Part shown: piece after piece, positions 1 through 64,000 of the stretch
Numbering within the stretch: the stretch's first letter is position 1
Layout of the letters: each line of letters begins with the position of its first letter
NCBI RefSeq assembly: GCF_015687155.1
Contig: NZ_JADPQF010000006.1
Coordinates: 1 to 64,000, forward strand
DNA length: 64,000 nucleotides
Direction: 5' to 3'
Source: Aliikangiella sp. G2MR2-5
GTDB lineage: Bacteria > Pseudomonadota > Gammaproteobacteria > Enterobacterales > Kangiellaceae
Notes under the pieces: generated by a model
Told to the model about the DNA's origin: nothing
The model's database searches: none
The model's input: the letters and a program-made list of their open reading frames with translations, nothing else
Translations under genes and position numbers: made by a program

Positions 1-86
1 GTTTATTTTCAAAAGCTTAAATAACTTTTTAAACCGTTAACGTTCGCTTCAATTTCCAATCAACTTTTCCTTCGAAGCGGGCGCGC

Positions 87-114
87 ATTATACAGTGCGC
101 AAAACCTGTGTCAA
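87..114 (-). promoter_or_regulatory. Stable-RNA-type promoter P2, reading leftward
   Basis: On the minus strand there is a perfect TTGACA (109-114) and a perfect TATAAT (87-92) separated by 16 bp. The -10 is followed by a GCGCGCCC discriminator. A near-consensus promoter with a GC-rich discriminator and a short spacer is typical of rRNA and tRNA operons under stringent control. The transcript would leave the window at base 1, so the product is not visible. An rRNA operon just to the left is the best guess. Confidence 0.6.
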
Positions 115-201
115 CACTTTATTTTAAGTTTATCTTAACTTCATAAAGCACTGAACCACTTGAAGTTTTCGGCAGATGCCTCCGTTCCAAGTGAGGCGCG
201 A

Positions 202-229
202 ATTATAGAGTCAAAATATTTATCCGCAA
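202..229 (-). promoter_or_regulatory. Stable-RNA-type promoter P1 with UP-like tract, reading leftward
   Basis: This second minus-strand promoter lies about 115 bp upstream of the one at 87-114. It has TATAAT (202-207), TTGCGG (224-229), a 16-bp spacer and a TCGCGCC discriminator. Immediately upstream (about 230-255) is an A/T run resembling an UP element. Two tandem promoters of this kind match the P1/P2 arrangement of rrn operons. Bases 1-403 hold no convincing gene on either strand. Confidence 0.55.
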
Positions 230-403
230 GCCTTTTTTTAAAAAATATTCGAAATAATACAAAACTGGTTATTTAACAATCAAAACAGGCAGTTTCGGAG
301 GTCTACCGCCAAGCAAATAGGACAATTATTGTACAAGGCGGATAGAAAGTATAGACGATTATTCTAGCGTGACCAGGTAAAAATAAACACAGGACAGGAA
401 AAG

Positions 404-1072
404 CTATTTCCTCGCATAATGATACATAATTTCGCCTACCTTGGCCGTTTCCGCAATTTCCAACTTAACGGGCTTATATAAATGAATCTTGCCAGTAACT
501 GACGATGATTCATCGATCTTTATTATCAGTTCGTCTTCGTTCCAACCTGAGAACCAGCCTTCAGATCTTTCTACAATAATGTCTCCATTGACTACACTCC
601 CCTCCAAAAGACGAATATCGCCATTAATGGTCTTGACGTTCTGCAAGACAACTACCCGATTTAGATTAATATCACCATTAACTGTAATGACGTTCTTACC
701 CACTTTACTGCCTTCTCGGAGGTCAATTCCACCGTTTACAGTTTCTATCGAGTACTCGACCTGTAGGCCTTTACCAGCACTGATCCCGCCGTTAACCGTT
801 TCAAGATTACGCAAAGAAACATCATCAGCTATATCGACTCCACCATTAACAACATCAACATTGCGAGCAATGGCTTTACTTCCCAGAGAAACCCCTCCGT
901 TTACACTAGAAATGTCTCTAACTTTTGCATTGTGCTCAACAGTCACGCCACCTAATACAGTATCCAGGTCTTGGTAACCATTTTGGCTATTCGCACTAAC
1001 ATGAACGGCACAACTTGTAACCAGTAAAGTTGAAGATAGTACCGCGGAATAAAGAACAGACTTGCTTTTCAT
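404..1072 (-). CDS. Lipoprotein with tandem beta-helix repeats
   Basis: The function is not recognised. The predicted protein (222 aa) starts with a lipoprotein signal (MKSK, hydrophobic core, lipobox LVTSC), so it should be lipid-anchored in the envelope. The mature part holds eight repeats of about 20 residues, each with a turn of the type V-N-G-G/D-V/I followed by alternating hydrophobic residues. This pattern is expected for a right-handed beta-helix, like bactofilins and other polymer-forming proteins. The ATG at 1072 is preferred over an in-frame upstream start at 1126 because it is preceded by CTGGAG and begins exactly at the signal peptide. A single gene with no partner on its strand. 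A surface scaffold or self-assembling role is inference from the fold only. Confidence 0.75.
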   Translation of the reverse strand: MKSKSVLYSAVLSSTLLVTSCAVHVSANSQNGYQDLDTVLGGVTVEHNAKVRDISSVNGGVSLGSKAIARNVDVVNGGVDIADDVSLRNLETVNGGISAGKGLQVEYSIETVNGGIDLREGSKVGKNVITVNGDINLNRVVVLQNVKTINGDIRLLEGSVVNGDIIVERSEGWFSGWNEDELIIKIDESSSVTGKIHLYKPVKLEIAETAKVGEIMYHYARK

Positions 1073-1268
1073 TTTTTTATTACTCCAGAAACAATTAAAC
1101 AAAATAAGTCGAGACTTATTAAGCAATAAATTTGCCAGTTATACGTTCCTTATAAATCAGTAGATTAGGCTTGCTAAAGAAATCTAACAAATAGTTGTTG
1201 GTCACTTTTGCCAGTTTTTGGTTAAATCGGCAAACAGTTATGAATTAACAATGGAAAAGGAACTTAAT

Positions 1269-2057
1269 ATGAGATGCCATGAAGTAGATTATGAAATTAT
1301 CGGCCATGATATTCAATTGGTTGAAGTTGAGCTCGACCCAGGTGAAACAGTTATTGCAGAGGCCGGCGCTATGAATTATATGGAACAAGGTATCAACTTT
1401 GAAACAAAAATGGGTGATGGTTCAGATCCTGATGAAGGAATGATGTCCAAAATTTTTTCAGCTGCCAAGCGAACTCTTACAGGTGAATCCATTTTTACAA
1501 CTCACTTTTCCAATCAAGCACATCAAAAACAAAAAGTAGCTTTCTCTGCGCCTTATCCAGGAACAATAATTCCACTCAACATGGCTGAATTAGGAGAAAA
1601 AGTCATTTGTCAAAAAGACGCATTTGTCGCTGCAGCCCTTGGAACAAAAGTATCAATTACCTTTAATAAGAGGATCGGTGCCGGCTTTTTTGGTGGAGAA
1701 GGATTTATCCTGCAAAAACTTGAAGGTGATGGTATGGCGTTTATTCATGCAGGAGGAACACTAATTAAAAAAGAGCTCAAAGGTGAAACATTGCGGGTGG
1801 ATACAGGCTGCCTGGTCGGGTTCACTCAGGGAATTGACTATGATATACAGCGAGCGGGTAACCTGAAATCAATGGTATTCGGAGGCGAAGGTTTGTTTTT
1901 AGCAACTTTGTCAGGCCATGGTACTGTTTGGCTACAGAGTCTGCCTTTTTCTCGACTAGCAGATCGGGTTATCAGAAGTGCGCCAAGCATGGGTGGGTCA
2001 GATAAAGGAGAAGGCTCAGTACTTGGAGGCTTAGGCCGACTCATCGACGGAGACTAA
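1269..2057 (+). CDS. AIM24/TIGR00266-family protein
   Basis: A conserved protein of unknown biochemical function, 262 aa, the usual length of the bacterial AIM24 (TIGR00266) family. It shows the family hallmarks: an N-terminal Y-E-I-x-G segment, the L-D-P-G-E-T-V-x-A-E-A-G-A-M motif around residues 24-37, and glycine-rich blocks ([25 protein letters not shown]) of a double-stranded beta-sandwich. The open frame extends upstream to a TTG at 1218. The ATG at 1269 is chosen because AAAGGAAC lies 7-8 bases before it and family members start there. It is convergent with msrQ, and a shared hairpin separates them. Confidence 0.85.
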
Positions 2058-2098
2058 CCAATAGTAAGAAGCACTATATTCCTGATAACCGGCAGTAT

Positions 2099-2128
2099 AA
2101 GCGCCTTAATATAAGACTAGGCGCTTTG
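2099..2128. terminator. Bidirectional terminator, AIM24 gene / msrQ
   Basis: An inverted repeat AAGCGCCT (2099-2106) / AGGCGCTT (2119-2126) with a 12-base loop sits between two convergent genes. It overlaps the last codons of msrQ. The short T run on the plus side makes it a plausible intrinsic terminator for the AIM24 gene. Confidence 0.55.
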
Positions 2129-2731
2129 TTTACTTCGACTGCTTTCCATTTTTACCAGGCCGACAACTTTTTCAACCCGTAGCAACATAAGTACAACCCA
2201 CCAACAGATATAGATCATTGGCTCATTGATATCAGACTTACTTTGCCAAATCTGGTGAACTAATCCCGCGAAGGCTATGAAATAAACCATTTTGTGCAAT
2301 TTTTTCCAGCTTTTGCCCAACCTTTTCTGCGCATATCTAGTTGAAGTTATTGCCAGGGGCGTCATCAAAAGAATACCCACTGCTCCTATCATAATATAAG
2401 GGCGTTTCACTATTTCATCTGCTAGGTCATGTACACTAAAATCCAGATAAAGCCAAAAATAAGTTAAAACATGAAGTATTAAATAAAAGTAGCTATATAA
2501 ACCCAGTAATCGCCGATACCTTATCCATCCAGAATAACCCGATACGTTTTTTAGTGGCGTCATGGAGAGGCTAGCTAACAAAAAGATAAGCCCCCACAAC
2601 CCCAACTCATGCATGAGTTTGGTCTGGGGATCTCCACCGAGCAATTGATTTAAAGCAGCATATACTAGCCAGACTAAAGGAAGCCAACTTGTACAATGAA
2701 CAAAAATCTTTAGGCCTAATTGTTTATTCAT
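2117..2731 (-). CDS. msrQ: MsrQ, heme-binding membrane subunit of the MsrPQ methionine sulfoxide reductase
   Basis: An integral inner-membrane b-type cytochrome of the ferric-reductase-like (YedZ) family, 204 aa with about six hydrophobic segments. It passes electrons from the respiratory chain to periplasmic MsrP, which repairs oxidised methionine in envelope proteins. Family features include conserved histidines in the helices (around Y-L-I-L-H-V-L-T-Y and K-K-L-H-K-M-V-Y) and the R-Y-R-R-L-L-G-L-Y block. Its start codon overlaps the msrP stop (TAATG at 2729-2733), so the two are translationally coupled. Confidence 0.9.
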   Translation of the reverse strand: MNKQLGLKIFVHCTSWLPLVWLVYAALNQLLGGDPQTKLMHELGLWGLIFLLASLSMTPLKNVSGYSGWIRYRRLLGLYSYFYLILHVLTYFWLYLDFSVHDLADEIVKRPYIMIGAVGILLMTPLAITSTRYAQKRLGKSWKKLHKMVYFIAFAGLVHQIWQSKSDINEPMIYICWWVVLMLLRVEKVVGLVKMESSRSKQSA

Positions 2732-3708
2732 TAGAAAAATTTTCTCAAATCCAGCCCTTTGTATAGATGAGCCACCTCACCAGCATAACCATTGAATGGC
2801 TTCGTAGGAATTCGTTTTACACCGAAAAATGACTCATCAGTAATACGACGCTCTGTCGCCTGGCTCCAACGAGGGTGATCAACTTTTGGATTAACATTAG
2901 CGTAGAAACCATATTCGTTGGGTAACCTTTCATTCCAGGTAGAAACGGGCTGCTCCTGAGTGAAGCGAATTGATACTATCGACTTGATACTCTTAAAACC
3001 ATATTTCCAAGGAACGACCAGTCTCAGGGGTGCTCCATTTTGACCTGGCAGCGGCTTTCCATAGACCCCCGTAGCCAATATTGTCAGAGGATGATTCGCT
3101 TCCTGAATAGTAAGCCCCTCAGAATATGGCCAGGGTAAAGTATAAGAACCAAAGGCTCCTCTTTTTTGTCCGGGAAACACCTCTGGGTCATGCAATGTCT
3201 TGAACTCAACAAATTTTGCCTTCGAGGTTGGCTTAACTAGAGATATCAACTGATTAAGTTCAAAACCTGTCCATGGTACAACCATTGACCAAGCTTCGAC
3301 ACAGCGCAAACGATATATTCGTTCTTCTTCATTAACCCTGGACAATATTCGTTCCAGAGTATAGTCACCAGGTTTATCGACTTCGCCAGAAATATTGATT
3401 TTCCAGTTACTGTCAGGCTTAAAGTTTCTTGCTTTTCTCGAAGGCTCTTGCTTATCGGTAGAAAACTCATAAAAATTATTATGGTGAGTAACGACAAACT
3501 CACTACTTAACTCGCCTCTAAGTTCCTCTCCAATCATCTTAGATGACTTCTGAGCAACAGTATTATCAGACAACACGATACCTGGAGCCAGCGCGGATAC
3601 ACTCAGCGCCCCGGTAAAGCTTTTAATAAACTCTCTTCTCTTCCAGAAAATAGCTTCTGGAGTCACCGAGGTTTCACCTAAACTATCAGACTTTCTAACA
3701 ATGGCCAT
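2731..3708 (-). CDS. msrP: MsrP, molybdopterin-dependent methionine sulfoxide reductase catalytic subunit
   Basis: Periplasmic molybdoenzyme (YedY/SUOX fold), 325 aa. It reduces free and protein-bound methionine sulfoxide using electrons from MsrQ. A twin-arginine signal is visible around residues 23-30 (K-R-R-E-F-I-K) followed by a hydrophobic stretch, as expected for Tat export of a folded Mo-cofactor protein. The molybdenum-ligating cysteine is C136 in Y-R-L-R-C-V-E-A-W-S-M-V-V-P-W. The G-Q-N-G-A-P-L-R-L-V-V-P-W-K-Y-G-F-K motif is characteristic of the family. First gene of an msrPQ pair. Confidence 0.93.
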   Translation of the reverse strand: MAIVRKSDSLGETSVTPEAIFWKRREFIKSFTGALSVSALAPGIVLSDNTVAQKSSKMIGEELRGELSSEFVVTHHNNFYEFSTDKQEPSRKARNFKPDSNWKINISGEVDKPGDYTLERILSRVNEEERIYRLRCVEAWSMVVPWTGFELNQLISLVKPTSKAKFVEFKTLHDPEVFPGQKRGAFGSYTLPWPYSEGLTIQEANHPLTILATGVYGKPLPGQNGAPLRLVVPWKYGFKSIKSIVSIRFTQEQPVSTWNERLPNEYGFYANVNPKVDHPRWSQATERRITDESFFGVKRIPTKPFNGYAGEVAHLYKGLDLRKFF

Positions 3709-3972
3709 TTTTTAAAATCCAGTAATAATGTCAATGGGCTATTCCCTGTTGACTATATAACCTCCAATTTGTTACACAAACCGACATCAAATGGCGATGT
3801 TGCTAGATTTTGCTACACTTACATTCGTCATCAGACATAAAACAACGTTAAGTAGACCAATTGGTGTTTGTATTATTGGTGATGCTTCCAGACTTGATCC
3901 AAGTCTATTGACAATAAAATAGATTCTGGCATTATGCCGCGCAATTTAGCAAAAACGAGATGTTTATCCAGT

Positions 3973-4248
3973 ATGAGCCAAGTCGATTTTAGCCGCCTTA
4001 TTCTTAAAGGTATTACACCCGAAGGTAGTAAATTTCGTCCAAGCGACTGGGCAGAGCGACTTTGCGGAAATTTGTGTACATTTCGCAACCGAAGAATGTA
4101 CTACTCACCTCTACTGCGTCCAGCGGTTATCGACGGAATAAAATGTGTGATCGTTGATGCAAAACTGCAGGAAGAACACGCCAATTTATTAGATGACGTA
4201 ATTCATTTTGCCAGGAAAAACAATCTTCAAACCGAAAAAGAGCAATAA
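3973..4248 (+). CDS. DUF3579 family protein
   Basis: A small cytoplasmic protein (91 aa from the chosen start) of unknown function. The I-L-K-G-I-T-P-E-G-x-K-F-R-P-S-D-W-A-E-R-L-C block and the following F-x-N-R-R-M-x-Y-S-P-L-L-R-P segment identify DUF3579, common in beta- and gammaproteobacteria. The frame extends up to an ATG at 3934. The ATG at 3973 is preferred because the family domain normally begins a few residues after the start, but neither has a strong ribosome-binding site. It is divergent from msrPQ and unrelated to it by any visible signal. Confidence 0.75.
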   Translation: MSQVDFSRLILKGITPEGSKFRPSDWAERLCGNLCTFRNRRMYYSPLLRPAVIDGIKCVIVDAKLQEEHANLLDDVIHFARKNNLQTEKEQ

Positions 4249-4344
4249 ACACCTCAAAATTAACAATTTTTTATACAAAGCACTTAACTTTTACCCCGAT
4301 TTAAGACTATATTAGCCATATTAATTAGTCGTTTAGGATAAATC

Positions 4345-4788
4345 ATGAAACTAAGTGCTCTTATTTCGTTTATCGGCCTTTTTTTCCTTGCCAGTGTTTC
4401 TCAAGATCTGGCTGCAGCCAAGTATATGTATAAGTGGAAAGGCGCAGATGGCCAAATACACTACAGCGAACGCCCCCCTCAGGGTGTGGAATATACCCGA
4501 ATCAAAGTAGCTGATGATGGTGGAAAAACAACCAGTAAAGTGCCGCAAGCACCAGCGCCAAAAGAAGAAAAGAAAGAAGAAAAGAAAAGTAACTATGCCG
4601 AATGGCGAGATGAGAACTGCCGAATTGCAAAAGAGAATCTGGATATACTCCATAATTCAGGAAGAATATCACAGGATGACGGTCAAGGCGGAACTCGTCT
4701 TATGACTGATGAGGAAAGAAAAGAAAACATTAAAAGCTTTACTGAAAAACGTGATAAATACTGCTCTTCAGAGGCAGAAAAGAAGTAA
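4345..4788 (+). CDS. DUF4124 domain secreted protein
   Basis: A 147-aa exported protein of unknown role. A signal peptide covers roughly residues 1-24 (ending A-S-V-S-Q-D-L-A-A-A). It is followed by a DUF4124 domain with its typical Y-K-W-x-x-x-D-G-x-x-H-Y-S-E-R-P-P motif. A Lys/Glu/Pro-rich linker (about residues 63-82) follows, then a short helical C-terminal region with two cysteines. AGGATA upstream of the ATG supports the start. A strong hairpin closes the transcript. Confidence 0.8.
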   Translation: MKLSALISFIGLFFLASVSQDLAAAKYMYKWKGADGQIHYSERPPQGVEYTRIKVADDGGKTTSKVPQAPAPKEEKKEEKKSNYAEWRDENCRIAKENLDILHNSGRISQDDGQGGTRLMTDEERKENIKSFTEKRDKYCSSEAEKK

Positions 4789-4818
4789 AACCAGCCCTCA
4801 AACAGAATATACCGTTTT

Positions 4819-4847
4819 AAAAAAAGAGGCTAATGCCTCTTTTTTAT
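4819..4847. terminator. Bidirectional intrinsic terminator
   Basis: AAAAAGAGGC (4821-4830), a TAAT loop and GCCTCTTTTTT (4835-4845) form a classic stem with U-runs on both strands. It lies between the convergent DUF4124 gene and the glutaredoxin-like gene and covers the stop codon of the latter. Confidence 0.85.
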
Positions 4848-5095
4848 TTAAGTAGCCAATCTTTAAGTTCTTCCAATTCGAATGGCCAGCCTAATTCTTG
4901 ATCAGACTTGGCCAATACAGGAATTCTTACTCCATACCGTTCAACAAGAGCTTCGTCACCGGCAATTTCCACCGGCAACATGGTTAAACGAGAACTCACA
5001 TCTTTATCATTCTTTACCAGATATTCAAACATTGCTTCTGCCTGTTCGCAAAGATGACAACCTGCAGTGGTGAAAAGTTGAATAGTTTCTGTCAT
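4844..5095 (-). CDS. Glutaredoxin-like (DUF836) thiol protein
   Basis: An 83-aa thioredoxin-fold protein. The redox motif C-H-L-C is at residues 13-16 (T-A-G-C-H-L-C-E-Q-A), and the cis-proline is in R-I-P-V-L about 45 residues later. This matches the DUF836/glutaredoxin family found beside many proteobacterial housekeeping genes. It is probably a cytoplasmic dithiol oxidoreductase; the substrate is unknown. It lies downstream of rlmKL on the same strand with about 115 bp between them. Confidence 0.8.
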   Translation of the reverse strand: MTETIQLFTTAGCHLCEQAEAMFEYLVKNDKDVSSRLTMLPVEIAGDEALVERYGVRIPVLAKSDQELGWPFELEELKDWLLK

Positions 5096-5212
5096 AGAAC
5101 AAAGCCTTTTGTTAACTTGGATCCAGTTCGGATATTAAACTCATCCTTCAATTAAATTGTAGAATTGGTTTCCAAAGAATACCAAACTTATTTTACGCTT
5201 TAACTATTTTTC

Positions 5213-7369
5213 CTACTTAAACTTGATCAGCCAACAACGATGCAAATTATTGCGGGTAAAATCAGGTGATTGAGTTGATCGAGTTATTTCCTTAACTTCA
5301 ATTCTTTCATTTGATTCGACCATCATTTCAAATTTTTGAAAATTGTTGGAAAAAATCAACTCTCCTTTTGGCTGAAGTACCTGTAAACACTGCTCGATTA
5401 ATTTTGGATGATCACTCTGCACATCGAAGTGGCCTTCCATTTTTTTGGAGTTCGAAAAAGTAGGAGGATCAAGAAATATGGTATCAAACTTCTCTCCTTC
5501 CTGAGGAGCTTGTTCTAACCAATGCATACAGTCTTCTCTGATGAATTCGTGCTCGGCGAGTTGAATTCTGTTTAATTTAAAGTTCCGTTTTGCCCACTCC
5601 AGATAAGTGTTAGACATATCAACATTGACGGTTTTTGCCCCCAGTGTTGCGGCATAAACAGAAACCGTTCCGGTATAGCAAAACAAGTTAAGTAACTTCT
5701 TACCACTAACTTTATTCGCCACAAGCTCTCGTGTTTTTCGATGATCCAGAAATATTCCCGTATCAAGATAATCTTTTAAATTAACCCAGAACTTTCTTCC
5801 GCCTTCCTCAATTGTGAAAAAATTATCCTGCGTTTCTTCAACTTTTCCTTGCCTGGAATATTGCCAGCTTCCTTTTTGTTGTTGCCGTTGCTTTACAAAA
5901 ACTTGACTAGGGGGTAACTCAAAAACTCCCGCAGCGACTCTCTGGATCTCTTTTAGCCTTCTCGTTGCGACTTTATCATCAATGGACTTAGGCGCTCGAT
6001 ATTCTTGAATATGAATCTTATCTCCGTAAATATCAATTGCAGCATTGAACTCAGGAATATCTGCATCATAAACCCTAAAGCAGCTTATTTTTTCACTCGC
6101 AAGATATTTTTTCAACTTCTGTCGATTTTTTTCAACTCTGTTACAAAGTTGAACACCTTGTGGCGAAAGCTTTTCCTTAAATGCCTTATCAACTTCATCG
6201 TCATTAAGTCTGTCAATAAAATGCTTTTCCTGTAAATCAAGATTCAAAAGCTCACAAGGGATACTACCATTATTAAATTTGTATATTTTTTGAGCTCGAA
6301 TTCCGAGCGAGTGTCCAAAATCTTTATCTGGAGACAATACCGAGGCTTTCCACCCTTTCATATCCGTCTTGAGCCACTTCCCAAGCTCATTATACAGCTG
6401 CTTGACAGACTCTCTTTCACCTAATCGCTCACTATATGGCGGGTTGACGATTACCAGCCCCTCGCTTCCAAAACTGAACTGACTCAATTGATCAACTCCA
6501 GCTATTCTAGTTTCAATAACATTCTCCAATCCTGCCAAAGCAATATTGGCCTGAGCATTTCTTACAGCCTTAGGATTAATATCACTTCCGCAAAACTTGA
6601 GCTTATTGTCTGCGAGTCCTTTTATCTTTCTTTCTTCAGCATGTTTTACGATCGACTCCCATAAGCTCGCATCAAATTGATTCCAGCCAAATAATCCAAG
6701 AGATTCTCTGAGGAGCCCTGGAGCAATATCCATTGCCATCATCGCCCCTTCGATTAAGAAAGTCCCTGAACCACACATAGGATCAACGAGCGTTTTGAAT
6801 TCACCTGGCCATTTTGCGCGTTTCAGCAGTGCTGCAGCTAAATTCTCCTTGATGGGAGCTCCTCCGCCTTTAACTCGATATCCTCTCTGGTGTAATCCTC
6901 TTCCCGCCAGATCAATAGATAATATGACCTGATTTTTACGTATCTGACAGTGGAGTGTGACTTCAGGATCATCAAAATCGACTTGCGGCAACACTTCGTC
7001 ATTGTCTCGATAATAATCAACCACAGCATCCTTCACCCGTTGAGAAATAAACTGAGTATGACTCAGTTTTGACTTGTAGGACTGTGAATTAACGACAAAA
7101 GTCGCCCCAGGAGCAATATGCTGCTGCCACTCGATAATCGAGATTTGATTGTAAAGAGTTGACTCATCATTTGCTTCAAAACTTGCAATTGGAAATAAAA
7201 TTCGGCTTGCCAGCCTGCTCCACATAAGCACTTCATAAACGCCCTTCCAATCGGTTTCAAAAGAAGCTCTGGATAATCCCTCGGATATATTTTCCGCGCC
7301 TAGAGAAACCAGCTCATCAACGAGCAGATACTCTAAACCTTTGGCACAAGTAGCAATAAAATTTGGCAT
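5213..7369 (-). CDS. rlmL: RlmKL, bifunctional 23S rRNA methyltransferase (m2G2445 and m7G2069)
   Basis: This enzyme methylates two guanines of 23S rRNA during 50S assembly. The protein (718 aa) has an N-terminal THUMP domain, a RlmL-type methyltransferase domain with the N-P-P-Y catalytic motif (V-N-P-P-Y-S-E-R), and a C-terminal RlmK-type domain with D-P-P-T-F-S-N. It is therefore the fused form known from gammaproteobacteria. The ATG at 7369 matches the family start (M-P-N-F-I-A-T-C-A-K-G-L-E). A longer TTG start at 7402 is rejected because a TATAAT -10 element occupies that position on the minus strand. Confidence 0.93.
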   Translation of the reverse strand: MPNFIATCAKGLEYLLVDELVSLGAENISEGLSRASFETDWKGVYEVLMWSRLASRILFPIASFEANDESTLYNQISIIEWQQHIAPGATFVVNSQSYKSKLSHTQFISQRVKDAVVDYYRDNDEVLPQVDFDDPEVTLHCQIRKNQVILSIDLAGRGLHQRGYRVKGGGAPIKENLAAALLKRAKWPGEFKTLVDPMCGSGTFLIEGAMMAMDIAPGLLRESLGLFGWNQFDASLWESIVKHAEERKIKGLADNKLKFCGSDINPKAVRNAQANIALAGLENVIETRIAGVDQLSQFSFGSEGLVIVNPPYSERLGERESVKQLYNELGKWLKTDMKGWKASVLSPDKDFGHSLGIRAQKIYKFNNGSIPCELLNLDLQEKHFIDRLNDDEVDKAFKEKLSPQGVQLCNRVEKNRQKLKKYLASEKISCFRVYDADIPEFNAAIDIYGDKIHIQEYRAPKSIDDKVATRRLKEIQRVAAGVFELPPSQVFVKQRQQQKGSWQYSRQGKVEETQDNFFTIEEGGRKFWVNLKDYLDTGIFLDHRKTRELVANKVSGKKLLNLFCYTGTVSVYAATLGAKTVNVDMSNTYLEWAKRNFKLNRIQLAEHEFIREDCMHWLEQAPQEGEKFDTIFLDPPTFSNSKKMEGHFDVQSDHPKLIEQCLQVLQPKGELIFSNNFQKFEMMVESNERIEVKEITRSTQSPDFTRNNLHRCWLIKFK

Positions 7370-7676
7370 ATTCGAAATAATAGCAGTTTGCAAATGTGGC
7401 AATTATACTGACTTGCTCCGGCATTGGACATCAATAACTCCGATATTTCCTGAGTGTCTGTGAAGACCTGTACAAAACAAGCAATCTGCGCAAATTCTTA
7501 AATTATATCTGGAGTTATTAACTCTATGATTTATTGGCAAAATTTAACAAAAGAGACTAGTATCAACGTTAGACTGAGTAGTTATCTATGGGCTTTAAGA
7601 CAGCTCCTGCTCGTAAAAATGATTAGCCCGAATTAGCAAGGACTTAGACGCGACCCTACAAGGTTGATAAAGTAGC
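7370..7676. other. Divergent intergenic region rlmL / hybrid kinase
   Basis: About 307 bp between divergent genes. On the minus strand a TATAAT (7402-7407) lies 33 bp upstream of the rlmL ATG and is its likely -10 element; the -35 is weak. No gene, hairpin or recognisable operator was seen in the rest. Confidence 0.4.
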
Positions 7677-10600
7677 ATGACTGGACCAAATATCAGCACA
7701 ATTCAAGCGCGCCAACAGCCTCTTCTAAAATTCTGTAGCAGAAGTCTGATAAGTGTAATTGTTACTCTACTAGCCTTCCTCTATTCCTCGAGCAGTTTCT
7801 CTCAACAAAATATTTCTGCAGAGCAATTTAAGACGGCTTTCATCTTCCAACTCCTGGATAAAGTTGAGTGGCCAAATGAATCTCAGATTAAGTCATTTAA
7901 AATTGGACTGGTTGGAAAGCAGGAATTGCTTTTGCAACAAATTAAACAGGCAATTCCGAATCGGCAAATAAAAGGAAAGTTCATTCATGTAGAGCTTGTT
8001 AGTCAATTAGACAAGTTTCCTGAATATCACCTCCTCTTTATTCCTGAAACACCACCTATCAGCCTGGCACAAATAGCTCAGAAAACTTCAAGAACCAATA
8101 CACTAATCGTGACCGTTAATACTCTGGATAAGAAAAATACAATGGTCAACTTGCTTCAACAAGCCGATGGAAGATTCACATTTGAGATAAATAAACCGAA
8201 TATTACCTTTGAGTATTTAAAAATTGATAAAGATATTTTACTTCTCGGCGGAACTGAGCTGGATGTTGCTGAATTATATAAAGAGTCATTTCAGGAACTA
8301 ACAACACTAAAACAAGAGCTAAAAGATCAACAAGATGCGCTCAAACGCTCAAAAAATCAGCTTGCTCAATCACAGAAGCAATACAAAGAGGCTCTGGAAG
8401 AATCAAAAAAAATTAAGACTGAAATGAAAATACTCGCAGATGAGCTTGACAAAAAAACCAAACTCATTGAAGCGAAAAACATTTCGATTCGAGAAAAAGA
8501 AGGTGAGCTCCTGGCGATTCAAAATGAACTACAGGAAATCAGTAATCGATTAAGAGCAAATACAGCCCTGTTAGGAGAAAGGCTCAGTACGATAAAATCT
8601 AAAGAAGAAGCCATATCTCAACTAACGGATGATATTAATCAGAACCTGCAAATTCTAAAAAGCCAGAAAGCAGAGATTGAAAACCAGCAAAAATTATTAA
8701 CTAAACAAAAAGAAAATCTTGCAAAGCAGGGCTCACAAATTGAAAAACAACAGTGGTGGCTCGTTATTAGTGCTGCGGTCCTGTCGGCCTTCATACTACT
8801 GTTAACAATGATAGTTTACTTCAACAAGGAACGTCGTAAAGCCAATCTGCAACTCATTGAAAAGAATGCAGCACTAAGTGAAATTCAGAAAGAACTATTG
8901 GTCGCTCGCGATCAGGCTCAAGCCGCCAATGAAGCAAAATCTTCCTTCCTGGCTAATATGAGTCATGAAATCAGAACTCCCATGAATGCAATTATTGGTA
9001 TGTTACATCTGACACAACAAACCAAACTTTCAGAAAAGCAGCTCAACTATGTTAATAAAATCGACAATGCCGCGAATGCATTACTAGAAATCATTAATGA
9101 TATTTTAGATTTTTCCAAGGTTGAAGCGGGTGAATTGAAAATTGAAAAAATTGATTTCAGTCTATCCAAAGTACTCAATGATATATCAAATCTAACAGGC
9201 TTAAAAATTCAGCAAAAGGGACTAGAGTTTGTCTATGATATTTCCCCCGAAATACCTGAAACCATTATCGGAGATCCACTAAGACTTACCCAGGTGCTAA
9301 TCAATCTTACCAACAATGCTATGAAATTTACTGAAAAGGGCGAAGTAAAAGTGAAGATTGATTTAGTTTCTGTTTCAAAAACAGATATTCACCTAAGCTT
9401 TCAAGTCACCGATACAGGAATAGGAATGACAGAAGAGGTATCCAAAAGACTTTTCAAGCCGTTTAGTCAAGCAGACTCATCTACTACTCGAAAGTTTGGT
9501 GGTACAGGTTTAGGACTGGCGATATGCAAAAAGCTTATTGAAGAGATGGGCGGCAGTATCTCGGTAAAAAGCCAACCGAGTCAAGGCAGCAGCTTTATTT
9601 TTGATGCTCACTTTGGCAGGAAAGAAAGTAAGAATGTACTCGATCGCGTCGATGATTTGCTTCAGTTTAAAGATAAGCAAATACTCTTAATAGTCCAAAA
9701 TTATTCTACTCAAAAAGCGCTAGAGTCTATTTTGGAAAACTTCAAATGTCATTTTGCTACTGCGAATTCATTTGAAAGTGCTTTAGGCATTATTCACTCA
9801 GCGGGCAAAATTCAAAAATCATTTGACTGCATTATTACGGACCTGCATTTCGTTACATTACATAAGAGCGAATTATTGAAAGCATGCGATTCACAATCAG
9901 CTAAACTCGCAGTACTTACTCCAAGCACATCCCCAGATGAAGAAGAAATAATAAACTCTCTGGGTCAGGTTATAACGATAGACAAGCCTGCAACACCTTC
10001 TTCAATATTGGATGCGTTAATTCAAATTTTTGATTCAAATTATAATGAGGCGATTGGCAATAGAATTTCTCGCATGGATGAAAATGCACGAATTAAGAAG
10101 CTGGGGACACAATTGCAATCACTGAAAATTCTCGTCGCTGAAGACAACGAAATAAACCAGGAAGTTGCCAAAGAAATTCTTACCCAGGCTTCAATCTCAG
10201 CCCATGTAGCATCCAATGGGGCTGAGGCAGTAGAAATGGTAATGAATAACGAATATGATTGTGTTCTTATGGACATCCAGATGCCAATTATGGATGGCTA
10301 TGAAGCAGCCAGCAAAATCAGAAAAAGCAAATCCAAAGAAGAACTTCCGATAATTGCTATGACTGCAAATGCAATGGGCGGAGATAAAGAAAAATGTCTT
10401 GCTGCAGGGATGAATGACTATATATCAAAGCCTATTCGTATAAAAGAATTCTTTGAAACATTAAATCTATGGCTATCGGGCAAGATTTCCGCGGCACAGG
10501 TTAAAAAGTCAAATAGTCTTCAAGCGAATTCAAACTTATCAGAGGTCAGTTCAAAACTAATTGATATCAATGGTGGGATCGAACTCATGGGAGACGAATC

Positions 10601-10898
10601 TCTATTTATTGATCTGCTTAACCAATTTAAAGAGCAACAGGAAAACTTTCTAGTAGAAGCAGCTTCCCTTTTAAAGAGTAAGAATTATGCCGAGCTTGCC
10701 AAATTTTCGCATGACTTAAAAGGCGTTTCTGCAAACCTGTTTATTCAGCCACTTTCAGATAAAGCAGCAGCTTTGGATCATGCATGTCGCGAAGAAAATG
10801 ATATTGAAGCGAAAAAGCTGTTAGATAGTTTGTCAGAAATTTTCGACGCAACATTTTCAGAAATAAGTTCTCTTTCCAAACAAACTTCAACATCATAA
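7677..10898 (+). CDS. Hybrid sensor histidine kinase with YfiR-like sensor, two receiver regions and HPt
   Basis: A membrane phosphorelay kinase of 1073 aa. Domains in order: signal or membrane segment (about 22-40); YfiR/DUF4154-like periplasmic domain (about 46-195); long coiled coil (about 205-357); transmembrane helix (about 360-382); HisKA with H430 in S-H-E-I-R-T-P; HATPase_c with N546, the D579-T-G-I-G motif and G-T-G-L-G-L near 609; a degenerate receiver-like region (about 665-790) lacking the usual acidic pocket; an intact receiver with D866 (L-M-D-I-Q-M-P); and an HPt domain with H1012 (F-S-H-D-L-K-G). The likely relay is H430 to D866 to H1012 to an unknown response regulator. No output gene lies next to it. 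The start follows a long leader without a strong ribosome-binding site. Confidence 0.9.
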   Translation: MTGPNISTIQARQQPLLKFCSRSLISVIVTLLAFLYSSSSFSQQNISAEQFKTAFIFQLLDKVEWPNESQIKSFKIGLVGKQELLLQQIKQAIPNRQIKGKFIHVELVSQLDKFPEYHLLFIPETPPISLAQIAQKTSRTNTLIVTVNTLDKKNTMVNLLQQADGRFTFEINKPNITFEYLKIDKDILLLGGTELDVAELYKESFQELTTLKQELKDQQDALKRSKNQLAQSQKQYKEALEESKKIKTEMKILADELDKKTKLIEAKNISIREKEGELLAIQNELQEISNRLRANTALLGERLSTIKSKEEAISQLTDDINQNLQILKSQKAEIENQQKLLTKQKENLAKQGSQIEKQQWWLVISAAVLSAFILLLTMIVYFNKERRKANLQLIEKNAALSEIQKELLVARDQAQAANEAKSSFLANMSHEIRTPMNAIIGMLHLTQQTKLSEKQLNYVNKIDNAANALLEIINDILDFSKVEAGELKIEKIDFSLSKVLNDISNLTGLKIQQKGLEFVYDISPEIPETIIGDPLRLTQVLINLTNNAMKFTEKGEVKVKIDLVSVSKTDIHLSFQVTDTGIGMTEEVSKRLFKPFSQADSSTTRKFGGTGLGLAICKKLIEEMGGSISVKSQPSQGSSFIFDAHFGRKESKNVLDRVDDLLQFKDKQILLIVQNYSTQKALESILENFKCHFATANSFESALGIIHSAGKIQKSFDCIITDLHFVTLHKSELLKACDSQSAKLAVLTPSTSPDEEEIINSLGQVITIDKPATPSSILDALIQIFDSNYNEAIGNRISRMDENARIKKLGTQLQSLKILVAEDNEINQEVAKEILTQASISAHVASNGAEAVEMVMNNEYDCVLMDIQMPIMDGYEAASKIRKSKSKEELPIIAMTANAMGGDKEKCLAAGMNDYISKPIRIKEFFETLNLWLSGKISAAQVKKSNSLQANSNLSEVSSKLIDINGGIELMGDESLFIDLLNQFKEQQENFLVEAASLLKSKNYAELAKFSHDLKGVSANLFIQPLSDKAAALDHACREENDIEAKKLLDSLSEIFDATFSEISSLSKQTSTS

Positions 10899-10941
10899 GC
10901 TTTTTAGCCAGTAATACTTTGTTCGATGTTAGGTCAGAAAA

Positions 10942-11976
10942 TTAATCTGCTTCTGTCACCAAAGCTTTAGCTACTTCACTTACCAATGCAGGTCCTTTAT
11001 AAATAAAACCTGAGTATAGCTGAACAAGTGAAGCACCCGCATCCAGCTTATCGCGAGCCGTCTCAGCAGAATCAACTCCACCAACTCCGATAACCGGAAA
11101 GGCGCCATCAACTTGCTGACAAAACTTTCTCAGAACCTCTGTACTCTTTTTATGAAGAGGAGCTCCACTTAATCCGCCCTGCTCATCGGCATGCATCAAT
11201 CCTTCAACCTCTTCTCTATCGAATGTAGTATTAGTCGCGATAACACCATCTATCCGGTGGTGCTTAAAAGTCTCGGCGAGTTGCTTTACTTCTTCATCAT
11301 CAAGGTCTGGAGCAATTTTAACTAAAACAGGAACTTGCTTATTATGTAGCTTAAGCAGCTCTGCCTGCTTTTTCTTAATCGCTGACAACAACTCATCCAG
11401 CGCCTCTCCAAATTGAAGTTGCCTTAGGTTAGCGGTATTGGGAGAAGAAATATTGACGGTAATATAGCTTGCATAAGGATAGACCTTTTCCATGCATATC
11501 ATGTAGTCTTCCACAGCTCTTTCTACGGGCGTATCAAAGTTCTTACCAATGTTAATTCCGAGTATTCCTCGATAGTTTGACTGCTTAACATTTTCAATCA
11601 AGTGATCAACACCATGGTTATTAAAGCCGAATCGGTTAATGATGGCCCCTTTCTCGGGAATCCTGAAAAGGCGAGGTTGAGGATTTCCAGGTTGAGGTCT
11701 TGGTGTTACTGTGCCAATTTCAATATGGCCAAAACCGAGCGCAGCAAAAGCATCGATGCAACTGCCATTTTTGTCTAACCCGGCAGCCAGCCCTACTTTG
11801 TTAGGAAAGCGGATTCCGAATACTTCCACGCCATCCTCAACTCTTTGCTGAGAGATTAAAAACCGAAAAGGAGAGTTTTCTATCTTTTTCAACCACTTAA
11901 GAGTTAGGTCATGAGATTTTTCCGCATCCATTCTAAACATGAACGAGCGAATCAGAGGATAAAAAATCTTCAACAT
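10942..11976 (-). CDS. pyrD: Dihydroorotate dehydrogenase, quinone-dependent (class 2)
   Basis: Catalyses the FMN- and quinone-dependent oxidation of dihydroorotate to orotate in pyrimidine synthesis, at the inner membrane face. The 344-aa length and N-terminal amphipathic extension ([10 protein letters not shown]) are class 2 features. Conserved blocks include [12 protein letters not shown]-x-G-F-N-N, N-I-S-S-P-N-T (catalytic serine) and V-G-G-V. The ATG at 11976 is chosen because AGGTGG lies just before it; the open frame continues to a TTG at 11994. It is convergent with the hybrid kinase, 43 bp away. Confidence 0.95.
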
Positions 11977-12078
11977 AGTGCCACCTAAATACAATATTGG
12001 CGCGATTATACGGATTGCCCTGTATAGTTACAACTTAGCTGGCGCAAGGAGTTTACTTTGGAGAAGCTCAAGAAAGAA

Positions 12079-12102
12079 AAAAGCCCCCAGTCGGAGGCTT
12101 TA
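12079..12102 (-). terminator. Intrinsic terminator of topA
   Basis: On the minus strand AAAGCCTCC and GGGGGCTTT pair around a GACT loop (nine pairs including one U-G), followed by a T-rich tract. It sits 24 bp past the topA stop codon. Confidence 0.75.
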
Positions 12103-12125
12103 CAATGGATTTATTAGAGGCTCGA

Positions 12126-14780
12126 TTATTTCTTGGCAGCCTTCTTTTTGGTAGCTTTTTCTTCCCAAACACCATCCTTATAGTGTGCACTCCAGCCGGT
12201 CGCCTTACCGTCTTTTTCACTGGTTACATATTGCTCTTTCGACTTTCGACTAAATCGAAACATCGCTTTATTACCATCAGGGTCTTCTACGGGCGCTCTG
12301 GTTAAATACTCAAATTTGGGATCAAGTTGATCTTTAACGGTAAGCAATTCTTCAACCAACGGAGCTCTGGTCTCTCGATTTTTTGGAAACTGACTGGCGG
12401 CAAGGAAAATGCCAGAGGCGCCATCTCTTAGAATATAATGGTCGTCAACCTTCTGACATTTCAAATGCGGCATTGGAATTGGATCGGCCTTTGGTGGAGC
12501 GGGCTCTCCATTTCTCAACAGCTTGCGCGTGTTCTTACATTCTTCATTTGTACAACCGAAATATTTACCGAATCGGCCAACTTTCAATTGCATATCATTG
12601 CCACACTTATCACATTCAATAAGAGGACCATCGTACCCTTTGATTTTAAAGCTACCTTCCTCAATCAGGTAGCCTTTACACGTGGGGTTGTTACCACATA
12701 CATGCAGCTTTTGATTTTCATCAATGAGGTAGCTATCCATTGCCGACTCACATTTAGGGCAACGTTTCTTCAAAAGAAGATTTCGACTTTCAGCTTCTTC
12801 ATCTTTGTCCACGGCCTCTATTTCATCGCCAGGGATCAAATTCATTGTATGCTTACACCTTTCTTTTGGTGGTAGCGAAAACCCACTACATCCTAGAAAA
12901 GTGCCAGAAGATGAATTTCGAATCATCATTTTGTTAGTGTTACAATTGGGGCATATCATATCCATTTCGACGGATTTGATATTGTCCATTCCCCCATCTT
13001 CAACCGGAAGCTCTGCTTTTTCGAGACGCTTTTTGAGATCTTTATAAAAATCGGTGAGGGTCTCTTTCCAAACTTGGTCCCCCGATGCAATCGTATCGAG
13101 CGTTTCTTCCATTTTTGCAGTAAAAGAGTAATCCATTAAGTTGTTGAAACTCTCACCCAGACGATCTGAAACTATTTCCCCAATTTTGGTTGCGTAGAAC
13201 CGGCGATTTTTAATCACCACATAACCGCGATCCTGAATTGTTGAAATAATGGAAGCATAGGTTGATGGGCGTCCTATTCCTCGCTTTTCAAGCTCTTTTA
13301 CCAATGCAGCTTCGCTGTATCGCGGAGAAGGCTTGGTAAAGTGTTGCTTCGGTTCCAATGACTCCAGAGCAAGAGTCTCTCCAACACTCACTGCTGGCAG
13401 AATGACATCTTCATCATTCTTGGATTTAGGTGGCTGAACCTTAGTCCAACCATCAAACTTCACTACTCGTCCCTTGGCAGCCAACGCAAAATCTCCTGCC
13501 TTAACACTGAGCTGAGTCACGTCGTAGACCGCATCAGTCATCTGACAAGCGACAAACTGGCGCCAAATCAAGTTGTAGAGTTTGATGGCATCGTCATCTA
13601 CATTCTTCAGATGCTTTTCAACCGTTCTTACGTTAGTCGGACGAATAGCCTCATGAGCTTCCTGTGCTCCTTCCTTATTGGAATAAAGTCTGGCACTTTC
13701 AGTAAGGTATTTATCGCCGTAATTTTCACTAATATAAGTACGACACATATCCAGCGCATCGGCACTCAACATAGTAGAGTCAGTACGCATATAGGTGATA
13801 TATCCTGCTTCATACAGTCGTTGAGCTAACATCATTGTTTTCTTTACGTTATAGCCCAGGCGAGTACTCGCAGCTTGTTGCAAGGTTGAAGTAATATAGG
13901 GTGCACTTGGACGACTTTTTGAAGGTTTAGAATCGCAGCTTTCAACAATCAACGGGCTCTGGCGCAACTTGGACTGCATCTCATCGCTTTGTGCTTTGTT
14001 GACAGGTCTGTACTTTTCGCCCAGATAACGCCTGACTTCAAGCTTAAGATCATCTTTACCCCGAGTTTTGGTGTCAGCCCATAAGGTCCAGTATTCATCC
14101 GGAATAAACGCGCGAATTTCTCTTTCTCGCTCAACAATCAGTCGAACAGCAACCGACTGGACCCTTCCAGCCGAAAGTCCTCGAGCGACTTTCTTCCAAA
14201 GTATAGGAGAAACCATAAAGCCAACTACGCGATCCAGAAAACGCCTTGTTTGCTGCGCATTGACATAGTTCATATCTAGATGGGATGGTTTTGAAAAAGC
14301 TTCCTGAATCGCCTTCTTGGTAATCTCATTGAATACAACTCGTTGGTACTTATCATCATCACCGCCAATAACTTCTTTTAAATGCCAAGCTATGGCCTCT
14401 CCTTCGCGGTCCAAATCCGTTGCAAGGAAAACCTGGTCAGCATCTTTGGCAAGCTTTTTAAGCTCTTTGATAACTTTTTCTTTTCCCGGCAAAATTTCGT
14501 AAGACGCTTTCCAGTCTGCTTCCGGGTTGATACCCATTCGCTTGAACAAAGCTTCTTTGGCCTGTTTTGCTTTATGCTTGGCTTTTGCTTCAGGTGATAG
14601 TTTTCTCGTTTCAGCCGCTTTTCTGGCCCTCTCTTTAGGGTCGACAGGGGTAGTGGCAACTTTGGTAGGAAGATCTCTAACATGCCCTACACTGGACTTA
14701 ACGACAAAATCTTTGCCGAGGTATTTGTTAATCGTCTTCGCTTTGGCTGGCGATTCGACAATGACTAATGATTTACCCAT
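12126..14780 (-). CDS. topA: DNA topoisomerase I (type IA)
   Basis: Relaxes negative supercoils via a 5'-phosphotyrosine intermediate. The protein has 884 aa. A Toprim domain begins with V-E-S-P-A-K-A (E9) and carries D-L-D-R-E-G-E-A near 122-129. A Lys/Arg/Glu-rich insert lies at about 45-80. The catalytic tyrosine is Y330 in Y-I-T-Y-M-R-T-D-S. The C-terminal third contains several four-cysteine zinc modules (C-P-N-C, C-P-K-C and C-D-K-C starts) and ends in a Lys-rich tail. All of this fits the gammaproteobacterial enzyme. Single gene between two terminators. Confidence 0.97.
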
Positions 14781-14865
14781 GGATATTTTTTAATATTCCT
14801 AACTTTATAAAAGTGTAATCTTTAGCGCTACACAGGGATCTTATTATTTTTCGCTCTATTTTTTC

Positions 14866-14891
14866 AAAAAGGGCTCACCGCCCCTTTTTTA
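14866..14891 (-). terminator. Terminator downstream of the YbbP-like gene
   Basis: AAAAAGGG (14866-14873) pairs with CCCTTTTT (14882-14889) around an 8-base loop, with A/T runs on both sides. It lies between the end of the permease gene (14999) and the topA start (14780), both on the minus strand, and so insulates topA. Confidence 0.65.
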
Positions 14892-14998
14892 TTTTATGGT
14901 CAATTACCCTTTAAGAGTCAACCTAAAACTTGGAATTTTTATTGATAATAGCAATTGTCTCTCAGTTTTCCAGTGAATTTTACTATCAGTTCAATAAC

Positions 14999-17500
14999 TT
15001 AACCTTGACGAATTAAGTTTAGCGGAGGGGGCTCGGTAACCCGTTTGACGCCCTGCCATGATGCCAACAGCATTAAAAATAAGGTAGCGGCGGGTAAAAT
15101 TCCCCAGAGTTGCCAGTGAAACTGAAACTCAATTTCAAAGGCGTAACGGTAAATAAGGTAAGTCACAAGCTCTACCGCAGCAATAGCCATCGTAGAAGAA
15201 AGTAGAGCCAACCAGATATATTCGAATCGAAAACTGGCTGCAATAAATGACTTGCTCGCACCAAGCGTTCTTAAAATTGCAGATTGTTTGTATTTGTTGT
15301 CGAATGTTTGTTCCATGGCAGCCCAAAGCAAGGCAAGTCCTGCAATCACAACAAAGATCATTATGATTTCTACCGCTGTCGAAACCTTTTCAATAATTGA
15401 CTGAACTTCTTCGAAAATTCTATCCAGTTCAATTATTGTAATGCTTGGATATTGTTTAACCAATTTAGCTAGTAGCCCTTTATTTTCTTGTTCCATCCTG
15501 AAGCTACTGATATAGGTTGCATTAAATCCGTCCATACTTCCCGGATTGGCAATAACATAAAAATTGGGAGTAAAAGTCTGCCAGTCAATCGAGCGTACAT
15601 TGATAATTTTTGCCGTCCATTTTTCCGCTCCTATAGAAAAATTTATTCTATCTCCGACCTTCAACCCTATTGCCTGAGCGGTGCGCTCCTCAATAGATAT
15701 TAATGGTTCATCACTTGATTCCGGCCATCCCCATTTTCCAGTTACTAACTGATTTCCTACCGGTAGTTGTTGTGACCAGGTAATATTCAACTCACGTCGT
15801 AGCGAATTATGCTTTTGTCCCTCCTCAGACACAGCTTCTTTTATATCCTGATCATTGATTCCGGTAATTCTTCCGCGAACCATTGGATATAGTTCCGCAA
15901 TTTGAAGATGATTTTGTTCAAAAAACATCCGTATCTGTTCCACTTCTCCTGGTTTAACATTGACCATAAAGTGGTTCGGAATATTTTCCCCTAAACTTTG
16001 CTGCCACTTGCCCAATAATTCAGTTCTCACCAATACCATTAAAGCAATAACAAAAATTGTGATACTGAATGCCAGCAAGTGAAGTAAAGTTATTCCCTTA
16101 TTGGCATCCAGCTGTCGTAAGCTGAAATTGACCGCAGCACTACGACTATTGGAAAACTGCTTCATAACCAACAATAGTAAACTGGCGAGCGATGCAAATA
16201 AAACTGCGACACCCACCAGGCCTAGTAAAACAGACATCAACAACTTCACGTCCTGCATCTGGATCCACATGATAATAACTAAAGTGATAGCCGACAGTAG
16301 ATAAACAGACAAACTGCCCACACTCATAGGTTCGAGCTGTTTTCGTAGCACTCTCATAGGAGGCACATTTTTTACCTGAATGAGTGAAGGTACAGAAAAG
16401 CCGAGCAATAAAATAACTGTTGCCATTAGAGGAATAAACAAAACAGAATAATCTGCCTGAGGTAGGTCTACCGTAATCCACTGTTTTAAAATGGAAACCA
16501 GGAACTCCTGAAATACAATACCAAATGCGCTCCCTAAAGCGACACCGCATGCGCATACAATAGTCAAAATACCCAGAAATACTTTTAATACGTCATTATT
16601 TGTTAAACCAAAACAACGCATTAGCGCACTCATATCAAATTGTCTGCGGGCGTATCGACTGGCAGACATAGCGATAGCAACTCCAAGTAAAATCAATGTC
16701 AGCAGGCTCGAGAGTGCAATATATTTTTTGCTCCGTGTGATTGCCGAACCGGCAACAGGAGATTCATCAAAAACGGTCAATAACCTTTGGCTAGTCTCCA
16801 ATTCAGGCTTGATCTGTTCAGTAAAAGCTTTTAGCGCTTCATCATCGCCTGAAAAAAAGTAGCGATAACTCACTCGGCTACCTGGCTGAATAATTTTAGT
16901 TGCAGCCAAATCATCGATATTGATAATCGCGGTCGGTGCTATATTGAACAAAGTGCTTCCCTGGCCAGGCTGTAACATGATGGCACCATCAACCTCTAAC
17001 TCGGTATAACCGACCTCAACCTGATCTGCTTTTTGGACCGAAAGAATTGAAAAAAGTCGCGGTTCCAACCAAAGTTTTCCACGTGCAGGACTTGTATTCA
17101 AAATTCTGCTTTCGGCATAGGGCTTTTCAGCAATTTCTATTCGCCCCTTTAACGGATAGCCATCAGACACAGCTTTTATGGAAGCCAACTGTAATTTTTC
17201 TTTGGCAAATAAAACACTCGAAAATTCGACACTCTGTGCACTTTTTAAGCCTAAATTATCGGCTCGTTCCAACCACTTAACCGGGACTTCTCGCGGAGAC
17301 GCAATAACGACGTCCGCACCCAACACATCAGCGACTTCTCTTTCAGTTGCACTCTCGATTCGATCAATTACCAGGTATATAACGCTGATTGAAGCCATGG
17401 CTACAGCCATAGATAAAAGTAATACGAGAAGATCTTTTCTCTTCCAGTCTCGCTTAAAAATTCGCCAGGCAATAGAGATTAGCAATCCATTAGAATTCAT
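14999..17500 (-). CDS. ybbP: FtsX-type ABC transporter permease, YbbP-like
   Basis: Inner-membrane permease of an ATP-binding cassette system of the MacB/Lol-like superfamily, 833 aa. It has an N-terminal transmembrane helix, a large periplasmic region, a first FtsX block (about 255-380), a second set of helices near 400-490, another extracytoplasmic region and a C-terminal FtsX block (about 705-825). This duplicated layout matches E. coli YbbP. The start codon directly abuts the stop of the ATPase gene (17500/17501), so the pair is coupled. The substrate is unknown. Confidence 0.88.
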   Translation of the reverse strand: MNSNGLLISIAWRIFKRDWKRKDLLVLLLSMAVAMASISVIYLVIDRIESATEREVADVLGADVVIASPREVPVKWLERADNLGLKSAQSVEFSSVLFAKEKLQLASIKAVSDGYPLKGRIEIAEKPYAESRILNTSPARGKLWLEPRLFSILSVQKADQVEVGYTELEVDGAIMLQPGQGSTLFNIAPTAIINIDDLAATKIIQPGSRVSYRYFFSGDDEALKAFTEQIKPELETSQRLLTVFDESPVAGSAITRSKKYIALSSLLTLILLGVAIAMSASRYARRQFDMSALMRCFGLTNNDVLKVFLGILTIVCACGVALGSAFGIVFQEFLVSILKQWITVDLPQADYSVLFIPLMATVILLLGFSVPSLIQVKNVPPMRVLRKQLEPMSVGSLSVYLLSAITLVIIMWIQMQDVKLLMSVLLGLVGVAVLFASLASLLLLVMKQFSNSRSAAVNFSLRQLDANKGITLLHLLAFSITIFVIALMVLVRTELLGKWQQSLGENIPNHFMVNVKPGEVEQIRMFFEQNHLQIAELYPMVRGRITGINDQDIKEAVSEEGQKHNSLRRELNITWSQQLPVGNQLVTGKWGWPESSDEPLISIEERTAQAIGLKVGDRINFSIGAEKWTAKIINVRSIDWQTFTPNFYVIANPGSMDGFNATYISSFRMEQENKGLLAKLVKQYPSITIIELDRIFEEVQSIIEKVSTAVEIIMIFVVIAGLALLWAAMEQTFDNKYKQSAILRTLGASKSFIAASFRFEYIWLALLSSTMAIAAVELVTYLIYRYAFEIEFQFHWQLWGILPAATLFLMLLASWQGVKRVTEPPPLNLIRQG

Positions 17501-18190
17501 CTATGCGACCTCGCTTTCCTCAGCTGAAGATTTACTCATCATTTTACCGGCGCTCAAAGTCAGGGACTCATCGCAGCGTCCTGCCAGATGTATGTCATGG
17601 GTGACCAATACAAGAGTCGTGCCCAACTCAGAGTTCAATGAAAACATTAGCTCAATAATCTTTTCACCGGTAGCAGTATCCAGGTTTCCGGTCGGTTCAT
17701 CAGCCAACAGCAACGCAGGTTGTGTAACAAATGCTCGAGCAATCGCCACTCTCTGTTGCTCGCCACCCGATAACTGATTGGCGGTATGTTGAAATCTTTT
17801 TCCCAGACCAACTTTTTCCAACATTTCTTTTGCTTTTTGTTTGGCGTCTTTATCGCCTTTGAGCTCTAGCGGCATCATTACATTTTCAAGTGCCGTCAGG
17901 CCTTCAATTAGCTGAAAGCTCTGGAATACAAAACCGAGATTATTCTTTCTTAATTCTGCGCGCTCTTCTTCCGACAGCTTAAAAATGGACTTTCCATCAA
18001 TTAACACTTCTCCACTAGTCGGAGTATCAAGTCCAGCCAAGAGTCCGAGCATCGTTGTCTTTCCAGAGCCAGACTCTCCCAGGATGGCCAGACTACACCC
18101 CTTTTTTAATTCAAAAGAAACATTATCCAGAATAGTTAGACTGGAGTCTCCGGTTTTAACTTTTTTGCCAAGATTAATAGCTGTTAACAT
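17501..18190 (-). CDS. ybbA: ABC transporter ATP-binding protein, YbbA-like
   Basis: ATPase partner of the adjacent permease, 229 aa. Walker A is G-E-S-G-S-G-K-T-T near 39-47, the signature is L-S-G-G-E-Q-Q-R, and Walker B is L-L-L-A-D-E-P-T-G-N-L-D. The sequence type is LolD/MacB-like. It is divergent from a tesA-type gene, the same arrangement as ybbA/tesA in E. coli, which supports the assignment. Confidence 0.92.
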   Translation of the reverse strand: MLTAINLGKKVKTGDSSLTILDNVSFELKKGCSLAILGESGSGKTTMLGLLAGLDTPTSGEVLIDGKSIFKLSEEERAELRKNNLGFVFQSFQLIEGLTALENVMMPLELKGDKDAKQKAKEMLEKVGLGKRFQHTANQLSGGEQQRVAIARAFVTQPALLLADEPTGNLDTATGEKIIELMFSLNSELGTTLVLVTHDIHLAGRCDESLTLSAGKMMSKSSAEESEVA

Positions 18191-18312
18191 TTAATTGCTC
18201 TTTAGGGATAGTAAAACAAATCGAGTATGGTAAATTCAAATATACGTAAAATCAGTAAATTTGGATTCCAGGTCTTCTTTACCTCAATCAAAATTCTAAA
18301 ATTTTAAGATCG

Positions 18313-18969
18313 ATGATGCGAAACTACATATACGGACTATTAATTCTAATTTCAACCTATATTACTTTTAACCTGAGCGCTGCATCAGAAAATTCAACGA
18401 TTACTGCAGGAAAAGCAAATAGTGACAAAACAATTCTGGTATTTGGTGATTCTCTTAGTGCAGCATACAATATTCCGATCGAGCAAGGCTGGGTTAGTTT
18501 GTTACAAAACTTTCTAAAGACTAATGATCTCAATGTTAAACTAGTCAATGCCAGTATTAGTGGTGAGACGACCAGTGGAGGACTCGAACGACTCGAAAAG
18601 CAACTAAAGCTTTACAATCCTGATATTGTTATTCTTGAACTTGGAGGCAACGATGGGCTAAGAGGCTTATCACTAACCGCAACTAAAGAAAATCTATCAG
18701 AGATGATAAAACTGAGTACAAAATATAACTCAGAGGTTCTTCTGGTGGGCATAAAGATTCCACCTAACTATGGTAGAACCTACACGAGTCGATTTGAAAA
18801 AATCTATACTGATTTAGCACAAAGTGATGATGTGACGCTGCTCCCGTTTTTATTGGAACCTATCACCAACAAATTACACCTGCTACAAGCTGATGGCATT
18901 CATCCCAAAGCGGAAGCCCAACCTCTATTAATGAAACACGTATTTAAAACACTCGAAAGCATGCTATAA
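18313..18969 (+). CDS. tesA: Arylesterase / acyl-CoA thioesterase I (TesA-like SGNH hydrolase)
   Basis: A periplasmic esterase of the SGNH family, 218 aa including a signal peptide (about 1-24). Block I is F-G-D-S-L-S with catalytic S47, block III is G-G-N-D-G-L-R-G, and the C-terminal D-G-I-H-P supplies the Asp/His pair. TesA hydrolyses acyl-CoA and aryl esters. Two ATG codons in tandem (18313, 18316) could start it. The divergent ybbAP genes are its usual neighbours. Confidence 0.9.
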   Translation: MMRNYIYGLLILISTYITFNLSAASENSTITAGKANSDKTILVFGDSLSAAYNIPIEQGWVSLLQNFLKTNDLNVKLVNASISGETTSGGLERLEKQLKLYNPDIVILELGGNDGLRGLSLTATKENLSEMIKLSTKYNSEVLLVGIKIPPNYGRTYTSRFEKIYTDLAQSDDVTLLPFLLEPITNKLHLLQADGIHPKAEAQPLLMKHVFKTLESML

Positions 18970-19004
18970 GGCAGCTAAGAGGCTTCCAATCAAAATAGCA
19001 TTGT

Positions 19005-19028
19005 CTGACTCCGTAAGCACGGAGTTAG
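19005..19028 (+). terminator. Stem-loop after tesA
   Basis: A 10-pair stem (CTGACTCCGT / ACGGAGTTAG, one G-U pair) with an AAGC loop lies 36 bp after the tesA stop. There is no U-run directly after it, so it may be a weak terminator or an RNA-stabilising hairpin. Confidence 0.4.
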
Positions 19029-19218
19029 AACCCTCTCAAAAAAAACATACTTATATTAGTAAATTCCATCATATATCGTAATATTATTCCGCATTGTTGA
19101 GATTTTACAAAATCAACTTGATCTAAATGCTCTTTTAGAATAAATTTAGTTATATTAGTCATATATAAGCAAAAACCTAATATTATTCTAATTCCTGATA
19201 ATAAGGCGGTAGGAAATT

Positions 19219-20424
19219 ATGTTTAAATCCAAACACATTGAAACAAACACCATTCATGCAGGTAAAGTAAAAGACAAACAATTTGGCGCTTTGAGCACCC
19301 CGATTTACCAAACTTCTACTTTTATCTTTGACAATGTACAGCAAGGATCTGCACGCTTCATGGGTGAAGAAGAAGGGTTTATATATGGACGCCTGGGTAA
19401 TCCTACGGTAAGAGAATTAGAACAGCGTATGGCGGCTCTGGAATCGACTGAAGAAGCGGCGGCGTTTGGTTCAGGAATGGGCGCAGTTTCAGCAACCTTG
19501 CTTGCCAACCTGAAAAAAGGAGACCATGTAGTCGCCTCTTCTGCATTATATGGTTGTACTTTTGCTCTGATGAATCATAAGTTTCCAGAAATGGGCATAG
19601 AAGTAAGTTTTGTTGACATGACGAACGAAGCCGAAATTCGTTCTCAGATCAGAGAGAATACTAAGGTTATATACCTGGAAACACCTATCAATCCAAATCT
19701 TGTTGTTATCGATCTCGAAATGGTTGCTAAAATTGCCAAAGAACATGATTTGGTCAGCATCGTCGATAATACTTTTATGTCTCCAGTACTGCAAAATCCT
19801 GCCCGTCTCGGAATTGATCTGATCATCCATAGCGCAACTAAATATCTTAATGGTCATGGTGATGTCATTGCAGGAATCACCTGTGGAAGCAAAGAACAGA
19901 TAGAAAATATCAAGCTGACTACCTTAAAAGATATGGGGGCGATTATTAGTCCAAATGACGCCTGGTTAATTATTCGCGGTCTCAAAACATTATCGGTTCG
20001 AGTGGAAAGACATTGCGAAAATGCTCAGCGTGTAGCGGAATTTCTTGAAGCTCATCCGAGCGTCAAACTGGTCAACTACCCCGGACTACCTTCACACCAG
20101 GGCTACAGTCTGATAGGAAAGCAAATGAAAGCTGCTGGCGGTACTTTAGCTTTTGAGATCGATGGAACCTTTGATGATGCTGTAACCTTTATGAACAGCC
20201 TTCAGCTTTGCTCTATCGCAGTAAGTCTGGGCGATGCAGAAAGCTTAATCCAGCACCCTGCGTCAATGACCCACTCCCCTTATGAGGAAGAAGAAAGGGC
20301 TGCTGCCGGAATCAGCGAAACGCTAATCCGTCTGTCAGTCGGATTGGAAAACGTACACGATATTATTAGCGACCTTACTCAGGCGCTGGATCATATGAAT
20401 AATCGTCTACGTCAGGTAGGCTAA
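19219..20424 (+). CDS. megL: L-methionine gamma-lyase
   Basis: PLP enzyme of the Cys/Met metabolism family, 401 aa. It should split methionine to methanethiol, 2-oxobutyrate and ammonia. The PLP lysine is K208 in S-A-T-K-Y-L-N-G-H-G-D. Y56 and R58 lie in F-I-Y-G-R-L-G-N-P-T. The position that distinguishes methionine gamma-lyases from cystathionine enzymes is a cysteine here (C113 in L-Y-G-C-T-F-A-L). GGCGG upstream of the ATG supports the start. It is convergent with a ThDP-dependent enzyme gene. Homocysteine or cystathionine cleavage remains possible. Confidence 0.88.
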   Translation: MFKSKHIETNTIHAGKVKDKQFGALSTPIYQTSTFIFDNVQQGSARFMGEEEGFIYGRLGNPTVRELEQRMAALESTEEAAAFGSGMGAVSATLLANLKKGDHVVASSALYGCTFALMNHKFPEMGIEVSFVDMTNEAEIRSQIRENTKVIYLETPINPNLVVIDLEMVAKIAKEHDLVSIVDNTFMSPVLQNPARLGIDLIIHSATKYLNGHGDVIAGITCGSKEQIENIKLTTLKDMGAIISPNDAWLIIRGLKTLSVRVERHCENAQRVAEFLEAHPSVKLVNYPGLPSHQGYSLIGKQMKAAGGTLAFEIDGTFDDAVTFMNSLQLCSIAVSLGDAESLIQHPASMTHSPYEEEERAAAGISETLIRLSVGLENVHDIISDLTQALDHMNNRLRQVG

Positions 20425-20451
20425 CTTTCAGACAAACCGTCAGAAAATATC

Positions 20452-20474
20452 AAAGGGCGCTTTGGCGCCCTTTT
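20452..20474. terminator. Intrinsic terminator, megL
   Basis: AAAGGGCGC (20452-20460), a TTTG loop and GCGCCCTTTT form a perfect nine-pair stem followed by T residues. It lies between the convergent megL and ThDP-enzyme genes. Confidence 0.85.
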
Positions 20475-20529
20475 AGTTTGATTTTGTCTGTTAGTTGACT
20501 GTATTCGATTGTTTAAAGACTTTTAGACA

Positions 20530-22269
20530 CTATTCCGACTTCAAAGTGATCTTCCGATAAAGTGCCCTTCCAATCATTCTCACTTTCGTATCAAACGGCA
20601 AACGCTTAATATTGGTTTTAACCGCCCCCAAGGTAAAACAGGTGGGTTTGGAATAATCGATATTGACATCAGCAATGACCGAACGACCAGTTTCTGCTTT
20701 TTCCAGCGCGCTCGCGATACTTGCCGCGATTTCTTCGTTGTTTCCAATTCTCACATAATCACAGCCCGTAGCCATCGCCACCCCTTCCAACTTAACCGAA
20801 GCGACTTTGGCACAAGTTGTTCTGTTGTAGGGTCTGGTTTGCGCTTGTGCAATCTGTGACAGTTCTCCATCGTTAAATACAAACTGCACAGTTCCTACCC
20901 GGTTATCACTGGCAGTTGCCAGCTCCATCGCGGTCATTAAAAAAGCGCCGTCACCGACGATACTGACCACCGGCAGCTTTGGATTTGACAACTTGGCACC
21001 TATAGACGCAGGAACAGCATAACCCATGCAGTTAAAATCAGTAGGAGAGATCATTCCGCCCACTCGATGGACAGGCATCAGTTCAGCGGTCAAAAAAGTA
21101 TGATTTCCGTCATCAACAACGACTATGGCTTCATCATCCAGTTGCATTCTTAGCTCATCAAAAAACCGGACGGGGTTAACCACTGCGCTTTTGTCTGCTT
21201 TGCGCCACTCTTCGCGAAAGGCCTGTTTATCGCCAAGAATTTTCTTCTGTAATTCACTCGAATCTCTTTTGGCTACGGAAAACTGAAGCTTTTTAAACAG
21301 CTTTGTGCAAATTTCTGCCGAATCTCCATGCAGCTTCACTTTGGCCGGAAAATTACGGTCGAAAACTTGAGGATTAATATCAATATGTATCAGATTTTCA
21401 GGTACATTCACCCCATAGCTTCCGGTAGCAATTTCACCGAAACGAGTTCCGACCGCAAGCAGGCAGTCACATTGAGAAAAAGCATTTTGCGCAGAAGGAA
21501 CGGCTGAATTTCCAAAGCCAAATCCGGCGTGAAGCGGATGGTTTGCAGGAAAGGCACTCACGCCTTGCAGGGTTGTTGCTACTGGACAACCAAGATGCTC
21601 TGCGATGGCTTTGATCGAATCAAATGCACCCAATGCTCCCCAGCCGACAAAAATGCCCGGATTTTTCGCCCCATCGAGTAAAGTCACCGCCTGTTCCAGA
21701 GAGACTTCATCCAGCTTATATGGATGCCTTGCAGCCAGAAATTCTGGCAAGTTAGGGACGTCTCCTCGGTCTAGTTGGATATTCACCGGAATTTCGACAA
21801 ATACCGGACCAGGTTCACCATCCACCGCTAATGCATAAGCTTCAAATATAGTCGGGACGACAAGATCGTGGGATTCTACTTTAAAGGTCTTTTTGGTAAT
21901 CGGCTCCAACAATTTATGTTGGTCCATCTCATGCAGTTGATAGCCAAATTTTGAGTCAGAACGAATACCACCAGAAATAATCAGCATGGGTATACCATCC
22001 AGAAAAGCCTCGCCGATGCCGCTAGCCGCGTGAGTTACCCCGGCAGCAGGAACAATCAGCATACAACCAATACCGTCACTGACTCGACTGACTGCATCGG
22101 CCATAAAAGCACCGCAGCCTTCATGGGTGACTAATACCGGCTGTATTTTCTCTGAAGAGTTGAGTTCATCATAAAGTTCAGTATTGTGAACCCCCGGAAT
22201 GCCAAAGGTAAATTGAATAGGTAATTGCTCAAGCGCGTATCGGGCAAGCCAGGCACCTGTCTTTTTCAT
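20530..22269 (-). CDS. Thiamine-diphosphate-dependent enzyme (acetolactate synthase / decarboxylase superfamily)
   Basis: A 579-aa protein with the three-domain architecture of the POX/AHAS family. The catalytic glutamate lies in T-H-E-G-C-G-A-F-M-A-D-A (about residue 50). The ThDP/Mg motif begins with V-G-D-G-A-F and ends about 27 residues later in F-N-D. It carries no obvious regulatory subunit gene nearby, so a biosynthetic AHAS role is less likely. A 2-oxoacid decarboxylase, oxidase or carboligase is more probable. Methionine gamma-lyase next door makes 2-oxobutyrate, which makes a 2-oxoacid substrate attractive, but that is inference and the two genes are convergent. Confidence 0.75.
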   Translation of the reverse strand: MKKTGAWLARYALEQLPIQFTFGIPGVHNTELYDELNSSEKIQPVLVTHEGCGAFMADAVSRVSDGIGCMLIVPAAGVTHAASGIGEAFLDGIPMLIISGGIRSDSKFGYQLHEMDQHKLLEPITKKTFKVESHDLVVPTIFEAYALAVDGEPGPVFVEIPVNIQLDRGDVPNLPEFLAARHPYKLDEVSLEQAVTLLDGAKNPGIFVGWGALGAFDSIKAIAEHLGCPVATTLQGVSAFPANHPLHAGFGFGNSAVPSAQNAFSQCDCLLAVGTRFGEIATGSYGVNVPENLIHIDINPQVFDRNFPAKVKLHGDSAEICTKLFKKLQFSVAKRDSSELQKKILGDKQAFREEWRKADKSAVVNPVRFFDELRMQLDDEAIVVVDDGNHTFLTAELMPVHRVGGMISPTDFNCMGYAVPASIGAKLSNPKLPVVSIVGDGAFLMTAMELATASDNRVGTVQFVFNDGELSQIAQAQTRPYNRTTCAKVASVKLEGVAMATGCDYVRIGNNEEIAASIASALEKAETGRSVIADVNIDYSKPTCFTLGAVKTNIKRLPFDTKVRMIGRALYRKITLKSE

Positions 22270-22643
22270 GGGTCACTCCGCTTTATTCTTATTCAAGTGG
22301 TCTGAGTAGTTGCTTTAATGTACCTTTTGTCTTGTATAGAGACAAGAATAGTCGAATTTAAATATGGCAGAATAATATTAGTCTGAGATGAAGTTTGCCG
22401 GTCGGCTGCGTAGGTAACGGATAGCAACGCAGGATCGAGGATAACCCAGAGAAATAATTGGAATTAAATGTGACCTACTGAGTAGGATCGAGAGTAAATG
22501 GTTGAGAGCCTGCCTGACAAAATCAGGAATATGCCTCGATTCGTTAATTAGGGCTAATCCTCTAAAGAGGACGCTTATTGTATTCTTGAGCTTAGTAGCG
22601 ATCCGGTCATATCGTCTCAATTAGCGGATGGCATAGCATTAAG
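22270..22643 (-). other. Intergenic stretch at cassette-cluster edge, possible transposase remnant
   Basis: No convincing gene. A minus-strand open frame (22378-22620, 80 codons, no ATG start at its upstream end) reads R-R-Y-D-R-I-A-T-K-L near its beginning. This vaguely resembles the C-terminal end of IS5/IS4-type DDE transposases (R-I-A-T-R-Y-D-K); the rest does not. It lies immediately after the DUF4386 gene. It may be a decayed IS end or chance. Confidence 0.2.
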
Positions 22644-23300
22644 CTAGATTGACTTGTTAGCATTACTTTGGCCTAACATGGATATACCTAGCCAGACAAA
22701 CCAGATAATTTGAGTGACACCAAAAATTTCAGTGAGGACTTCATCGGGATATATTGTTGCAATACCAGAAGCGCCAACAATTAGACCCAGGTAATTCATT
22801 CCTCGCGAGAACTCTTTCGCTTTAAGGGCCGCTAGACTAATCAACAGAACCCAAAGCCCGCCAACAAGTTCGTTTCCTCCCCCAAAACTTTCAATTAGCA
22901 CTGAAATCACTCTCCACATATCAAAAGCTTTCTCGGCAGATAAATCCATTAGGTTAATTGAATGTGAAAGCCCAATATTTGCCAGCATGCCACTTGCAAT
23001 GACCAGAACAACCCAAACAACGCCAAAGACAGATCCCACTTTAACAATTGGATTATTTGTTGATTTTAATTTTTCATATAAACCAACAACTATAACCGCT
23101 AGAAAAACCCCAAACATTACATACATCAGAAAATAAATCATTGAAAATGCAAGCTGATTTTCTGCTAAATATGCCATTTTGTCTGATGCCGTACCTGCGG
23201 AGGGATATGCCCAAAAAGCGCCAAAAAACACAAAGGCAGCTATATAAATCAAGGCTTCAAAAATAGCTGAAACGCCTACAACTTTTTGTAGATTTTTCAT
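22644..23300 (-). CDS. DUF4386-type integral membrane protein
   Basis: A 218-aa membrane protein with about six hydrophobic helices, and an N-terminal K-V-V-G-V-S-A-I-F-E-A segment of the kind found in DUF4386 family members. The biochemical function is unknown. Its last codons (A-N-K-S-I) run into a TGCTAACAAG sequence resembling the left half of an attC site, as expected for an integron cassette gene. The right half is not recognisable. Codon use is slightly more A/T-rich than the flanking core genes. Confidence 0.7.
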   Translation of the reverse strand: MKNLQKVVGVSAIFEALIYIAAFVFFGAFWAYPSAGTASDKMAYLAENQLAFSMIYFLMYVMFGVFLAVIVVGLYEKLKSTNNPIVKVGSVFGVVWVVLVIASGMLANIGLSHSINLMDLSAEKAFDMWRVISVLIESFGGGNELVGGLWVLLISLAALKAKEFSRGMNYLGLIVGASGIATIYPDEVLTEIFGVTQIIWFVWLGISMLGQSNANKSI

Positions 23301-23401
23301 TGGAATTATCCTGTGTTTGTCGTAAAGCGAAAGTCTTTAAGCACTAAAAAACATATGCCATAAGCGGTTATTAATTATGCTGATTTTGTTTATTACAAAT
23401 A

Positions 23402-23827
23402 CTATTGATATGGTCGGTAATATACACCTGTATCACCGTCTTGCCATAGTGCAGTAATGGTTATTTCACCTGAGAAGTCATAACTAACCCAAAGTTGACT
23501 TCTGTAATTGCCAAGGCCGTTCAAAAACCAAATATCTGCCAGCGAACGTTCGGCATGCGGCTTACCCATAATACTCCTAACTTCTTCACGGGTCATACTC
23601 TTCACTAGTGAACTGAATTTTTCTGTTAAGTCAGATTTGTATTTTTTCGGTATATCTGAGTAAGAGTTATACTCTGTCTTATTATATTCAACAGTAATTA
23701 ATTGTTTTTTACCTTTCGGATTAGTAAATGTCCAAGTTGATTTGTGCTGGAATTTACTTTCCTCTTTTGTGGAAGAGGAGCACCCAAAAAGGATGATAAT
23801 AAATAGCAATACAATAAATTTATTCAC
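23402..23827 (-). CDS. Small lipoprotein with BamE/SmpA-like motif
   Basis: A 141-aa protein with a lipoprotein signal (hydrophobic core, lipobox I-L-F-G-C near residue 16). The mature part has a segment M-T-R-E-E-V-R-S-I-M-G-K-P, the helix-turn signature seen in BamE/SmpA-fold lipoproteins, followed by an aromatic beta-rich region. Specific function unknown. It sits in the minus-strand cassette series directly after a degenerate attC-like palindrome. Confidence 0.65.
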   Translation of the reverse strand: MNKFIVLLFIIILFGCSSSTKEESKFQHKSTWTFTNPKGKKQLITVEYNKTEYNSYSDIPKKYKSDLTEKFSSLVKSMTREEVRSIMGKPHAERSLADIWFLNGLGNYRSQLWVSYDFSGEITITALWQDGDTGVYYRPYQ

Positions 23828-24177
23828 GATGTGTACGCCTTATTGACGCGCCCCACCAAGGGGCGTATTGATTAATTTTTTAAGCTTTTGTGGCATAAAT
23901 TATCTCTAGAAACACTAAAGAAGTCCGCATATTTTCAGACATATATGGTCAAACTCGATCGAATGATAAGAAATATCGAGACTTCTTCATTCCCAATCAA
24001 AAAGAACTCTATACTCAAGTCAAATTGACCCCGCTATCAATAAAACTCAACAAAAAGCAGCATTTCTTCAATAACAGAGTGTCTGATTTAGTTCTGATTT
24101 AGTTTTTTCTTGGTTTGTCCCATGTCGCTACTCCAGTGGTTTTCAGTAAATATACTGTCCACTAAAGTGGTGCTAGT
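23828..24177 (-). other. Non-coding stretch with attC-like palindrome and possible IS3-type end fragment
   Basis: 350 bp without a gene. At 23831-23885 lies an attC-like palindrome. At about 24125-24175, reading the minus strand, there is a TTTAGTGGACAG end-like sequence, nested short palindromes, then GGAG and an ATG opening a 12-codon frame (M-G-Q-T-K-K-K-L). This resembles the start of an IS3-family orfA but stops after 11 residues. An 11-bp direct repeat TCTGATTTAGT occurs twice in tandem near 24090. If real, an IS fragment has separated the upstream gene from its attC. Confidence 0.25.
23831..23885 (-). mobile_element. Degenerate attC-like site
   Basis: The minus strand reads GCTTAAA at the left end and GGCGTAC at the right, with the core CGCCCC/GGGGCG stem and flanking imperfect complementarity (TCAATA / TATTGA). 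Compared with RYYYAAC and GTTRRRY, both ends have changed bases, so this is probably a decayed site. Confidence 0.4.
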
Positions 24178-24594
24178 TCACGCGCTGTCCTTCGCGTTGC
24201 TCTTCAATGAATGGCTATGTTTGCATTTCACGATTTTTCGAACTTTAACATAATGCTCTAACAGTTCTTTCATTGCTTTTTTAGGTTCTTCGATTCTAAA
24301 TATTTCGCAATGCGAATCGTCAGAGTCTTCACGTGGGTACTGACCATGACCTACCATATGATGGCAACCGCCCCCTATATTCTTACCTTTTCCTTCTTTG
24401 ACACATGCGGCGACAGCCTTCCAGTAAACAGCTTCAAGGACAGAACTCTCACATTTAAGGAACGGACTCTCAGAACCTTGTATCCACATAAACGCTTCGG
24501 TTCTCGCTGCCTTGTACTCTTCAGTGAGCTCGCAATTTTCTGAAGCTATTAGAATGCTCGAAAAAAGTAATATAGGTACAGCTAAAAGCTTCAA
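24178..24594 (-). CDS. Secreted cysteine-containing protein, unknown function
   Basis: A 138-aa protein with an N-terminal signal peptide (M-K-L-L-A-V-P-I-L-L-F-S-S-I-L-I-A-S). The mature part has six cysteines, suggesting up to three disulfides in the periplasm. A histidine-rich C-H-H-M-V-G-H-G segment is near residue 77. The start is a TTG at 24594; GGAG eight bases upstream and the signal peptide immediately after it support this unusual codon. The gene begins 17 bp after the attC site of the ankyrin cassette, which fits a cassette gene. No family recognised. Confidence 0.6.
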   Translation of the reverse strand: MKLLAVPILLFSSILIASENCELTEEYKAARTEAFMWIQGSESPFLKCESSVLEAVYWKAVAACVKEGKGKNIGGGCHHMVGHGQYPREDSDDSHCEIFRIEEPKKAMKELLEHYVKVRKIVKCKHSHSLKSNAKDSA

Positions 24595-24610
24595 GTGCTA
24601 ATCTCCACAA

Positions 24611-24666
24611 ACATAACGCCTTACTAACTTGCGCCGCCAGGCGTCAAGTTGAGTAATTTGTTAGGT
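24611..24666 (-). mobile_element. Integron-type attC site (ankyrin cassette)
   Basis: A 56-bp imperfect palindrome. On the minus strand the left core is ACCTAAC (matches RYYYAAC) and the right core is GTTATGT (close to GTTRRRY). The arms AACTTGaCGCC and GGCGCAAGTT pair with one unpaired base, the extrahelical base expected of folded attC sites. The ankyrin gene stop codon (24624) lies inside it. Confidence 0.7.
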
Positions 24667-25907
24667 TCATTCATGTCACAAGACTTCCAAGCTCCTTTTG
24701 AAACCAGGAATTCAAACAGTTCACTGTCTTCCTCACCCTCCAGCAAATCTAAAGGTGTATTGAACCATTTATGTTCAGACCCAATAAAGTACTCCAACGC
24801 ATTTACATTTGCACCATGTTCAATTAAGACTCTTGCGGAACCCAATTGGTGTGCCTTTACCGCATAGTGAAGTGGAAAATCGCCTTGTGATCTAGGATTT
24901 TCATTAATAAATCCTTTGTGTTGATTTACTTCTAGGCCAGATGTAATTAGATAATCTAGTAATTTGTGATTACCGGATTCAGCGGCCTTATGAAGAAGGG
25001 TCTCACCGTTTAGGTCCTGTTCTTTAATGTCCGCACCATAATCTACTAAAAGTTTTATCAACTCAGGCGTTCCCTTACGTGAAGCAGACAAAATTCCAAC
25101 GCAAACGTGCCTTTCTTCTACAAGATCGCCATTCTCATTGTATCTTGGGTAACTCTCAAAAAGGCTAGCACCGCTATCAAGCAATACCTTGGTTGCCGCA
25201 ATATTCCCGTGAGCACATGCTAAAGGGAGAGCTTTATAACCATATCTAGATCGAGCGTTAACATCAGCACCTTTTTCGATAAGCATACTAATTATTTCAG
25301 ATACACCTGCTTTTGCTGCTAAATTTAATGGCAAATCATAATCCGTAACAGATTCCTGTAGATTTGGGTCCTCAACTTTTGAAAGTTTCTCTATGATTTT
25401 CTTCTCAATCTTTGAGTCTTTACTCTTGATATATAGATCAATTAATTTACCTATAGATCTGGGAAGACGTTGTTTTTTCGCAACCCTTTGGGGAGCATCT
25501 TCTTCCAGAACATTTTCAATGGTTTCTCTGAGAGTGTCTGTAACTTTGATCCAGCTCGTTAGCGCTCCAGATTCATCCCATAAATCCTTTAGTTCTGAAT
25601 CTGTTAAAACTTTATTAAGAGACGTAACAGCAAGTATTTTTATCTCTTGGTCAGGTGAAAAGGCAGTTCTTTCAATCCATTGCTTGGCACCTTGATATAT
25701 ACCCATTACTTTTTCTTTTGAAGCAGCAGCAACAATTGCGACAGCTGCCACAACTTCTTCGGCCATTGGTGCATCAATATCACTCGCATCCACAGCAGCT
25801 TTAAGAGTGTTAATGATATGCTCTACGCCAGCATTGCTATCTTCTAATTCTGCAAGCCAATCTAGCGCAGTATCATTTCCAAAGGGCTTATTGCTCCAAG
25901 CTCCCAT
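24624..25907 (-). CDS. DUF4259 plus ankyrin-repeat protein
   Basis: A 427-aa two-part cytoplasmic protein. The first ~120 residues start M-G-A-W-S-N-K-P-F-G-N-D-T-A-L-D-W-L-A-E-L, the recognisable DUF4259 signature. Residues about 185-410 form five to six ankyrin repeats, with motifs such as L-N-L-A-A-K-A-G, L-P-L-A-C-A-H-G-N, T-L-L-H-K-A-A-E-S-G and F-P-L-H-Y-A-V-K. Ankyrin repeats usually bind protein partners; DUF4259 has no known activity. Its 3' end is embedded in an attC site and a second attC lies just upstream, so it occupies one complete cassette. A role in immunity or toxin neutralisation is possible but unproven. Confidence 0.8.
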   Translation of the reverse strand: MGAWSNKPFGNDTALDWLAELEDSNAGVEHIINTLKAAVDASDIDAPMAEEVVAAVAIVAAASKEKVMGIYQGAKQWIERTAFSPDQEIKILAVTSLNKVLTDSELKDLWDESGALTSWIKVTDTLRETIENVLEEDAPQRVAKKQRLPRSIGKLIDLYIKSKDSKIEKKIIEKLSKVEDPNLQESVTDYDLPLNLAAKAGVSEIISMLIEKGADVNARSRYGYKALPLACAHGNIAATKVLLDSGASLFESYPRYNENGDLVEERHVCVGILSASRKGTPELIKLLVDYGADIKEQDLNGETLLHKAAESGNHKLLDYLITSGLEVNQHKGFINENPRSQGDFPLHYAVKAHQLGSARVLIEHGANVNALEYFIGSEHKWFNTPLDLLEGEEDSELFEFLVSKGAWKSCDMNEPNKLLNLTPGGAS

Positions 25908-25927
25908 ATTTACTCCCTAATCCGAAA

Positions 25928-25996
25928 ACCTAACGCCAACGACAGTGGCAAATTGGAGCGTAGCGGAAAATTGTCCTCTGCTCGTTCTTGTTAAGC
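25928..25996 (-). mobile_element. Integron-type attC site
   Basis: A 69-bp imperfect palindrome. On the minus strand the left core is GCTTAAC and the right core is GTTAGGT; both match the attC consensus exactly. The arms CGAGCAGAGGACAATTT and AAATTTGCCACTGTCG pair imperfectly with unpaired extra bases, and the centre contains the GCTACGCTCC often seen in attC loops. The stop codon of the upstream cassette gene is the TAA of GCTTAAC. Confidence 0.78.
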
Positions 25997-26566
25997 ATTT
26001 TGCCTAAACCTTTTGCTATTTAGCAACTGTTTAGCAACATTCCTAAGTTTTTTGTTGCTGCCCCTTTCAGCCAGCCACTTCACGTGTTCAACCTTCAGAT
26101 CACTACGTTGAGCAATATACTCTTGGATATGGCTATCACCACATGACTTTATTTCTTCAAAACAATCGCTAACAGAGCTACGTTCGATTTTTCTAGCTAG
26201 CTTTTCCCTTAAGTACCTTTTATGAATCGGCATCTCCGAAACCTCCGGATACCTAACTATCCAATTGAGCTGGCTATCAGATAGGATATTAGAATGAATC
26301 AACTCGATAATGCGATTTTCATGGAGGTCGCATTTATCTGGACCATTATCTGTTAATTCAAAAATAGCAGCTACCTCATTGTCACTTAGCGAATCTTTAG
26401 ATCTTAAGAAATCGCAAAAGCCTCCGTTTCGATAGTGCTCGGCATTTTTATCATCAGATGTTTGTATTTCTTCATATTGGGCAAGAAGATACTCTTCCGT
26501 GATAATCCCGTGAGATAACCACTCTTTCGTATATCCAAGTCTGCTTAGTGCCTTTTCATTGCTCAT
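25991..26566 (-). CDS. Hypothetical protein, cassette-encoded
   Basis: A 191-aa, soluble, charged, largely helical protein with no recognised domain. It has short repeated helix units of the HEAT-like kind (for example S-D-L-K-V-E-H-V-K-W-L-A-E-R-G-S and I-L-S-D-S-Q-L-N-W-I-V-R-Y-P), which could stack, but this is only a visual impression. Its stop codon is inside an attC site, and a GTTAAGC core-like heptamer lies 10 bp upstream of its ATG, so it looks like one complete cassette. Confidence 0.6.
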   Translation of the reverse strand: MSNEKALSRLGYTKEWLSHGIITEEYLLAQYEEIQTSDDKNAEHYRNGGFCDFLRSKDSLSDNEVAAIFELTDNGPDKCDLHENRIIELIHSNILSDSQLNWIVRYPEVSEMPIHKRYLREKLARKIERSSVSDCFEEIKSCGDSHIQEYIAQRSDLKVEHVKWLAERGSNKKLRNVAKQLLNSKRFRQNA

Positions 26567-26575
26567 AGCTTATGT

Positions 26576-26668
26576 GCTTAACAGATTATTATCTTCACTA
26601 AATCACGATAATACGAAAATCTCTAAGATACCTAAAGTGCTTTTTGTATTATAAACAGCCAGTTAAAC
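26576..26668 (-). mobile_element. Candidate attC site at the upstream edge of the cluster
   Basis: On the minus strand GTTTAAC (26668-26662, matches RYYYAAC) and GTTAAGC (26582-26576, matches GTTRRRY) are 93 bp apart, end to end. Between them TATAATAC-AAAA and TTTTCGTATTATC show partial pairing. The arms next to the cores pair poorly, so this is a weaker call than the other two sites. Confidence 0.35.
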
Positions 26669-26707
26669 GACAAAGATAAAGTAAAGTCTTGCTATTATCG
26701 TGATTTA
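26599..26707. repeat. 15-bp perfect inverted repeat, 109-bp span
   Basis: TAAATCACGATAATA (26599-26613) and its exact reverse complement (26693-26707) flank 79 bp. The outer arm overlaps the stop of a 62-codon open frame. This could be a small palindromic insertion, a long-range RNA hairpin or part of the cassette boundary. Confidence 0.6.
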
Positions 26708-26883
26708 CTGACGATAAATACACATCTCAAGAATAGAATAACTAATAAAATCAAATAGATAATTGAGTTTTGAAGCGTGGTAAGAACATTATCACCAGAA
26801 AAATCCTCACGTCTTCCAAAGAGATAACCTTTAATTTTTGTTTTAGTTGAATTCCCCGTTAAAAAGAATCTCAAAAATACCAA
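26695..26883 (-). CDS. Possible small membrane protein downstream of the FAD dehydrogenase
   Basis: A 62-codon open frame whose TTG start overlaps the stop of the preceding gene (TAATTG). It would encode one transmembrane helix (I-I-Y-L-I-L-L-V-I-L-F-L) near the C-terminus. There is no ATG, no clear ribosome-binding site and no recognised family, so it may not be expressed. Confidence 0.22.
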   Translation of the reverse strand: MVFLRFFLTGNSTKTKIKGYLFGRREDFSGDNVLTTLQNSIIYLILLVILFLRCVFIVSKSR

Positions 26884-28557
26884 TTAACTCGTCAAATACC
26901 TGACCGCCTGCCTCGCAGTCAAAATACATCCCGCAATAAAAGTTCCTTCCAGTGATCGCTTACCACTGGCTCCACCGCCGCCAAAACCGGCTGCCTCACC
27001 GACAGCAAATAGTCCTTCAATTGGATTGCCATCAACTCCCATTACCTGACTATTGAGGTTAGTCTGGATACCGCCCAAACTTTTACGAGTAATCAATTTG
27101 AGTTTTATCGCGATAAGCTCAGACCCGTCAATAATCGGTTTGGGGTAACAGGTTCTTATCTTCTCACTGGACCACCGGCGCAACTGTGTAATTCGCCTTA
27201 ACTGTTCATCGTTCCAGAATTTCTTTCCCGACAAAACCATTTGATCATAAGTTTCAATTGAATTTCTTACTTTATCAAACTCAACTCTGACCCCCTCATT
27301 AATCTGGTTCATTCGTTCGACCAGCGTTTTAAGATTGTTGGCGCTGACAAAACATTCGTTTTCCGCAAGCATTTGATTAACCAGCCGTGAATTACCCAAA
27401 AGAGTTTCTTTCAGTAAACCGAACAGCTTTCGATCACGGATCATCGGATTATGCTCGGCACCTGAAATGGCCAGTTCCTTTTCTGCGATGCGACGATTTA
27501 ATACCTGCCATGAGTGCTCGAAAGGCAGCTGTGACAGTCGCTGACAAAGTTCATAAGTATCAAACCCGGTCACCAGTGGCTCGGGTCCAATTCGCGCTCC
27601 GCTAGCATCAAGCCAGAGGGCCGACTTGCAAGGGATCAGGCTAAGTCCTTCTCCTTCAAATTCGGGATTAGCTTTTGCAACACCCGCGGCGTAGTTCCAC
27701 ATTTTATTCAGATGAGTAACCTGCCCGCCGTGCCCAATAACCTGATCGTGTAACCTGCCATCATTGGTTGGATGTGATCCGTTAAGCAACTGTTGCGGCG
27801 GATGCCCCCAACTTTCAGGCCAGTTCTTTTTAACCCGCTCCAGGTCACCGGAAAAGCCACCAGCGGCAATGATGACATTATCGGCACTGACCTCTATCTC
27901 TTTTTTTTCGATTGAATTTCGAACAATTAAATTTCGAACAATTAAATTTTGAACATCCGGCTCAGAAACTGAGTCAAATGATTCAAGTAAACAGCCGTTT
28001 ACTCTGCCGTTACTTTTCAAAAGTTTGGTGGCTTTGGTATTAAAGAGAAACCGGATTTTTTCTTTTGGAAATGAGTAAAGCTGCTGCTTTATTTTTTCTA
28101 CCAGAAAAGCGCTTCCTCCCCACAAAATATGATATCGCGGCAAACTATTACCCAGTACATGCCAGCCTCTTTCGATCCAGTTGACCGCCGGTAAAAATCG
28201 AACGCCCAACTTTCGTATATAGTCGTAAATATCAAGCCTTGAACGTTCGCAATAAAGTTCGGCCCACTGCTTTGGCCAAATATCCAGTTCGCCGAGCTCG
28301 GCAAATGACATCCAGTCTCTAAGCGCTCTTTCCGGGGAATCGGGAATGGAGAGTCTTTTTTGTTCAGGTGTTCCAATTAGAGCCATACCGCCAAATGCAA
28401 TTCTGGCCAGTCCGCCGAGTCTATCTTCTCCCTGAGCATCGACAATGAGCACCTGCTCTCCACGTTTAAGCAGTTCCAGCGCCGTTACCAGTCCGGCAAT
28501 TCCTGCGCCGATAACAAGGTGGTTTGTTTTTATTTGATGCCAGCCTGACTTTTCCAT
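26884..28557 (-). CDS. FAD-binding dehydrogenase (KsdD-like family)
   Basis: A flavoprotein of 557 aa in the fumarate reductase / 3-ketosteroid dehydrogenase superfamily. The N-terminal dinucleotide fold has G-A-G-I-A-G-L near residue 17, followed by an acidic residue ending the second strand (I-V-D-A). The C-terminal FAD contact is in G-E-A-A-G-F-G-G-G-G-A-S-G-K-R-S-L-E-G-T-F. This pattern fits the 'putative FAD-binding dehydrogenase' group of about 550 aa; the substrate is unknown. Residues near 205-215 contain a short sequence repeated in frame (L-I-V-R-N twice) caused by a 15-bp tandem triplication. Confidence 0.85.
   Translation of the reverse strand: MEKSGWHQIKTNHLVIGAGIAGLVTALELLKRGEQVLIVDAQGEDRLGGLARIAFGGMALIGTPEQKRLSIPDSPERALRDWMSFAELGELDIWPKQWAELYCERSRLDIYDYIRKLGVRFLPAVNWIERGWHVLGNSLPRYHILWGGSAFLVEKIKQQLYSFPKEKIRFLFNTKATKLLKSNGRVNGCLLESFDSVSEPDVQNLIVRNLIVRNSIEKKEIEVSADNVIIAAGGFSGDLERVKKNWPESWGHPPQQLLNGSHPTNDGRLHDQVIGHGGQVTHLNKMWNYAAGVAKANPEFEGEGLSLIPCKSALWLDASGARIGPEPLVTGFDTYELCQRLSQLPFEHSWQVLNRRIAEKELAISGAEHNPMIRDRKLFGLLKETLLGNSRLVNQMLAENECFVSANNLKTLVERMNQINEGVRVEFDKVRNSIETYDQMVLSGKKFWNDEQLRRITQLRRWSSEKIRTCYPKPIIDGSELIAIKLKLITRKSLGGIQTNLNSQVMGVDGNPIEGLFAVGEAAGFGGGGASGKRSLEGTFIAGCILTARQAVRYLTS
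27911..27955. repeat. 15-bp x 3 in-frame tandem repeat
   Basis: Three units, ATTGAATTTCGAACA, ATTAAATTTCGAACA and ATTAAATTTTGAACA, lie head to tail inside the FAD dehydrogenase gene. They add five-residue copies without breaking the frame. Confidence 0.85.
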
Positions 28558-28688
28558 CGGGTTTCTCCGAAAAACTATATTCCGTTTAAATTTCCCCCAT
28601 GCTTACTTATACCCTTTTACACCGTCACCGTATTGATATTAATCAAATGAACATTTTTGTAATGACCTGAAAGCTTTCTCCACAAACA

Positions 28689-28715
28689 AAAAAAGGTAGC
28701 CATTTGGCTACCTTT
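28689..28715 (-). terminator. Intrinsic terminator of astC
   Basis: On the minus strand AAAGGTAGCC, an AAAT loop and GGCTACCTTTTTTT form a strong hairpin with a T-run, 34 bp past the astC stop codon. Confidence 0.85.
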
Positions 28716-28748
28716 ATCATTCGTTGTTGTTTGTTAATATTGGATGAA

Positions 28749-29957
28749 TTATCCGGCAACAACCTTGGCAACTGCCTTTTCAAATGCACGCATACCCTGT
28801 TCAATTTCTGCCTCAGAAACAAGTAAAGATGGCGCCAGACGAATAACATTTGGACCAGCCATAAGAATCATCAGATTTTGCTCCAATGCCGCCACCATAA
28901 ATTCTCTTGCTCTACCCAGATATTCCTCTTTAAGCGCTGCACCAATAAGCAGTCCTTCACCACGGACTTCTTCGAATACGTTGTACTGCTCATTGATCAT
29001 TTGCAACTTGGTATTAAACAAGTTGTGTTTTTCTTTAACGCCTTCAAGAGTGGCAGGATCATTAATGATATCAAATGCCGCACTTGCCACTGCACAACCG
29101 AGTGCATTACCACCATAGGTGCTGCCGTGAGTACCAACTTTAAGTGCTGCTGCAAATTTCTCTTTGGCTAACATTGCGCCAATCGGAAATCCTCCTCCCA
29201 AAGCTTTTGCACTGGTCAAAACGTCAGGCTCGATGCCATGAAGCATATAGGCAAAAAGCTCACCGGTGCGTCCCATACCAGTTTGAATCTCGTCAAAAAT
29301 CATGACTGCGTTGTATTTGTCACAAAGCTCTCTGACTTTTTCAACAAACGCTTTGCTCGCAGGGATAATACCGCCTTCTCCTTGAACCGGCTCAAGTACG
29401 ATGGCACAGGTCTTATCAGAAACTGAGGCTTCAAGCATTTCGATGTTGTTATATTCAAGGTGAGTAATCCCTCCAGGAAGCGGCTCGAAACCTTGAGTAT
29501 ACTTGGGTTGACCACCCACACTTACCGTGAAAAGAGTTCGACCATGGAAAGACTGTTTAAAAGAGATAATTTCATGTTTCTCAGGACCAAAGTTTTCAGA
29601 AGCGTATTTACGCGCTAGCTTAAAAGCTGCTTCATTCGCTTCGCCACCGGAATTTGCAAAGAAAACTTTGTCAGCAAAAGTGTTATCTACCAGCTTTTTA
29701 GCCAGTTCAAGCGCAGGCTCATTAGTAAAGACATTACTCAAGTGCCATAGTTTCTCACCCTGCTCCTTCAAAGCACCAACAAGCGCTGGATGACAATGGC
29801 CCAATGCATTTACCGCGATTCCACCGGCAAAATCAATGTACTCATTACCTTCTTTATCCCAAAGCTTACAACCTTCACCTTTAATCGGTATTACCGACAA
29901 AGGCGAATAATTGGGTACCATTACATCGTCAAAGGTTTCTCTCGTAACTGAGGTCAT
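28749..29957 (-). CDS. astC: Succinylornithine / acetylornithine aminotransferase
   Basis: Class III PLP aminotransferase of the ArgD/AstC type, 402 aa. It moves the delta-amino group of N-succinyl- or N-acetylornithine to 2-oxoglutarate. The PLP lysine is in [14 protein letters not shown]; the preceding [12 protein letters not shown] is family-typical. The ATG at 29957 is preceded by AGGAAA. The open frame continues to 30056 but the family N-terminus matches 29957. It is divergent from astA, so catabolism of succinylornithine is favoured over arginine synthesis. ArgD activity cannot be excluded from sequence. Confidence 0.85.
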
Positions 29958-30354
29958 TCGTTTTTTCCTATTCGTACTAAATTGTGCTTCTGTCTTTCGG
30001 AGATCCTGTTCAGTGCAAATATTACACATTTTCAACAAGGACTTAATAAACAGCATCTATTCGTTTTTATTTGTGGAACGTATCATCGCTAATTTTACAT
30101 CGGGATACCAGCTTTGAAAGCTAAAAAATTTATTCAATATTACCGGTCACAATCGCTTATTCTTATCCTTCGGTGCTAGAAATTACTGATTTTAGTCGCA
30201 GGCTTTTGAATTATAATGCATTTGCACTATAATGCTTTCAAATATCTCACCCTCATAACGGCTTGATATTAAGGGGCTTTTACCTTGATACGAAAACCTG
30301 AGTATAATACAGCCCCTTAAATCTTTAACCCTCTATGTAAGGAGTGCTCTAAGT
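29958..30354. promoter_or_regulatory. astC/astA divergent regulatory region
   Basis: 397 bp between divergent arginine-catabolic genes. TGAATTATAATGCA (30207-30220) matches the ARG-box consensus TGAATWWWWATTCA with one change. A weaker copy, TGCACTATAATGCT, lies at 30223-30236. Nearer astA, TATAAT (30303-30308) with TTTACC 18 bp upstream could be the astA promoter. It is bracketed by a 10-bp inverted repeat TTAAGGGGCT / AGCCCCTTAA (30269-30278, 30311-30320). ArgR control is inferred. Confidence 0.45.
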
Positions 30355-31374
30355 ATGATGGTTATTCGCCCGGTCAAAATGGCTGATCTTGATGATATAG
30401 TCGATTTGGCTAGCAAAACTGGCTCGGGATTAACAACACTTCCCCATAGCCGTGAGCACTTGCAGAGAAAAATTGAAAACTCCCTGGCCGCTTTCGACAA
30501 AACCGAAAATAACCCGTGTGACGAGTGTTACCTATTTGTTCTGGAAGACACCAAAACAGGCCAGGTTGTCGGCACAAGTGGCGTGGTAGCGGCAGTCGGC
30601 ACCAGCAAACCTTTTTATACTTATAAGCTCAACACCGAAGTTCATTACTCCATTTCCATGGATATCTATCGCAAGCTGAATTTCCTGACTTTGACCAACG
30701 ACTTCACCGGTGCTTCAGAGATATGCACACTATTCCTGTCTCCTGACTTCCGCGGAGGAGGAAACGGCATTCTTCTATCGAGAAGCCGCTTCTTATTTAT
30801 GGCTGAACACCCCGAGCGTTTTGGTGATCGCGTTTGTGCAGAAATGCGTGGTGTCTCAGATGACACTGGCCGCTCTCCATTCTGGGAAAGTGTTGGCAGG
30901 CACTTTTTTGGGGTAGATTTCGAAACCGCTGACAAAGAAAATGGCGAAGGTAACAACCAGTTTATTGCCGAACTAATGCCGCATCACCCAGTTTATGTTC
31001 CCATGCTTTCCGAGGAAGCTCAGGCTGTTCTGGGTGAAGTTCATGAACAAACTCGTCCCGCGGTTCAAATGTTGAAAGCTGAGGGATTCAGATATACTGG
31101 TTACGTCGATATTTTTGATGGTGGCCCTACCATTGAAGCGCCAGTCAAAGAAGTCTTGACCGTTCGTGACAGTATTTTGCTTGAAGTTGAAATTGGCAGT
31201 TCAGATCCTCACTCAGCATCCAATGCAATGCTAAGTAATACCGGCCTCAAGGACTTTCGGGCGTGTTTGGCGAAACTGGCACCGCCAAAAGACAATCATG
31301 TGGTCATCACCCAGGAATGTGCAGACGCTTTAGGAGTAAAAGCAGGCGATACAGTAAGAGTAAGATATTATTAA
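30355..31374 (+). CDS. astA: Arginine N-succinyltransferase
   Basis: First enzyme of the arginine succinyltransferase (AST) pathway. It transfers succinyl from succinyl-CoA to the alpha-amino group of arginine (or ornithine for AruF-type subunits). Length 339 aa, GNAT-related fold. Family blocks seen: M-x-V-I-R-P-V-x-x-x-D-L near the start, the D-F-T-G-A-S-E-I-C-T-L-F-L-S-P-D-F-R-G-G-G-N-G segment and R-G-V-S-D-D-T-G-R-S-P-F-W-E. AAGGAG lies upstream of tandem ATGs. The usual followers astD, astB and astE are not here; a strong terminator follows directly. Confidence 0.92.
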   Translation: MMVIRPVKMADLDDIVDLASKTGSGLTTLPHSREHLQRKIENSLAAFDKTENNPCDECYLFVLEDTKTGQVVGTSGVVAAVGTSKPFYTYKLNTEVHYSISMDIYRKLNFLTLTNDFTGASEICTLFLSPDFRGGGNGILLSRSRFLFMAEHPERFGDRVCAEMRGVSDDTGRSPFWESVGRHFFGVDFETADKENGEGNNQFIAELMPHHPVYVPMLSEEAQAVLGEVHEQTRPAVQMLKAEGFRYTGYVDIFDGGPTIEAPVKEVLTVRDSILLEVEIGSSDPHSASNAMLSNTGLKDFRACLAKLAPPKDNHVVITQECADALGVKAGDTVRVRYY

Positions 31375-31414
31375 TCTGCTCTTCGCTTATTGTTAAGCTC
31401 TTAAGAATTATCAT

Positions 31415-31452
31415 AAAAAGCCGCTTAGTTGTTTAATTTAGCGGCTTTTTTG
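31415..31452 (+). terminator. Intrinsic terminator of astA
   Basis: AAAAAGCCGCT (31415-31425) pairs with AGCGGCTTTTTT (31440-31451) around a 14-base loop, ending in a T-run. It separates astA from the convergent arginase-family gene. Confidence 0.85.
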
Positions 31453-31462
31453 TTGAAGTACC

Positions 31463-32557
31463 TTATAGGTTTTTATTCATTAATTTAATCAGTTGAGCTG
31501 AAATCGCAGCACCAGCCTCCAAAGTAGCTCTAGGCTCATCATCCGCGTTTTCGGTAACTACAAATGGAGCAATTTCAACCATATCGGCACCAGTAATCGG
31601 AAAGTGCTGACCAATGGTATCGATAATTGTATGTGCATCAGTTGGCGACAGGCCGTCAACTTCAGGTGTACCGGTAGCAGATGCATACCTGGCATCGAGA
31701 CCATCAATATCAAAACTGACGTAGATCTCATCAACCCCTTTTTGCTTGAGAATTTCAACCGTTTCATCTGCGACCACTTGTGCACCACGGCTCAATACAT
31801 CCTGAGCCCAGTACTGCTTAACACCAAAAGTTTCTTCCCAATGAGCCTTAGGTTTACCGCTGGAACGGATACCGTATTGCATTAATAACGATGGCTCATC
31901 CAGTCCTTCCAGAATATGGGTACACCAGCTACCAAAACAAAGATCAATGCCCAGACGCTCAATCAAAAGATCGGTATGCGCATCAAAATGAATAATTGCC
32001 GCTTTTTTACCTTGCTTCTTCTTGGCCGCGAGATATGACTTTACCAGCGGATAGCTCACCGAGTGATCTCCCCCCATGGCAAAAATTCCTTTGTTCGGAT
32101 GACTTTCATAGAAAGCATCGCAAATCTTTTCCGTAATAGATAAGGGGCTTACAGCTAAATCCTCACCCTCTCCCTGGTACAGCGCTTTACGGCAATTATC
32201 GATGGTCGGCTCATTGAGATATTTATCATGGAGAAGATGAGGAATAACCCTGACATCGCCCATATCCAAAGGATAGGAATCACCATGCTGGGCAAGGATC
32301 GCATTTCTTAAAAATAGAGGTCCCCAGTTTGCTCCACGTAAAATACCACCGCCCGTATCAGAACAGACTCCCAGCATAACAGTAAAGTCATCCGACTCAC
32401 TGACCGTACTAAGACTTTTCTGCCACGCAGTTTCAACTTCATCGACATTTCCATATAAAGCAGAGTGCAGAGACTCTTTGCGCTCCTTGGCTGTATTGAC
32501 CGTAAAAACACCGTTACCGGGTGGACATAAGTACTGATTTGCTAATTTTTCGAACAT
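31463..32557 (-). CDS. Arginase / agmatinase family ureohydrolase
   Basis: A binuclear-Mn enzyme of the ureohydrolase superfamily, 364 aa. All metal-binding motifs are present: G-G-D-H-S, D-A-H-T-D, and S-F-D-I-D-G-L-D with the conserved C-terminal E. It could be arginase, agmatinase or guanidinobutyrase; the extended N-terminus (about 60 residues before the core) is longer than in classical arginases. The location beside astA/astC and an amino-acid symporter supports a role in arginine or guanidino-compound breakdown. The exact substrate is not decided by sequence. Confidence 0.85.
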   Translation of the reverse strand: MFEKLANQYLCPPGNGVFTVNTAKERKESLHSALYGNVDEVETAWQKSLSTVSESDDFTVMLGVCSDTGGGILRGANWGPLFLRNAILAQHGDSYPLDMGDVRVIPHLLHDKYLNEPTIDNCRKALYQGEGEDLAVSPLSITEKICDAFYESHPNKGIFAMGGDHSVSYPLVKSYLAAKKKQGKKAAIIHFDAHTDLLIERLGIDLCFGSWCTHILEGLDEPSLLMQYGIRSSGKPKAHWEETFGVKQYWAQDVLSRGAQVVADETVEILKQKGVDEIYVSFDIDGLDARYASATGTPEVDGLSPTDAHTIIDTIGQHFPITGADMVEIAPFVVTENADDEPRATLEAGAAISAQLIKLMNKNL

Positions 32558-32870
32558 TAATCACCTAGTTTTAAGCTGAACACAATTTTAAGCTGAACAC
32601 AATTGTACGCTGAACATCGTTTAAAGCTGAACATCTCTACCGCTTATCTTACACCTTTCGCGGCCTCGAATCATGGGCACAAAATAGCAAAGTTCCTCCA
32701 ATAAAAAAAGCGAGAAAAAGCAAGGGGTCAGTATCTTTACCTGAAGTTTTTGCTACTTATGTAACCATGACCACAGAGTTCGGCCTTCGGTCAACTTCAG
32801 TTTGGCGATAGAAACTGTTAACCTTGTTCGCCATAACAGCCCTTCAATAAAGGAAGAATAATAAAAAGCT
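32558..32870. other. Divergent intergenic region, ureohydrolase / symporter
   Basis: 313 bp. Its ureohydrolase-proximal half holds a 17-bp x 4 tandem repeat (listed separately). The middle has an A/G-rich run with GGGGTCAGTATC, reminiscent of REP-like elements in gammaproteobacteria, without a clear palindrome. No gene was recognised. Confidence 0.4.
32569..32636. repeat. 17-bp x 4 tandem repeat upstream of ureohydrolase gene
   Basis: Four head-to-tail 17-bp units: TTTTAAGCTGAACACAA (two identical copies), TTGTACGCTGAACATCG and TTTAAAGCTGAACATCT. The block GCTGAACA is invariant in all four. The array starts 12 bp upstream of the ureohydrolase start codon, so it overlaps its 5' untranslated or promoter region. 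It may be a regulator array or a simple minisatellite. Confidence 0.85.
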
Positions 32871-34229
32871 ATGAATCTGACTAATAAAGTACTTATAGGA
32901 ATGGGAGCCGGGCTATTGGTCGGCCTGGGATTAAACTTTAGCCACACTTACCTTTTTGACAATGCCTTACTGGTACCCGGTACCTTTGTAAATGACCAGG
33001 TTATTAACGGCTTTTTCCACGTTGCAGGAAAACTTTTTGTCAATGCCTTAAAAATGTTAGTTGTCCCACTGGTACTATTTTCATTAATCTGTGGAGTTTG
33101 TGGAATTGGCGATGTCAGATTACTTGGTAGAATAGGTGGAAAATCTTTCGTTTTGTACCTGTTAACAACAGCGATAGCTATCGCAACTGCAATCGCTTTG
33201 GCTGCAGGTTTTGGAATAGGTAGCGGTATCGAAAAAAGCGCGGAATCGACTTTTACCGGAAAAGAAGCCCCCCCACTTTCTGAAGTCCTAATCAAAATTA
33301 TCCCTTCTAATCCTATCGATGCCATGGCCAATGGCGATATGTTACCGGTTATATTTTTTGCCATTTTATTCGGAGTCAGTATCCTGCTAGTTGGTAAAAA
33401 AGCCAAACCAATAGTAACCAACTTTGAATTGCTTAATGAAGTTATGATGAAGATGGTTGGCCTTATTATGTCAACAGCCCCCTATGCAGTATTTTGTTTA
33501 CTCGCAAAATCGATGGCTCAACTAGGGGTTCCTTTGCTTCTAGAGCTTATAAGCTATGTTGCAGTATTGGTATTCGCTTTGCTTTTGCACCTGTTTGTAA
33601 CGCTACAAGGAGTCCTGTTTTTATTTTCAGGCCTTAGCCCGTTAAAGCTCTTGTCAAAAATTCGCAATGTACAGGTCTTTGCTTTCAGTACTTCCAGCTC
33701 CAATGCAACAATACCGGTTACTTTACGAACAACGACAGAAAGGATTGGCGTTAACAATTCTGTCGCTTCTTTTACTGTACCCTTTGGCGCAACAATCAAT
33801 ATGGATGGCACCGCCATCATGCAAGGTGTCGCTACTGTATTTATCGCCAATATCTATGGAGTGGAATTAGGCTTAGTAGGCTATCTGACTGTTATTTTAA
33901 TGTCAGTCCTGGCCTCAATTGGTACAGCGGGCGTTCCTGGCGTTGGCTTGATAATGTTATCCATGGTTTTTGCTCAGGTAGGACTTCCTGTTGAAGGCAT
34001 TGGTCTGATTCTTGGCGTCGACAGGCTTCTCGATATGATTCGTACAGCGGTAAATGTCTCTGGAGATATTGTCGTTTCAACAGTGGTTGCCAAAAGTGAA
34101 GGAAAGCTGGATCTCAAAGTTTTCAATGATCCAAATGCAGGAATATTTGATGAAGGCCAGACTCACTTTGATGAATCCATGGAGCAGGAACTTGCTCAGG
34201 CAGTAACACAAACTCACGACACTAATTAA
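32871..34229 (+). CDS. Dicarboxylate/amino acid:cation symporter (DAACS family)
   Basis: Inner-membrane Na+ or H+ symporter of the GltP/DctA family, 452 aa. It has the serine-rich re-entrant motif S-T-S-S-S-N-A-T-I-P-V-T (about 280-291), the N-M-D-G-T-A-I cation/substrate motif (about 310-316) and the second re-entrant loop I-G-T-A-G-V-P-G. Likely substrates are glutamate, aspartate or C4-dicarboxylates; neighbours in arginine catabolism suggest amino acids. The acidic C-terminal tail is unusual but variable in the family. Confidence 0.88.
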   Translation: MNLTNKVLIGMGAGLLVGLGLNFSHTYLFDNALLVPGTFVNDQVINGFFHVAGKLFVNALKMLVVPLVLFSLICGVCGIGDVRLLGRIGGKSFVLYLLTTAIAIATAIALAAGFGIGSGIEKSAESTFTGKEAPPLSEVLIKIIPSNPIDAMANGDMLPVIFFAILFGVSILLVGKKAKPIVTNFELLNEVMMKMVGLIMSTAPYAVFCLLAKSMAQLGVPLLLELISYVAVLVFALLLHLFVTLQGVLFLFSGLSPLKLLSKIRNVQVFAFSTSSSNATIPVTLRTTTERIGVNNSVASFTVPFGATINMDGTAIMQGVATVFIANIYGVELGLVGYLTVILMSVLASIGTAGVPGVGLIMLSMVFAQVGLPVEGIGLILGVDRLLDMIRTAVNVSGDIVVSTVVAKSEGKLDLKVFNDPNAGIFDEGQTHFDESMEQELAQAVTQTHDTN

Positions 34230-34264
34230 TCAATCATTCATTCAATCAATCAATCAATCAATCA
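34226..34264. repeat. AATC tetranucleotide microsatellite
   Basis: The sequence after the symporter stop is made of about nine imperfect TCAA/TCAT units, with five near-perfect AATC repeats at its end. Simple-sequence repeats of this kind are slippage-prone. It is outside genes, so it cannot cause phase-variable frameshifts here. Confidence 0.8.
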
Positions 34265-34284
34265 GGCCGACAGCCTGCCTGCGG

Positions 34285-34318
34285 AAAACGGTGGAGAGCA
34301 AACCTTTCCACCGTTTCT
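34285..34318. terminator. Hairpin between convergent symporter and S9 peptidase genes
   Basis: AAACGGTGGA (34286-34295) and TCCACCGTTT (34307-34316) form a 10-pair stem with an 11-base loop. Only a short T stretch follows, so termination may be modest. Confidence 0.6.
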
Positions 34319-34341
34319 AACCAAAGCTTGAGAAAACGATA

Positions 34342-36282
34342 TTAGTTCAAATGCTTAATTTCAATAGCGTCTATATTCTCATCCGATTCAACCCCAAGGA
34401 TTTTTCGATAAAAATATAGTTCCGCATTAAGTGCTTTTACTACGGTTTCAGCATTTCGAAAACCATGGCCTTCACCTTCGAACAACAGGTAAGCGTAAGG
34501 TATTTTCTTCTCTTCCAGAGCACAAACCATTTTCTCAGCCTGGTTTGGTGGTACAACCTTGTCATCTGCTCCCTGAAGGATAAGAATTGGGCAGGCCAGC
34601 TGCTCTGTATGATAAATAGGCGAACGTGCTTTATAAATATCAATGGCATCAGGAAGCGGACCAACCAGCTTATCACTATAGCTGCCTTCAAATTTGTGGC
34701 ACTCATTAGCCAGGGCTTCAAGATCAGAGACACCATAGCGGCTCATTCCAGCTGTAAATACATCAAAGAAAGTCAATGCGCACAGCGTGGTGTAGCCTCC
34801 AGCGCTTCCTCCGCGAATAAAAAGTCCATCAGGGTTTGCCCGCTTTTCTGCTACCAGAAAATTGGCTGCAGCAATACAGTCTTCTACGTCGATAACTCCC
34901 CACTGACCATTCAATTGATCTCGATACGCCTTTCCGAACCCTGTACTTCCCCCATAGTTAACATCTACTACAGCAAAGCCCCTGTTGGTCCAAAACTGGA
35001 TACCAGGATCGAGCGCGCAATTAGTGGCCGCTGTAGGTCCACCATGACTCATCACTATTAATGGAGGCAAATCATTTTCACTGGCTTCAAACTCACTACT
35101 TTTAGGTGGGTAGTAAAAAGCATAGGCAGTACGCTCATTGGCCGATGGAAAAGAGATTGGTTGAGCGATACTGACGTCACCAGCAGGTAATACAAAGGGG
35201 GATATTTCTGAAAGTGCATGGTACCGGCCGCTAGCCAAGTCCAGTCGGTACATCGCTAGCTCAATCGCTGGTCCAGATGCACAAAAATACAGATTGTCCT
35301 CATCAGAAAGTAACCGGCCTTCAAAATGTTTAAATGGCAAAGCAACCGGCTCGACATGCCCGCTGTCTTCCTCAATCAAACACAATTGCTGTTGCCCCTC
35401 GACAAAATAGAGTGCATAAATTTTATCGTCATGCGTTATTGTGTAGGTGCCTTGGCCAAACACCCATTGAGGCACGCCAAAATCATTATTCGTTGGAGCC
35501 AGGGCATTCAGCATACCGCCCTGATGACTGTAGATATTCGACCAGCCACTCGCATCACTAATGTAATGTAAAACCCCTCCATGACTCCACTCTGGTTGGA
35601 ATACAGATACATTATCCCCCCCGGTTACCTTGTGAACAGCGTCAATCTGACCACTATCATGAATATCTGCCAGCCAAAGCTCTGCAGAATCCCAAGGCAT
35701 ATCTGGTTGGTTCCAGCAGGTCCAGCAAAGGCGATGACCCAGAGGACTGATTCTCGGATAGCTGTAGAAATCAAAACCTTCATGCAGTACTTCGACCCTC
35801 TTCAACTTAAGATCAATCCTCACCAGCTGATTCAACACCGTCTCACCCTGATGTCTTTCTCGAACACATATAAGCGATTGAGAAGCTTCATGCAGGTCAA
35901 AATCGGCGTAACGGTCTTCAACGTTGGTCTCAACCGGAGTAAGCGCAGTTAGCTCTCCATTTTCAAAGACATAAACCCGGTTATCGTCGGCATTAGAAAA
36001 GTAAACACTCCCCTGCTTTACGAGAAAATCTCCTCCACCATATTCATGTACTTTTGTCCTGACACTTACTGAGTCGGGTAAAACTTCTTCACATAGTGAC
36101 TTGTTACTACTTCGAACAATAACGCCGCGCCCCTGCTCTGAGGCCCTTGATTCCAACCAATACAACCAGCCATCATCCAGATGCATTTGACCAAAGCGTT
36201 TTCCTTTCTGCGCCAGGAGATTTGAGGTCAATTTTGATTGCCAACTGCCATAAGGTTTTATTGATTTCATTGTCTTATTCAT
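34342..36282 (-). CDS. Prolyl-oligopeptidase (S9) family peptidase
   Basis: A 646-aa serine peptidase or dipeptidyl-aminopeptidase-like enzyme. The N-terminal ~380 residues form a beta-propeller. The C-terminal alpha/beta-hydrolase domain has the nucleophile in G-G-S-A-G-G-Y (about residue 490), the acid in G-A-D-D-K-V-V-P (about 570) and H606 in G-E-G-H-G-F. There is no signal peptide, so it probably trims peptides in the cytoplasm. Single gene; the promoter is not obvious. Confidence 0.9.
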   Translation of the reverse strand: MNKTMKSIKPYGSWQSKLTSNLLAQKGKRFGQMHLDDGWLYWLESRASEQGRGVIVRSSNKSLCEEVLPDSVSVRTKVHEYGGGDFLVKQGSVYFSNADDNRVYVFENGELTALTPVETNVEDRYADFDLHEASQSLICVRERHQGETVLNQLVRIDLKLKRVEVLHEGFDFYSYPRISPLGHRLCWTCWNQPDMPWDSAELWLADIHDSGQIDAVHKVTGGDNVSVFQPEWSHGGVLHYISDASGWSNIYSHQGGMLNALAPTNNDFGVPQWVFGQGTYTITHDDKIYALYFVEGQQQLCLIEEDSGHVEPVALPFKHFEGRLLSDEDNLYFCASGPAIELAMYRLDLASGRYHALSEISPFVLPAGDVSIAQPISFPSANERTAYAFYYPPKSSEFEASENDLPPLIVMSHGGPTAATNCALDPGIQFWTNRGFAVVDVNYGGSTGFGKAYRDQLNGQWGVIDVEDCIAAANFLVAEKRANPDGLFIRGGSAGGYTTLCALTFFDVFTAGMSRYGVSDLEALANECHKFEGSYSDKLVGPLPDAIDIYKARSPIYHTEQLACPILILQGADDKVVPPNQAEKMVCALEEKKIPYAYLLFEGEGHGFRNAETVVKALNAELYFYRKILGVESDENIDAIEIKHLN

Positions 36283-36407
36283 TTGTTTTATCTAGTTTTT
36301 TAATGAGAATAACCAAACAGTTCGTCAGAGAGCGTGGCCACCAGATAGAGTCGCACTTTCGGATCAGTTTGGCATGGAGAGCTTCATGTGGTGACTAAAG
36401 CTTTGTA

Positions 36408-37073
36408 CTACCAGTCGATCTGATAAACACACTCTGTTAGTTCGGTTAGCCCCCGTTGCATAAACTTTGGCTCACCTTTTAGAATATCCATCTTTGCTAA
36501 TACTTTAATTTGAGCAAAATTGAAAAGCTTTTCTACTTCAGATCGTTCAACTGAAAAAGGAGGCCCTTTCATTTCCTGCTGAGGATACTCGAGGGTAATT
36601 AACATAAGCTTAGCCGATGGGAAAAGCCGATGCATATGATTAACGTAGTTTTTTCTCATGTTCTCGGGTAAGGCAATTAGAGCGGCTCTGTCATATATTG
36701 CCTGAACCTGATCGAAATCGTGTTCTCGCAAAGAAAAGTAGTCTCCCTGCCAGATTTTGATATCACCGCCGTCGTAAAGAGCTAGTGGTGACTCCGCGCT
36801 TCGGGAAATCACAGGCTTTTGAACTCCCTCATACCCTGCACTAACATCGAAAAATCTTGATACCGCTTTTTCGCTGAGCTCACATCCTACGACCCGAATA
36901 CCCAAAGATAACAGATATACCATATCAACAGACATGCCGCACAAGGGAACAAATATCTGTTCGCTTTGCTGAAAAACTTTACCTGCATACTGACTAAGAA
37001 ACGGGTGCGGATCGGGGTTATGAAAACCAACTTCCTGTCTATTCCACTTTTCCAGCCAGAACTCTCTCTCCAT
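36408..37073 (-). CDS. tpm: Thiopurine S-methyltransferase
   Basis: SAM-dependent methyltransferase of the TPMT family, 221 aa. Family features: M-E-R-E-F-W-L-E-K-W at the N-terminus, G-F-H-N, V-P-L-C-G-M-S-V-D-M (SAM site) and Y-D-R-A-A-L-I-A-L-P. Bacterial members methylate selenium and tellurium compounds as well as thiopurines. The ATG at 37073 is preceded by AAGGA at a good distance; an in-frame TTG sits one codon upstream. Same strand as sohB, 25 bp away, so possibly co-transcribed. Confidence 0.9.
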   Translation of the reverse strand: MEREFWLEKWNRQEVGFHNPDPHPFLSQYAGKVFQQSEQIFVPLCGMSVDMVYLLSLGIRVVGCELSEKAVSRFFDVSAGYEGVQKPVISRSAESPLALYDGGDIKIWQGDYFSLREHDFDQVQAIYDRAALIALPENMRKNYVNHMHRLFPSAKLMLITLEYPQQEMKGPPFSVERSEVEKLFNFAQIKVLAKMDILKGEPKFMQRGLTELTECVYQIDW

Positions 37074-37098
37074 CAAGCATTCCTTATTCAGAATTTAA

Positions 37099-38289
37099 CT
37101 AGCTTCGAAAAAGTCTCGACTGAATATGCTTTTGCCACAAAGACATTAGAACCCGTTCCATTGCTGACTGTACTGAAAAAGAAAATCTTTCGGCCAGTGG
37201 ACGTTTAACTCGGTAGGTAATTTCAAACACGTCCATGTCGTCAGATGTGCTGATAATGTAATCGTCACTCGTTTTAACTTCGTCAATAAGTCCAAGTTCT
37301 AGCGCTTGAGTTCCATACCAATGCTCACCAGTCGCCACCTTCTCAATATTCAGATCCGGTCTGTTAGCAGTAATAAACTGCTTGAAAAGAACATGGGTTT
37401 CTTCCAGCTCTTGTTTAAATTTTTCTCGTGCAGCATCAGTATTTTCAGCAAACATCGTCAATGTGCGCTTATATTCTCCTGCAGTATGCTGCTCATAATC
37501 TACTTTGTTATGCTTTAATAATCGATGAAAATTAGGAATTTCTGCAACGACACCAATTGAACCAACCACAGCAAAAGGGGCCGCAATGATTTTATCTGCT
37601 ACACAGGCCATCATATATCCACCCGAGGCAGCAACCTGATCGACAGCAACGATAAGCTCTAGACCAGCCTCTTTAATCCTGCTCAATTGTGAAGCCGCTA
37701 GCCCATAGGCATGAACCAAACCTCCAGGACTTTCCAGACGTACCAAAACTTTGTCCTGCTTATTCGCTGAGGTGATTATCGCTGTAATTTCTTCTCTCAG
37801 GTTTTCAACATCGGAGGCTTCGACATCTCCTTCAAAGTTAAGAACAAACATTTTTGCGCCATCTTTATCTGGAGTATCAATATCGGTTTCCTGATCATCT
37901 GGGCTTTCAGCAACGTCAGACTCACTTTCCGGTTTTTCTTTTGTTTCTTGAGCTTGCTCATCAGCTAACTCTTCTACCGAAGACTTGGATTTCTTGGCGG
38001 ATTTTGCCAGAGCCTTAGCCTTTTCCTTATTCTTTTTTTGTTCAGCTTTTTCTTCTTTTCTTTTCTGTTTGGCAAGCTCTTTAAACTCTTCGTCACTCAA
38101 AAGCTCTTTTAACATACCCTCTTTAACTTCCTGAATTTCTTCAGATAAGTTATTCACCTCAATATGTCCTTCAAAATGCTTCTTGTTCTTTTGGCCAGCA
38201 CTGGCAATTGCCGCGACGATCACAATTAGCGCGATAACAATAGTAACGACTTTGGCGAGAAACATGCCGTATTCAGATAAAAATTCCAA
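37099..38289 (-). CDS. sohB: SohB-type signal-peptide-peptidase-like protease
   Basis: Inner-membrane serine protease of the S49 family, 396 aa. One transmembrane helix (about 10-31) is followed by the catalytic domain with S222 in V-A-A-S-G-G-Y-M-M-A and K274 in G-E-Y-K-R, the Ser/Lys dyad of the family. Residues about 70-145 form a highly charged Lys/Glu/Asp-rich insert that makes it longer than E. coli SohB (about 350 aa). It digests cleaved signal peptides or periplasmic proteins in its relatives. Confidence 0.9.
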   Translation of the reverse strand: MEFLSEYGMFLAKVVTIVIALIVIVAAIASAGQKNKKHFEGHIEVNNLSEEIQEVKEGMLKELLSDEEFKELAKQKRKEEKAEQKKNKEKAKALAKSAKKSKSSVEELADEQAQETKEKPESESDVAESPDDQETDIDTPDKDGAKMFVLNFEGDVEASDVENLREEITAIITSANKQDKVLVRLESPGGLVHAYGLAASQLSRIKEAGLELIVAVDQVAASGGYMMACVADKIIAAPFAVVGSIGVVAEIPNFHRLLKHNKVDYEQHTAGEYKRTLTMFAENTDAAREKFKQELEETHVLFKQFITANRPDLNIEKVATGEHWYGTQALELGLIDEVKTSDDYIISTSDDMDVFEITYRVKRPLAERFSFSVQSAMERVLMSLWQKHIQSRLFRS

Positions 38290-38428
38290 AGAGAGTCTCC
38301 ATTTAAAGTATGAGTAATTATTTTTCCAAATAACCTGGACTCAGGATGCTAAAACAGGATGAGTATCATGATACTTCAAGATGCGCAGATATATAAATAA
38401 AGATAATTAATGCTAGCAATATAAAAAA

Positions 38429-38456
38429 ATACCCCCGCCTTGAAGCGGGGGCATTT
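38429..38456 (-). terminator. Intrinsic terminator of the lipase gene
   Basis: A perfect GCCCCCGC / GCGGGGG stem with a six-base loop, followed on the minus strand by TATTTTTTT. It lies between the lipase stop (38536) and sohB. Confidence 0.85.
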
Positions 38457-38535
38457 TACACCTTTTGACCAAGTTTTACACTGCTTGAATGCTTAAGCCG
38501 AGAAATTGGTCGGAACCTTGCGACTCGCGTCAAGA

Positions 38536-40683
38536 TTATTCAAGTAGTGAAGGATCCGTGACAGTTACACCCAAGCCACCGCTTCCAATGAAAGTGGCGA
38601 TTTGAGTTTGCATTTCAACGGTATAATCCAGATACTGTGTTGCGCTGTCAGGACCAGCCGGCGTTAATACCGTTCCGTGAATACCACTGTTCATACGCGA
38701 AAACAGACGGCTTCCAGCGACAAAATCACCGGCATTTTCAGCTGAAACAACTGTAGTTCCTAACATAGCCGCCATTGGTACAGTGCCGGCAGTAGGAGAA
38801 GTTGCAACAGCATTAGGAACAGCTGTATCGCCCGCCACCTGGAACATCAACAGTGGAATACCATTTGCCAGGTTGACAGCGTTAGAGTTGATTGAATCGC
38901 CATCATCAATCACCGTTTGTGTTGCAAACAGAAATGACTGGTAATCAGCACTTCCGGTTTCAATTCCTTGAGCTGCGAGAGCCGCTTTGACCGGATCTCC
39001 AAATTGTGGCGAACCATCAATCATTCCCGCAAGGTTTCCTCCAGAATTGGCCAATACCGCAAGTTTTACAAAATCCGAGTGAGCCAGGAAGATATTACCA
39101 ACAATACCGCCCCATGAGTGTCCCATGAAACTAACATTGCTATAGTCCAGATCTGGCGCTAAAGGATTCCCGTCAAAATCCATCGCCGGGATCGCTTTTT
39201 CCAGAGTCAGTAAGTCCAGAACCGCTTGGCGATTGTTGTCTCTGGCCACCAGTAGATTACGCAGATTAATTGTGTATGAACCCGAAGTTTCAGGAATTCC
39301 GTCCGGGCCGGCAGCACCTGTCGTATTGTTCATCAAATCCAAACCGAAAGTACGCTCTCTTAATCCGCCAGCAGTATAACCTTCGAATAACATCGCAGCT
39401 AAATCATGATTTGCATCGATACCATGCAACGGCATATCCATAGCAACAACCGCAGTACAAAGTGGTGGCGCAGCCATTGTATCTGCAATACCAAGCATAT
39501 TGGTTCTATTTGAAGTGATACCATGTTGGAAAATCATTACAGGATAGCCTGCAGCCGGCTTGGTACAGCCCAGTCCTGCTTTTGGCATAGACACAAGAAG
39601 AGGCACCGACTCCTGACCATTGATTTTAACCAGAGGATTGGCATAGGTTGTAGTGCCGCCAGCAAAAGGGTTCGGAATTAAAGTCATTGGATCCGCAGGA
39701 TTAGGGATCTGGTCCGCGCCAACAAAGAATGTTGAAATAGCGCTGACATCATATTGATCCGCAGCAGGCTGCAGATAATAGTTCAGGGTCAACTGTCCTT
39801 TATACAAATCAGCTGCGCCGATACCCGTAATAGGCGCAGTATCGATAGGAAGCTGAGTAAAGCTGGTAGCAGGATAGGAGCCCATCGAGAATGGCAAATC
39901 GATGTTGAGTAACTTATTGGCTGCTACAACTTCGCCCATAGACTGGACTGTAAACTGGAAGCTAAGCACGATATCTTCTTTTGCCTGACCATCTGCATCT
40001 ACCGCATTCTCGATCGCGTTGACTAACTGCCTTACAGGCTCCAGTCCCGCTGTAGGAGAGTTTGGATCTAATGCATCCTCGCCTTTAACGATTTCATATT
40101 GACCGTCAGCGACTATTGCATTGCCGTTACTGTCGGTTACACCATTTGTAACCACAACAGCATAACTGGCTTGTGGGGTTAAAGGTAAAAGAGGAATGAC
40201 CGCAACAGTTAAGTCAGTTGCATAAGTTGCGACAAAATCAACACCTGGAGTCAACTCTCTGACTACACTGGTAACAGGGCCGCTCGGTACAGGAATACCT
40301 GTGCCGGGTAAAGCTTCAGGTCTTAGCACATTCACTTCATACATCTTGATAGTGCTTCCAGGTACGATAGATGCTGGAGCTAAATCAACACCTGCCTCAG
40401 GGCCAGCGAAAGAAATGAAAAATGGAGCAACTGCACTCCAGCCATCCAGACCACTAACCGCTACGATGGGATCACTATAGTCGCTAGCATCATCTACCGG
40501 TGGATTTAAAGTCAGATCTTCCGTGCCATTAAAAATCAGGTCATTCGGCAATGGAACGAGGCCATTACTAGGCTGATAAATTGCCTTTGTCTTTCCCGGA
40601 ATCACTGGTTCCTTCGGTGAATCAGAACACCCCGCCAGGCCCAATGCACTTGTAACGGCTAGTCCCAAAATGAGCTTTTTCAT
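38536..40683 (-). CDS. VolA/Pla-1-type lipase lipoprotein
   Basis: A 715-aa surface-type lipoprotein lipase or phospholipase. The signal peptide ends in a lipobox (L-G-L-A-G-C, cysteine at about residue 18). An N-terminal virulence-factor-lipase domain (P-S-N-G-L-V-P-L-P-N-D-L-I-F) is followed by an alpha/beta-hydrolase domain with the oxyanion segment I-F-Q-H-G-I-T-S-N-R and the nucleophile elbow G-H-S-W-G-G. Relatives release fatty acids from host or environmental phosphatidylcholine. The ATG at 40683 is preceded by GGGAG and begins the signal peptide; the seven codons upstream in frame are not needed. Confidence 0.87.
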   Translation of the reverse strand: MKKLILGLAVTSALGLAGCSDSPKEPVIPGKTKAIYQPSNGLVPLPNDLIFNGTEDLTLNPPVDDASDYSDPIVAVSGLDGWSAVAPFFISFAGPEAGVDLAPASIVPGSTIKMYEVNVLRPEALPGTGIPVPSGPVTSVVRELTPGVDFVATYATDLTVAVIPLLPLTPQASYAVVVTNGVTDSNGNAIVADGQYEIVKGEDALDPNSPTAGLEPVRQLVNAIENAVDADGQAKEDIVLSFQFTVQSMGEVVAANKLLNIDLPFSMGSYPATSFTQLPIDTAPITGIGAADLYKGQLTLNYYLQPAADQYDVSAISTFFVGADQIPNPADPMTLIPNPFAGGTTTYANPLVKINGQESVPLLVSMPKAGLGCTKPAAGYPVMIFQHGITSNRTNMLGIADTMAAPPLCTAVVAMDMPLHGIDANHDLAAMLFEGYTAGGLRERTFGLDLMNNTTGAAGPDGIPETSGSYTINLRNLLVARDNNRQAVLDLLTLEKAIPAMDFDGNPLAPDLDYSNVSFMGHSWGGIVGNIFLAHSDFVKLAVLANSGGNLAGMIDGSPQFGDPVKAALAAQGIETGSADYQSFLFATQTVIDDGDSINSNAVNLANGIPLLMFQVAGDTAVPNAVATSPTAGTVPMAAMLGTTVVSAENAGDFVAGSRLFSRMNSGIHGTVLTPAGPDSATQYLDYTVEMQTQIATFIGSGGLGVTVTDPSLLE

Positions 40684-41503
40684 GTATATCTCCCAATAAG
40701 GCAAATGTAAGGAAAGCAGTCGTATATCAATAGACTATTCATCAGTTATCAGCAATCAAAAATACTGGTTCCTGATCAGGTCCTCTTGAGCAGCATTCCC
40801 GCTTATCATTATGTTTTTTACCCAAATTTTCTTTATTCAAAGGCGCCCAACACATCGGAGCACCAATTATCCCGACCAATCCTACTCACATTCTATAGTC
40901 CATGGCAAGTGTTCAGACCAGTTTAATCAAATAATTATTCAGAATTCCTGAAAAATGCCTGATTCTGCGTAGGCCCTATCTCGCCTTTGCTGCTGCGCAC
41001 AAAATTATATCTAAAAAGAAAGGCAAGCACCTTTTATATGACACTATATTGGGAAAAATTCAGCTCAACTCTAGCTTAATCTGTCGACCTTGAATACTTG
41101 CCTGTCACAGTAATATTTTTATAACACGCTCTTGTATAAAAGCTTATTGCTCAATCGAAGAAATTAGTCATAAAAATTCTAATGAAATATTGCTAAACAA
41201 ACAGCGAATAACAGTAGAAAGCTCAAAGTAGCATTCGCCCATTTTTTCCTTGGGGTAGCTTGATTCTGAAAAAGCCTTTCTTTAAGTGTAAATATTTTTA
41301 AAAAATATCGATCTAATTAAGCAAATTTTTAATAACAAGACTAAGCTTAATTTAGGTGAAACAAAAAACAAGTTCGGCGACTGAAATTCGACTCGAAAAG
41401 CAGGAATCTCTCGGGCACTTTTCGGTTAAAAAACGGACTAAACTAGTGATATTAGTCACAGGCTTATTTGACTTGGTAACGTAAATTTATTTCGGAGAAC
41501 ACG
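40684..41503. other. Long intergenic region upstream of the lipase and prkA genes
   Basis: 820 bp between divergent genes with no convincing open frame. Much of it is A/T-rich. A CTAAACTA sequence at 41438-41445, about 60 bp before prkA, weakly resembles an RpoS extended -10; stationary-phase control of prkA is known in enterics. No repeat or hairpin stood out. Confidence 0.35.
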
Positions 41504-43426
41504 ATGAGTATATTTAATAAGTACCAAGAACGCTACGAAAGCCAACAAGAAGAAGAATATTCTCTTTCGGAGTATCTGGAACTTTGTAAAAGTGATCGAG
41601 CGGCTTATGCCAATGCCGCAGAACGCATGCTGATGGCTATTGGCGACCCAGAGAAGGTCGACACTTCGAAAGACCCTCGTTTGAGTCGCATATTTTCTAA
41701 CAAGATTATTTCTCGCTATCCAGCTTTTGAAGACTTTTATGGCATGGAAGACTCAATTGAGCAGATCGTCTCCTACTTTAAACATGCAGCGCAGGGTCTG
41801 GAAGAAACCAAGCAAATTTTATACCTACTAGGGCCAGTTGGCGGTGGTAAGTCATCACTTGCTGAAAAACTGAAAAGCCTGATGCAAAGGGTTCCAATTT
41901 ATGCAATCAAAGGCTCTCCTGTTTTTGAATCTCCACTAGGGCTTTTTAACCCGGATGAAGATGCACAAATATTAGAAGAAGAATATGGAATCCCCAAGCG
42001 TTATCTTAACTGCATAATGTCACCCTGGGCAGTTAAACGATTACACGAATACGGCGGGGATATTTCTCAATTCAGAGTTGTCAAAATCCTGCCATCAGTT
42101 CTTGACCGAATAGCAATTTGTAAAACGGAACCTGGAGACGAGAATAACCAGGATATTTCATCTTTAGTCGGCAAGGTAGATATTCGTAAGCTGGAAAACT
42201 TTGCCCAGAATGATCCTGATGCTTATAGCTACGACGGAGCGCTTTGTCGAGCCAATCAAGGCATTATGGAATTTGTTGAGATGTTTAAAGCACCAATAAA
42301 AGTGCTTCACCCTCTATTAACAGCAACCCAGGAAGGCAACTTTAACGGTACCGAAGGAATGTCTGCGATGCCTTTCCAGGGAATTGTTCTTGCCCACTCG
42401 AATGAATCCGAGTGGCAAAGTTTTAGAAACAATAAAAATAATGAAGCGTTTTTAGACCGAGTCTATATTGTCAAAGTACCATACTGCCTCAGAGTTAGTG
42501 AGGAAGTCAGGATATATCAAAAGCTGCTCGACAACTCATCGTTAAGCCAGGCGCCTTGTGCACCGAACACCCTGAAAATGTTAGGTCAGTTCAGCGTTTT
42601 ATCACGAATAGTTAAACCAGAAAATTCCAGTATCTATTCAAAAATGAAAGTTTATGATGGTGATAGTCTTAAAGATACGGATCCTAAAGCAAAATCTTAT
42701 CAAGAGTATCGCGATTATGCTGGCGTAGATGAGGGTATGAACGGTCTATCAACCCGATTTGCTTTTAAAATCTTGTCTCGCGTATTTAACTATGATCAGA
42801 CTGAAATTGCGGCGAATCCTGTTCATCTTCTTTATGTGCTTGAGCAACAAATTGAACGAGAACAATTTCCTCAGGAAGTTTATGAGCGTTATCTGGCCTT
42901 TATAAAGGAGTTTCTTGTTCCAAATTATGTTGAGTTCATCGGCAAAGAAATTCAAACCGCTTATCTGGAGTCCTATTCTGAGTACGGTCAAAATATATTT
43001 GATCGCTACGTAACCTATGCAGATTTCTGGATACAGGATCAGGAATACCGAGATCCTGAAACGGGAGAAAACTTTGACCGCGCCTCACTAAATGAAGAAC
43101 TGGAAAAAATTGAAAAACCAGCAGGCATATCCAATCCCAAAGACTTCCGTAATGAGGTGGTTAATTTTGTACTTAGAGCTCGTGCAAATAATCAAGGAAA
43201 AAATCCTAAATGGACTAGCTACGAAAAATTGCGCGGGGTAATCGAGAAAAAAATGTTCTCTAACACTGAAGAGCTTTTACCGGTTATTTCATTCAATGCA
43301 AAATCATCTGCTGAAGACTCTCAAAAACATGACGACTTTGTGAATCGAATGGTCAAGAAAGGATATACGCAAAAGCAGGTCAGACTGCTATGCGAATGGT
43401 ATTTACGTGTAAGGAAATCTGCGTAA
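41504..43426 (+). CDS. prkA: PrkA family serine protein kinase (YeaG)
   Basis: A 640-aa cytoplasmic protein with an AAA-type ATPase fold and a kinase-like C-terminal part. Walker A is L-L-G-P-V-G-G-G-K-S-S near 110-120. Length and sequence match E. coli YeaG and the B. subtilis PrkA family, linked to stress survival and nutrient-limitation adaptation. GGAGA precedes the ATG. First gene of a three-gene cluster with yeaH and ycgB. Confidence 0.95.
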   Translation: MSIFNKYQERYESQQEEEYSLSEYLELCKSDRAAYANAAERMLMAIGDPEKVDTSKDPRLSRIFSNKIISRYPAFEDFYGMEDSIEQIVSYFKHAAQGLEETKQILYLLGPVGGGKSSLAEKLKSLMQRVPIYAIKGSPVFESPLGLFNPDEDAQILEEEYGIPKRYLNCIMSPWAVKRLHEYGGDISQFRVVKILPSVLDRIAICKTEPGDENNQDISSLVGKVDIRKLENFAQNDPDAYSYDGALCRANQGIMEFVEMFKAPIKVLHPLLTATQEGNFNGTEGMSAMPFQGIVLAHSNESEWQSFRNNKNNEAFLDRVYIVKVPYCLRVSEEVRIYQKLLDNSSLSQAPCAPNTLKMLGQFSVLSRIVKPENSSIYSKMKVYDGDSLKDTDPKAKSYQEYRDYAGVDEGMNGLSTRFAFKILSRVFNYDQTEIAANPVHLLYVLEQQIEREQFPQEVYERYLAFIKEFLVPNYVEFIGKEIQTAYLESYSEYGQNIFDRYVTYADFWIQDQEYRDPETGENFDRASLNEELEKIEKPAGISNPKDFRNEVVNFVLRARANNQGKNPKWTSYEKLRGVIEKKMFSNTEELLPVISFNAKSSAEDSQKHDDFVNRMVKKGYTQKQVRLLCEWYLRVRKSA

Positions 43427-43452
43427 TATAAAACTACCGAGAGGAATGTTGA

Positions 43453-44703
43453 ATGCAGATTATCGATCGGCGACTTAACCAAAAAAATAAGAGCACCGTA
43501 AATCGCCAGCGCTTTTTGAGACGCTATAGGAAACAGATCAAGCAGGCTATCACCAAGCAAATTAGTCAGCGCGGTGTGACTGACATCGATCAAAATGAAA
43601 GTATTTCAATACCTTCGAAAGACATTACCGAGCCGACATTTAGAAGTGGTCAAGGTGGCGTAAAGGAAAGAGTCTATCCTGGGAACAAAGAGTTTACCAA
43701 GGGAGACAGAATTCGTCGCCCTCCTCCTGGCGGTCAAGGAGCAGGCAGAAGAGCCAGTGACAAAGGCGAAGGCGAAGACGATTTTTCATTTGAGATTTCA
43801 AGTGACGAATACATGGAAATCTTGTTTGAAGGTCTCGAGTTACCGAATCTTAAAAAGAATCAACTCAAAAAATTGGTAAATTACAAACCGATTCGTTCAG
43901 GCTTTAACACAGACGGTACCCCTTCCAATATAGATATTGTTCGTTCTCTCAAAGGATCGTTAGCCAGAAGAATAGCTAGTCAGTCCCCATTAAAAGCAGA
44001 ACTAAAACAAAAAGAGGAAGAACTTGAAAATCTGAGCGAAGAAGATGAAAAACGAATAACTTTATTGGAAGACATCGAGAGCTTAAAAAAACGGATTAAA
44101 AGCATTCCCTACCTGGATACCTATGATCTTCGATATAAGAACTTTGACAAACTACCTCAGCCCACTAGTAGCGCCGTAATGTTTTGTCTTATGGATGTAT
44201 CAGGCTCCATGGATCAACAAACCAAAGATATGGCGAAACGTTTTTTCATTCTTTTGTATATGTTTTTGAAACGAACCTATAAAGATGTGGAAGTAGTTTA
44301 CATTCGTCATCATACCCAGGCAAAAGAAGTTGATGAGCAGGAGTTTTTCTATTCACAGGAGACGGGCGGAACAATTGTTTCCAGCGCATTAAAACTTATG
44401 CTCGAAATTCAACAGGATCGATATCCGGCAGCCGACTGGAACATATATGCAGCCCAAGCTTCAGATGGCGACAACTGGAATGATGACTCCCGAATATGCC
44501 ATAAACTCCTTTCCGAGAAAATACTAAAGCTGGTTCGTTACTATACCTATGTGGAAATTACACAAAGAGAACCACAGAATTTATGGTATGAGTATTTGCG
44601 CTTGCAAGATGCAAACTCTAATTTTGCTATGCAAAAAATTGCTGAACAAAAAGACATATACCCGGTTTTTCGTGAGTTCTTTCAGAAACAATCAGTGAAG
44701 TAG
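43453..44703 (+). CDS. yeaH: YeaH/YhbH family protein (DUF444)
   Basis: A 416-aa protein of unknown biochemical activity, always co-encoded with PrkA. An N-terminal charged region with R-R-P-P-P-G-G-Q-G is followed by a von Willebrand A-like domain with the metal-ion site D-V-S-G-S-M (about 251-256) and a later T-G-G-T segment. It starts 26 bp after prkA, with GAGG upstream of the ATG. Interaction with PrkA is inferred from conserved linkage. Confidence 0.93.
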
Positions 44704-44712
44704 GAGAACACT

Positions 44713-46242
44713 TTGGCCAAAACAAAAAAAGCAGCCAAACCTATATCCGAAACTGCGGATTGGACTTTTGACTTGATTCAAGAGTATTACGATACTATCG
44801 CAGGAATTGCTGATGACTTTCAACTTGATACTTACCCAAACCAGATAGAAGTTATCAGTGCTGAACAAATGCTTGATGCCTATGCAAGTGTGGGTATGCC
44901 TATCGGATATCACCACTGGTCTTTTGGCAAACACTTTATTCAAAATGAACAATCTTATCGACGTGGTCGTATGGGATTGGCATACGAAATTGTGATCAAC
45001 TCAGATCCTTGTATCGCTTACCTGATGGAAGAAAATTCCATGATGATGCAAGCTTTGGTTATGGCTCATGCGAGCTTTGGACATAACTCTTTCTTTAAAG
45101 GAAACTACCTTTTTAAAACCTGGACAGATGCTGAAGCAATAATTGACTATCTGGTTTTCGCTAAAAATTATGTTGCACAATGTGAAGAAAAATATGGACT
45201 CGATGCGGTAGAAAATATCCTGGATTCTTGCCATGCCCTAATGAATTATGGTGTTGATCGCTACAAGCGTCCCTACCCTATATCGATGCGCGAAGAAAAA
45301 CGTCGACAAAAAGAACGAGAGGCCTTTTTACAATCTCAAGTCAACGAGTTATGGCGAACAATTCCAACTCATCAAAGAAATCAAAAAGGCAGAAATCAAA
45401 TAAGATTTCCCAATGAGCCTCAGGAGAACATTTTATATTTTATCGAGAAAAATGCGCCGCTGATTGAGCCCTGGCAACGAGAAATTGTTCGTATCGTAAG
45501 AAAAATAGGTCAATATTTTTATCCACAAAGACAAACCCAGGTGATGAATGAAGGATGGGCTTGCTTCTGGCACTATACAATACTAAATGAGATGTATCGA
45601 AGAGGTCATGTAACCGACGGCTTCATTCTAGAATTCCTTCAAAGCCACACTAATGTTGTTGCCCAACCAGATTTTGACAGTCCTTATTTTAATGGAATCA
45701 ACCCTTATGCTCTAGGCTATGCAATGATGACCGACATTCGAAAAATCTGTGAAGATCCTGATGAAGAAGATAAACGTTGGTTCCCTGATTTTGCAGGAAG
45801 TGATTGGCGTGAAACACTAGAATTCGCGATGAAAAACTTTAAAGACGAAAGCTTTATTGCCCAATTTCTCTCCCCCAGATTAATCAGGCAGTTCAAGTTT
45901 TTTGCTATTCTGGATGATAGCGATGAATCAGAGCTTGAAGTCTCAGCCATCCACAATGAGTCAGGCTATCAAGAGTTAAGACAGAAACTCTCTGAACAAT
46001 ACAATCTGAGCCTGAATGAGCCAAATATTGAAGTTTACGATGTTGATATCAAAGGTGATCGCTCTCTTACTCTTCGCCATACACCACACAGAAATGTTCC
46101 GCTAGCGGATAGTGTAGATGAAGTTCTTAAGCACCTGTATCGACTTTGGGGTTTTACTGTAAAATTAGAATCGATTGACGAAGAGGAGAATGTTTTTGAA
46201 ATGTCTCGCTGCCCTGAAAGCCCACCAAAGGTGGAGCAATGA
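44713..46242 (+). CDS. ycgB: SpoVR family protein (YcgB)
   Basis: A 509-aa conserved cytoplasmic protein, function unknown, grouped with PrkA and YeaH across bacteria. Family blocks include H-H-W-S-F-G-K-H-F near 59-67, M-A-H-A-S-F-G-H-N-S-F-F-K near 114-126 and N-E-G-W-A-C-F-W-H near 277-285, with several conserved histidines that could bind metal. It begins with TTG at 44713; AGGAG six bases upstream supports this codon, and it is only nine bases past yeaH. Confidence 0.93.
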   Translation: MAKTKKAAKPISETADWTFDLIQEYYDTIAGIADDFQLDTYPNQIEVISAEQMLDAYASVGMPIGYHHWSFGKHFIQNEQSYRRGRMGLAYEIVINSDPCIAYLMEENSMMMQALVMAHASFGHNSFFKGNYLFKTWTDAEAIIDYLVFAKNYVAQCEEKYGLDAVENILDSCHALMNYGVDRYKRPYPISMREEKRRQKEREAFLQSQVNELWRTIPTHQRNQKGRNQIRFPNEPQENILYFIEKNAPLIEPWQREIVRIVRKIGQYFYPQRQTQVMNEGWACFWHYTILNEMYRRGHVTDGFILEFLQSHTNVVAQPDFDSPYFNGINPYALGYAMMTDIRKICEDPDEEDKRWFPDFAGSDWRETLEFAMKNFKDESFIAQFLSPRLIRQFKFFAILDDSDESELEVSAIHNESGYQELRQKLSEQYNLSLNEPNIEVYDVDIKGDRSLTLRHTPHRNVPLADSVDEVLKHLYRLWGFTVKLESIDEEENVFEMSRCPESPPKVEQ

Positions 46243-46295
46243 CATTTTTTTGACTTCTTAGCGAGCTAACGTCCGACAGCGAGTGATTTAAGATT

Positions 46296-47018
46296 TCACT
46301 TATCAATATCTTTTAGCGAAGTTAGTTCTGAACGCATTTCAGCCCATAAAGCGCCACTTTCTCTACCATATGACCAGATAGCATCACTCAATCTATTGAT
46401 ATCGCCACTTTCAACAATTTCTTTCAAATTACGGTAGTGTTTTTTGGCAAGAGCACGTGTATCAGGAGAGGAAAAATAAAACCGTCCGATTCTATAGTAG
46501 ATATTTTTAAAACCGTTGAGCATCAATATATAAACGGGATTGCCGGACAAACCCGCACACTCATGCTGCACTTTCCAGTCATAGGCAATGTAATCTTCAG
46601 CCTGTTCATCAACATTTTCTACTTCGGCAAAAATAGAAGCCATTTTTTCTGGATTTTCTTTCATTGCAAAACGGTAATAGATCCCACCAAATTGAGTTCT
46701 TACATCAAGCAATTGATCTGCCAACTGCAACGATCCTGCGTCGTCTAAACGAGTAATCGTTTCCAGAATATGCAAACCTGCAGTTTCCCAAATATCATTA
46801 ACTCTTGTTGGCTTGCCATGCTGAATAGTCAACCAGCCATCTCTAGCCAATCTTTGCAATACTTCCCTTAATGTAGTTCTGGTAACTCCAATGAGTTCGG
46901 AAAGCTCTCGCTCAGCAGGTAAAATGGTACCAGGAGCAAATTTACCATTCCAAATAGAGTTAACGATATATTCTTCAGCAAAAGCCGCAGGGCTTCGCGC
47001 AGTAATGAGATTGGCCAT
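46296..47018 (-). CDS. fadR: FadR fatty acid metabolism regulator
   Basis: GntR-family transcription factor, 240 aa. The N-terminal winged helix has P-A-E-R-E-L-S-E-L-I-G-V-T-R-T-T-L-R-E-V-L. The C-terminal all-helical domain is the acyl-CoA-binding FadR_C type. It represses beta-oxidation genes and activates unsaturated fatty-acid synthesis in relatives; long-chain acyl-CoA releases it from DNA. It is convergent with ycgB and divergent from nhaB, the same order as in E. coli. A FadR-like operator lies upstream in its own promoter region. Confidence 0.95.
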   Translation of the reverse strand: MANLITARSPAAFAEEYIVNSIWNGKFAPGTILPAERELSELIGVTRTTLREVLQRLARDGWLTIQHGKPTRVNDIWETAGLHILETITRLDDAGSLQLADQLLDVRTQFGGIYYRFAMKENPEKMASIFAEVENVDEQAEDYIAYDWKVQHECAGLSGNPVYILMLNGFKNIYYRIGRFYFSSPDTRALAKKHYRNLKEIVESGDINRLSDAIWSYGRESGALWAEMRSELTSLKDIDK

Positions 47019-47168
47019 CTATATTTCCTAAATTTAATCTAGAATTTGGGCTCTTTATTATTCTTTACCGTGATAGCATAACGCACCCGGCTCGATGATC
47101 AAACAATGAAAAACTGTCGTCTATGGTTATCTTTTATTTAACGATACGTTACGGCGCAACTAGTTAGA

Positions 47169-47185
47169 CACTGGTCTGATAAGTC
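47169..47185. promoter_or_regulatory. Candidate FadR operator
   Basis: CACTGGTCTGATAAGTC closely resembles known FadR sites, whose core is CTGGTNNGAN(C/A)AG (for example the fadD-type site with CTGGTATGATGAGT). It lies about 150 bp upstream of the fadR start codon, so autoregulation, or control of nhaB, is possible. Confidence 0.4.
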
Positions 47186-47439
47186 ACTAGGATACGCGTT
47201 TTAGCCAATGAAGGCAAAGAGCTTAGAATAATAAAACAACAAAAGGTTGTTCTTTGAACAAGAAATAGCCAAAAGTTCAGATATTTGCACCCAACCCTCT
47301 TAGTTTTATGGCAACCAGTTAATTTTTAAATAGTTTTTACTCGAATTTGGGCCAATAGTGCTGGGCAAAAGCAGTGATTAAGTCTAGAATTTGGGTTAAT
47401 TCGTCCGACTTGTTCAGAATTCAAGCTGGTAACAATCTC

Positions 47440-47547
47440 TGGTAGTACCTTGACCTGTGGTGGTACTTTGCTCATTGGTAGTACTATAACCTGCGGTGGT
47501 ACTATGATCTGTGATGGTACTATGATCTGTGCTATTACTATCAGAAA
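47440..47547. repeat. 18-bp x 6 tandem repeat upstream of nhaB
   Basis: Six head-to-tail 18-bp units, for example TGGTAGTACCTTGACCTG, CGGTGGTACTATGATCTG and TGATGGTACTATGATCTG. The GGTNGTACTNT core is in all but the last, most diverged copy (TGCTATTACTATCAG). The array ends about 115 bp before the nhaB start. Whether it binds a protein or is an untranslated minisatellite is unknown. Confidence 0.88.
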
Positions 47548-47663
47548 TCGCTACAGAAACAGGTAATTCAAAATCAGGTATATTTACCCTGTTAGTTCTG
47601 TTGGTTGTTATTTTAGCTGCTTTCTAATAAAAAAATTAAAGCTACGATAAAAAAGGAAAAGAA

Positions 47664-49295
47664 ATGACCCGTTCTCTACCTCATGCTTTTGTACAAAACT
47701 TTCTGGGCAATGCCCCTGACTGGTACAAAATTACCATTATTGCTTTTCTGATAATTAACCCGCTACTCGCCTTCTCTGCAGGGCCATATATTGCTGGTTG
47801 GGTTCTGATTATCGAGTTTATTTTTACTCTTGCGATGGCATTAAAATGCTACCCTTTACTTCCTGGAGGCTTGCTTGCCGTAGAAGCAGTATTCATAGGG
47901 TTAACCTCCCCCGATACGGTATACCATGAAGTCAAATCCGCGCTTGGAGTGATTTTGCTTTTGATGTTTATGGTTGCCGGCATCTACTTCATGAAGAACC
48001 TGTTGCTCTACATTTTTACCAAGCTACTGCTTGGTGTTCGCTCAAAAGTAATTTTATCTCTTCTGTTTTCTTTTGTTGCAGCATTTTTGTCGGCCTTTCT
48101 CGATGCGCTGACTGTTACCGCCGTAGTTATCGCAGTCGCAGTAGGCTTCTATGGAATCTACCACCGTGTTGCTTCCGGCAAAAAATTTACGTCAGAACAC
48201 GATCACGGTACTGATGATGAAGTCCATGAGCTTCACCGAGAAGACCTCGACGCATTTAGAGCGTTTTTACGTAGCTTGATTATGCATGCTGCGGTCGGAA
48301 CGGCTTTAGGTGGCGTCTGTACACTAGTTGGAGAGCCACAAAACCTGCTTATTGCCGATAAAGCTAACTGGGAGTTTGTAGAGTTTTTCCTACGAATGTC
48401 ACCAGTAACTATTCCAGTCCTCATTGCAGGCCTGATAACCTGTGCTTTGCTGGAAATTACCGGATGGTTTGGCTATGGACAGAAAATCCCTGAAAAAGTC
48501 CGTAGCGTTATGGAAGATTATGCCGAATACGAGGATGAACAACGAACAACTCGAGACAATGCGGCATTAATTGCTCAGGCTATTACCGGTATCTGGTTAA
48601 TTATAGCCTTAGGCTGGCACTTTGCTGAAGTTGGTTTAATCGGGCTCAGCGTAATCGTACTTGCAACTTCACTATGTGGTATCAATGAAGAGCACCAGAT
48701 TGGGCACGCTTTCGAAGAAGCACTTCCATTTACCGCATTGCTCACCGTATTTTTTGCTATCGTGGGCGTCATCGCAGATCAACACTTGTTCCAGCCAATT
48801 ACTGACGCAGTATTGGCGATGGAAGGGAATACTCAGGTTGCAATGTTCTACATTGCTAATGGTGTCCTTTCGATGATCAGTGATAATGTTTTCGTGGCCA
48901 CAGTCTATATAAACGAAGTCGCCAATGCCGTCCTCAATGGGACTATTTCTCGAGATACTTTCGATATGCTGGCGGTAGCGATAAATACAGGTACCAATAT
49001 TCCTAGCGTTGCGACTCCTAATGGACAAGCGGCCTTCTTATTCTTACTGACTTCGGCTGTTGCCCCGCTCGTTAGACTGTCCTATGTAAAAATGGTCATA
49101 ATGGCTTTTCCTTATACCATTGTTATGTCGACAGTAGGTCTCATAATGGTACTAACCAGTTTGGAAAGCACAACTGACACAATGCTGGAAAAGAAAATGA
49201 TTAAGCATCATTCAACCGCCCAGCTATGCAAAAATATGGGAGGCGAATGGAAACTGGATGCATGTATTCTTGAACAAAAAAGTGGCGGCCATTAA
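47664..49295 (+). CDS. nhaB: NhaB Na+/H+ antiporter
   Basis: Inner-membrane sodium/proton antiporter, 543 aa with about a dozen hydrophobic helices. Characteristic segments include F-L-G-N-A-P-x-W-Y-K near the start, [33 protein letters not shown] and [17 protein letters not shown]. It exports Na+ and keeps pH homeostasis, fitting a marine organism. Adjacent to fadR, as in enterics. Confidence 0.96.
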
Positions 49296-49315
49296 TGCCG
49301 ACTAACTAGACTCGA

Positions 49316-49345
49316 TAAAAAGCGCTATTTAGCGCTTTTTTACTT
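49316..49345. terminator. Bidirectional intrinsic terminator, nhaB / GNAT gene
   Basis: AAAAAGCGCTATTTAGCGCTTTTTT is a near-perfect palindrome with an A-run on one side and a T-run on the other, between two convergent genes. Confidence 0.88.
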
Positions 49346-49369
49346 TTTAGAGAATGAAAAAGGTATTTT

Positions 49370-49861
49370 CTACAGCCTGGTTTCGGCCAACTTTTTCAAT
49401 GCAGCTCCGTCGACTCGCTGTACTGTCCACTCCTCCATTCCTATAGCCCCGATGCTGCGATAAAAATCGATGGCTGACTGGTTCCAGTCCAATACCCACC
49501 ACTCAAAACGACCGCAACCATTTTCCAGCGCGATTTGGGCTAGCCTCACCAACAGTTGCTTGCCAATTTTCAATCCTCGAGCTTCCGGCACTACGTAAAG
49601 GTCTTCCAGATAAAGTCCAGGCCTGGCCAGAAATGTAGAATAGTTGTAAAAGTAGAGAGCAAATCCAACAGGTTTTCCTCCCATCTCTGCGATAATCACT
49701 TTGGCGAACGCTTTTTTACCAAACAAGGTTTGCTCTAGCTTGTCCGGGGTAGCAACGACTTCATGGGCCAGCTTTTCATATTCAGCCAAAGCTACAATAA
49801 ATTCATAAATCAGTGAACAGTCTGCTCTTGTTGCCTCTCTTATTTTGCACTCAAGCGTCAT
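49370..49861 (-). CDS. GNAT family N-acetyltransferase, diamine-acetyltransferase-like
   Basis: A 163-aa acetyl-CoA-dependent transferase. The acetyl-CoA loop is V-V-P-E-A-R-G-L-K-I-G-K-Q-L-L, preceded by Y-L-E-D-L-Y. W-W-V-L-D-W-N and A-I-D-F-Y-R-S-I-G-A match the spermidine/spermine (thialysine) acetyltransferase type. The substrate could be a polyamine or an amino acid. GGAG eight bases before the ATG supports the start. Located just downstream of putP. Confidence 0.82.
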   Translation of the reverse strand: MTLECKIREATRADCSLIYEFIVALAEYEKLAHEVVATPDKLEQTLFGKKAFAKVIIAEMGGKPVGFALYFYNYSTFLARPGLYLEDLYVVPEARGLKIGKQLLVRLAQIALENGCGRFEWWVLDWNQSAIDFYRSIGAIGMEEWTVQRVDGAALKKLAETRL

Positions 49862-49882
49862 TCGAAAGTCTCCTGAATTCAG

Positions 49883-51412
49883 CTAAAGATGTCCACGGTA
49901 AGTCAGGTTCACATGATCAAAACTATCGCCGACTCTGGTATCATTCTTGGGTCCAAAGCGACTTACCAGATAAATAAACAATGAAGCGACAATAACTCCT
50001 GGAATCATTTCATAAAGCTGTGCCCAGGGTTCCGGCAAACTCACTTTTATATTAATCCATAAAATAACGGTAAGAGCACCCCCAATCATTCCTGCTAGAG
50101 CCCCCCACCTAGTCATATTTCGCCAAACCAAAGAAATCAAAACGACAGGACCAAATGCAGCTCCAAATCCGGCCCATGCATTGGATACCAGATCTAATAC
50201 TTTGGAATCTTTATCTGTAGCAATCATTAAAGCTACAGCGGCTACAACAAGTACGGCTATACGACCGACAGTCACTAACTCTTTGTCACTAGCAGAAGGT
50301 TTAATTAAGCCTCGATAAAAATCTTCAGTGACAGCACTTGAAGAAACTAGCAACTGAGAATCAATAGTACTCATTACTGCTGCTAAAATAGCAGCAAGTA
50401 AAAAGCCGGCAATCCATGGGTTAAAAATAACCTTACTGGCAATAATAAAAACCTGTTCAGCGTCTTCAGCGAGTAACGCACCATTTTCAGTTTGGTAAAA
50501 ATAGGCGATAGCAAAAAGACCTACACAAATTGAACCACACATGCTAATACCCATCCAGCTCATTGCAATTCTTCTGGCACCATGTACTGCTTTGACTGAA
50601 TCGGCGGCCATAAATCGTGCCAGTAAATGTGGCTGCCCGTAGTAACCAAGTCCCCAGGCCATTAAAGAAATGAAAGAAACGGAGAACAGGTAATCCGTCG
50701 CTGATTTTCCCGCGAAAATATCCGACTTAACACTGGATGAAGCTTGATCAATTGCATGAGTGACATTTAATACTTCACCAAAACTGCCAATCTCAAATAT
50801 CATTACCAAGGGCACTACAACCAAAGCCGTCGCCATCAATAATCCTTGTACCAGATCGGTCCAGGATACAGCCAAAAAACCACCAATAAAGGTATAGCTG
50901 ATAATGACCGCCCCGCCAACAAACAATGCCAGGTGATAATCCATTTGAAAAGATGCTTCAAACAACTTGGCGCCCGCGGTTAATCCCGAAGCAACATAAA
51001 CAGTAAAAAAGATAAGAATAATCGAAGCAGAAACAACTCTCAGAATTTTTGTTTCATCGAGAAAACGGTTGGAAAAATAATCAGGCAGTGTCAGCGCATT
51101 CCCTGCATGTTCAGTATAAATTCTTAGCCGAGGTGCTGTAATTTTCCAGTTCCAATAAGCCCCGAGCATAAGACCAAGTCCAATCCAGGCCTCGCTAAAT
51201 CCGCCAGCGTAGATTGCCCCCGGAAGCCCCATTAGAAGCCAACCGCTCATATCAGACGCACCTGCACTCAAAGCAGTTACCCAGCGTCCAAGCTTTCTCC
51301 CACCAAGAATGTAATCTGATAAATCATTAGTTTGCTTGTAGGCATAAACGCCAATACCAAGCATCATTACTAAATAAAACAAAAATGTAATTAAGGTCGC
51401 GATATTTTGCAT
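49883..51412 (-). CDS. putP: Sodium/proline symporter
   Basis: Solute:sodium symporter (SSS family), 509 aa, about 13 hydrophobic helices. Family signatures: S-D-Y-I-L-G-G-R-K-L-G near 31-41, A-G-A-S-D-M-S-G-W-L-L-M-G-L-P-G, S-W-T-D-L-V-Q-G and M-S-T-I-D-S-Q-L-L-V-S-S-S-A. These fit PutP rather than a generic SSS member. It imports proline as nutrient or compatible solute. No putA dehydrogenase gene lies in this window. Same strand as the acetyltransferase, 21 bp before it. Confidence 0.93.
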   Translation of the reverse strand: MQNIATLITFLFYLVMMLGIGVYAYKQTNDLSDYILGGRKLGRWVTALSAGASDMSGWLLMGLPGAIYAGGFSEAWIGLGLMLGAYWNWKITAPRLRIYTEHAGNALTLPDYFSNRFLDETKILRVVSASIILIFFTVYVASGLTAGAKLFEASFQMDYHLALFVGGAVIISYTFIGGFLAVSWTDLVQGLLMATALVVVPLVMIFEIGSFGEVLNVTHAIDQASSSVKSDIFAGKSATDYLFSVSFISLMAWGLGYYGQPHLLARFMAADSVKAVHGARRIAMSWMGISMCGSICVGLFAIAYFYQTENGALLAEDAEQVFIIASKVIFNPWIAGFLLAAILAAVMSTIDSQLLVSSSAVTEDFYRGLIKPSASDKELVTVGRIAVLVVAAVALMIATDKDSKVLDLVSNAWAGFGAAFGPVVLISLVWRNMTRWGALAGMIGGALTVILWINIKVSLPEPWAQLYEMIPGVIVASLFIYLVSRFGPKNDTRVGDSFDHVNLTYRGHL

Positions 51413-51539
51413 CTGTCTATCCTTTTATTATTATTATGTTTAATTTATATTTATATTTAATCGGAATTTATGCGTGCCTTTAAGAGCTGGCGTGTTGATA
51501 CATTGTTTTCGCCATCAAAAAGTATCTGTCCACATAAAC

Positions 51540-53096
51540 TCAGTCATAGTAATTCGATAAGAAAGTTTCGAAACTAACATTATCACTGTTTTCTATTTCT
51601 AACTTATCCTTGATCGACTTTGCGGCTTCCTTTTGATACCAGACTAACTTTTCTTCAGACATTTGATTATCAGCAAAGTATTCCTTGTGCCCCCTGGTTA
51701 ATTCCATTGCATAAGGGAAAAAGCCATCCTGCCTGGCCTCGATATCAGCAACAATACGACCAGAAAGGGTGTGTTCCAGATTGTCCAGCTGCCCTTCCAG
51801 CTTATCGAGGACGTCAGTATGATCACTTGTTCTGTAAACATTATCAAGTTGAATAGAAAATGGTCTGATTTGTTTTAACAAGTCCGATGCAATTTCCTTC
51901 ATGGCTACGCATCGATTGTTAAGGCTCAAACGACACTCTGGATGTCTGCCTTTGTAGACGACTGTTTTAAAGTTTGCTTGATACTCTCCTTTCTCTCTGG
52001 GGTTGATTGCCGGTGACTCCGCAAACAAGCAAGCAAGAAGAAGAGCGTCAATAAATGCAATTTGTTGATTTTCTATTCCGACTGGAGAAAAAGGGTTCAG
52101 GTCCAAAGCGCGAACTTCAATATACTCAATGCCTCTGTTTCGCAATGCTTTGCTGGGCCTTTCACCTGAGAATGTTACACGTTTAGGACGTATACTGCTG
52201 TAAAACTCGTTCTCTATCTGGAGAACGTTGGCGTTTAATTGTCGATATTCTCCATGAACCTGAACACCGATCTCTTCATAATAGGGATCAGGCGTTGAAA
52301 TCGCGCTCTCCAGTCCTGCAATATAATCATCAAGATTGTTATAACTTACCGAAAGTCCACTTTGAGCATTATTCTGATAACCCAGGTCACTCATGCGTAA
52401 AGAGGTGGCGTAAGGTCCATATCGGGTCCCGGGAACTAACTCCTCAAGATCAATATTTTCGCTCTGAATAAAACTTTGACAAAGCGCTGGCGAAGCGCCG
52501 AAGAACAATGGTATTAACCATGAATATCTCAGATAGTTGCGAATAAGCCCCATATATTTTTCATTAATAAAAGCCTGAAGTTCTAACTCAGATTTTTCTT
52601 CTTTATGTAACGCTTTCCAAAAGTCTTCTGGCAATGAAAAATTGTAGTGCACTCCAGCAATCGTTTGCATAAACCTACCATATCGATAGCCTAGCCCTAA
52701 ACGATAAACCTCCTTCATTTTACCTGAGTTGGAACTCCCATAACGAGCAATCGGTATATCCTCTTCTTTTCCCATAACACAAGGCATGCTCATTGCCCAT
52801 AACAGCTCATCCCCCAGGTATTTGTAAGTAAACTGGTGAATCTCTGTGAGTTCAACCAGTGGTCCCATTCTATCTGTAGTTGCACCAGTGATGAACTCCG
52901 GCAAAGCCTCCGAATAATCAGTCGTAATATGTGGATTCGTTAAGGTTGCACCCAGCGCTTCTGGATGAGGTGTTTGCGCAATATACCCCTGAGAGTTAAT
53001 CCTTAAACTTTCTTTTTCTAGTCCTCGCTTAATGGATGGAAGGTGATCCGAAAGTTTTCTCAGTGTGTCTAATTTGTCGGTGTGCAGTAAGTGCAT
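51540..53096 (-). CDS. gshA: Glutamate-cysteine ligase (type 1)
   Basis: First enzyme of glutathione synthesis: ATP-dependent ligation of glutamate to cysteine. 518 aa, the usual size for the gammaproteobacterial class. Family blocks: I-K-R-G-L-E-K-E-S-L-R-I near 23-34, D-Y-S-E-A-L-P-E-F-I-T, G-V-H-Y-N-F-S-L-P, L-F-G-A-S-P-A and Y-I-E-V-R-A-L-D-L-N-P-F. Single gene; the start codon (53096) has no strong ribosome-binding site. Confidence 0.96.
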   Translation of the reverse strand: MHLLHTDKLDTLRKLSDHLPSIKRGLEKESLRINSQGYIAQTPHPEALGATLTNPHITTDYSEALPEFITGATTDRMGPLVELTEIHQFTYKYLGDELLWAMSMPCVMGKEEDIPIARYGSSNSGKMKEVYRLGLGYRYGRFMQTIAGVHYNFSLPEDFWKALHKEEKSELELQAFINEKYMGLIRNYLRYSWLIPLFFGASPALCQSFIQSENIDLEELVPGTRYGPYATSLRMSDLGYQNNAQSGLSVSYNNLDDYIAGLESAISTPDPYYEEIGVQVHGEYRQLNANVLQIENEFYSSIRPKRVTFSGERPSKALRNRGIEYIEVRALDLNPFSPVGIENQQIAFIDALLLACLFAESPAINPREKGEYQANFKTVVYKGRHPECRLSLNNRCVAMKEIASDLLKQIRPFSIQLDNVYRTSDHTDVLDKLEGQLDNLEHTLSGRIVADIEARQDGFFPYAMELTRGHKEYFADNQMSEEKLVWYQKEAAKSIKDKLEIENSDNVSFETFLSNYYD

Positions 53097-53291
53097 GGCT
53101 TCTCACATTGTTGCAGTGATAAGCGTAGACTGGAGTGGTTAAATCTTGTCTACTTAAATCATTGAAAAATATGGAGTAAGTTTGCGTCCTAGAGTCTTTG
53201 GGGTCAAGAATAATCCCATCATATCAACAATTATTTACACTCTCGATAGCAAAAAGCTATATAACTAACGCCAGGAAAATTGATTTACTTG

Positions 53292-53753
53292 TTATGCCGC
53301 CTTGTGATTCACCGAATTTCGTGCAGGTCGTGGAGATTGACTTTGCTTGTCCATTTGTCCATATGATGGGGCGGAATGTCGCATTATAGCCAATAGCTCA
53401 GCCTCGGCAGGCGTTATACCACAGGCATCTACCACCTCTTCTATTGTTGCACCTCTGGTTAATAGCAGTCCTGCCTGTTCGTATGCTCTGTCATTGGCTT
53501 GTTCTGAAGGCTCGCATCGGACAGCTTCTACTTGCTCAATCTCCCTGACGAGCGCGCGAATTTTTCTACCCATTCCCAAATTGCCACTATTCATGGCCAA
53601 AAACTCGTTCTTCAAGCGAGCCACTTCGGCACTAAGCAATCGGTTTTTCACACTCAATTGTCGGCACACTAACAATGCTAACAAAGTGGCAAATGAAGAA
53701 ATAAGACTTAACCAAAAGACATTGTCAGAAACCTGGATTGGCCAATCGCCCAT
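53292..53753 (-). CDS. DUF2802 family protein
   Basis: A 153-aa protein with one N-terminal transmembrane helix (about 12-32), a coiled-coil segment, and a DUF2802 domain near residues 88-120 (L-L-T-R-G-A-T-I-E-E-V-V-D-A-C-G-I-T-x-A-E-A). Members usually end the polar-flagellum chemotaxis operon, directly after cheW, exactly as here. Function unknown; a helix-turn-helix-like motif has been proposed for the family. Confidence 0.85.
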   Translation of the reverse strand: MGDWPIQVSDNVFWLSLISSFATLLALLVCRQLSVKNRLLSAEVARLKNEFLAMNSGNLGMGRKIRALVREIEQVEAVRCEPSEQANDRAYEQAGLLLTRGATIEEVVDACGITPAEAELLAIMRHSAPSYGQMDKQSQSPRPARNSVNHKAA

Positions 53754-53809
53754 AATTCACCTCTTCGAGTAAATTAACGACTGGCATGAGTAATGCTGGC
53801 AGCCGTCGA

Positions 53810-54310
53810 CTAATAATCAAGAAAATCGAGTTCTTCCCACTCTTCTTCGCCAAGGAGCTTGTTCAAATCAACTAATATGAGAAGCTCATTATCACGATGA
53901 GTCACTCCCTGTATAAACTTGGCCGACTCTTCGTTACCGACATTAGGAGTCGTCTCAATTTCCGACTCCTTCAGATAAACGACTTCTGCTACTGAATCAA
54001 CCAAAATACCGATTACCTGCTGATTCGTTTCAATAATAACTATTCGTGTGTTATCAGTGATCTCTATTGGAGACAATCCAAACCTTTGACACGTATCAAT
54101 TACAGTGACGACATTTCCCCGCAGATTAATAATCCCTAAAACATAGGGCGGCGCGCCAGGTACAGGAGCGATATCGGTATACCGCAAAACCTCCTGAACT
54201 TGCATTACGTTTATACCGTAGGTTTCATTTGCGAGACGAAAAGTTACCCACTGTAATACTGCATCATCATCAGTTTCTTGTTTGCCGATGAAGTTATCTT
54301 CTGTAGCCAC
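53810..54310 (-). CDS. cheW: CheW chemotaxis coupling protein
   Basis: A 166-aa scaffold protein linking methyl-accepting chemoreceptors to the CheA kinase. It has the W-V-T-F-x-L-A-N-E-T-Y-G-I opening and the P-G-A-P-x-Y-V-L-G-I-I-N-L-R-G-N-V-V segment of the CheW/SH3-like fold, and an acidic C-terminal tail. It lies 56 bp before the DUF2802 gene. The other che genes are not in the flanking 300 bp; upstream comes the trp region. Confidence 0.93.
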   Translation of the reverse strand: MATEDNFIGKQETDDDAVLQWVTFRLANETYGINVMQVQEVLRYTDIAPVPGAPPYVLGIINLRGNVVTVIDTCQRFGLSPIEITDNTRIVIIETNQQVIGILVDSVAEVVYLKESEIETTPNVGNEESAKFIQGVTHRDNELLILVDLNKLLGEEEWEELDFLDY

Positions 54311-54626
54311 GATTTCTGATCCTATGTCGTCAAAAATTTGTCAGAACACCTCAAATTCAGCGCTTACTGGATTAGAGGCAAAATCTGTACCAAAAATGGT
54401 AAAAGTGATTTTTTTTAAAGGTGAAGAGGCATAGAGTAAAGGCTCCAGCCCAGAATACCTCCTCTAAATATAGTCAATTTTCAAGATGTTGCGTTTTTTT
54501 ATGCCTTAATCATCTGAAATAACCGTTAGCTATTTAGTTAACTTGCCGCTTGACAGGGTATCTGGAGATAAGTTACTTTGCATGGCAGAAGATATTCCGA
54601 TAAATAAAACTGATTAATTAAACTCG
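54311..54626 (+). promoter_or_regulatory. Upstream region and candidate promoter of the trp operon
   Basis: 316 bp without a gene. TTGACA (54550-54555) is a perfect -35 but the hexamer 17 bp downstream (TTACTT) is a poor -10. Just upstream, TTTAGTTAACTTGC (54533-54546) shares 10 of 14 positions with the E. coli TrpR operator core ACTAGTTAACTAGT. Repressor control would be additional to the attenuators; this is weak evidence. Confidence 0.35.
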
Positions 54627-54704
54627 ATGATTAACAATACTTTTAGCAAACAAAATTTACGTTGGTGGCGCTGGCACTCAGGTGCGGGCTGCGTTATGTC
54701 TTGA
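54627..54704 (+). CDS. trpL: trp operon leader peptide 1 (Trp-Trp-Arg-Trp)
   Basis: A 25-aa frame from ATG 54627 to TGA 54702-54704. Codons 13-16 read Trp-Trp-Arg-Trp (R-W-W-R-W-H-S). Three tryptophan codons in four is the hallmark of a Trp-sensing leader peptide. When charged tRNA-Trp is scarce the ribosome should stall here and leave GCGGGCT (54684-54690) free to form an antiterminator. Otherwise the ribosome reaches the stop and covers it. There is no strong ribosome-binding site upstream, which is a weakness of the call. It is too short for ordinary gene finding. Confidence 0.82.
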   Translation: MINNTFSKQNLRWWRWHSGAGCVMS

Positions 54705-54734
54705 TTGTTGTCATTGACTGGAATACGAATTATC

Positions 54735-54771
54735 AAAAGCCCGCGAGAGAAATCAAGCGGGCTTTTTTTTT
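54735..54771 (+). terminator. trp attenuator terminator 1
   Basis: AAAAGCCCGC (54735-54744) and GCGGGCTTTT (54757-54766) pair around a 12-base loop and run into a string of T. The AGCCCGC of its left arm is fully complementary to GCGGGCT at 54684-54690 in the leader frame. Mutually exclusive terminator and antiterminator structures are therefore possible. Confidence 0.88.
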
Positions 54772-54818
54772 GGCTATCAAATTAAACTTAAGAATGATTT
54801 AACAAAGATATAGACAAC

Positions 54819-54905
54819 ATGAGTAGAAAGTTAAAACAGAACATAAACCTCGAGAATAACCAATTAGTACATTGGTGGTGGCACTCGCATAAATCGAGTG
54901 GGTAG
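54819..54905 (+). CDS. trp operon leader peptide 2 (Trp-Trp-Trp)
   Basis: A 28-aa frame from ATG 54819 to TAG 54903-54905. Codons 19-21 are three consecutive Trp (V-H-W-W-W-H-S). The sequence around the Trp codons (TTGGTGG...TGGCACTC) matches leader 1 apart from a three-base gap, which suggests duplication. A first hairpin CACTCG/CGAGTG (54882-54887 with 54895-54900) can compete with the antiterminator GAGTGGGT/GCCCGCTC (54896-54903 with 54936-54943). Confidence 0.82.
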   Translation: MSRKLKQNINLENNQLVHWWWHSHKSSG

Positions 54906-54930
54906 CTACATGTACAAAAAAAGAAATCAA

Positions 54931-54965
54931 AAAAAGCCCGCTCAAGTTTAAGCGGGCTTTTTTTT
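54931..54965 (+). terminator. trp attenuator terminator 2
   Basis: AAAAAGCCCGCT (54931-54942), an eight-base loop and AGCGGGCTTTTT (54951-54962), followed by more T, form a strong stem ending 58 bp before the DAHP synthase start. Core sequences GCCCGC/GCGGGC are the same as in terminator 1. Confidence 0.88.
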
Positions 54966-55022
54966 GCTCTGATAATTAAAGCTTTTAACCGTATTACAAC
55001 CATTTTAACTAAGGAAAAAATC

Positions 55023-56039
55023 ATGATCATAGTTCTAAAACCACAAGCCACAGAAGCAGATGCTAAAGAAATCTTGAACAAGATAGAATCGGTTAATTTA
55101 ACGCCTCTTTATATGCCAGGTACAGAAAGAATTGTACTCGGCGCTCTTGGCGATGAGCGTGTATTGAATGGATTGAATATCCAGGCTCATCCAATGGTAG
55201 AAAACGTCAAACCTATCTTAAGTAGTTACAAACAGGTAAGTCGCGAAATGCAGAGCCATGACTCTCAAGTCTCCTTCGGCAATACAGTTATCGGTGGTGG
55301 TAACTTTACAGTGATTGCCGGACCATGCGCAGTAGAAAATAGAGAGCAGATATTTCAATCAGCTGCGATAGTAAAAAAATATGGTGCTCAAGGCTTAAGG
55401 GGAGGCGCATTTAAACCTCGCACGTCTCCATATAGTTTTCAAGGGCTAGAGGAAGAAGGTTTAAAGCTCCTGCAAGAAGCATCAAAGGAGTACGGGTTAC
55501 CGTGTGTTACCGAGATTGTCGACCCTAATCACGTCGATATGATGGAAGACTATGTTGACGCATTCCAGGTTGGCGCGCGAAATATGCAAAACTTTAAACT
55601 ACTTAAAGCGGTTGGACAAAGTCAAAAACCAACTATCTTAAAGCGAGGAATGTCTGCAACAATTGAAGAGCTCCTATTAGCAGCGGAATACATCTACGCA
55701 GAAGGCAATAAAAATGTCGTGATCTGCGAACGAGGTATTCGAACTTATGAGAAAGCAACCCGCAACACTCTCGACTTAAATGCAGTCGCTTATATTAAAA
55801 CCAAGAGCCACTTGCCAGTTATTGTTGACCCATCTCATGGTACCGGTATTCGCGAACTGGTTGCTCCAATGGCAAAAGCCGCAGTTGCCTGCGGTGCCGA
55901 TGGCGTAATAGTTGAAGCTCACTACAACCCTCAAATAGCGTTATCCGATGGACAGCAATCTCTCGATGAAAATGATTTTTCCAAGTTAATGAGTGAGCTC
56001 AAACCTTTTATCGAGGCTGCAGGCAAGCGTATTGCTTAA
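55023..56039 (+). CDS. aroF: 3-deoxy-7-phosphoheptulonate (DAHP) synthase, type I-beta, trp-operon linked
   Basis: Condenses phosphoenolpyruvate and erythrose 4-phosphate, the first step to chorismate and aromatic amino acids. The 338-aa protein has a small N-terminal ferredoxin-like regulatory domain (about 1-70, as in Thermotoga-type enzymes) and a TIM-barrel with I-A-G-P-C-A-V-E, L-R-G-G-A-F-K-P-R-T-S-P-Y, the D-P-S-H-G-T-G motif and the metal site I-V-E-A-H. First gene after the two Trp attenuators, so its supply should respond to tryptophan. The allosteric effector cannot be read from sequence. AAGGA precedes the ATG. Confidence 0.92.
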   Translation: MIIVLKPQATEADAKEILNKIESVNLTPLYMPGTERIVLGALGDERVLNGLNIQAHPMVENVKPILSSYKQVSREMQSHDSQVSFGNTVIGGGNFTVIAGPCAVENREQIFQSAAIVKKYGAQGLRGGAFKPRTSPYSFQGLEEEGLKLLQEASKEYGLPCVTEIVDPNHVDMMEDYVDAFQVGARNMQNFKLLKAVGQSQKPTILKRGMSATIEELLLAAEYIYAEGNKNVVICERGIRTYEKATRNTLDLNAVAYIKTKSHLPVIVDPSHGTGIRELVAPMAKAAVACGADGVIVEAHYNPQIALSDGQQSLDENDFSKLMSELKPFIEAAGKRIA

Positions 56040-56073
56040 CTTCAGGTTGGGATTAATCGGTAAGGATAAATAA

Positions 56074-57714
56074 ATGAAAACATCCATCGAAAATAGACTC
56101 GGTTCAGTAAAGACCCTGTCCAAACTAATCGAGACTAACCTGGAACCACTCTCGCTTTATGAAGGAATCACAAGACAGTTGAAACTGGTCGACTCCATGC
56201 TTCTAGAGTCGAGTGAAATCGACTCCAAGGAAGAGCTAAAAAGCATAATTATGCTACAAGCAGCCCTGCGTATTGAGTGTAACGGTCGACTGGTGGTCAT
56301 AGAAGCTTCAAGCAGTAATGGAGTCAATGCTTTAAACCAGCTGGCGACGAACCTTTCATTGGAAGAAGGAATTGATACTCTCTCATCTGAGAAAAATAAA
56401 CTAGTCGTATCAATCTCCTCAAACAATGGTGTTATTGACGAAGATGAGCGTCTTAAAACAACAACGCCAATAGAGGTCTTGAGAAAGATTCAAAATGCAT
56501 TTCACAGTCAGACAAAAGATGAGTTCTCCACTTTTTTGTGTGGTGTTTTCGCCTTTGACTTTATTGCAACATTTGAAAATCTCCCCGAAGTCAGTCAGGG
56601 CACTAATAGTTGTCCCGATTATGTTTTTTATCTGGCAGAAACCCTTCTGGTTATCGACCATAAGCGGAATATTAGACGTTTGTATAGTAATCACTTTTCT
56701 GGCGAAAATGAAGAATCAACATACTTTGAAGTGGCTCGTAGATTCGAACTGTTTGAATCAACCATAAATGCTTTAGCAATGAATGGAAATATCTCTGCGA
56801 AATCCAATGAGCGAGGAGGCCAGATAAACAAACTCGGCCTTGAAATAAACCTCGATGATTCTGCTTACGCTAGTGTGGTTGAAAACCTCAAACGCAATAT
56901 TATTGCGGGCGATATATTTCAAGTAGTGCCCTCAAGAACATTTTCTCTACCTTGCCCTACTCCGATTGATAGCTACCGGCAACTTAAAAAGGCAAACCCG
57001 AGCCCCTATATGTTTTACATGAAGGACCGCGACTTTATTCTATTTGGCGCATCCCCGGAGAGTGCCTTGAAATACTCGCATGAAGATCGTGGTGTTTTAC
57101 TCTATCCCATTGCAGGAACACGGCCTCGCGGAAAGAAAACTGATGGCGAGATAGATTTAGATCTGGATGCAAGACTCGAGATAGAACTAAAACTGGATCA
57201 AAAAGAAGTTGCCGAACATATGATGCTGGTGGATCTGGCAAGAAATGATATTTCAAGGATATCAGAGCCAGGTACAACCCACCTGCCCAAACTACTATCC
57301 GTTGATCGCTATTCTCAAGTCATGCACCTGGTGTCCTGTGTTAAAGGAAAACTTCGCAGCGATCTCGATGCACTACATGCTTATCAAGCTTGCATGAATA
57401 TGGGAACCCTGACCGGCGCCCCAAAAATCAAAGCAACCGAATTAATCCGAGTAACCGAAAAAAACCGTCGAGGTAGCTACGGCGGCGCGGTTGGCTATCT
57501 TAATGGCAATGGCGATATGGATACCTGTATTGTGATCCGCTCAGCCTTTGTCAAAGAAGGAAAAGCCTATATCCAGGCCGGTGCAGGGGTAGTTTATGAC
57601 TCAGTGCCGCTTTCGGAAGCTAAAGAAACCACGAACAAAGCAATGGCTGTAATCAACGCAATTTGTGCCGCAAACGAAAAATCAGGCTCAGAAATAGACA
57701 GAGGTACGAACTAA
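56074..57714 (+). CDS. trpE: Anthranilate synthase component I
   Basis: Converts chorismate and ammonia (or glutamine via TrpG) to anthranilate, 546 aa. An N-terminal L-L-E-S-S-E-I-D-S-K-E segment matches the region that binds inhibitory tryptophan in E. coli TrpE (L-L-E-S), so feedback inhibition is likely. The C-terminal chorismate-binding domain holds P-I-A-G-T-R-P-R-G, D-L-A-R-N-D, M-G-T-L-T-G-A-P-K and A-G-A-G-V-V-Y-D-S. AAGGA is upstream. It starts 34 bp after the DAHP synthase gene. Confidence 0.96.
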   Translation: MKTSIENRLGSVKTLSKLIETNLEPLSLYEGITRQLKLVDSMLLESSEIDSKEELKSIIMLQAALRIECNGRLVVIEASSSNGVNALNQLATNLSLEEGIDTLSSEKNKLVVSISSNNGVIDEDERLKTTTPIEVLRKIQNAFHSQTKDEFSTFLCGVFAFDFIATFENLPEVSQGTNSCPDYVFYLAETLLVIDHKRNIRRLYSNHFSGENEESTYFEVARRFELFESTINALAMNGNISAKSNERGGQINKLGLEINLDDSAYASVVENLKRNIIAGDIFQVVPSRTFSLPCPTPIDSYRQLKKANPSPYMFYMKDRDFILFGASPESALKYSHEDRGVLLYPIAGTRPRGKKTDGEIDLDLDARLEIELKLDQKEVAEHMMLVDLARNDISRISEPGTTHLPKLLSVDRYSQVMHLVSCVKGKLRSDLDALHAYQACMNMGTLTGAPKIKATELIRVTEKNRRGSYGGAVGYLNGNGDMDTCIVIRSAFVKEGKAYIQAGAGVVYDSVPLSEAKETTNKAMAVINAICAANEKSGSEIDRGTN

Positions 57715-58343
57715 TGACTCAGCCATTGCAAATTATCATGATAGATAATTACGACTCTTTTACCTATAACCTGGTTAACCAACTGAAAACGCTAAACCTT
57801 GATCAAACTGTAATGCTCAAAGTTTATCGCAATGATTCACCGATAGAAATGGTATTTTCTGAAGAAAATCTGGCTGGAAAAAAGAACCTGATTGTTATTT
57901 CTCCGGGACCAGGCAACCCGCAGTCTGCCGGTAACACTTTGCAAATCATTAATAACTTTGCCGGTCGCATGCCGATTCTGGGAATATGCCTTGGACATCA
58001 ATCAATCGTTGAACATTTTGGCGGAGAAGTTTCTGGAGCATCCGAAATTATTCATGGCAAAGCGGACAATGTTTTTACATTCTCAGAGCATCCTGTTTTC
58101 GAAGGATTACCGAATCCATTTGTTGCAGCTCGCTATCACTCACTTTCGGCGTCACTAGTACCACCAACACTTGAGGTATTGGCATCAACATCAGGAAAGC
58201 ATGGCGAACAAGAAAGCTCTGAAGTTATGGCAGTTGTGCATAAAGAATACAAGATTATTGGCTTTCAATTTCATCCAGAATCCATTCTTACTACACAAGG
58301 AAAAACACTGTTGGAGAACTCGGTTCGCTGGCTTACCAGGTAA
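57714..58343 (+). CDS. trpG: Anthranilate synthase component II (glutamine amidotransferase)
   Basis: Class I glutamine amidotransferase, 209 aa, supplying ammonia to TrpE. The nucleophile cysteine is in I-L-G-I-C-L-G-H-Q-S and the His-x-Glu in F-Q-F-H-P-E-S-I-L-T. The N-terminal I-D-N-Y-D-S-F-T-Y-N-L-V is family-typical. The ATG at 57714 overlaps the trpE stop (TAATG), indicating coupling. It is a stand-alone TrpG, not fused to TrpD as in E. coli. Confidence 0.95.
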   Translation: MTQPLQIIMIDNYDSFTYNLVNQLKTLNLDQTVMLKVYRNDSPIEMVFSEENLAGKKNLIVISPGPGNPQSAGNTLQIINNFAGRMPILGICLGHQSIVEHFGGEVSGASEIIHGKADNVFTFSEHPVFEGLPNPFVAARYHSLSASLVPPTLEVLASTSGKHGEQESSEVMAVVHKEYKIIGFQFHPESILTTQGKTLLENSVRWLTR

Positions 58344-58404
58344 GCATCTTATTTATTCAAAATTTTTAAAATTAGAACACTTGAGAGAACAATCGGATTA
58401 AACA

Positions 58405-59427
58405 ATGAATAATTTACTAAACAAAGTCTTTCAAAAAGAAAGTTTGTCTGAAAACGAATCCTTTGAACTGTTCAAACAGTTTGTTAAAGGAGAGCAAGAC
58501 AATATCAATATAACAGCCTTTCTGGTGGCACTAAAAATGAAGGGAGAGACCCCAGAAGAAGTGTGTGGTGCAGCCAGAGCTCTGGCTAGCGAGGCAGGTG
58601 ATTTCGAAAAACCAGATTATGCGATTGCCGATAGTTGTGGTACCGGAGGAAGCGGAAAGCATACTTTGAATATATCGACATTGGTCTCATTCATCGCCGC
58701 AGCAGGAGGCTTGAGTGTTGCAAAACATGGTAACCGTTCTGTATCCAGTAAGTGCGGTTCAGCCGACGTGCTTTCCCAGCTCGGCGTCAAAATTGATATG
58801 ACGCCTCATACAGCGAGACAATGTCTCGACCAGACAGGAGTTAGTTTCCTATTTGCCCCGCTTTACCATTCGGGTGTTAAACATGTAATGCCAGTAAGAA
58901 ATGCATTAAAAACGCGAACCATATTTAATCTGCTTGGACCGCTGATTAATCCGGCAAAACCAGAGTTCCAGTTAATGGGCGTTTATTCACCCGAATATTG
59001 TTATGCTGCAGCTGAATCTCTTCGACTCTCAGGTTGTAAAGCTGCAATGGTTGTTAACAGCGCTGGATGCGATGAAATCACTCTGGCAGCGCCAACCCGT
59101 GCAGCAATTCTTAAAGATGGAAAAATCTCAGAAGTTACCTTTACACACGCTGACTTTGGCTTGCCACAGGTTCCTCTTGGTGCTTTACTTGGTGGCTCTC
59201 CGCAAGAAAATGCCAGCCAGTTTGTTAGCTTGCTGCAAGGCAAAAGTGAAATGCCAATAATTGATACAGTCGCGGCCAACGCAGGCGCGCTCTTCTATAT
59301 ATGCGGGAAGGCGTCTTCATTGGCCGAAGGTGTCGAACAAGCCAAATCGATTATTTCTCAAGGACTCGGCTTTGAAAAATTGTTGGCATTAAAAGAGTTA
59401 TCACAAAGCGCAGAGGAGATCGCATGA
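58405..59427 (+). CDS. trpD: Anthranilate phosphoribosyltransferase
   Basis: Transfers phosphoribose from PRPP to anthranilate, 340 aa. Motifs: D-S-C-G-T-G-G-S-G-K-H-T-L-N-I-S-T (PRPP site), K-H-G-N-R-S-V-S-S-K-C-G-S-A-D, and R-T-I-F-N-L-L-G-P-L-x-N-P. It starts 61 bp after trpG and overlaps the next gene by four bases. Confidence 0.96.
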   Translation: MNNLLNKVFQKESLSENESFELFKQFVKGEQDNINITAFLVALKMKGETPEEVCGAARALASEAGDFEKPDYAIADSCGTGGSGKHTLNISTLVSFIAAAGGLSVAKHGNRSVSSKCGSADVLSQLGVKIDMTPHTARQCLDQTGVSFLFAPLYHSGVKHVMPVRNALKTRTIFNLLGPLINPAKPEFQLMGVYSPEYCYAAAESLRLSGCKAAMVVNSAGCDEITLAAPTRAAILKDGKISEVTFTHADFGLPQVPLGALLGGSPQENASQFVSLLQGKSEMPIIDTVAANAGALFYICGKASSLAEGVEQAKSIISQGLGFEKLLALKELSQSAEEIA

Positions 59428-60950
59428 TGACTTCAGCGTCTAACATAGCCTCAGAAGATGCTGCAGTTTCTAGTGTGCACCTGACTCTATCCGCTCAATT
59501 CGATAACGTACTGGCCAAAATAGTTGAAGATAAAAAAGTTGAAGTTGCCACGCGCATGCAACATATGCCAATCGATGAATTAAAAAAAGACTTGGCAAAA
59601 TCTACTCGTAGCCTTGAAAAAGCAATGGGTAATTCCGGTGCAGACTTTATTCTCGAATGTAAAAAAGCTTCGCCATCGAAGGGACTTATTCGAGAAGACT
59701 TCAATCTCGATGAAATTCTGGCCGATTACCGAGACTTTGCCAGCGCCATTTCTGTATTGACAGACAATAAGTACTTTCAAGGACAGTTTACTTATTTAAA
59801 AAAAGCGAGCGAACAAACTGAACTTCCGATTCTTTGCAAAGACTTTTTTATTGATCCTTATCAGGTGTACGAAGCGAGATATCATGGGGCCGATGCAATA
59901 CTGCTAATGCTTTCAGTGTTAGATAACGAACAATACCAGTTGCTTGCTTCCATAGCTCAATCCTTATCGCTTGATGTATTGACCGAAGTTCACTCTGAGC
60001 AAGAGCTTGAACGAGCTCTCGCCTTAGGCGCAAAAATTATTGGTATAAACAACCGAAATCTAAAAGACTTATCGATAGATTTGGCGACAACTGAAAGTCT
60101 GGTATCGATGATTCCTGAAGATCGAATTGTAATTTCCGAGTCAGGCATTTCTACTCATAATGACATAAAGCGTCTGGCTCCAGTGGTAGATGGCTTTTTG
60201 GTGGGCTCGAGTATTATGCAGCAACGGAATATTCGCCACCACTTAAAATCGTTGATTTTTGGCAACATAAAAATCTGCGGTCTGACTAAGCCAGAGGACG
60301 CAGTGAATGTGGATCTGGCAGGCGGCAATTATGGAGGACTGGTATTCTTTCCTCCGTCTAAACGACACTTAACCATTGAACAGGCACAGACGATTACCGC
60401 CGCCGCGCCACTAAGATACGTCGGCGTTTTTGTTGATGAGGAAGCAGATTCCCTCGTAACAATCGCCAAAGCTCTCAATCTTTACGCGGTTCAACTACAT
60501 GGAAATGAAGATGCGGCCTATGTTAAGACGATAAGAGACAAGCTGGATCATCTGGGCCTCGAAGGTATTCAGATCTGGAAAGCAATAAGAGTTGAGCAAT
60601 CCATCGCTTTTACTCCTGATGACAATATTAATCAATATTTGTTAGATGCGTTTCATCCGACAGAGCGAGGTGGATCTGGAGAAGCCTTCGACTGGTCTTT
60701 GTTAGCGTCGCTTGATTCCATGTTGGAGAAGCAATTTATGGAAAAACAGAAATTTATTCTAGCGGGCGGTATTGATGAGCAAAACCTGGCTCAGGCACTA
60801 GACCTCGATCTGTATGCGCTAGATCTTAGCTCCGGCGTTGAATCTTCTCCCGGAGAAAAGTCGCCACACAAAATAGATGCATTTTTTAAAAAATTAAGTC
60901 AGGAAATCAGTAAGGCTCGCGATCAGCTTACTGCCAATTCGAATAGTTAA
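59424..60950 (+). CDS. trpC: Bifunctional indole-3-glycerol phosphate synthase / phosphoribosylanthranilate isomerase (TrpCF)
   Basis: Two successive enzymes of tryptophan synthesis in one 508-aa chain. The IGPS half (about 25-280) carries F-I-L-E-C-K-K-A-S-P-S-K-G, L-C-K-D-F-F-I-D and I-S-E-S-G-I. The TrpF half (about 282-490) begins with I-K-I-C-G-L-T and has V-G-V-F-V-D, V-Q-L-H-G-N-E-D and F-I-L-A-G-G-I. The ATG at 59424 overlaps the trpD stop (ATGA); GGAG lies before it. An extra ~25 residues precede the IGPS core. Fused TrpCF is typical of enterobacteria and vibrio relatives. Confidence 0.95.
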   Translation: MMTSASNIASEDAAVSSVHLTLSAQFDNVLAKIVEDKKVEVATRMQHMPIDELKKDLAKSTRSLEKAMGNSGADFILECKKASPSKGLIREDFNLDEILADYRDFASAISVLTDNKYFQGQFTYLKKASEQTELPILCKDFFIDPYQVYEARYHGADAILLMLSVLDNEQYQLLASIAQSLSLDVLTEVHSEQELERALALGAKIIGINNRNLKDLSIDLATTESLVSMIPEDRIVISESGISTHNDIKRLAPVVDGFLVGSSIMQQRNIRHHLKSLIFGNIKICGLTKPEDAVNVDLAGGNYGGLVFFPPSKRHLTIEQAQTITAAAPLRYVGVFVDEEADSLVTIAKALNLYAVQLHGNEDAAYVKTIRDKLDHLGLEGIQIWKAIRVEQSIAFTPDDNINQYLLDAFHPTERGGSGEAFDWSLLASLDSMLEKQFMEKQKFILAGGIDEQNLAQALDLDLYALDLSSGVESSPGEKSPHKIDAFFKKLSQEISKARDQLTANSNS

Positions 60951-60974
60951 TAGAGAACATCAGGAATTTACATT

Positions 60975-62150
60975 ATGACAAAATTAAACCGATACTTTGG
61001 CCAGTTTGGCGGAATGTATGTACCGGAACTCCTGGTACCCGCCCTCTTACAGCTGGAAGAAGCTTTTATAAGTGCAATGGATGATGAAAGCTTTCACCAG
61101 GAATTTTCCGGTCTTTTGAAAAACTATGCCGGACGTCCTACTCCGCTGACATTGACTCGAAACCTGTCTCCCAATGATAAAGTCAAAATTTATCTGAAAC
61201 GAGAAGATCTTCTGCACGGCGGTGCCCACAAAACCAATCAGGTTTTAGGGCAGGCCTTGCTTGCTAAAAGAATGGGTAAAACCGAGATTATCGCCGAAAC
61301 CGGTGCAGGTCAGCATGGTGTTGCTACTGCAATTGCCTGCTCACTACTTGGTCTTAAATGCCGAATTTATATGGGCGAAGTCGATGTTAAGAGACAACAG
61401 CCTAATGTCTTTCGAATGGAGCTTATGGGCGCAGAAGTTATTCCCGTATCAGCTGGAAGCGGTACTTTAAAGGATGCAGTCAATGAAGCCCTTAGGGATT
61501 GGTCAGCCTCCTACAAAACCAGCCATTACCTTTTGGGAACTGCTGCGGGTCCACACCCCTTCCCTACCGTCGTGCGCGAGTTTCAACGAATGATCGGTCA
61601 AGAGGTCCATTCACAAATCATTGAAGCTGAAGGCAGGTTACCGGATTACGCAATTGCCTGCGTTGGCGGAGGCTCAAATGCCATTGGTTTGTTTGCCGAC
61701 CTGATAGAGCACGAGTCGATCCAACTGGTTGGCGTTGAACCTGCTGGTAAAGGACTGGATACTAATCAGCATGGCGCTACTCTTTGCAAGGGAACCCTTG
61801 GAATACTCCATGGTTCACACACTTATGTTATGCAAAATGAAGAAGGACAAATTGAAGAGTCCTACTCAGTTTCCGCCGGTTTGGACTATCCCGCAGTTGG
61901 TCCTCAGCACTCCTATCTAAAGGATACGGGTCGAGTACAATATGAGGCCGTAACTGATGAAGAGGCACTTGCCGCTTTCCAGCAACTATCCAGAAGCGAA
62001 GGAATTATACCGGCCCTCGAATCATCTCATGCGCTAGCTTATGCACTAAAACTAGCGGCACAACTTAATAGAGAAGCCATTATTGTCGTTAATTTATCAG
62101 GGCGTGGCGATAAAGATCTCGCCCATGTCAGAAACATACTGGACGCCTGA
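60975..62150 (+). CDS. trpB: Tryptophan synthase beta chain
   Basis: PLP-dependent beta subunit that joins indole and serine, 391 aa. The PLP lysine is in [16 protein letters not shown]. The phosphate loop is [21 protein letters not shown] contains the catalytic glutamate. It starts 24 bp after trpC with no overlap. Confidence 0.97.
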
Positions 62151-62159
62151 GGAACTGTT

Positions 62160-62981
62160 ATGAGTCAAAAATATACCGAAAGATATGCGAAAAGTTTTGA
62201 TCAACTGAGACGAAATAGCCAGGGAGCGTTTGTCCCTTTTGTAATGCTGGGCGACCCGGACCTGGAAAGTTGTTATGAAATTATAGTAACTCTTATCGAA
62301 AACGGGGCTGATGCGCTTGAACTGGGTATTCCGTTTTCGGATCCGATTGCCGATGGCCCAGTGATTCAAAAGGCTGCTATTAGAGCACTAAAAAATGGCG
62401 CAACCGTCGCTCGCTGTTTTGATTTGATAGCAAAAGTCAGACAATCTTATCCTCAAGTCCCTATTGGCTTACTCGTATACTCAAATCTGGTGGTAGGTAA
62501 CTCAATCGATGGCTTCTATCAGCAGGCTGCTATTGCAGGTGTCGACTCAGTATTGGTTGCAGATGTACCCACTATTGAAGCGGAAGTTTTTGTAGAAACA
62601 GCAGAAAAATACGGAATTGCACCGATATTTATCGCAACACCAAATGCAAATGAAGAAACCATTAAACGGATCGCACAGCTCTCCAAAGGCTATACCTATT
62701 TACTAAGTCGAGCGGGGGTAACAGGCACTGAAGTAAAAGCTGAAATGCCACTAGGACAGATTCTAAGTGCACTTGAAAAATATTCAGCACCACCAACACT
62801 GCTTGGTTTTGGGATATCCGAGCCGGCCCAGGTCAGCGCAGCTATTAATAATGGCGCATTCGGTGCAATCAGTGGCTCGGCTGTCGTAAAAATCATCGAG
62901 GACCAGCTGAATAACCGCTCGCATATGACCGAAAAACTTGCAGAGTTTGTAAGGGGCATGAAACTGGCAACGCAAAAATAG
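62160..62981 (+). CDS. trpA: Tryptophan synthase alpha chain
   Basis: Releases indole from indole-3-glycerol phosphate, 273 aa, TIM barrel. The catalytic glutamate lies in F-V-P-F-V-M-L-G-D-P-D and the aspartate in L-E-L-G-I-P-F-S-D-P-I-A-D-G-P. The phosphate-binding loops are G-F-G-I-S-E-P and A-I-S-G-S-A-V-V. Last gene of the operon. Confidence 0.97.
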   Translation: MSQKYTERYAKSFDQLRRNSQGAFVPFVMLGDPDLESCYEIIVTLIENGADALELGIPFSDPIADGPVIQKAAIRALKNGATVARCFDLIAKVRQSYPQVPIGLLVYSNLVVGNSIDGFYQQAAIAGVDSVLVADVPTIEAEVFVETAEKYGIAPIFIATPNANEETIKRIAQLSKGYTYLLSRAGVTGTEVKAEMPLGQILSALEKYSAPPTLLGFGISEPAQVSAAINNGAFGAISGSAVVKIIEDQLNNRSHMTEKLAEFVRGMKLATQK

Positions 62982-62991
62982 TTGCCTGAAG

Positions 62992-63027
62992 CGCTTGCTA
63001 CGAGTCGACATCAACTCGTAGCAAGCG
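62992..63027 (+). terminator. Stem-loop ending the trp operon
   Basis: CGCTTGCTACGAGT (62992-63005) and its exact complement (63014-63027) form a 14-pair stem with an eight-base loop, 10 bp after the trpA stop. Only a mixed TTGTTT follows, so it could terminate transcription or protect the mRNA 3' end. Confidence 0.7.
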
Positions 63028-63217
63028 TTGTTTGCCATTCTATCTACTCCAGAGTTTCACAGAGCGCCTGACTCCGTCCAAATTTCATTTACCAGGCTAT
63101 TCTGACAACGAATTTAGCAACATCAGATTAATCACTAGCGATCCCTCACATTCGCTCGCACTTTATCCGAACCCTTACTACACTTACTAAGATGCTGATT
63201 TTCAAAGGCTAGACAAG

Positions 63218-64000
63218 GTGTTAAGGACGAAGAAACATCCTAATTATCGCATTTTTAGCATATTTACAGCGATATTTACTCTGTTCATCTGCTCACAAAT
63301 TTACATCTTCTCGTTTAAGTACGATGAGGCGTTGAATACTCTGAAAGAACGCGCATCATCACTTATTGACAAGGGCGATGAAACTGTTTCCAATCGTATT
63401 AAAGGATTACTCAATGATCTGGACTTTGTTAGTAAGACCCCTCCAATTCAAGGAATTATCCGGGCCTCAAATTCAAGTGAATCGGATCCCGTTGATGGCA
63501 GTACGCTCAAACTATGGAAAAAAAGATTATCTTCCATTTTTGTTGCCTACCTGACAACTTATCCACACATCGATCAAATTCGATATATTGGTTTCGAAAA
63601 TAATGGCAAAGAACTGGTTCGAGTTAATCGTCAGGACACTGAAGTCATTGTTGTTGAGGAAGAAAACCTGCAGTTTAAAGAAACACACGACTATGTTGTC
63701 AGAAGTAGAACATTAGCCCAGGGAGAATACTACCTCTCACCTATTTCTCTTAACAAAGAGTTTGGTGAAGTAGAAGTCCCTTATAAACCGATGCTGAGAA
63801 TTGCGAAACCCATTTTTGATCATAAGGACCGAATTTTTGGTATTGTGATTATCAATTACAGGTTTCAGGCAATACTGGATAGCTTGAAGGAAATTGAAAA
63901 CAATCATTTCCAATTTTTCCTACTTAATCAATTCGGCGACTTCCTCTATCACCATGATGAAAATAGGCGATTTGGTTTTGATAAGAAAAAACTGTACCGT
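63218..64000 (+). CDS. Membrane sensor protein, N-terminal part (gene runs off the window)
   Basis: An open frame of 261 codons continuing past base 64000. The start is probably GTG at 63218 with AAAGG nine bases upstream. The product begins with a short basic stretch, one transmembrane helix (about 12-30: I-F-S-I-F-T-A-I-F-T-L-F-I-C) and a large extracytoplasmic domain with I-R-Y-I-G-F-E-N-N-G-K-E-L-V-R-V and Y-L-S-P-I-S-L-N-K. This is the pattern of dCache/PDC sensor domains of histidine kinases, diguanylate cyclases or chemoreceptors. The output domain is outside the window, so the class is undecided. Confidence 0.7.
   Translation, partial: MLRTKKHPNYRIFSIFTAIFTLFICSQIYIFSFKYDEALNTLKERASSLIDKGDETVSNRIKGLLNDLDFVSKTPPIQGIIRASNSSESDPVDGSTLKLWKKRLSSIFVAYLTTYPHIDQIRYIGFENNGKELVRVNRQDTEVIVVEEENLQFKETHDYVVRSRTLAQGEYYLSPISLNKEFGEVEVPYKPMLRIAKPIFDHKDRIFGIVIINYRFQAILDSLKEIENNHFQFFLLNQFGDFLYHHDENRRFGFDKKKLYR

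Follow-up and report, generated by a model that had tools for sequence, protein, structure and literature searches.

Attenuation of the trp operon is a textbook case of RNA control and is drawn with a single leader and a single terminator. The stretch of DNA analyzed here (the window, 64,000 nucleotides of Aliikangiella sp. G2MR2-5) raises the question of whether two complete attenuators for the same amino acid can stand in series before one trp operon and, if so, what a second gate would contribute.

Two Trp-Rich Units Upstream of a DAHP Synthase-First Operon

The locus lies between a divergent cheW-type gene and the start of the DAHP synthase gene at 55023 (Table 1). A promoter-like site comes first, followed by two Trp-rich frames, each with its own GC-rich hairpin and T-run on the 3' side. 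The two short frames had been noticed in an earlier sequence-only reading, and their coordinates and peptides proved correct. Because the cheW-type gene is transcribed in the opposite direction, neither terminator can serve it. Among the structural genes, NCBIfam support covers DAHP synthase, TrpE and TrpCF, and trpG, trpD, trpB and trpA were named by recognition of the sequence. A second DAHP-synthase-like match was observed elsewhere in the genome (C1:425686-426390, minus strand, 48% identity) inside an open frame of 716 aa that may encode a fusion protein; long frames resembling it were also present in G001, G003, G015 and G018.

Table 1. Coordinates of the leader units and of the surrounding genes in the window.
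Feature	Position	Strand	Basis or remark
cheW-type gene	53810-54310	minus	NCBIfam match under its cut-off
Probable sigma-70 promoter (TTGACA, 18 nt, TACTTT)	54550-54579	+	Top promoter-like site 5' of leader 1, score 10.9
Leader peptide 1, W-W-R-W, MINNTFSKQNLRWWRWHSGAGCVMS	54627-54704	+	Frame and same-position counterparts in relatives
Unit 1 pause-type hairpin (segments 1:2)	54668-54694	+	Fold; overlaps the Trp codons
Unit 1 segment 2 (antiterminator left arm)	54684-54690	+	Partner 54738-54744
Unit 1 intrinsic terminator (segments 3:4 and T-run)	54735-54771	+	Stem 54735-54766, T-run to 54771
Leader peptide 2, W-W-W, MSRKLKQNINLENNQLVHWWWHSHKSSG	54819-54905	+	Frame and same-position counterparts in relatives
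Unit 2 pause-type hairpin core (segments 1:2)	54881-54899	+	Fold; outer stem includes the Trp codons
Unit 2 segment 2 (antiterminator left arm)	54896-54903	+	Partner 54936-54943
Unit 2 intrinsic terminator (segments 3:4 and T-run)	54929-54965	+	Stem about 54929-54964
DAHP synthase (3-deoxy-7-phosphoheptulonate synthase), first structural gene	55023-56039	+	NF006421, 482.8 bits, and TIGR01361, 388.7 bits, both above cut-off
trpE	56074-57714	+	TIGR00565, 626.3 bits, above cut-off
trpG	57714-58343	+	Start inferred, open frame from 57663; sequence recognition
trpD	58405-59427	+	Sequence recognition
trpCF fusion	59424-60950	+	NF006945, 622.4 bits, above cut-off
trpB	60975-62150	+	Sequence recognition
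trpA	62160-62981	+	Sequence recognition

The hairpin and T-run expected 3' of each frame were both recovered, with predicted stabilities of −18.0 kcal/mol for terminator 1 (54735-54771) and −19.7 kcal/mol for terminator 2 (54929-54966), each more stable than all 200 of its shuffles. The proposed pairing of an upstream segment with the left arm of each terminator was likewise confirmed, with GCGGGCT (54684-54690) facing AGCCCGC (54738-54744) over 7 bp in unit 1 and GAGTGGGT (54896-54903) facing GCCCGCTC (54936-54943) over 8 bp, including two G-U pairs, in unit 2. When the sequence in between was mononucleotide-shuffled 100 times, the best pairing of segments 2 and 3 (2:3), scored as 7 bp in both units, was equalled once for unit 1 and four times for unit 2. 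The Rfam Trp_leader model, proposed as a check in the sequence-only reading, matched both units, but only unit 2 (54870-54965, 42.1 bits) exceeded the curated cut-off of 41 bits, with unit 1 (54657-54770, 28.1 bits) falling below it. A weak match elsewhere in the genome (C1:1495483-1495568, 29.9 bits) was set aside, there being no W.?W frame on the scanned strand of its 3-kb locus.

A detector requiring a leader frame with W.?W and a terminator beginning at most 160 nt further on called nothing in 2000 dinucleotide-shuffled versions of the 610-nt region. Applied to the reverse strand, it gave a single unit among 40 family regions and a single unit among 100 from other families. As a whole leader, unit 2 folded better than all of its shuffles (z −4.1, 0/200 as good) and unit 1 beat them weakly (z −1.75, 7/200). 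Stretches of the window ending before the right terminator arm were no better folded than shuffles (z 0.5 for unit 1, −1.1 for unit 2), and the minimum-energy fold of unit 2 before its terminator was the 1:2 hairpin, not the 2:3 pairing. Searches of the leader peptides against Pfam and NCBIfam returned no family above cut-off, with one sub-cut-off DUF346 match to leader 2.

Conservation in the Kangiellaceae

The family sample consisted of 40 Kangiellaceae genomes, all of which contain DAHP synthase; the locus of G006 was cut by a contig end, leaving 39 that could be evaluated. Both Trp-rich leaders and both terminators were kept in 33 of the 39. The second leader of G019 has a GTG start. One unit was lost or degraded in the other six: G002, G021 and G024 have one unit each, G015 has one terminator after a frame-broken leader, and G007 and G008 retain two terminators with a second leader that, read by eye, has a single Trp. 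Two gates are therefore not indispensable. Trp_leader matches were found in 51 of 61 relatives' genomes, but only 7 of the 61 were at the Rfam cut-off or above, and six relatives (G009, G011, G020, G022, G027, G050) had paired matches. The possibility that one unit senses a second amino acid was rejected, as Trp runs are kept in both units of all 33 family genomes with the tandem arrangement. A GTCCAGGGATGGACTGTATG-like repeat was also observed in copies directly after the last trp terminator in G018 (L046 / L026, several in a row), G024 (L048) and G021 (L049).

The best match in another genome was the same-position unit for 61 of 66 family units (32/33 first, 29/33 second), and the neighbouring unit in the same genome was the best match for none of the 82 units from 41 tandem genomes of this and other families. 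The pair is thus probably old in the Kangiellaceae. The units had been described as looking duplicated, and the two in the window do align above chance (score 109.5, against a mean of 60 and a maximum of 86 in 500 mononucleotide shuffles), but each resembles the same-position unit of another genome more closely than it does the unit beside it, which makes a recent duplication the less likely reading. Mean identities separate the classes only slightly, at 79.7% for neighbours within a genome, 79.5% and 80.0% for same-position units across genomes and 78.6% for different-position units.

Antiterminator Pairing and Ribosome Geometry

Among the Kangiellaceae tandem genomes, 2:3 pairing reached at least 6 bp in 29/32 first and 22/33 second units, and the best pairing averaged 7.1 and 6.5 bp, respectively; second-unit antiterminators were short, at 5 bp in 11 of 33. 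Mutually exclusive, stall-dependent antiterminators were predicted in both units, with weaker support for the second, where pairing reached p ≤ 0.05 against 100 mononucleotide shuffles in 16/33 compared with 28/32 first units. Segment 2 also covaries with the C or T that follows CCCG in segment 3 (68 C-G, 1 C-A, 0 T-G and 5 T-A; Fisher p 3.7e-7, uncorrected for relatedness, with 10 of 84 rows excluded whose partner base was a different one or was lacking). Nine first units have CCCGT in place of CCCGC in the terminator arm; segment 2 has A for G in five of these, from three genera, and no matching base in four, and the other terminator arm changes accordingly in eight of the nine.

Segment 2 begins 15-31 nt past the first Trp codon in the Kangiellaceae and would therefore be free when a ribosome is stalled at that codon. 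With the first Trp codon placed in the A site, it was free in every one of the 69 family units counted, of which 36 were first or sole and 33 second; in 60 of them it was overlapped by a ribosome at the stop codon (35/36 first or sole, 25/33 second). When a ribosome stalled at the first Trp codon was imposed on the folding, segment 3 paired upstream in 33/33 first and 30/33 second units, compared to 7/33 and 1/33 with the ribosome at the stop. Minimum-energy folds without a ribosome, which ignore folding order, still had segment 3 paired upstream in 28/33 first and 28/33 second units, and these predicted structures run counter to the simple rule that an untranslated leader terminates. Unit 2 of the window fits that rule, with 0 upstream pairs in the ribosome-free fold.

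Rfam matches, conservation and covariation together support the earlier proposal of tandem Trp attenuators before one trp operon, and from the sequence it appears likely that the region comprises two complete ribosome-mediated attenuators, both sensing charged tRNA-Trp, in series on one transcript before DAHP synthase-trpEGD(CF)BA. A less probable explanation, which we would give roughly the standing of an outside chance, is that only the second unit, next to the structural gene, regulates and that the first is a fading relic or a near-constant terminator. Such decay would be in line with the six family genomes that retain only one full unit, and with the window itself, where unit 1 is below the Rfam cut-off and its leader has neither a Shine-Dalgarno (SD) motif nor the leaderless layout of most of its relatives (see below). 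A relic, however, would not be expected to keep Trp runs, a terminator and the better antiterminator of the two, as first units do, or to find its best match in another genome's first unit (32/33), and in G007 and G008 the single-Trp leader belongs to the second unit.

Promoters and Translation Starts

Promoter-like sites were scored with weights devised in this analysis; a simple consensus scan did not list the site at 54550-54579. Scores of at least 9 were obtained before leader 1 in all 41 tandem regions and between the units in one (G020), and the medians of the best scores were 11.6 and 4.9, respectively. From these scores we infer a single promoter for both units, with transcription in the window starting near 54586. 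A parallel arrangement with two promoters, in which one transcript would pass through both units and another through unit 2 alone, could be entertained for G020, but given the low scores between units elsewhere and the mere 47 nt from terminator 1 to leader 2 in the window, we consider it highly improbable.

Of the 38 Kangiellaceae genomes with a unit, 31 have a promoter-like site scoring at least 9 that ends 5-8 nt before an in-frame ATG of leader 1 (G029 and G033 among the 31 have another site with a higher score), a layout suggesting that the first leader is probably leaderless in most of the family. For leader 1 of the window a leaderless start was rejected, as its ATG lies 47 nt past the −10 element; the 5' untranslated stretch would be about 40 nt, and six other family members are also non-leaderless. 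Three of these seven (G002, G021, G024) have a single unit only, and their promoter-like site lies 52-55 nt from the leader (G002, L050; G024, L048; G021, L049), as though deletion of unit 1 had brought unit 2 up to the promoter. The window also contains, at 54582-54617, an ATG 2 nt past the −10 element that opens an 11-codon Trp-free frame, in frame with leader 1 and closed by TAA, which may be a remnant of the leaderless start of its relatives.

The missing strong ribosome-binding sites, raised earlier as the main caveat, are a property of most leaders in the family: an SD-like 4-mer was absent from 32/33 first and 28/33 second leaders of the tandem genomes, and an SD-like motif was present at 37/40 DAHP synthase starts. 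This is a weak objection, because of 69 genomes from outside the family in which one unit was detected, 42 also lacked the motif. Neither leader of the window has an SD motif, and both are putatively translated. That unit 1 is mainly the source of a trans-acting small RNA or peptide, with attenuation left to unit 2, is suggested by the leaderless geometry of the 31 genomes, by the ending WW(W)HVT shared by most first peptides of genus g5 and by the attenuated leaderless trpL RNA of Sinorhizobium meliloti, which is described as starting at the ATG and acting in trans (PMC7298713), but seems very doubtful for first units that keep the parts of a cis-attenuator throughout the tandem set, including an antiterminator of at least 6 bp in 29/32 and the stall geometry.

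TrpR and Occurrence in Other Families

The PF01371 profile gave no match to TrpR in the window genome and none above cut-off in the 40 Kangiellaceae genomes, with one sub-cut-off match within a 324-aa frame; the E. coli control was detected. Across the order sample, TrpR was above cut-off in 74 of 197 genomes (taken as the same set, as labels agree where given), none of them tandem.

To place the tandem units in a wider context, the region 5' of trpE was surveyed in 100 genomes from 24 other families of the order (f-numbers are arbitrary labels), four of the regions being shortened by contig ends (G038, G048, G072, G087). Tandem units were found in 10 genomes of four families, none with TrpR above cut-off. 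Eight were called by script, and two were added by eye: G039 (f4), with a bulged second stem, and G113 (f15), with a short T-run. Two units were present in 3/3 genomes of f14 and, by script, in 4/5 of f15; in f13 they were present in G075, the region of G048 was shortened and the third genome had no DAHP synthase match. Two units occurred in 10 of the 14 unit-bearing operons that begin with DAHP synthase and in none of 63 others, a contrast slightly favoured by uneven reading by eye, which covered all six DAHP-first genomes with one unit by script (G039, G068, G113, G166, G178, G190) and only 13 of the 63 others. TrpR is present in just one DAHP-first genome, G068, and this genome has only one unit. 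In a DAHP synthase tree, f15 grouped with f6 and f7 with less than full support (84/98), and deeper branches were not resolved.

Survey genomes with one unit comprised 47 without and 20 with TrpR; of the 57 surveyed genomes that have a unit but no TrpR, 47 thus have a single attenuator. Absence of TrpR accompanies tandem units and does not explain them, and with these 47 genomes a general rule that tandem units compensate for missing TrpR was not established.

The leaderless layout was seen in f4 (1/1), f13 (1/1) and f14 (3/3), in none of five f15 genomes and in 1 of 67 from the remaining families. In another order of the same class, G340 (L186), read by eye, has a single WWWW unit 5' of DAHP synthase in this same layout, with TTGACA-17-TACAGT 7 nt before an in-frame ATG. 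Families with one attenuator often have a second Trp-containing mini-ORF between the attenuator and the first structural gene, with no detected terminator (loci among L081-L120). A MLTTKVKSWFIWWLQPIYAG type with conserved residues was present in 6 of 11 f7 genomes with a unit (G042, G108, G166, G178, G190, G221), NWRW, SWRW or CWRW types in 5/6 f11 and 3/3 f12 genomes, and WRW in 2/5 of f25. This mini-ORF is possibly another sensor, acting on translation.

Proposed Mechanism

In the proposed serial arrangement, RNA polymerase starting near 54586 would reach gate 1, and only complexes that read through would reach gate 2. When Trp-tRNA is plentiful, the ribosome would pass the Trp codons to the stop and mask segment 2, and the 3:4 terminator would form; when Trp is scarce, it would stall on the TGG run, segment 2 would pair with segment 3 and the terminator would be blocked. 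If q1 and q2 are the fractions passed by the two gates, operon read-through would be q1 × q2, with a lower basal leak and with log-sensitivities that add, as a matter of arithmetic and not of data. The steeper or wider response anticipated by the sequence-only reading could follow from two such gates.

In TrpR-less genomes, serial gates could replace repressor control, and two gates might restore a switch-like response without a repressor. More tentatively, the arrangement may represent an RNA-only replacement of repressor plus attenuator by two unlike gates for one signal, a leaderless leader readable once its 5' end emerges and a second gate needing fresh internal initiation, such that full opening would mean Trp-tRNA being short at two readings. 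This replacement would be tied to TrpR-less genomes and to trp operons with a captured shikimate entry enzyme; we regard this broader view as conceivable, though on balance somewhat doubtful. A conserved two-gate version without TrpR would be a natural experiment on the dynamic range and steepness of RNA-only control.

Comparison With Known Systems

The units share the Trp-codon leader, pause hairpin, antiterminator, terminator and trp operon of the E. coli trpL type (Rfam RF00513). Unlike that single type, the system described here has two serial units, a DAHP-synthase-first operon, no TrpR found and a first leader that is probably leaderless in most relatives. Serial RNA gates before a biosynthetic gene are also known from tandem T-boxes and tandem riboswitches. 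T-box and riboswitch gates bind tRNA or a metabolite directly, whereas the sensor here would be the translating ribosome. A tandem riboswitch is mentioned for metE of B. clausii (PMC3641672). Modelling has tied how steeply attenuation responds to regulatory codon number and to a synchronous start of ribosome and polymerase (PMC1183508), and B. subtilis, with attenuation alone, is reported to change trp transcription gradually, compared with the switch-like response of E. coli, with regulated initiation plus attenuation (PMC13178558).

Among the titles and abstracts listed in searches of an open-licence library, we found no earlier report of two leader-peptide attenuators for the same amino acid in series; an earlier mention in subscription papers is possible. 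Two predicted attenuator units are described in the PHE/TYR supraoperon of Streptococcus pneumoniae (PMC1173090). The Salmonella mgtCBR leader also has two attenuating short ORFs, which are described as sensing different signals, proline and ATP (PMC3641672), whereas here both ORFs contain Trp codons. A known parallel to the leaderless first units is the trpL of the alphaproteobacterium S. meliloti, where one unit is described, the trp leader RNA likewise starts at the ATG and the operon is not repressed (PMC7298713); the window's own species differs in not being leaderless. The Kangiellaceae system would also be a natural experiment on whether leaderless leader peptides alter the race between ribosome and polymerase.
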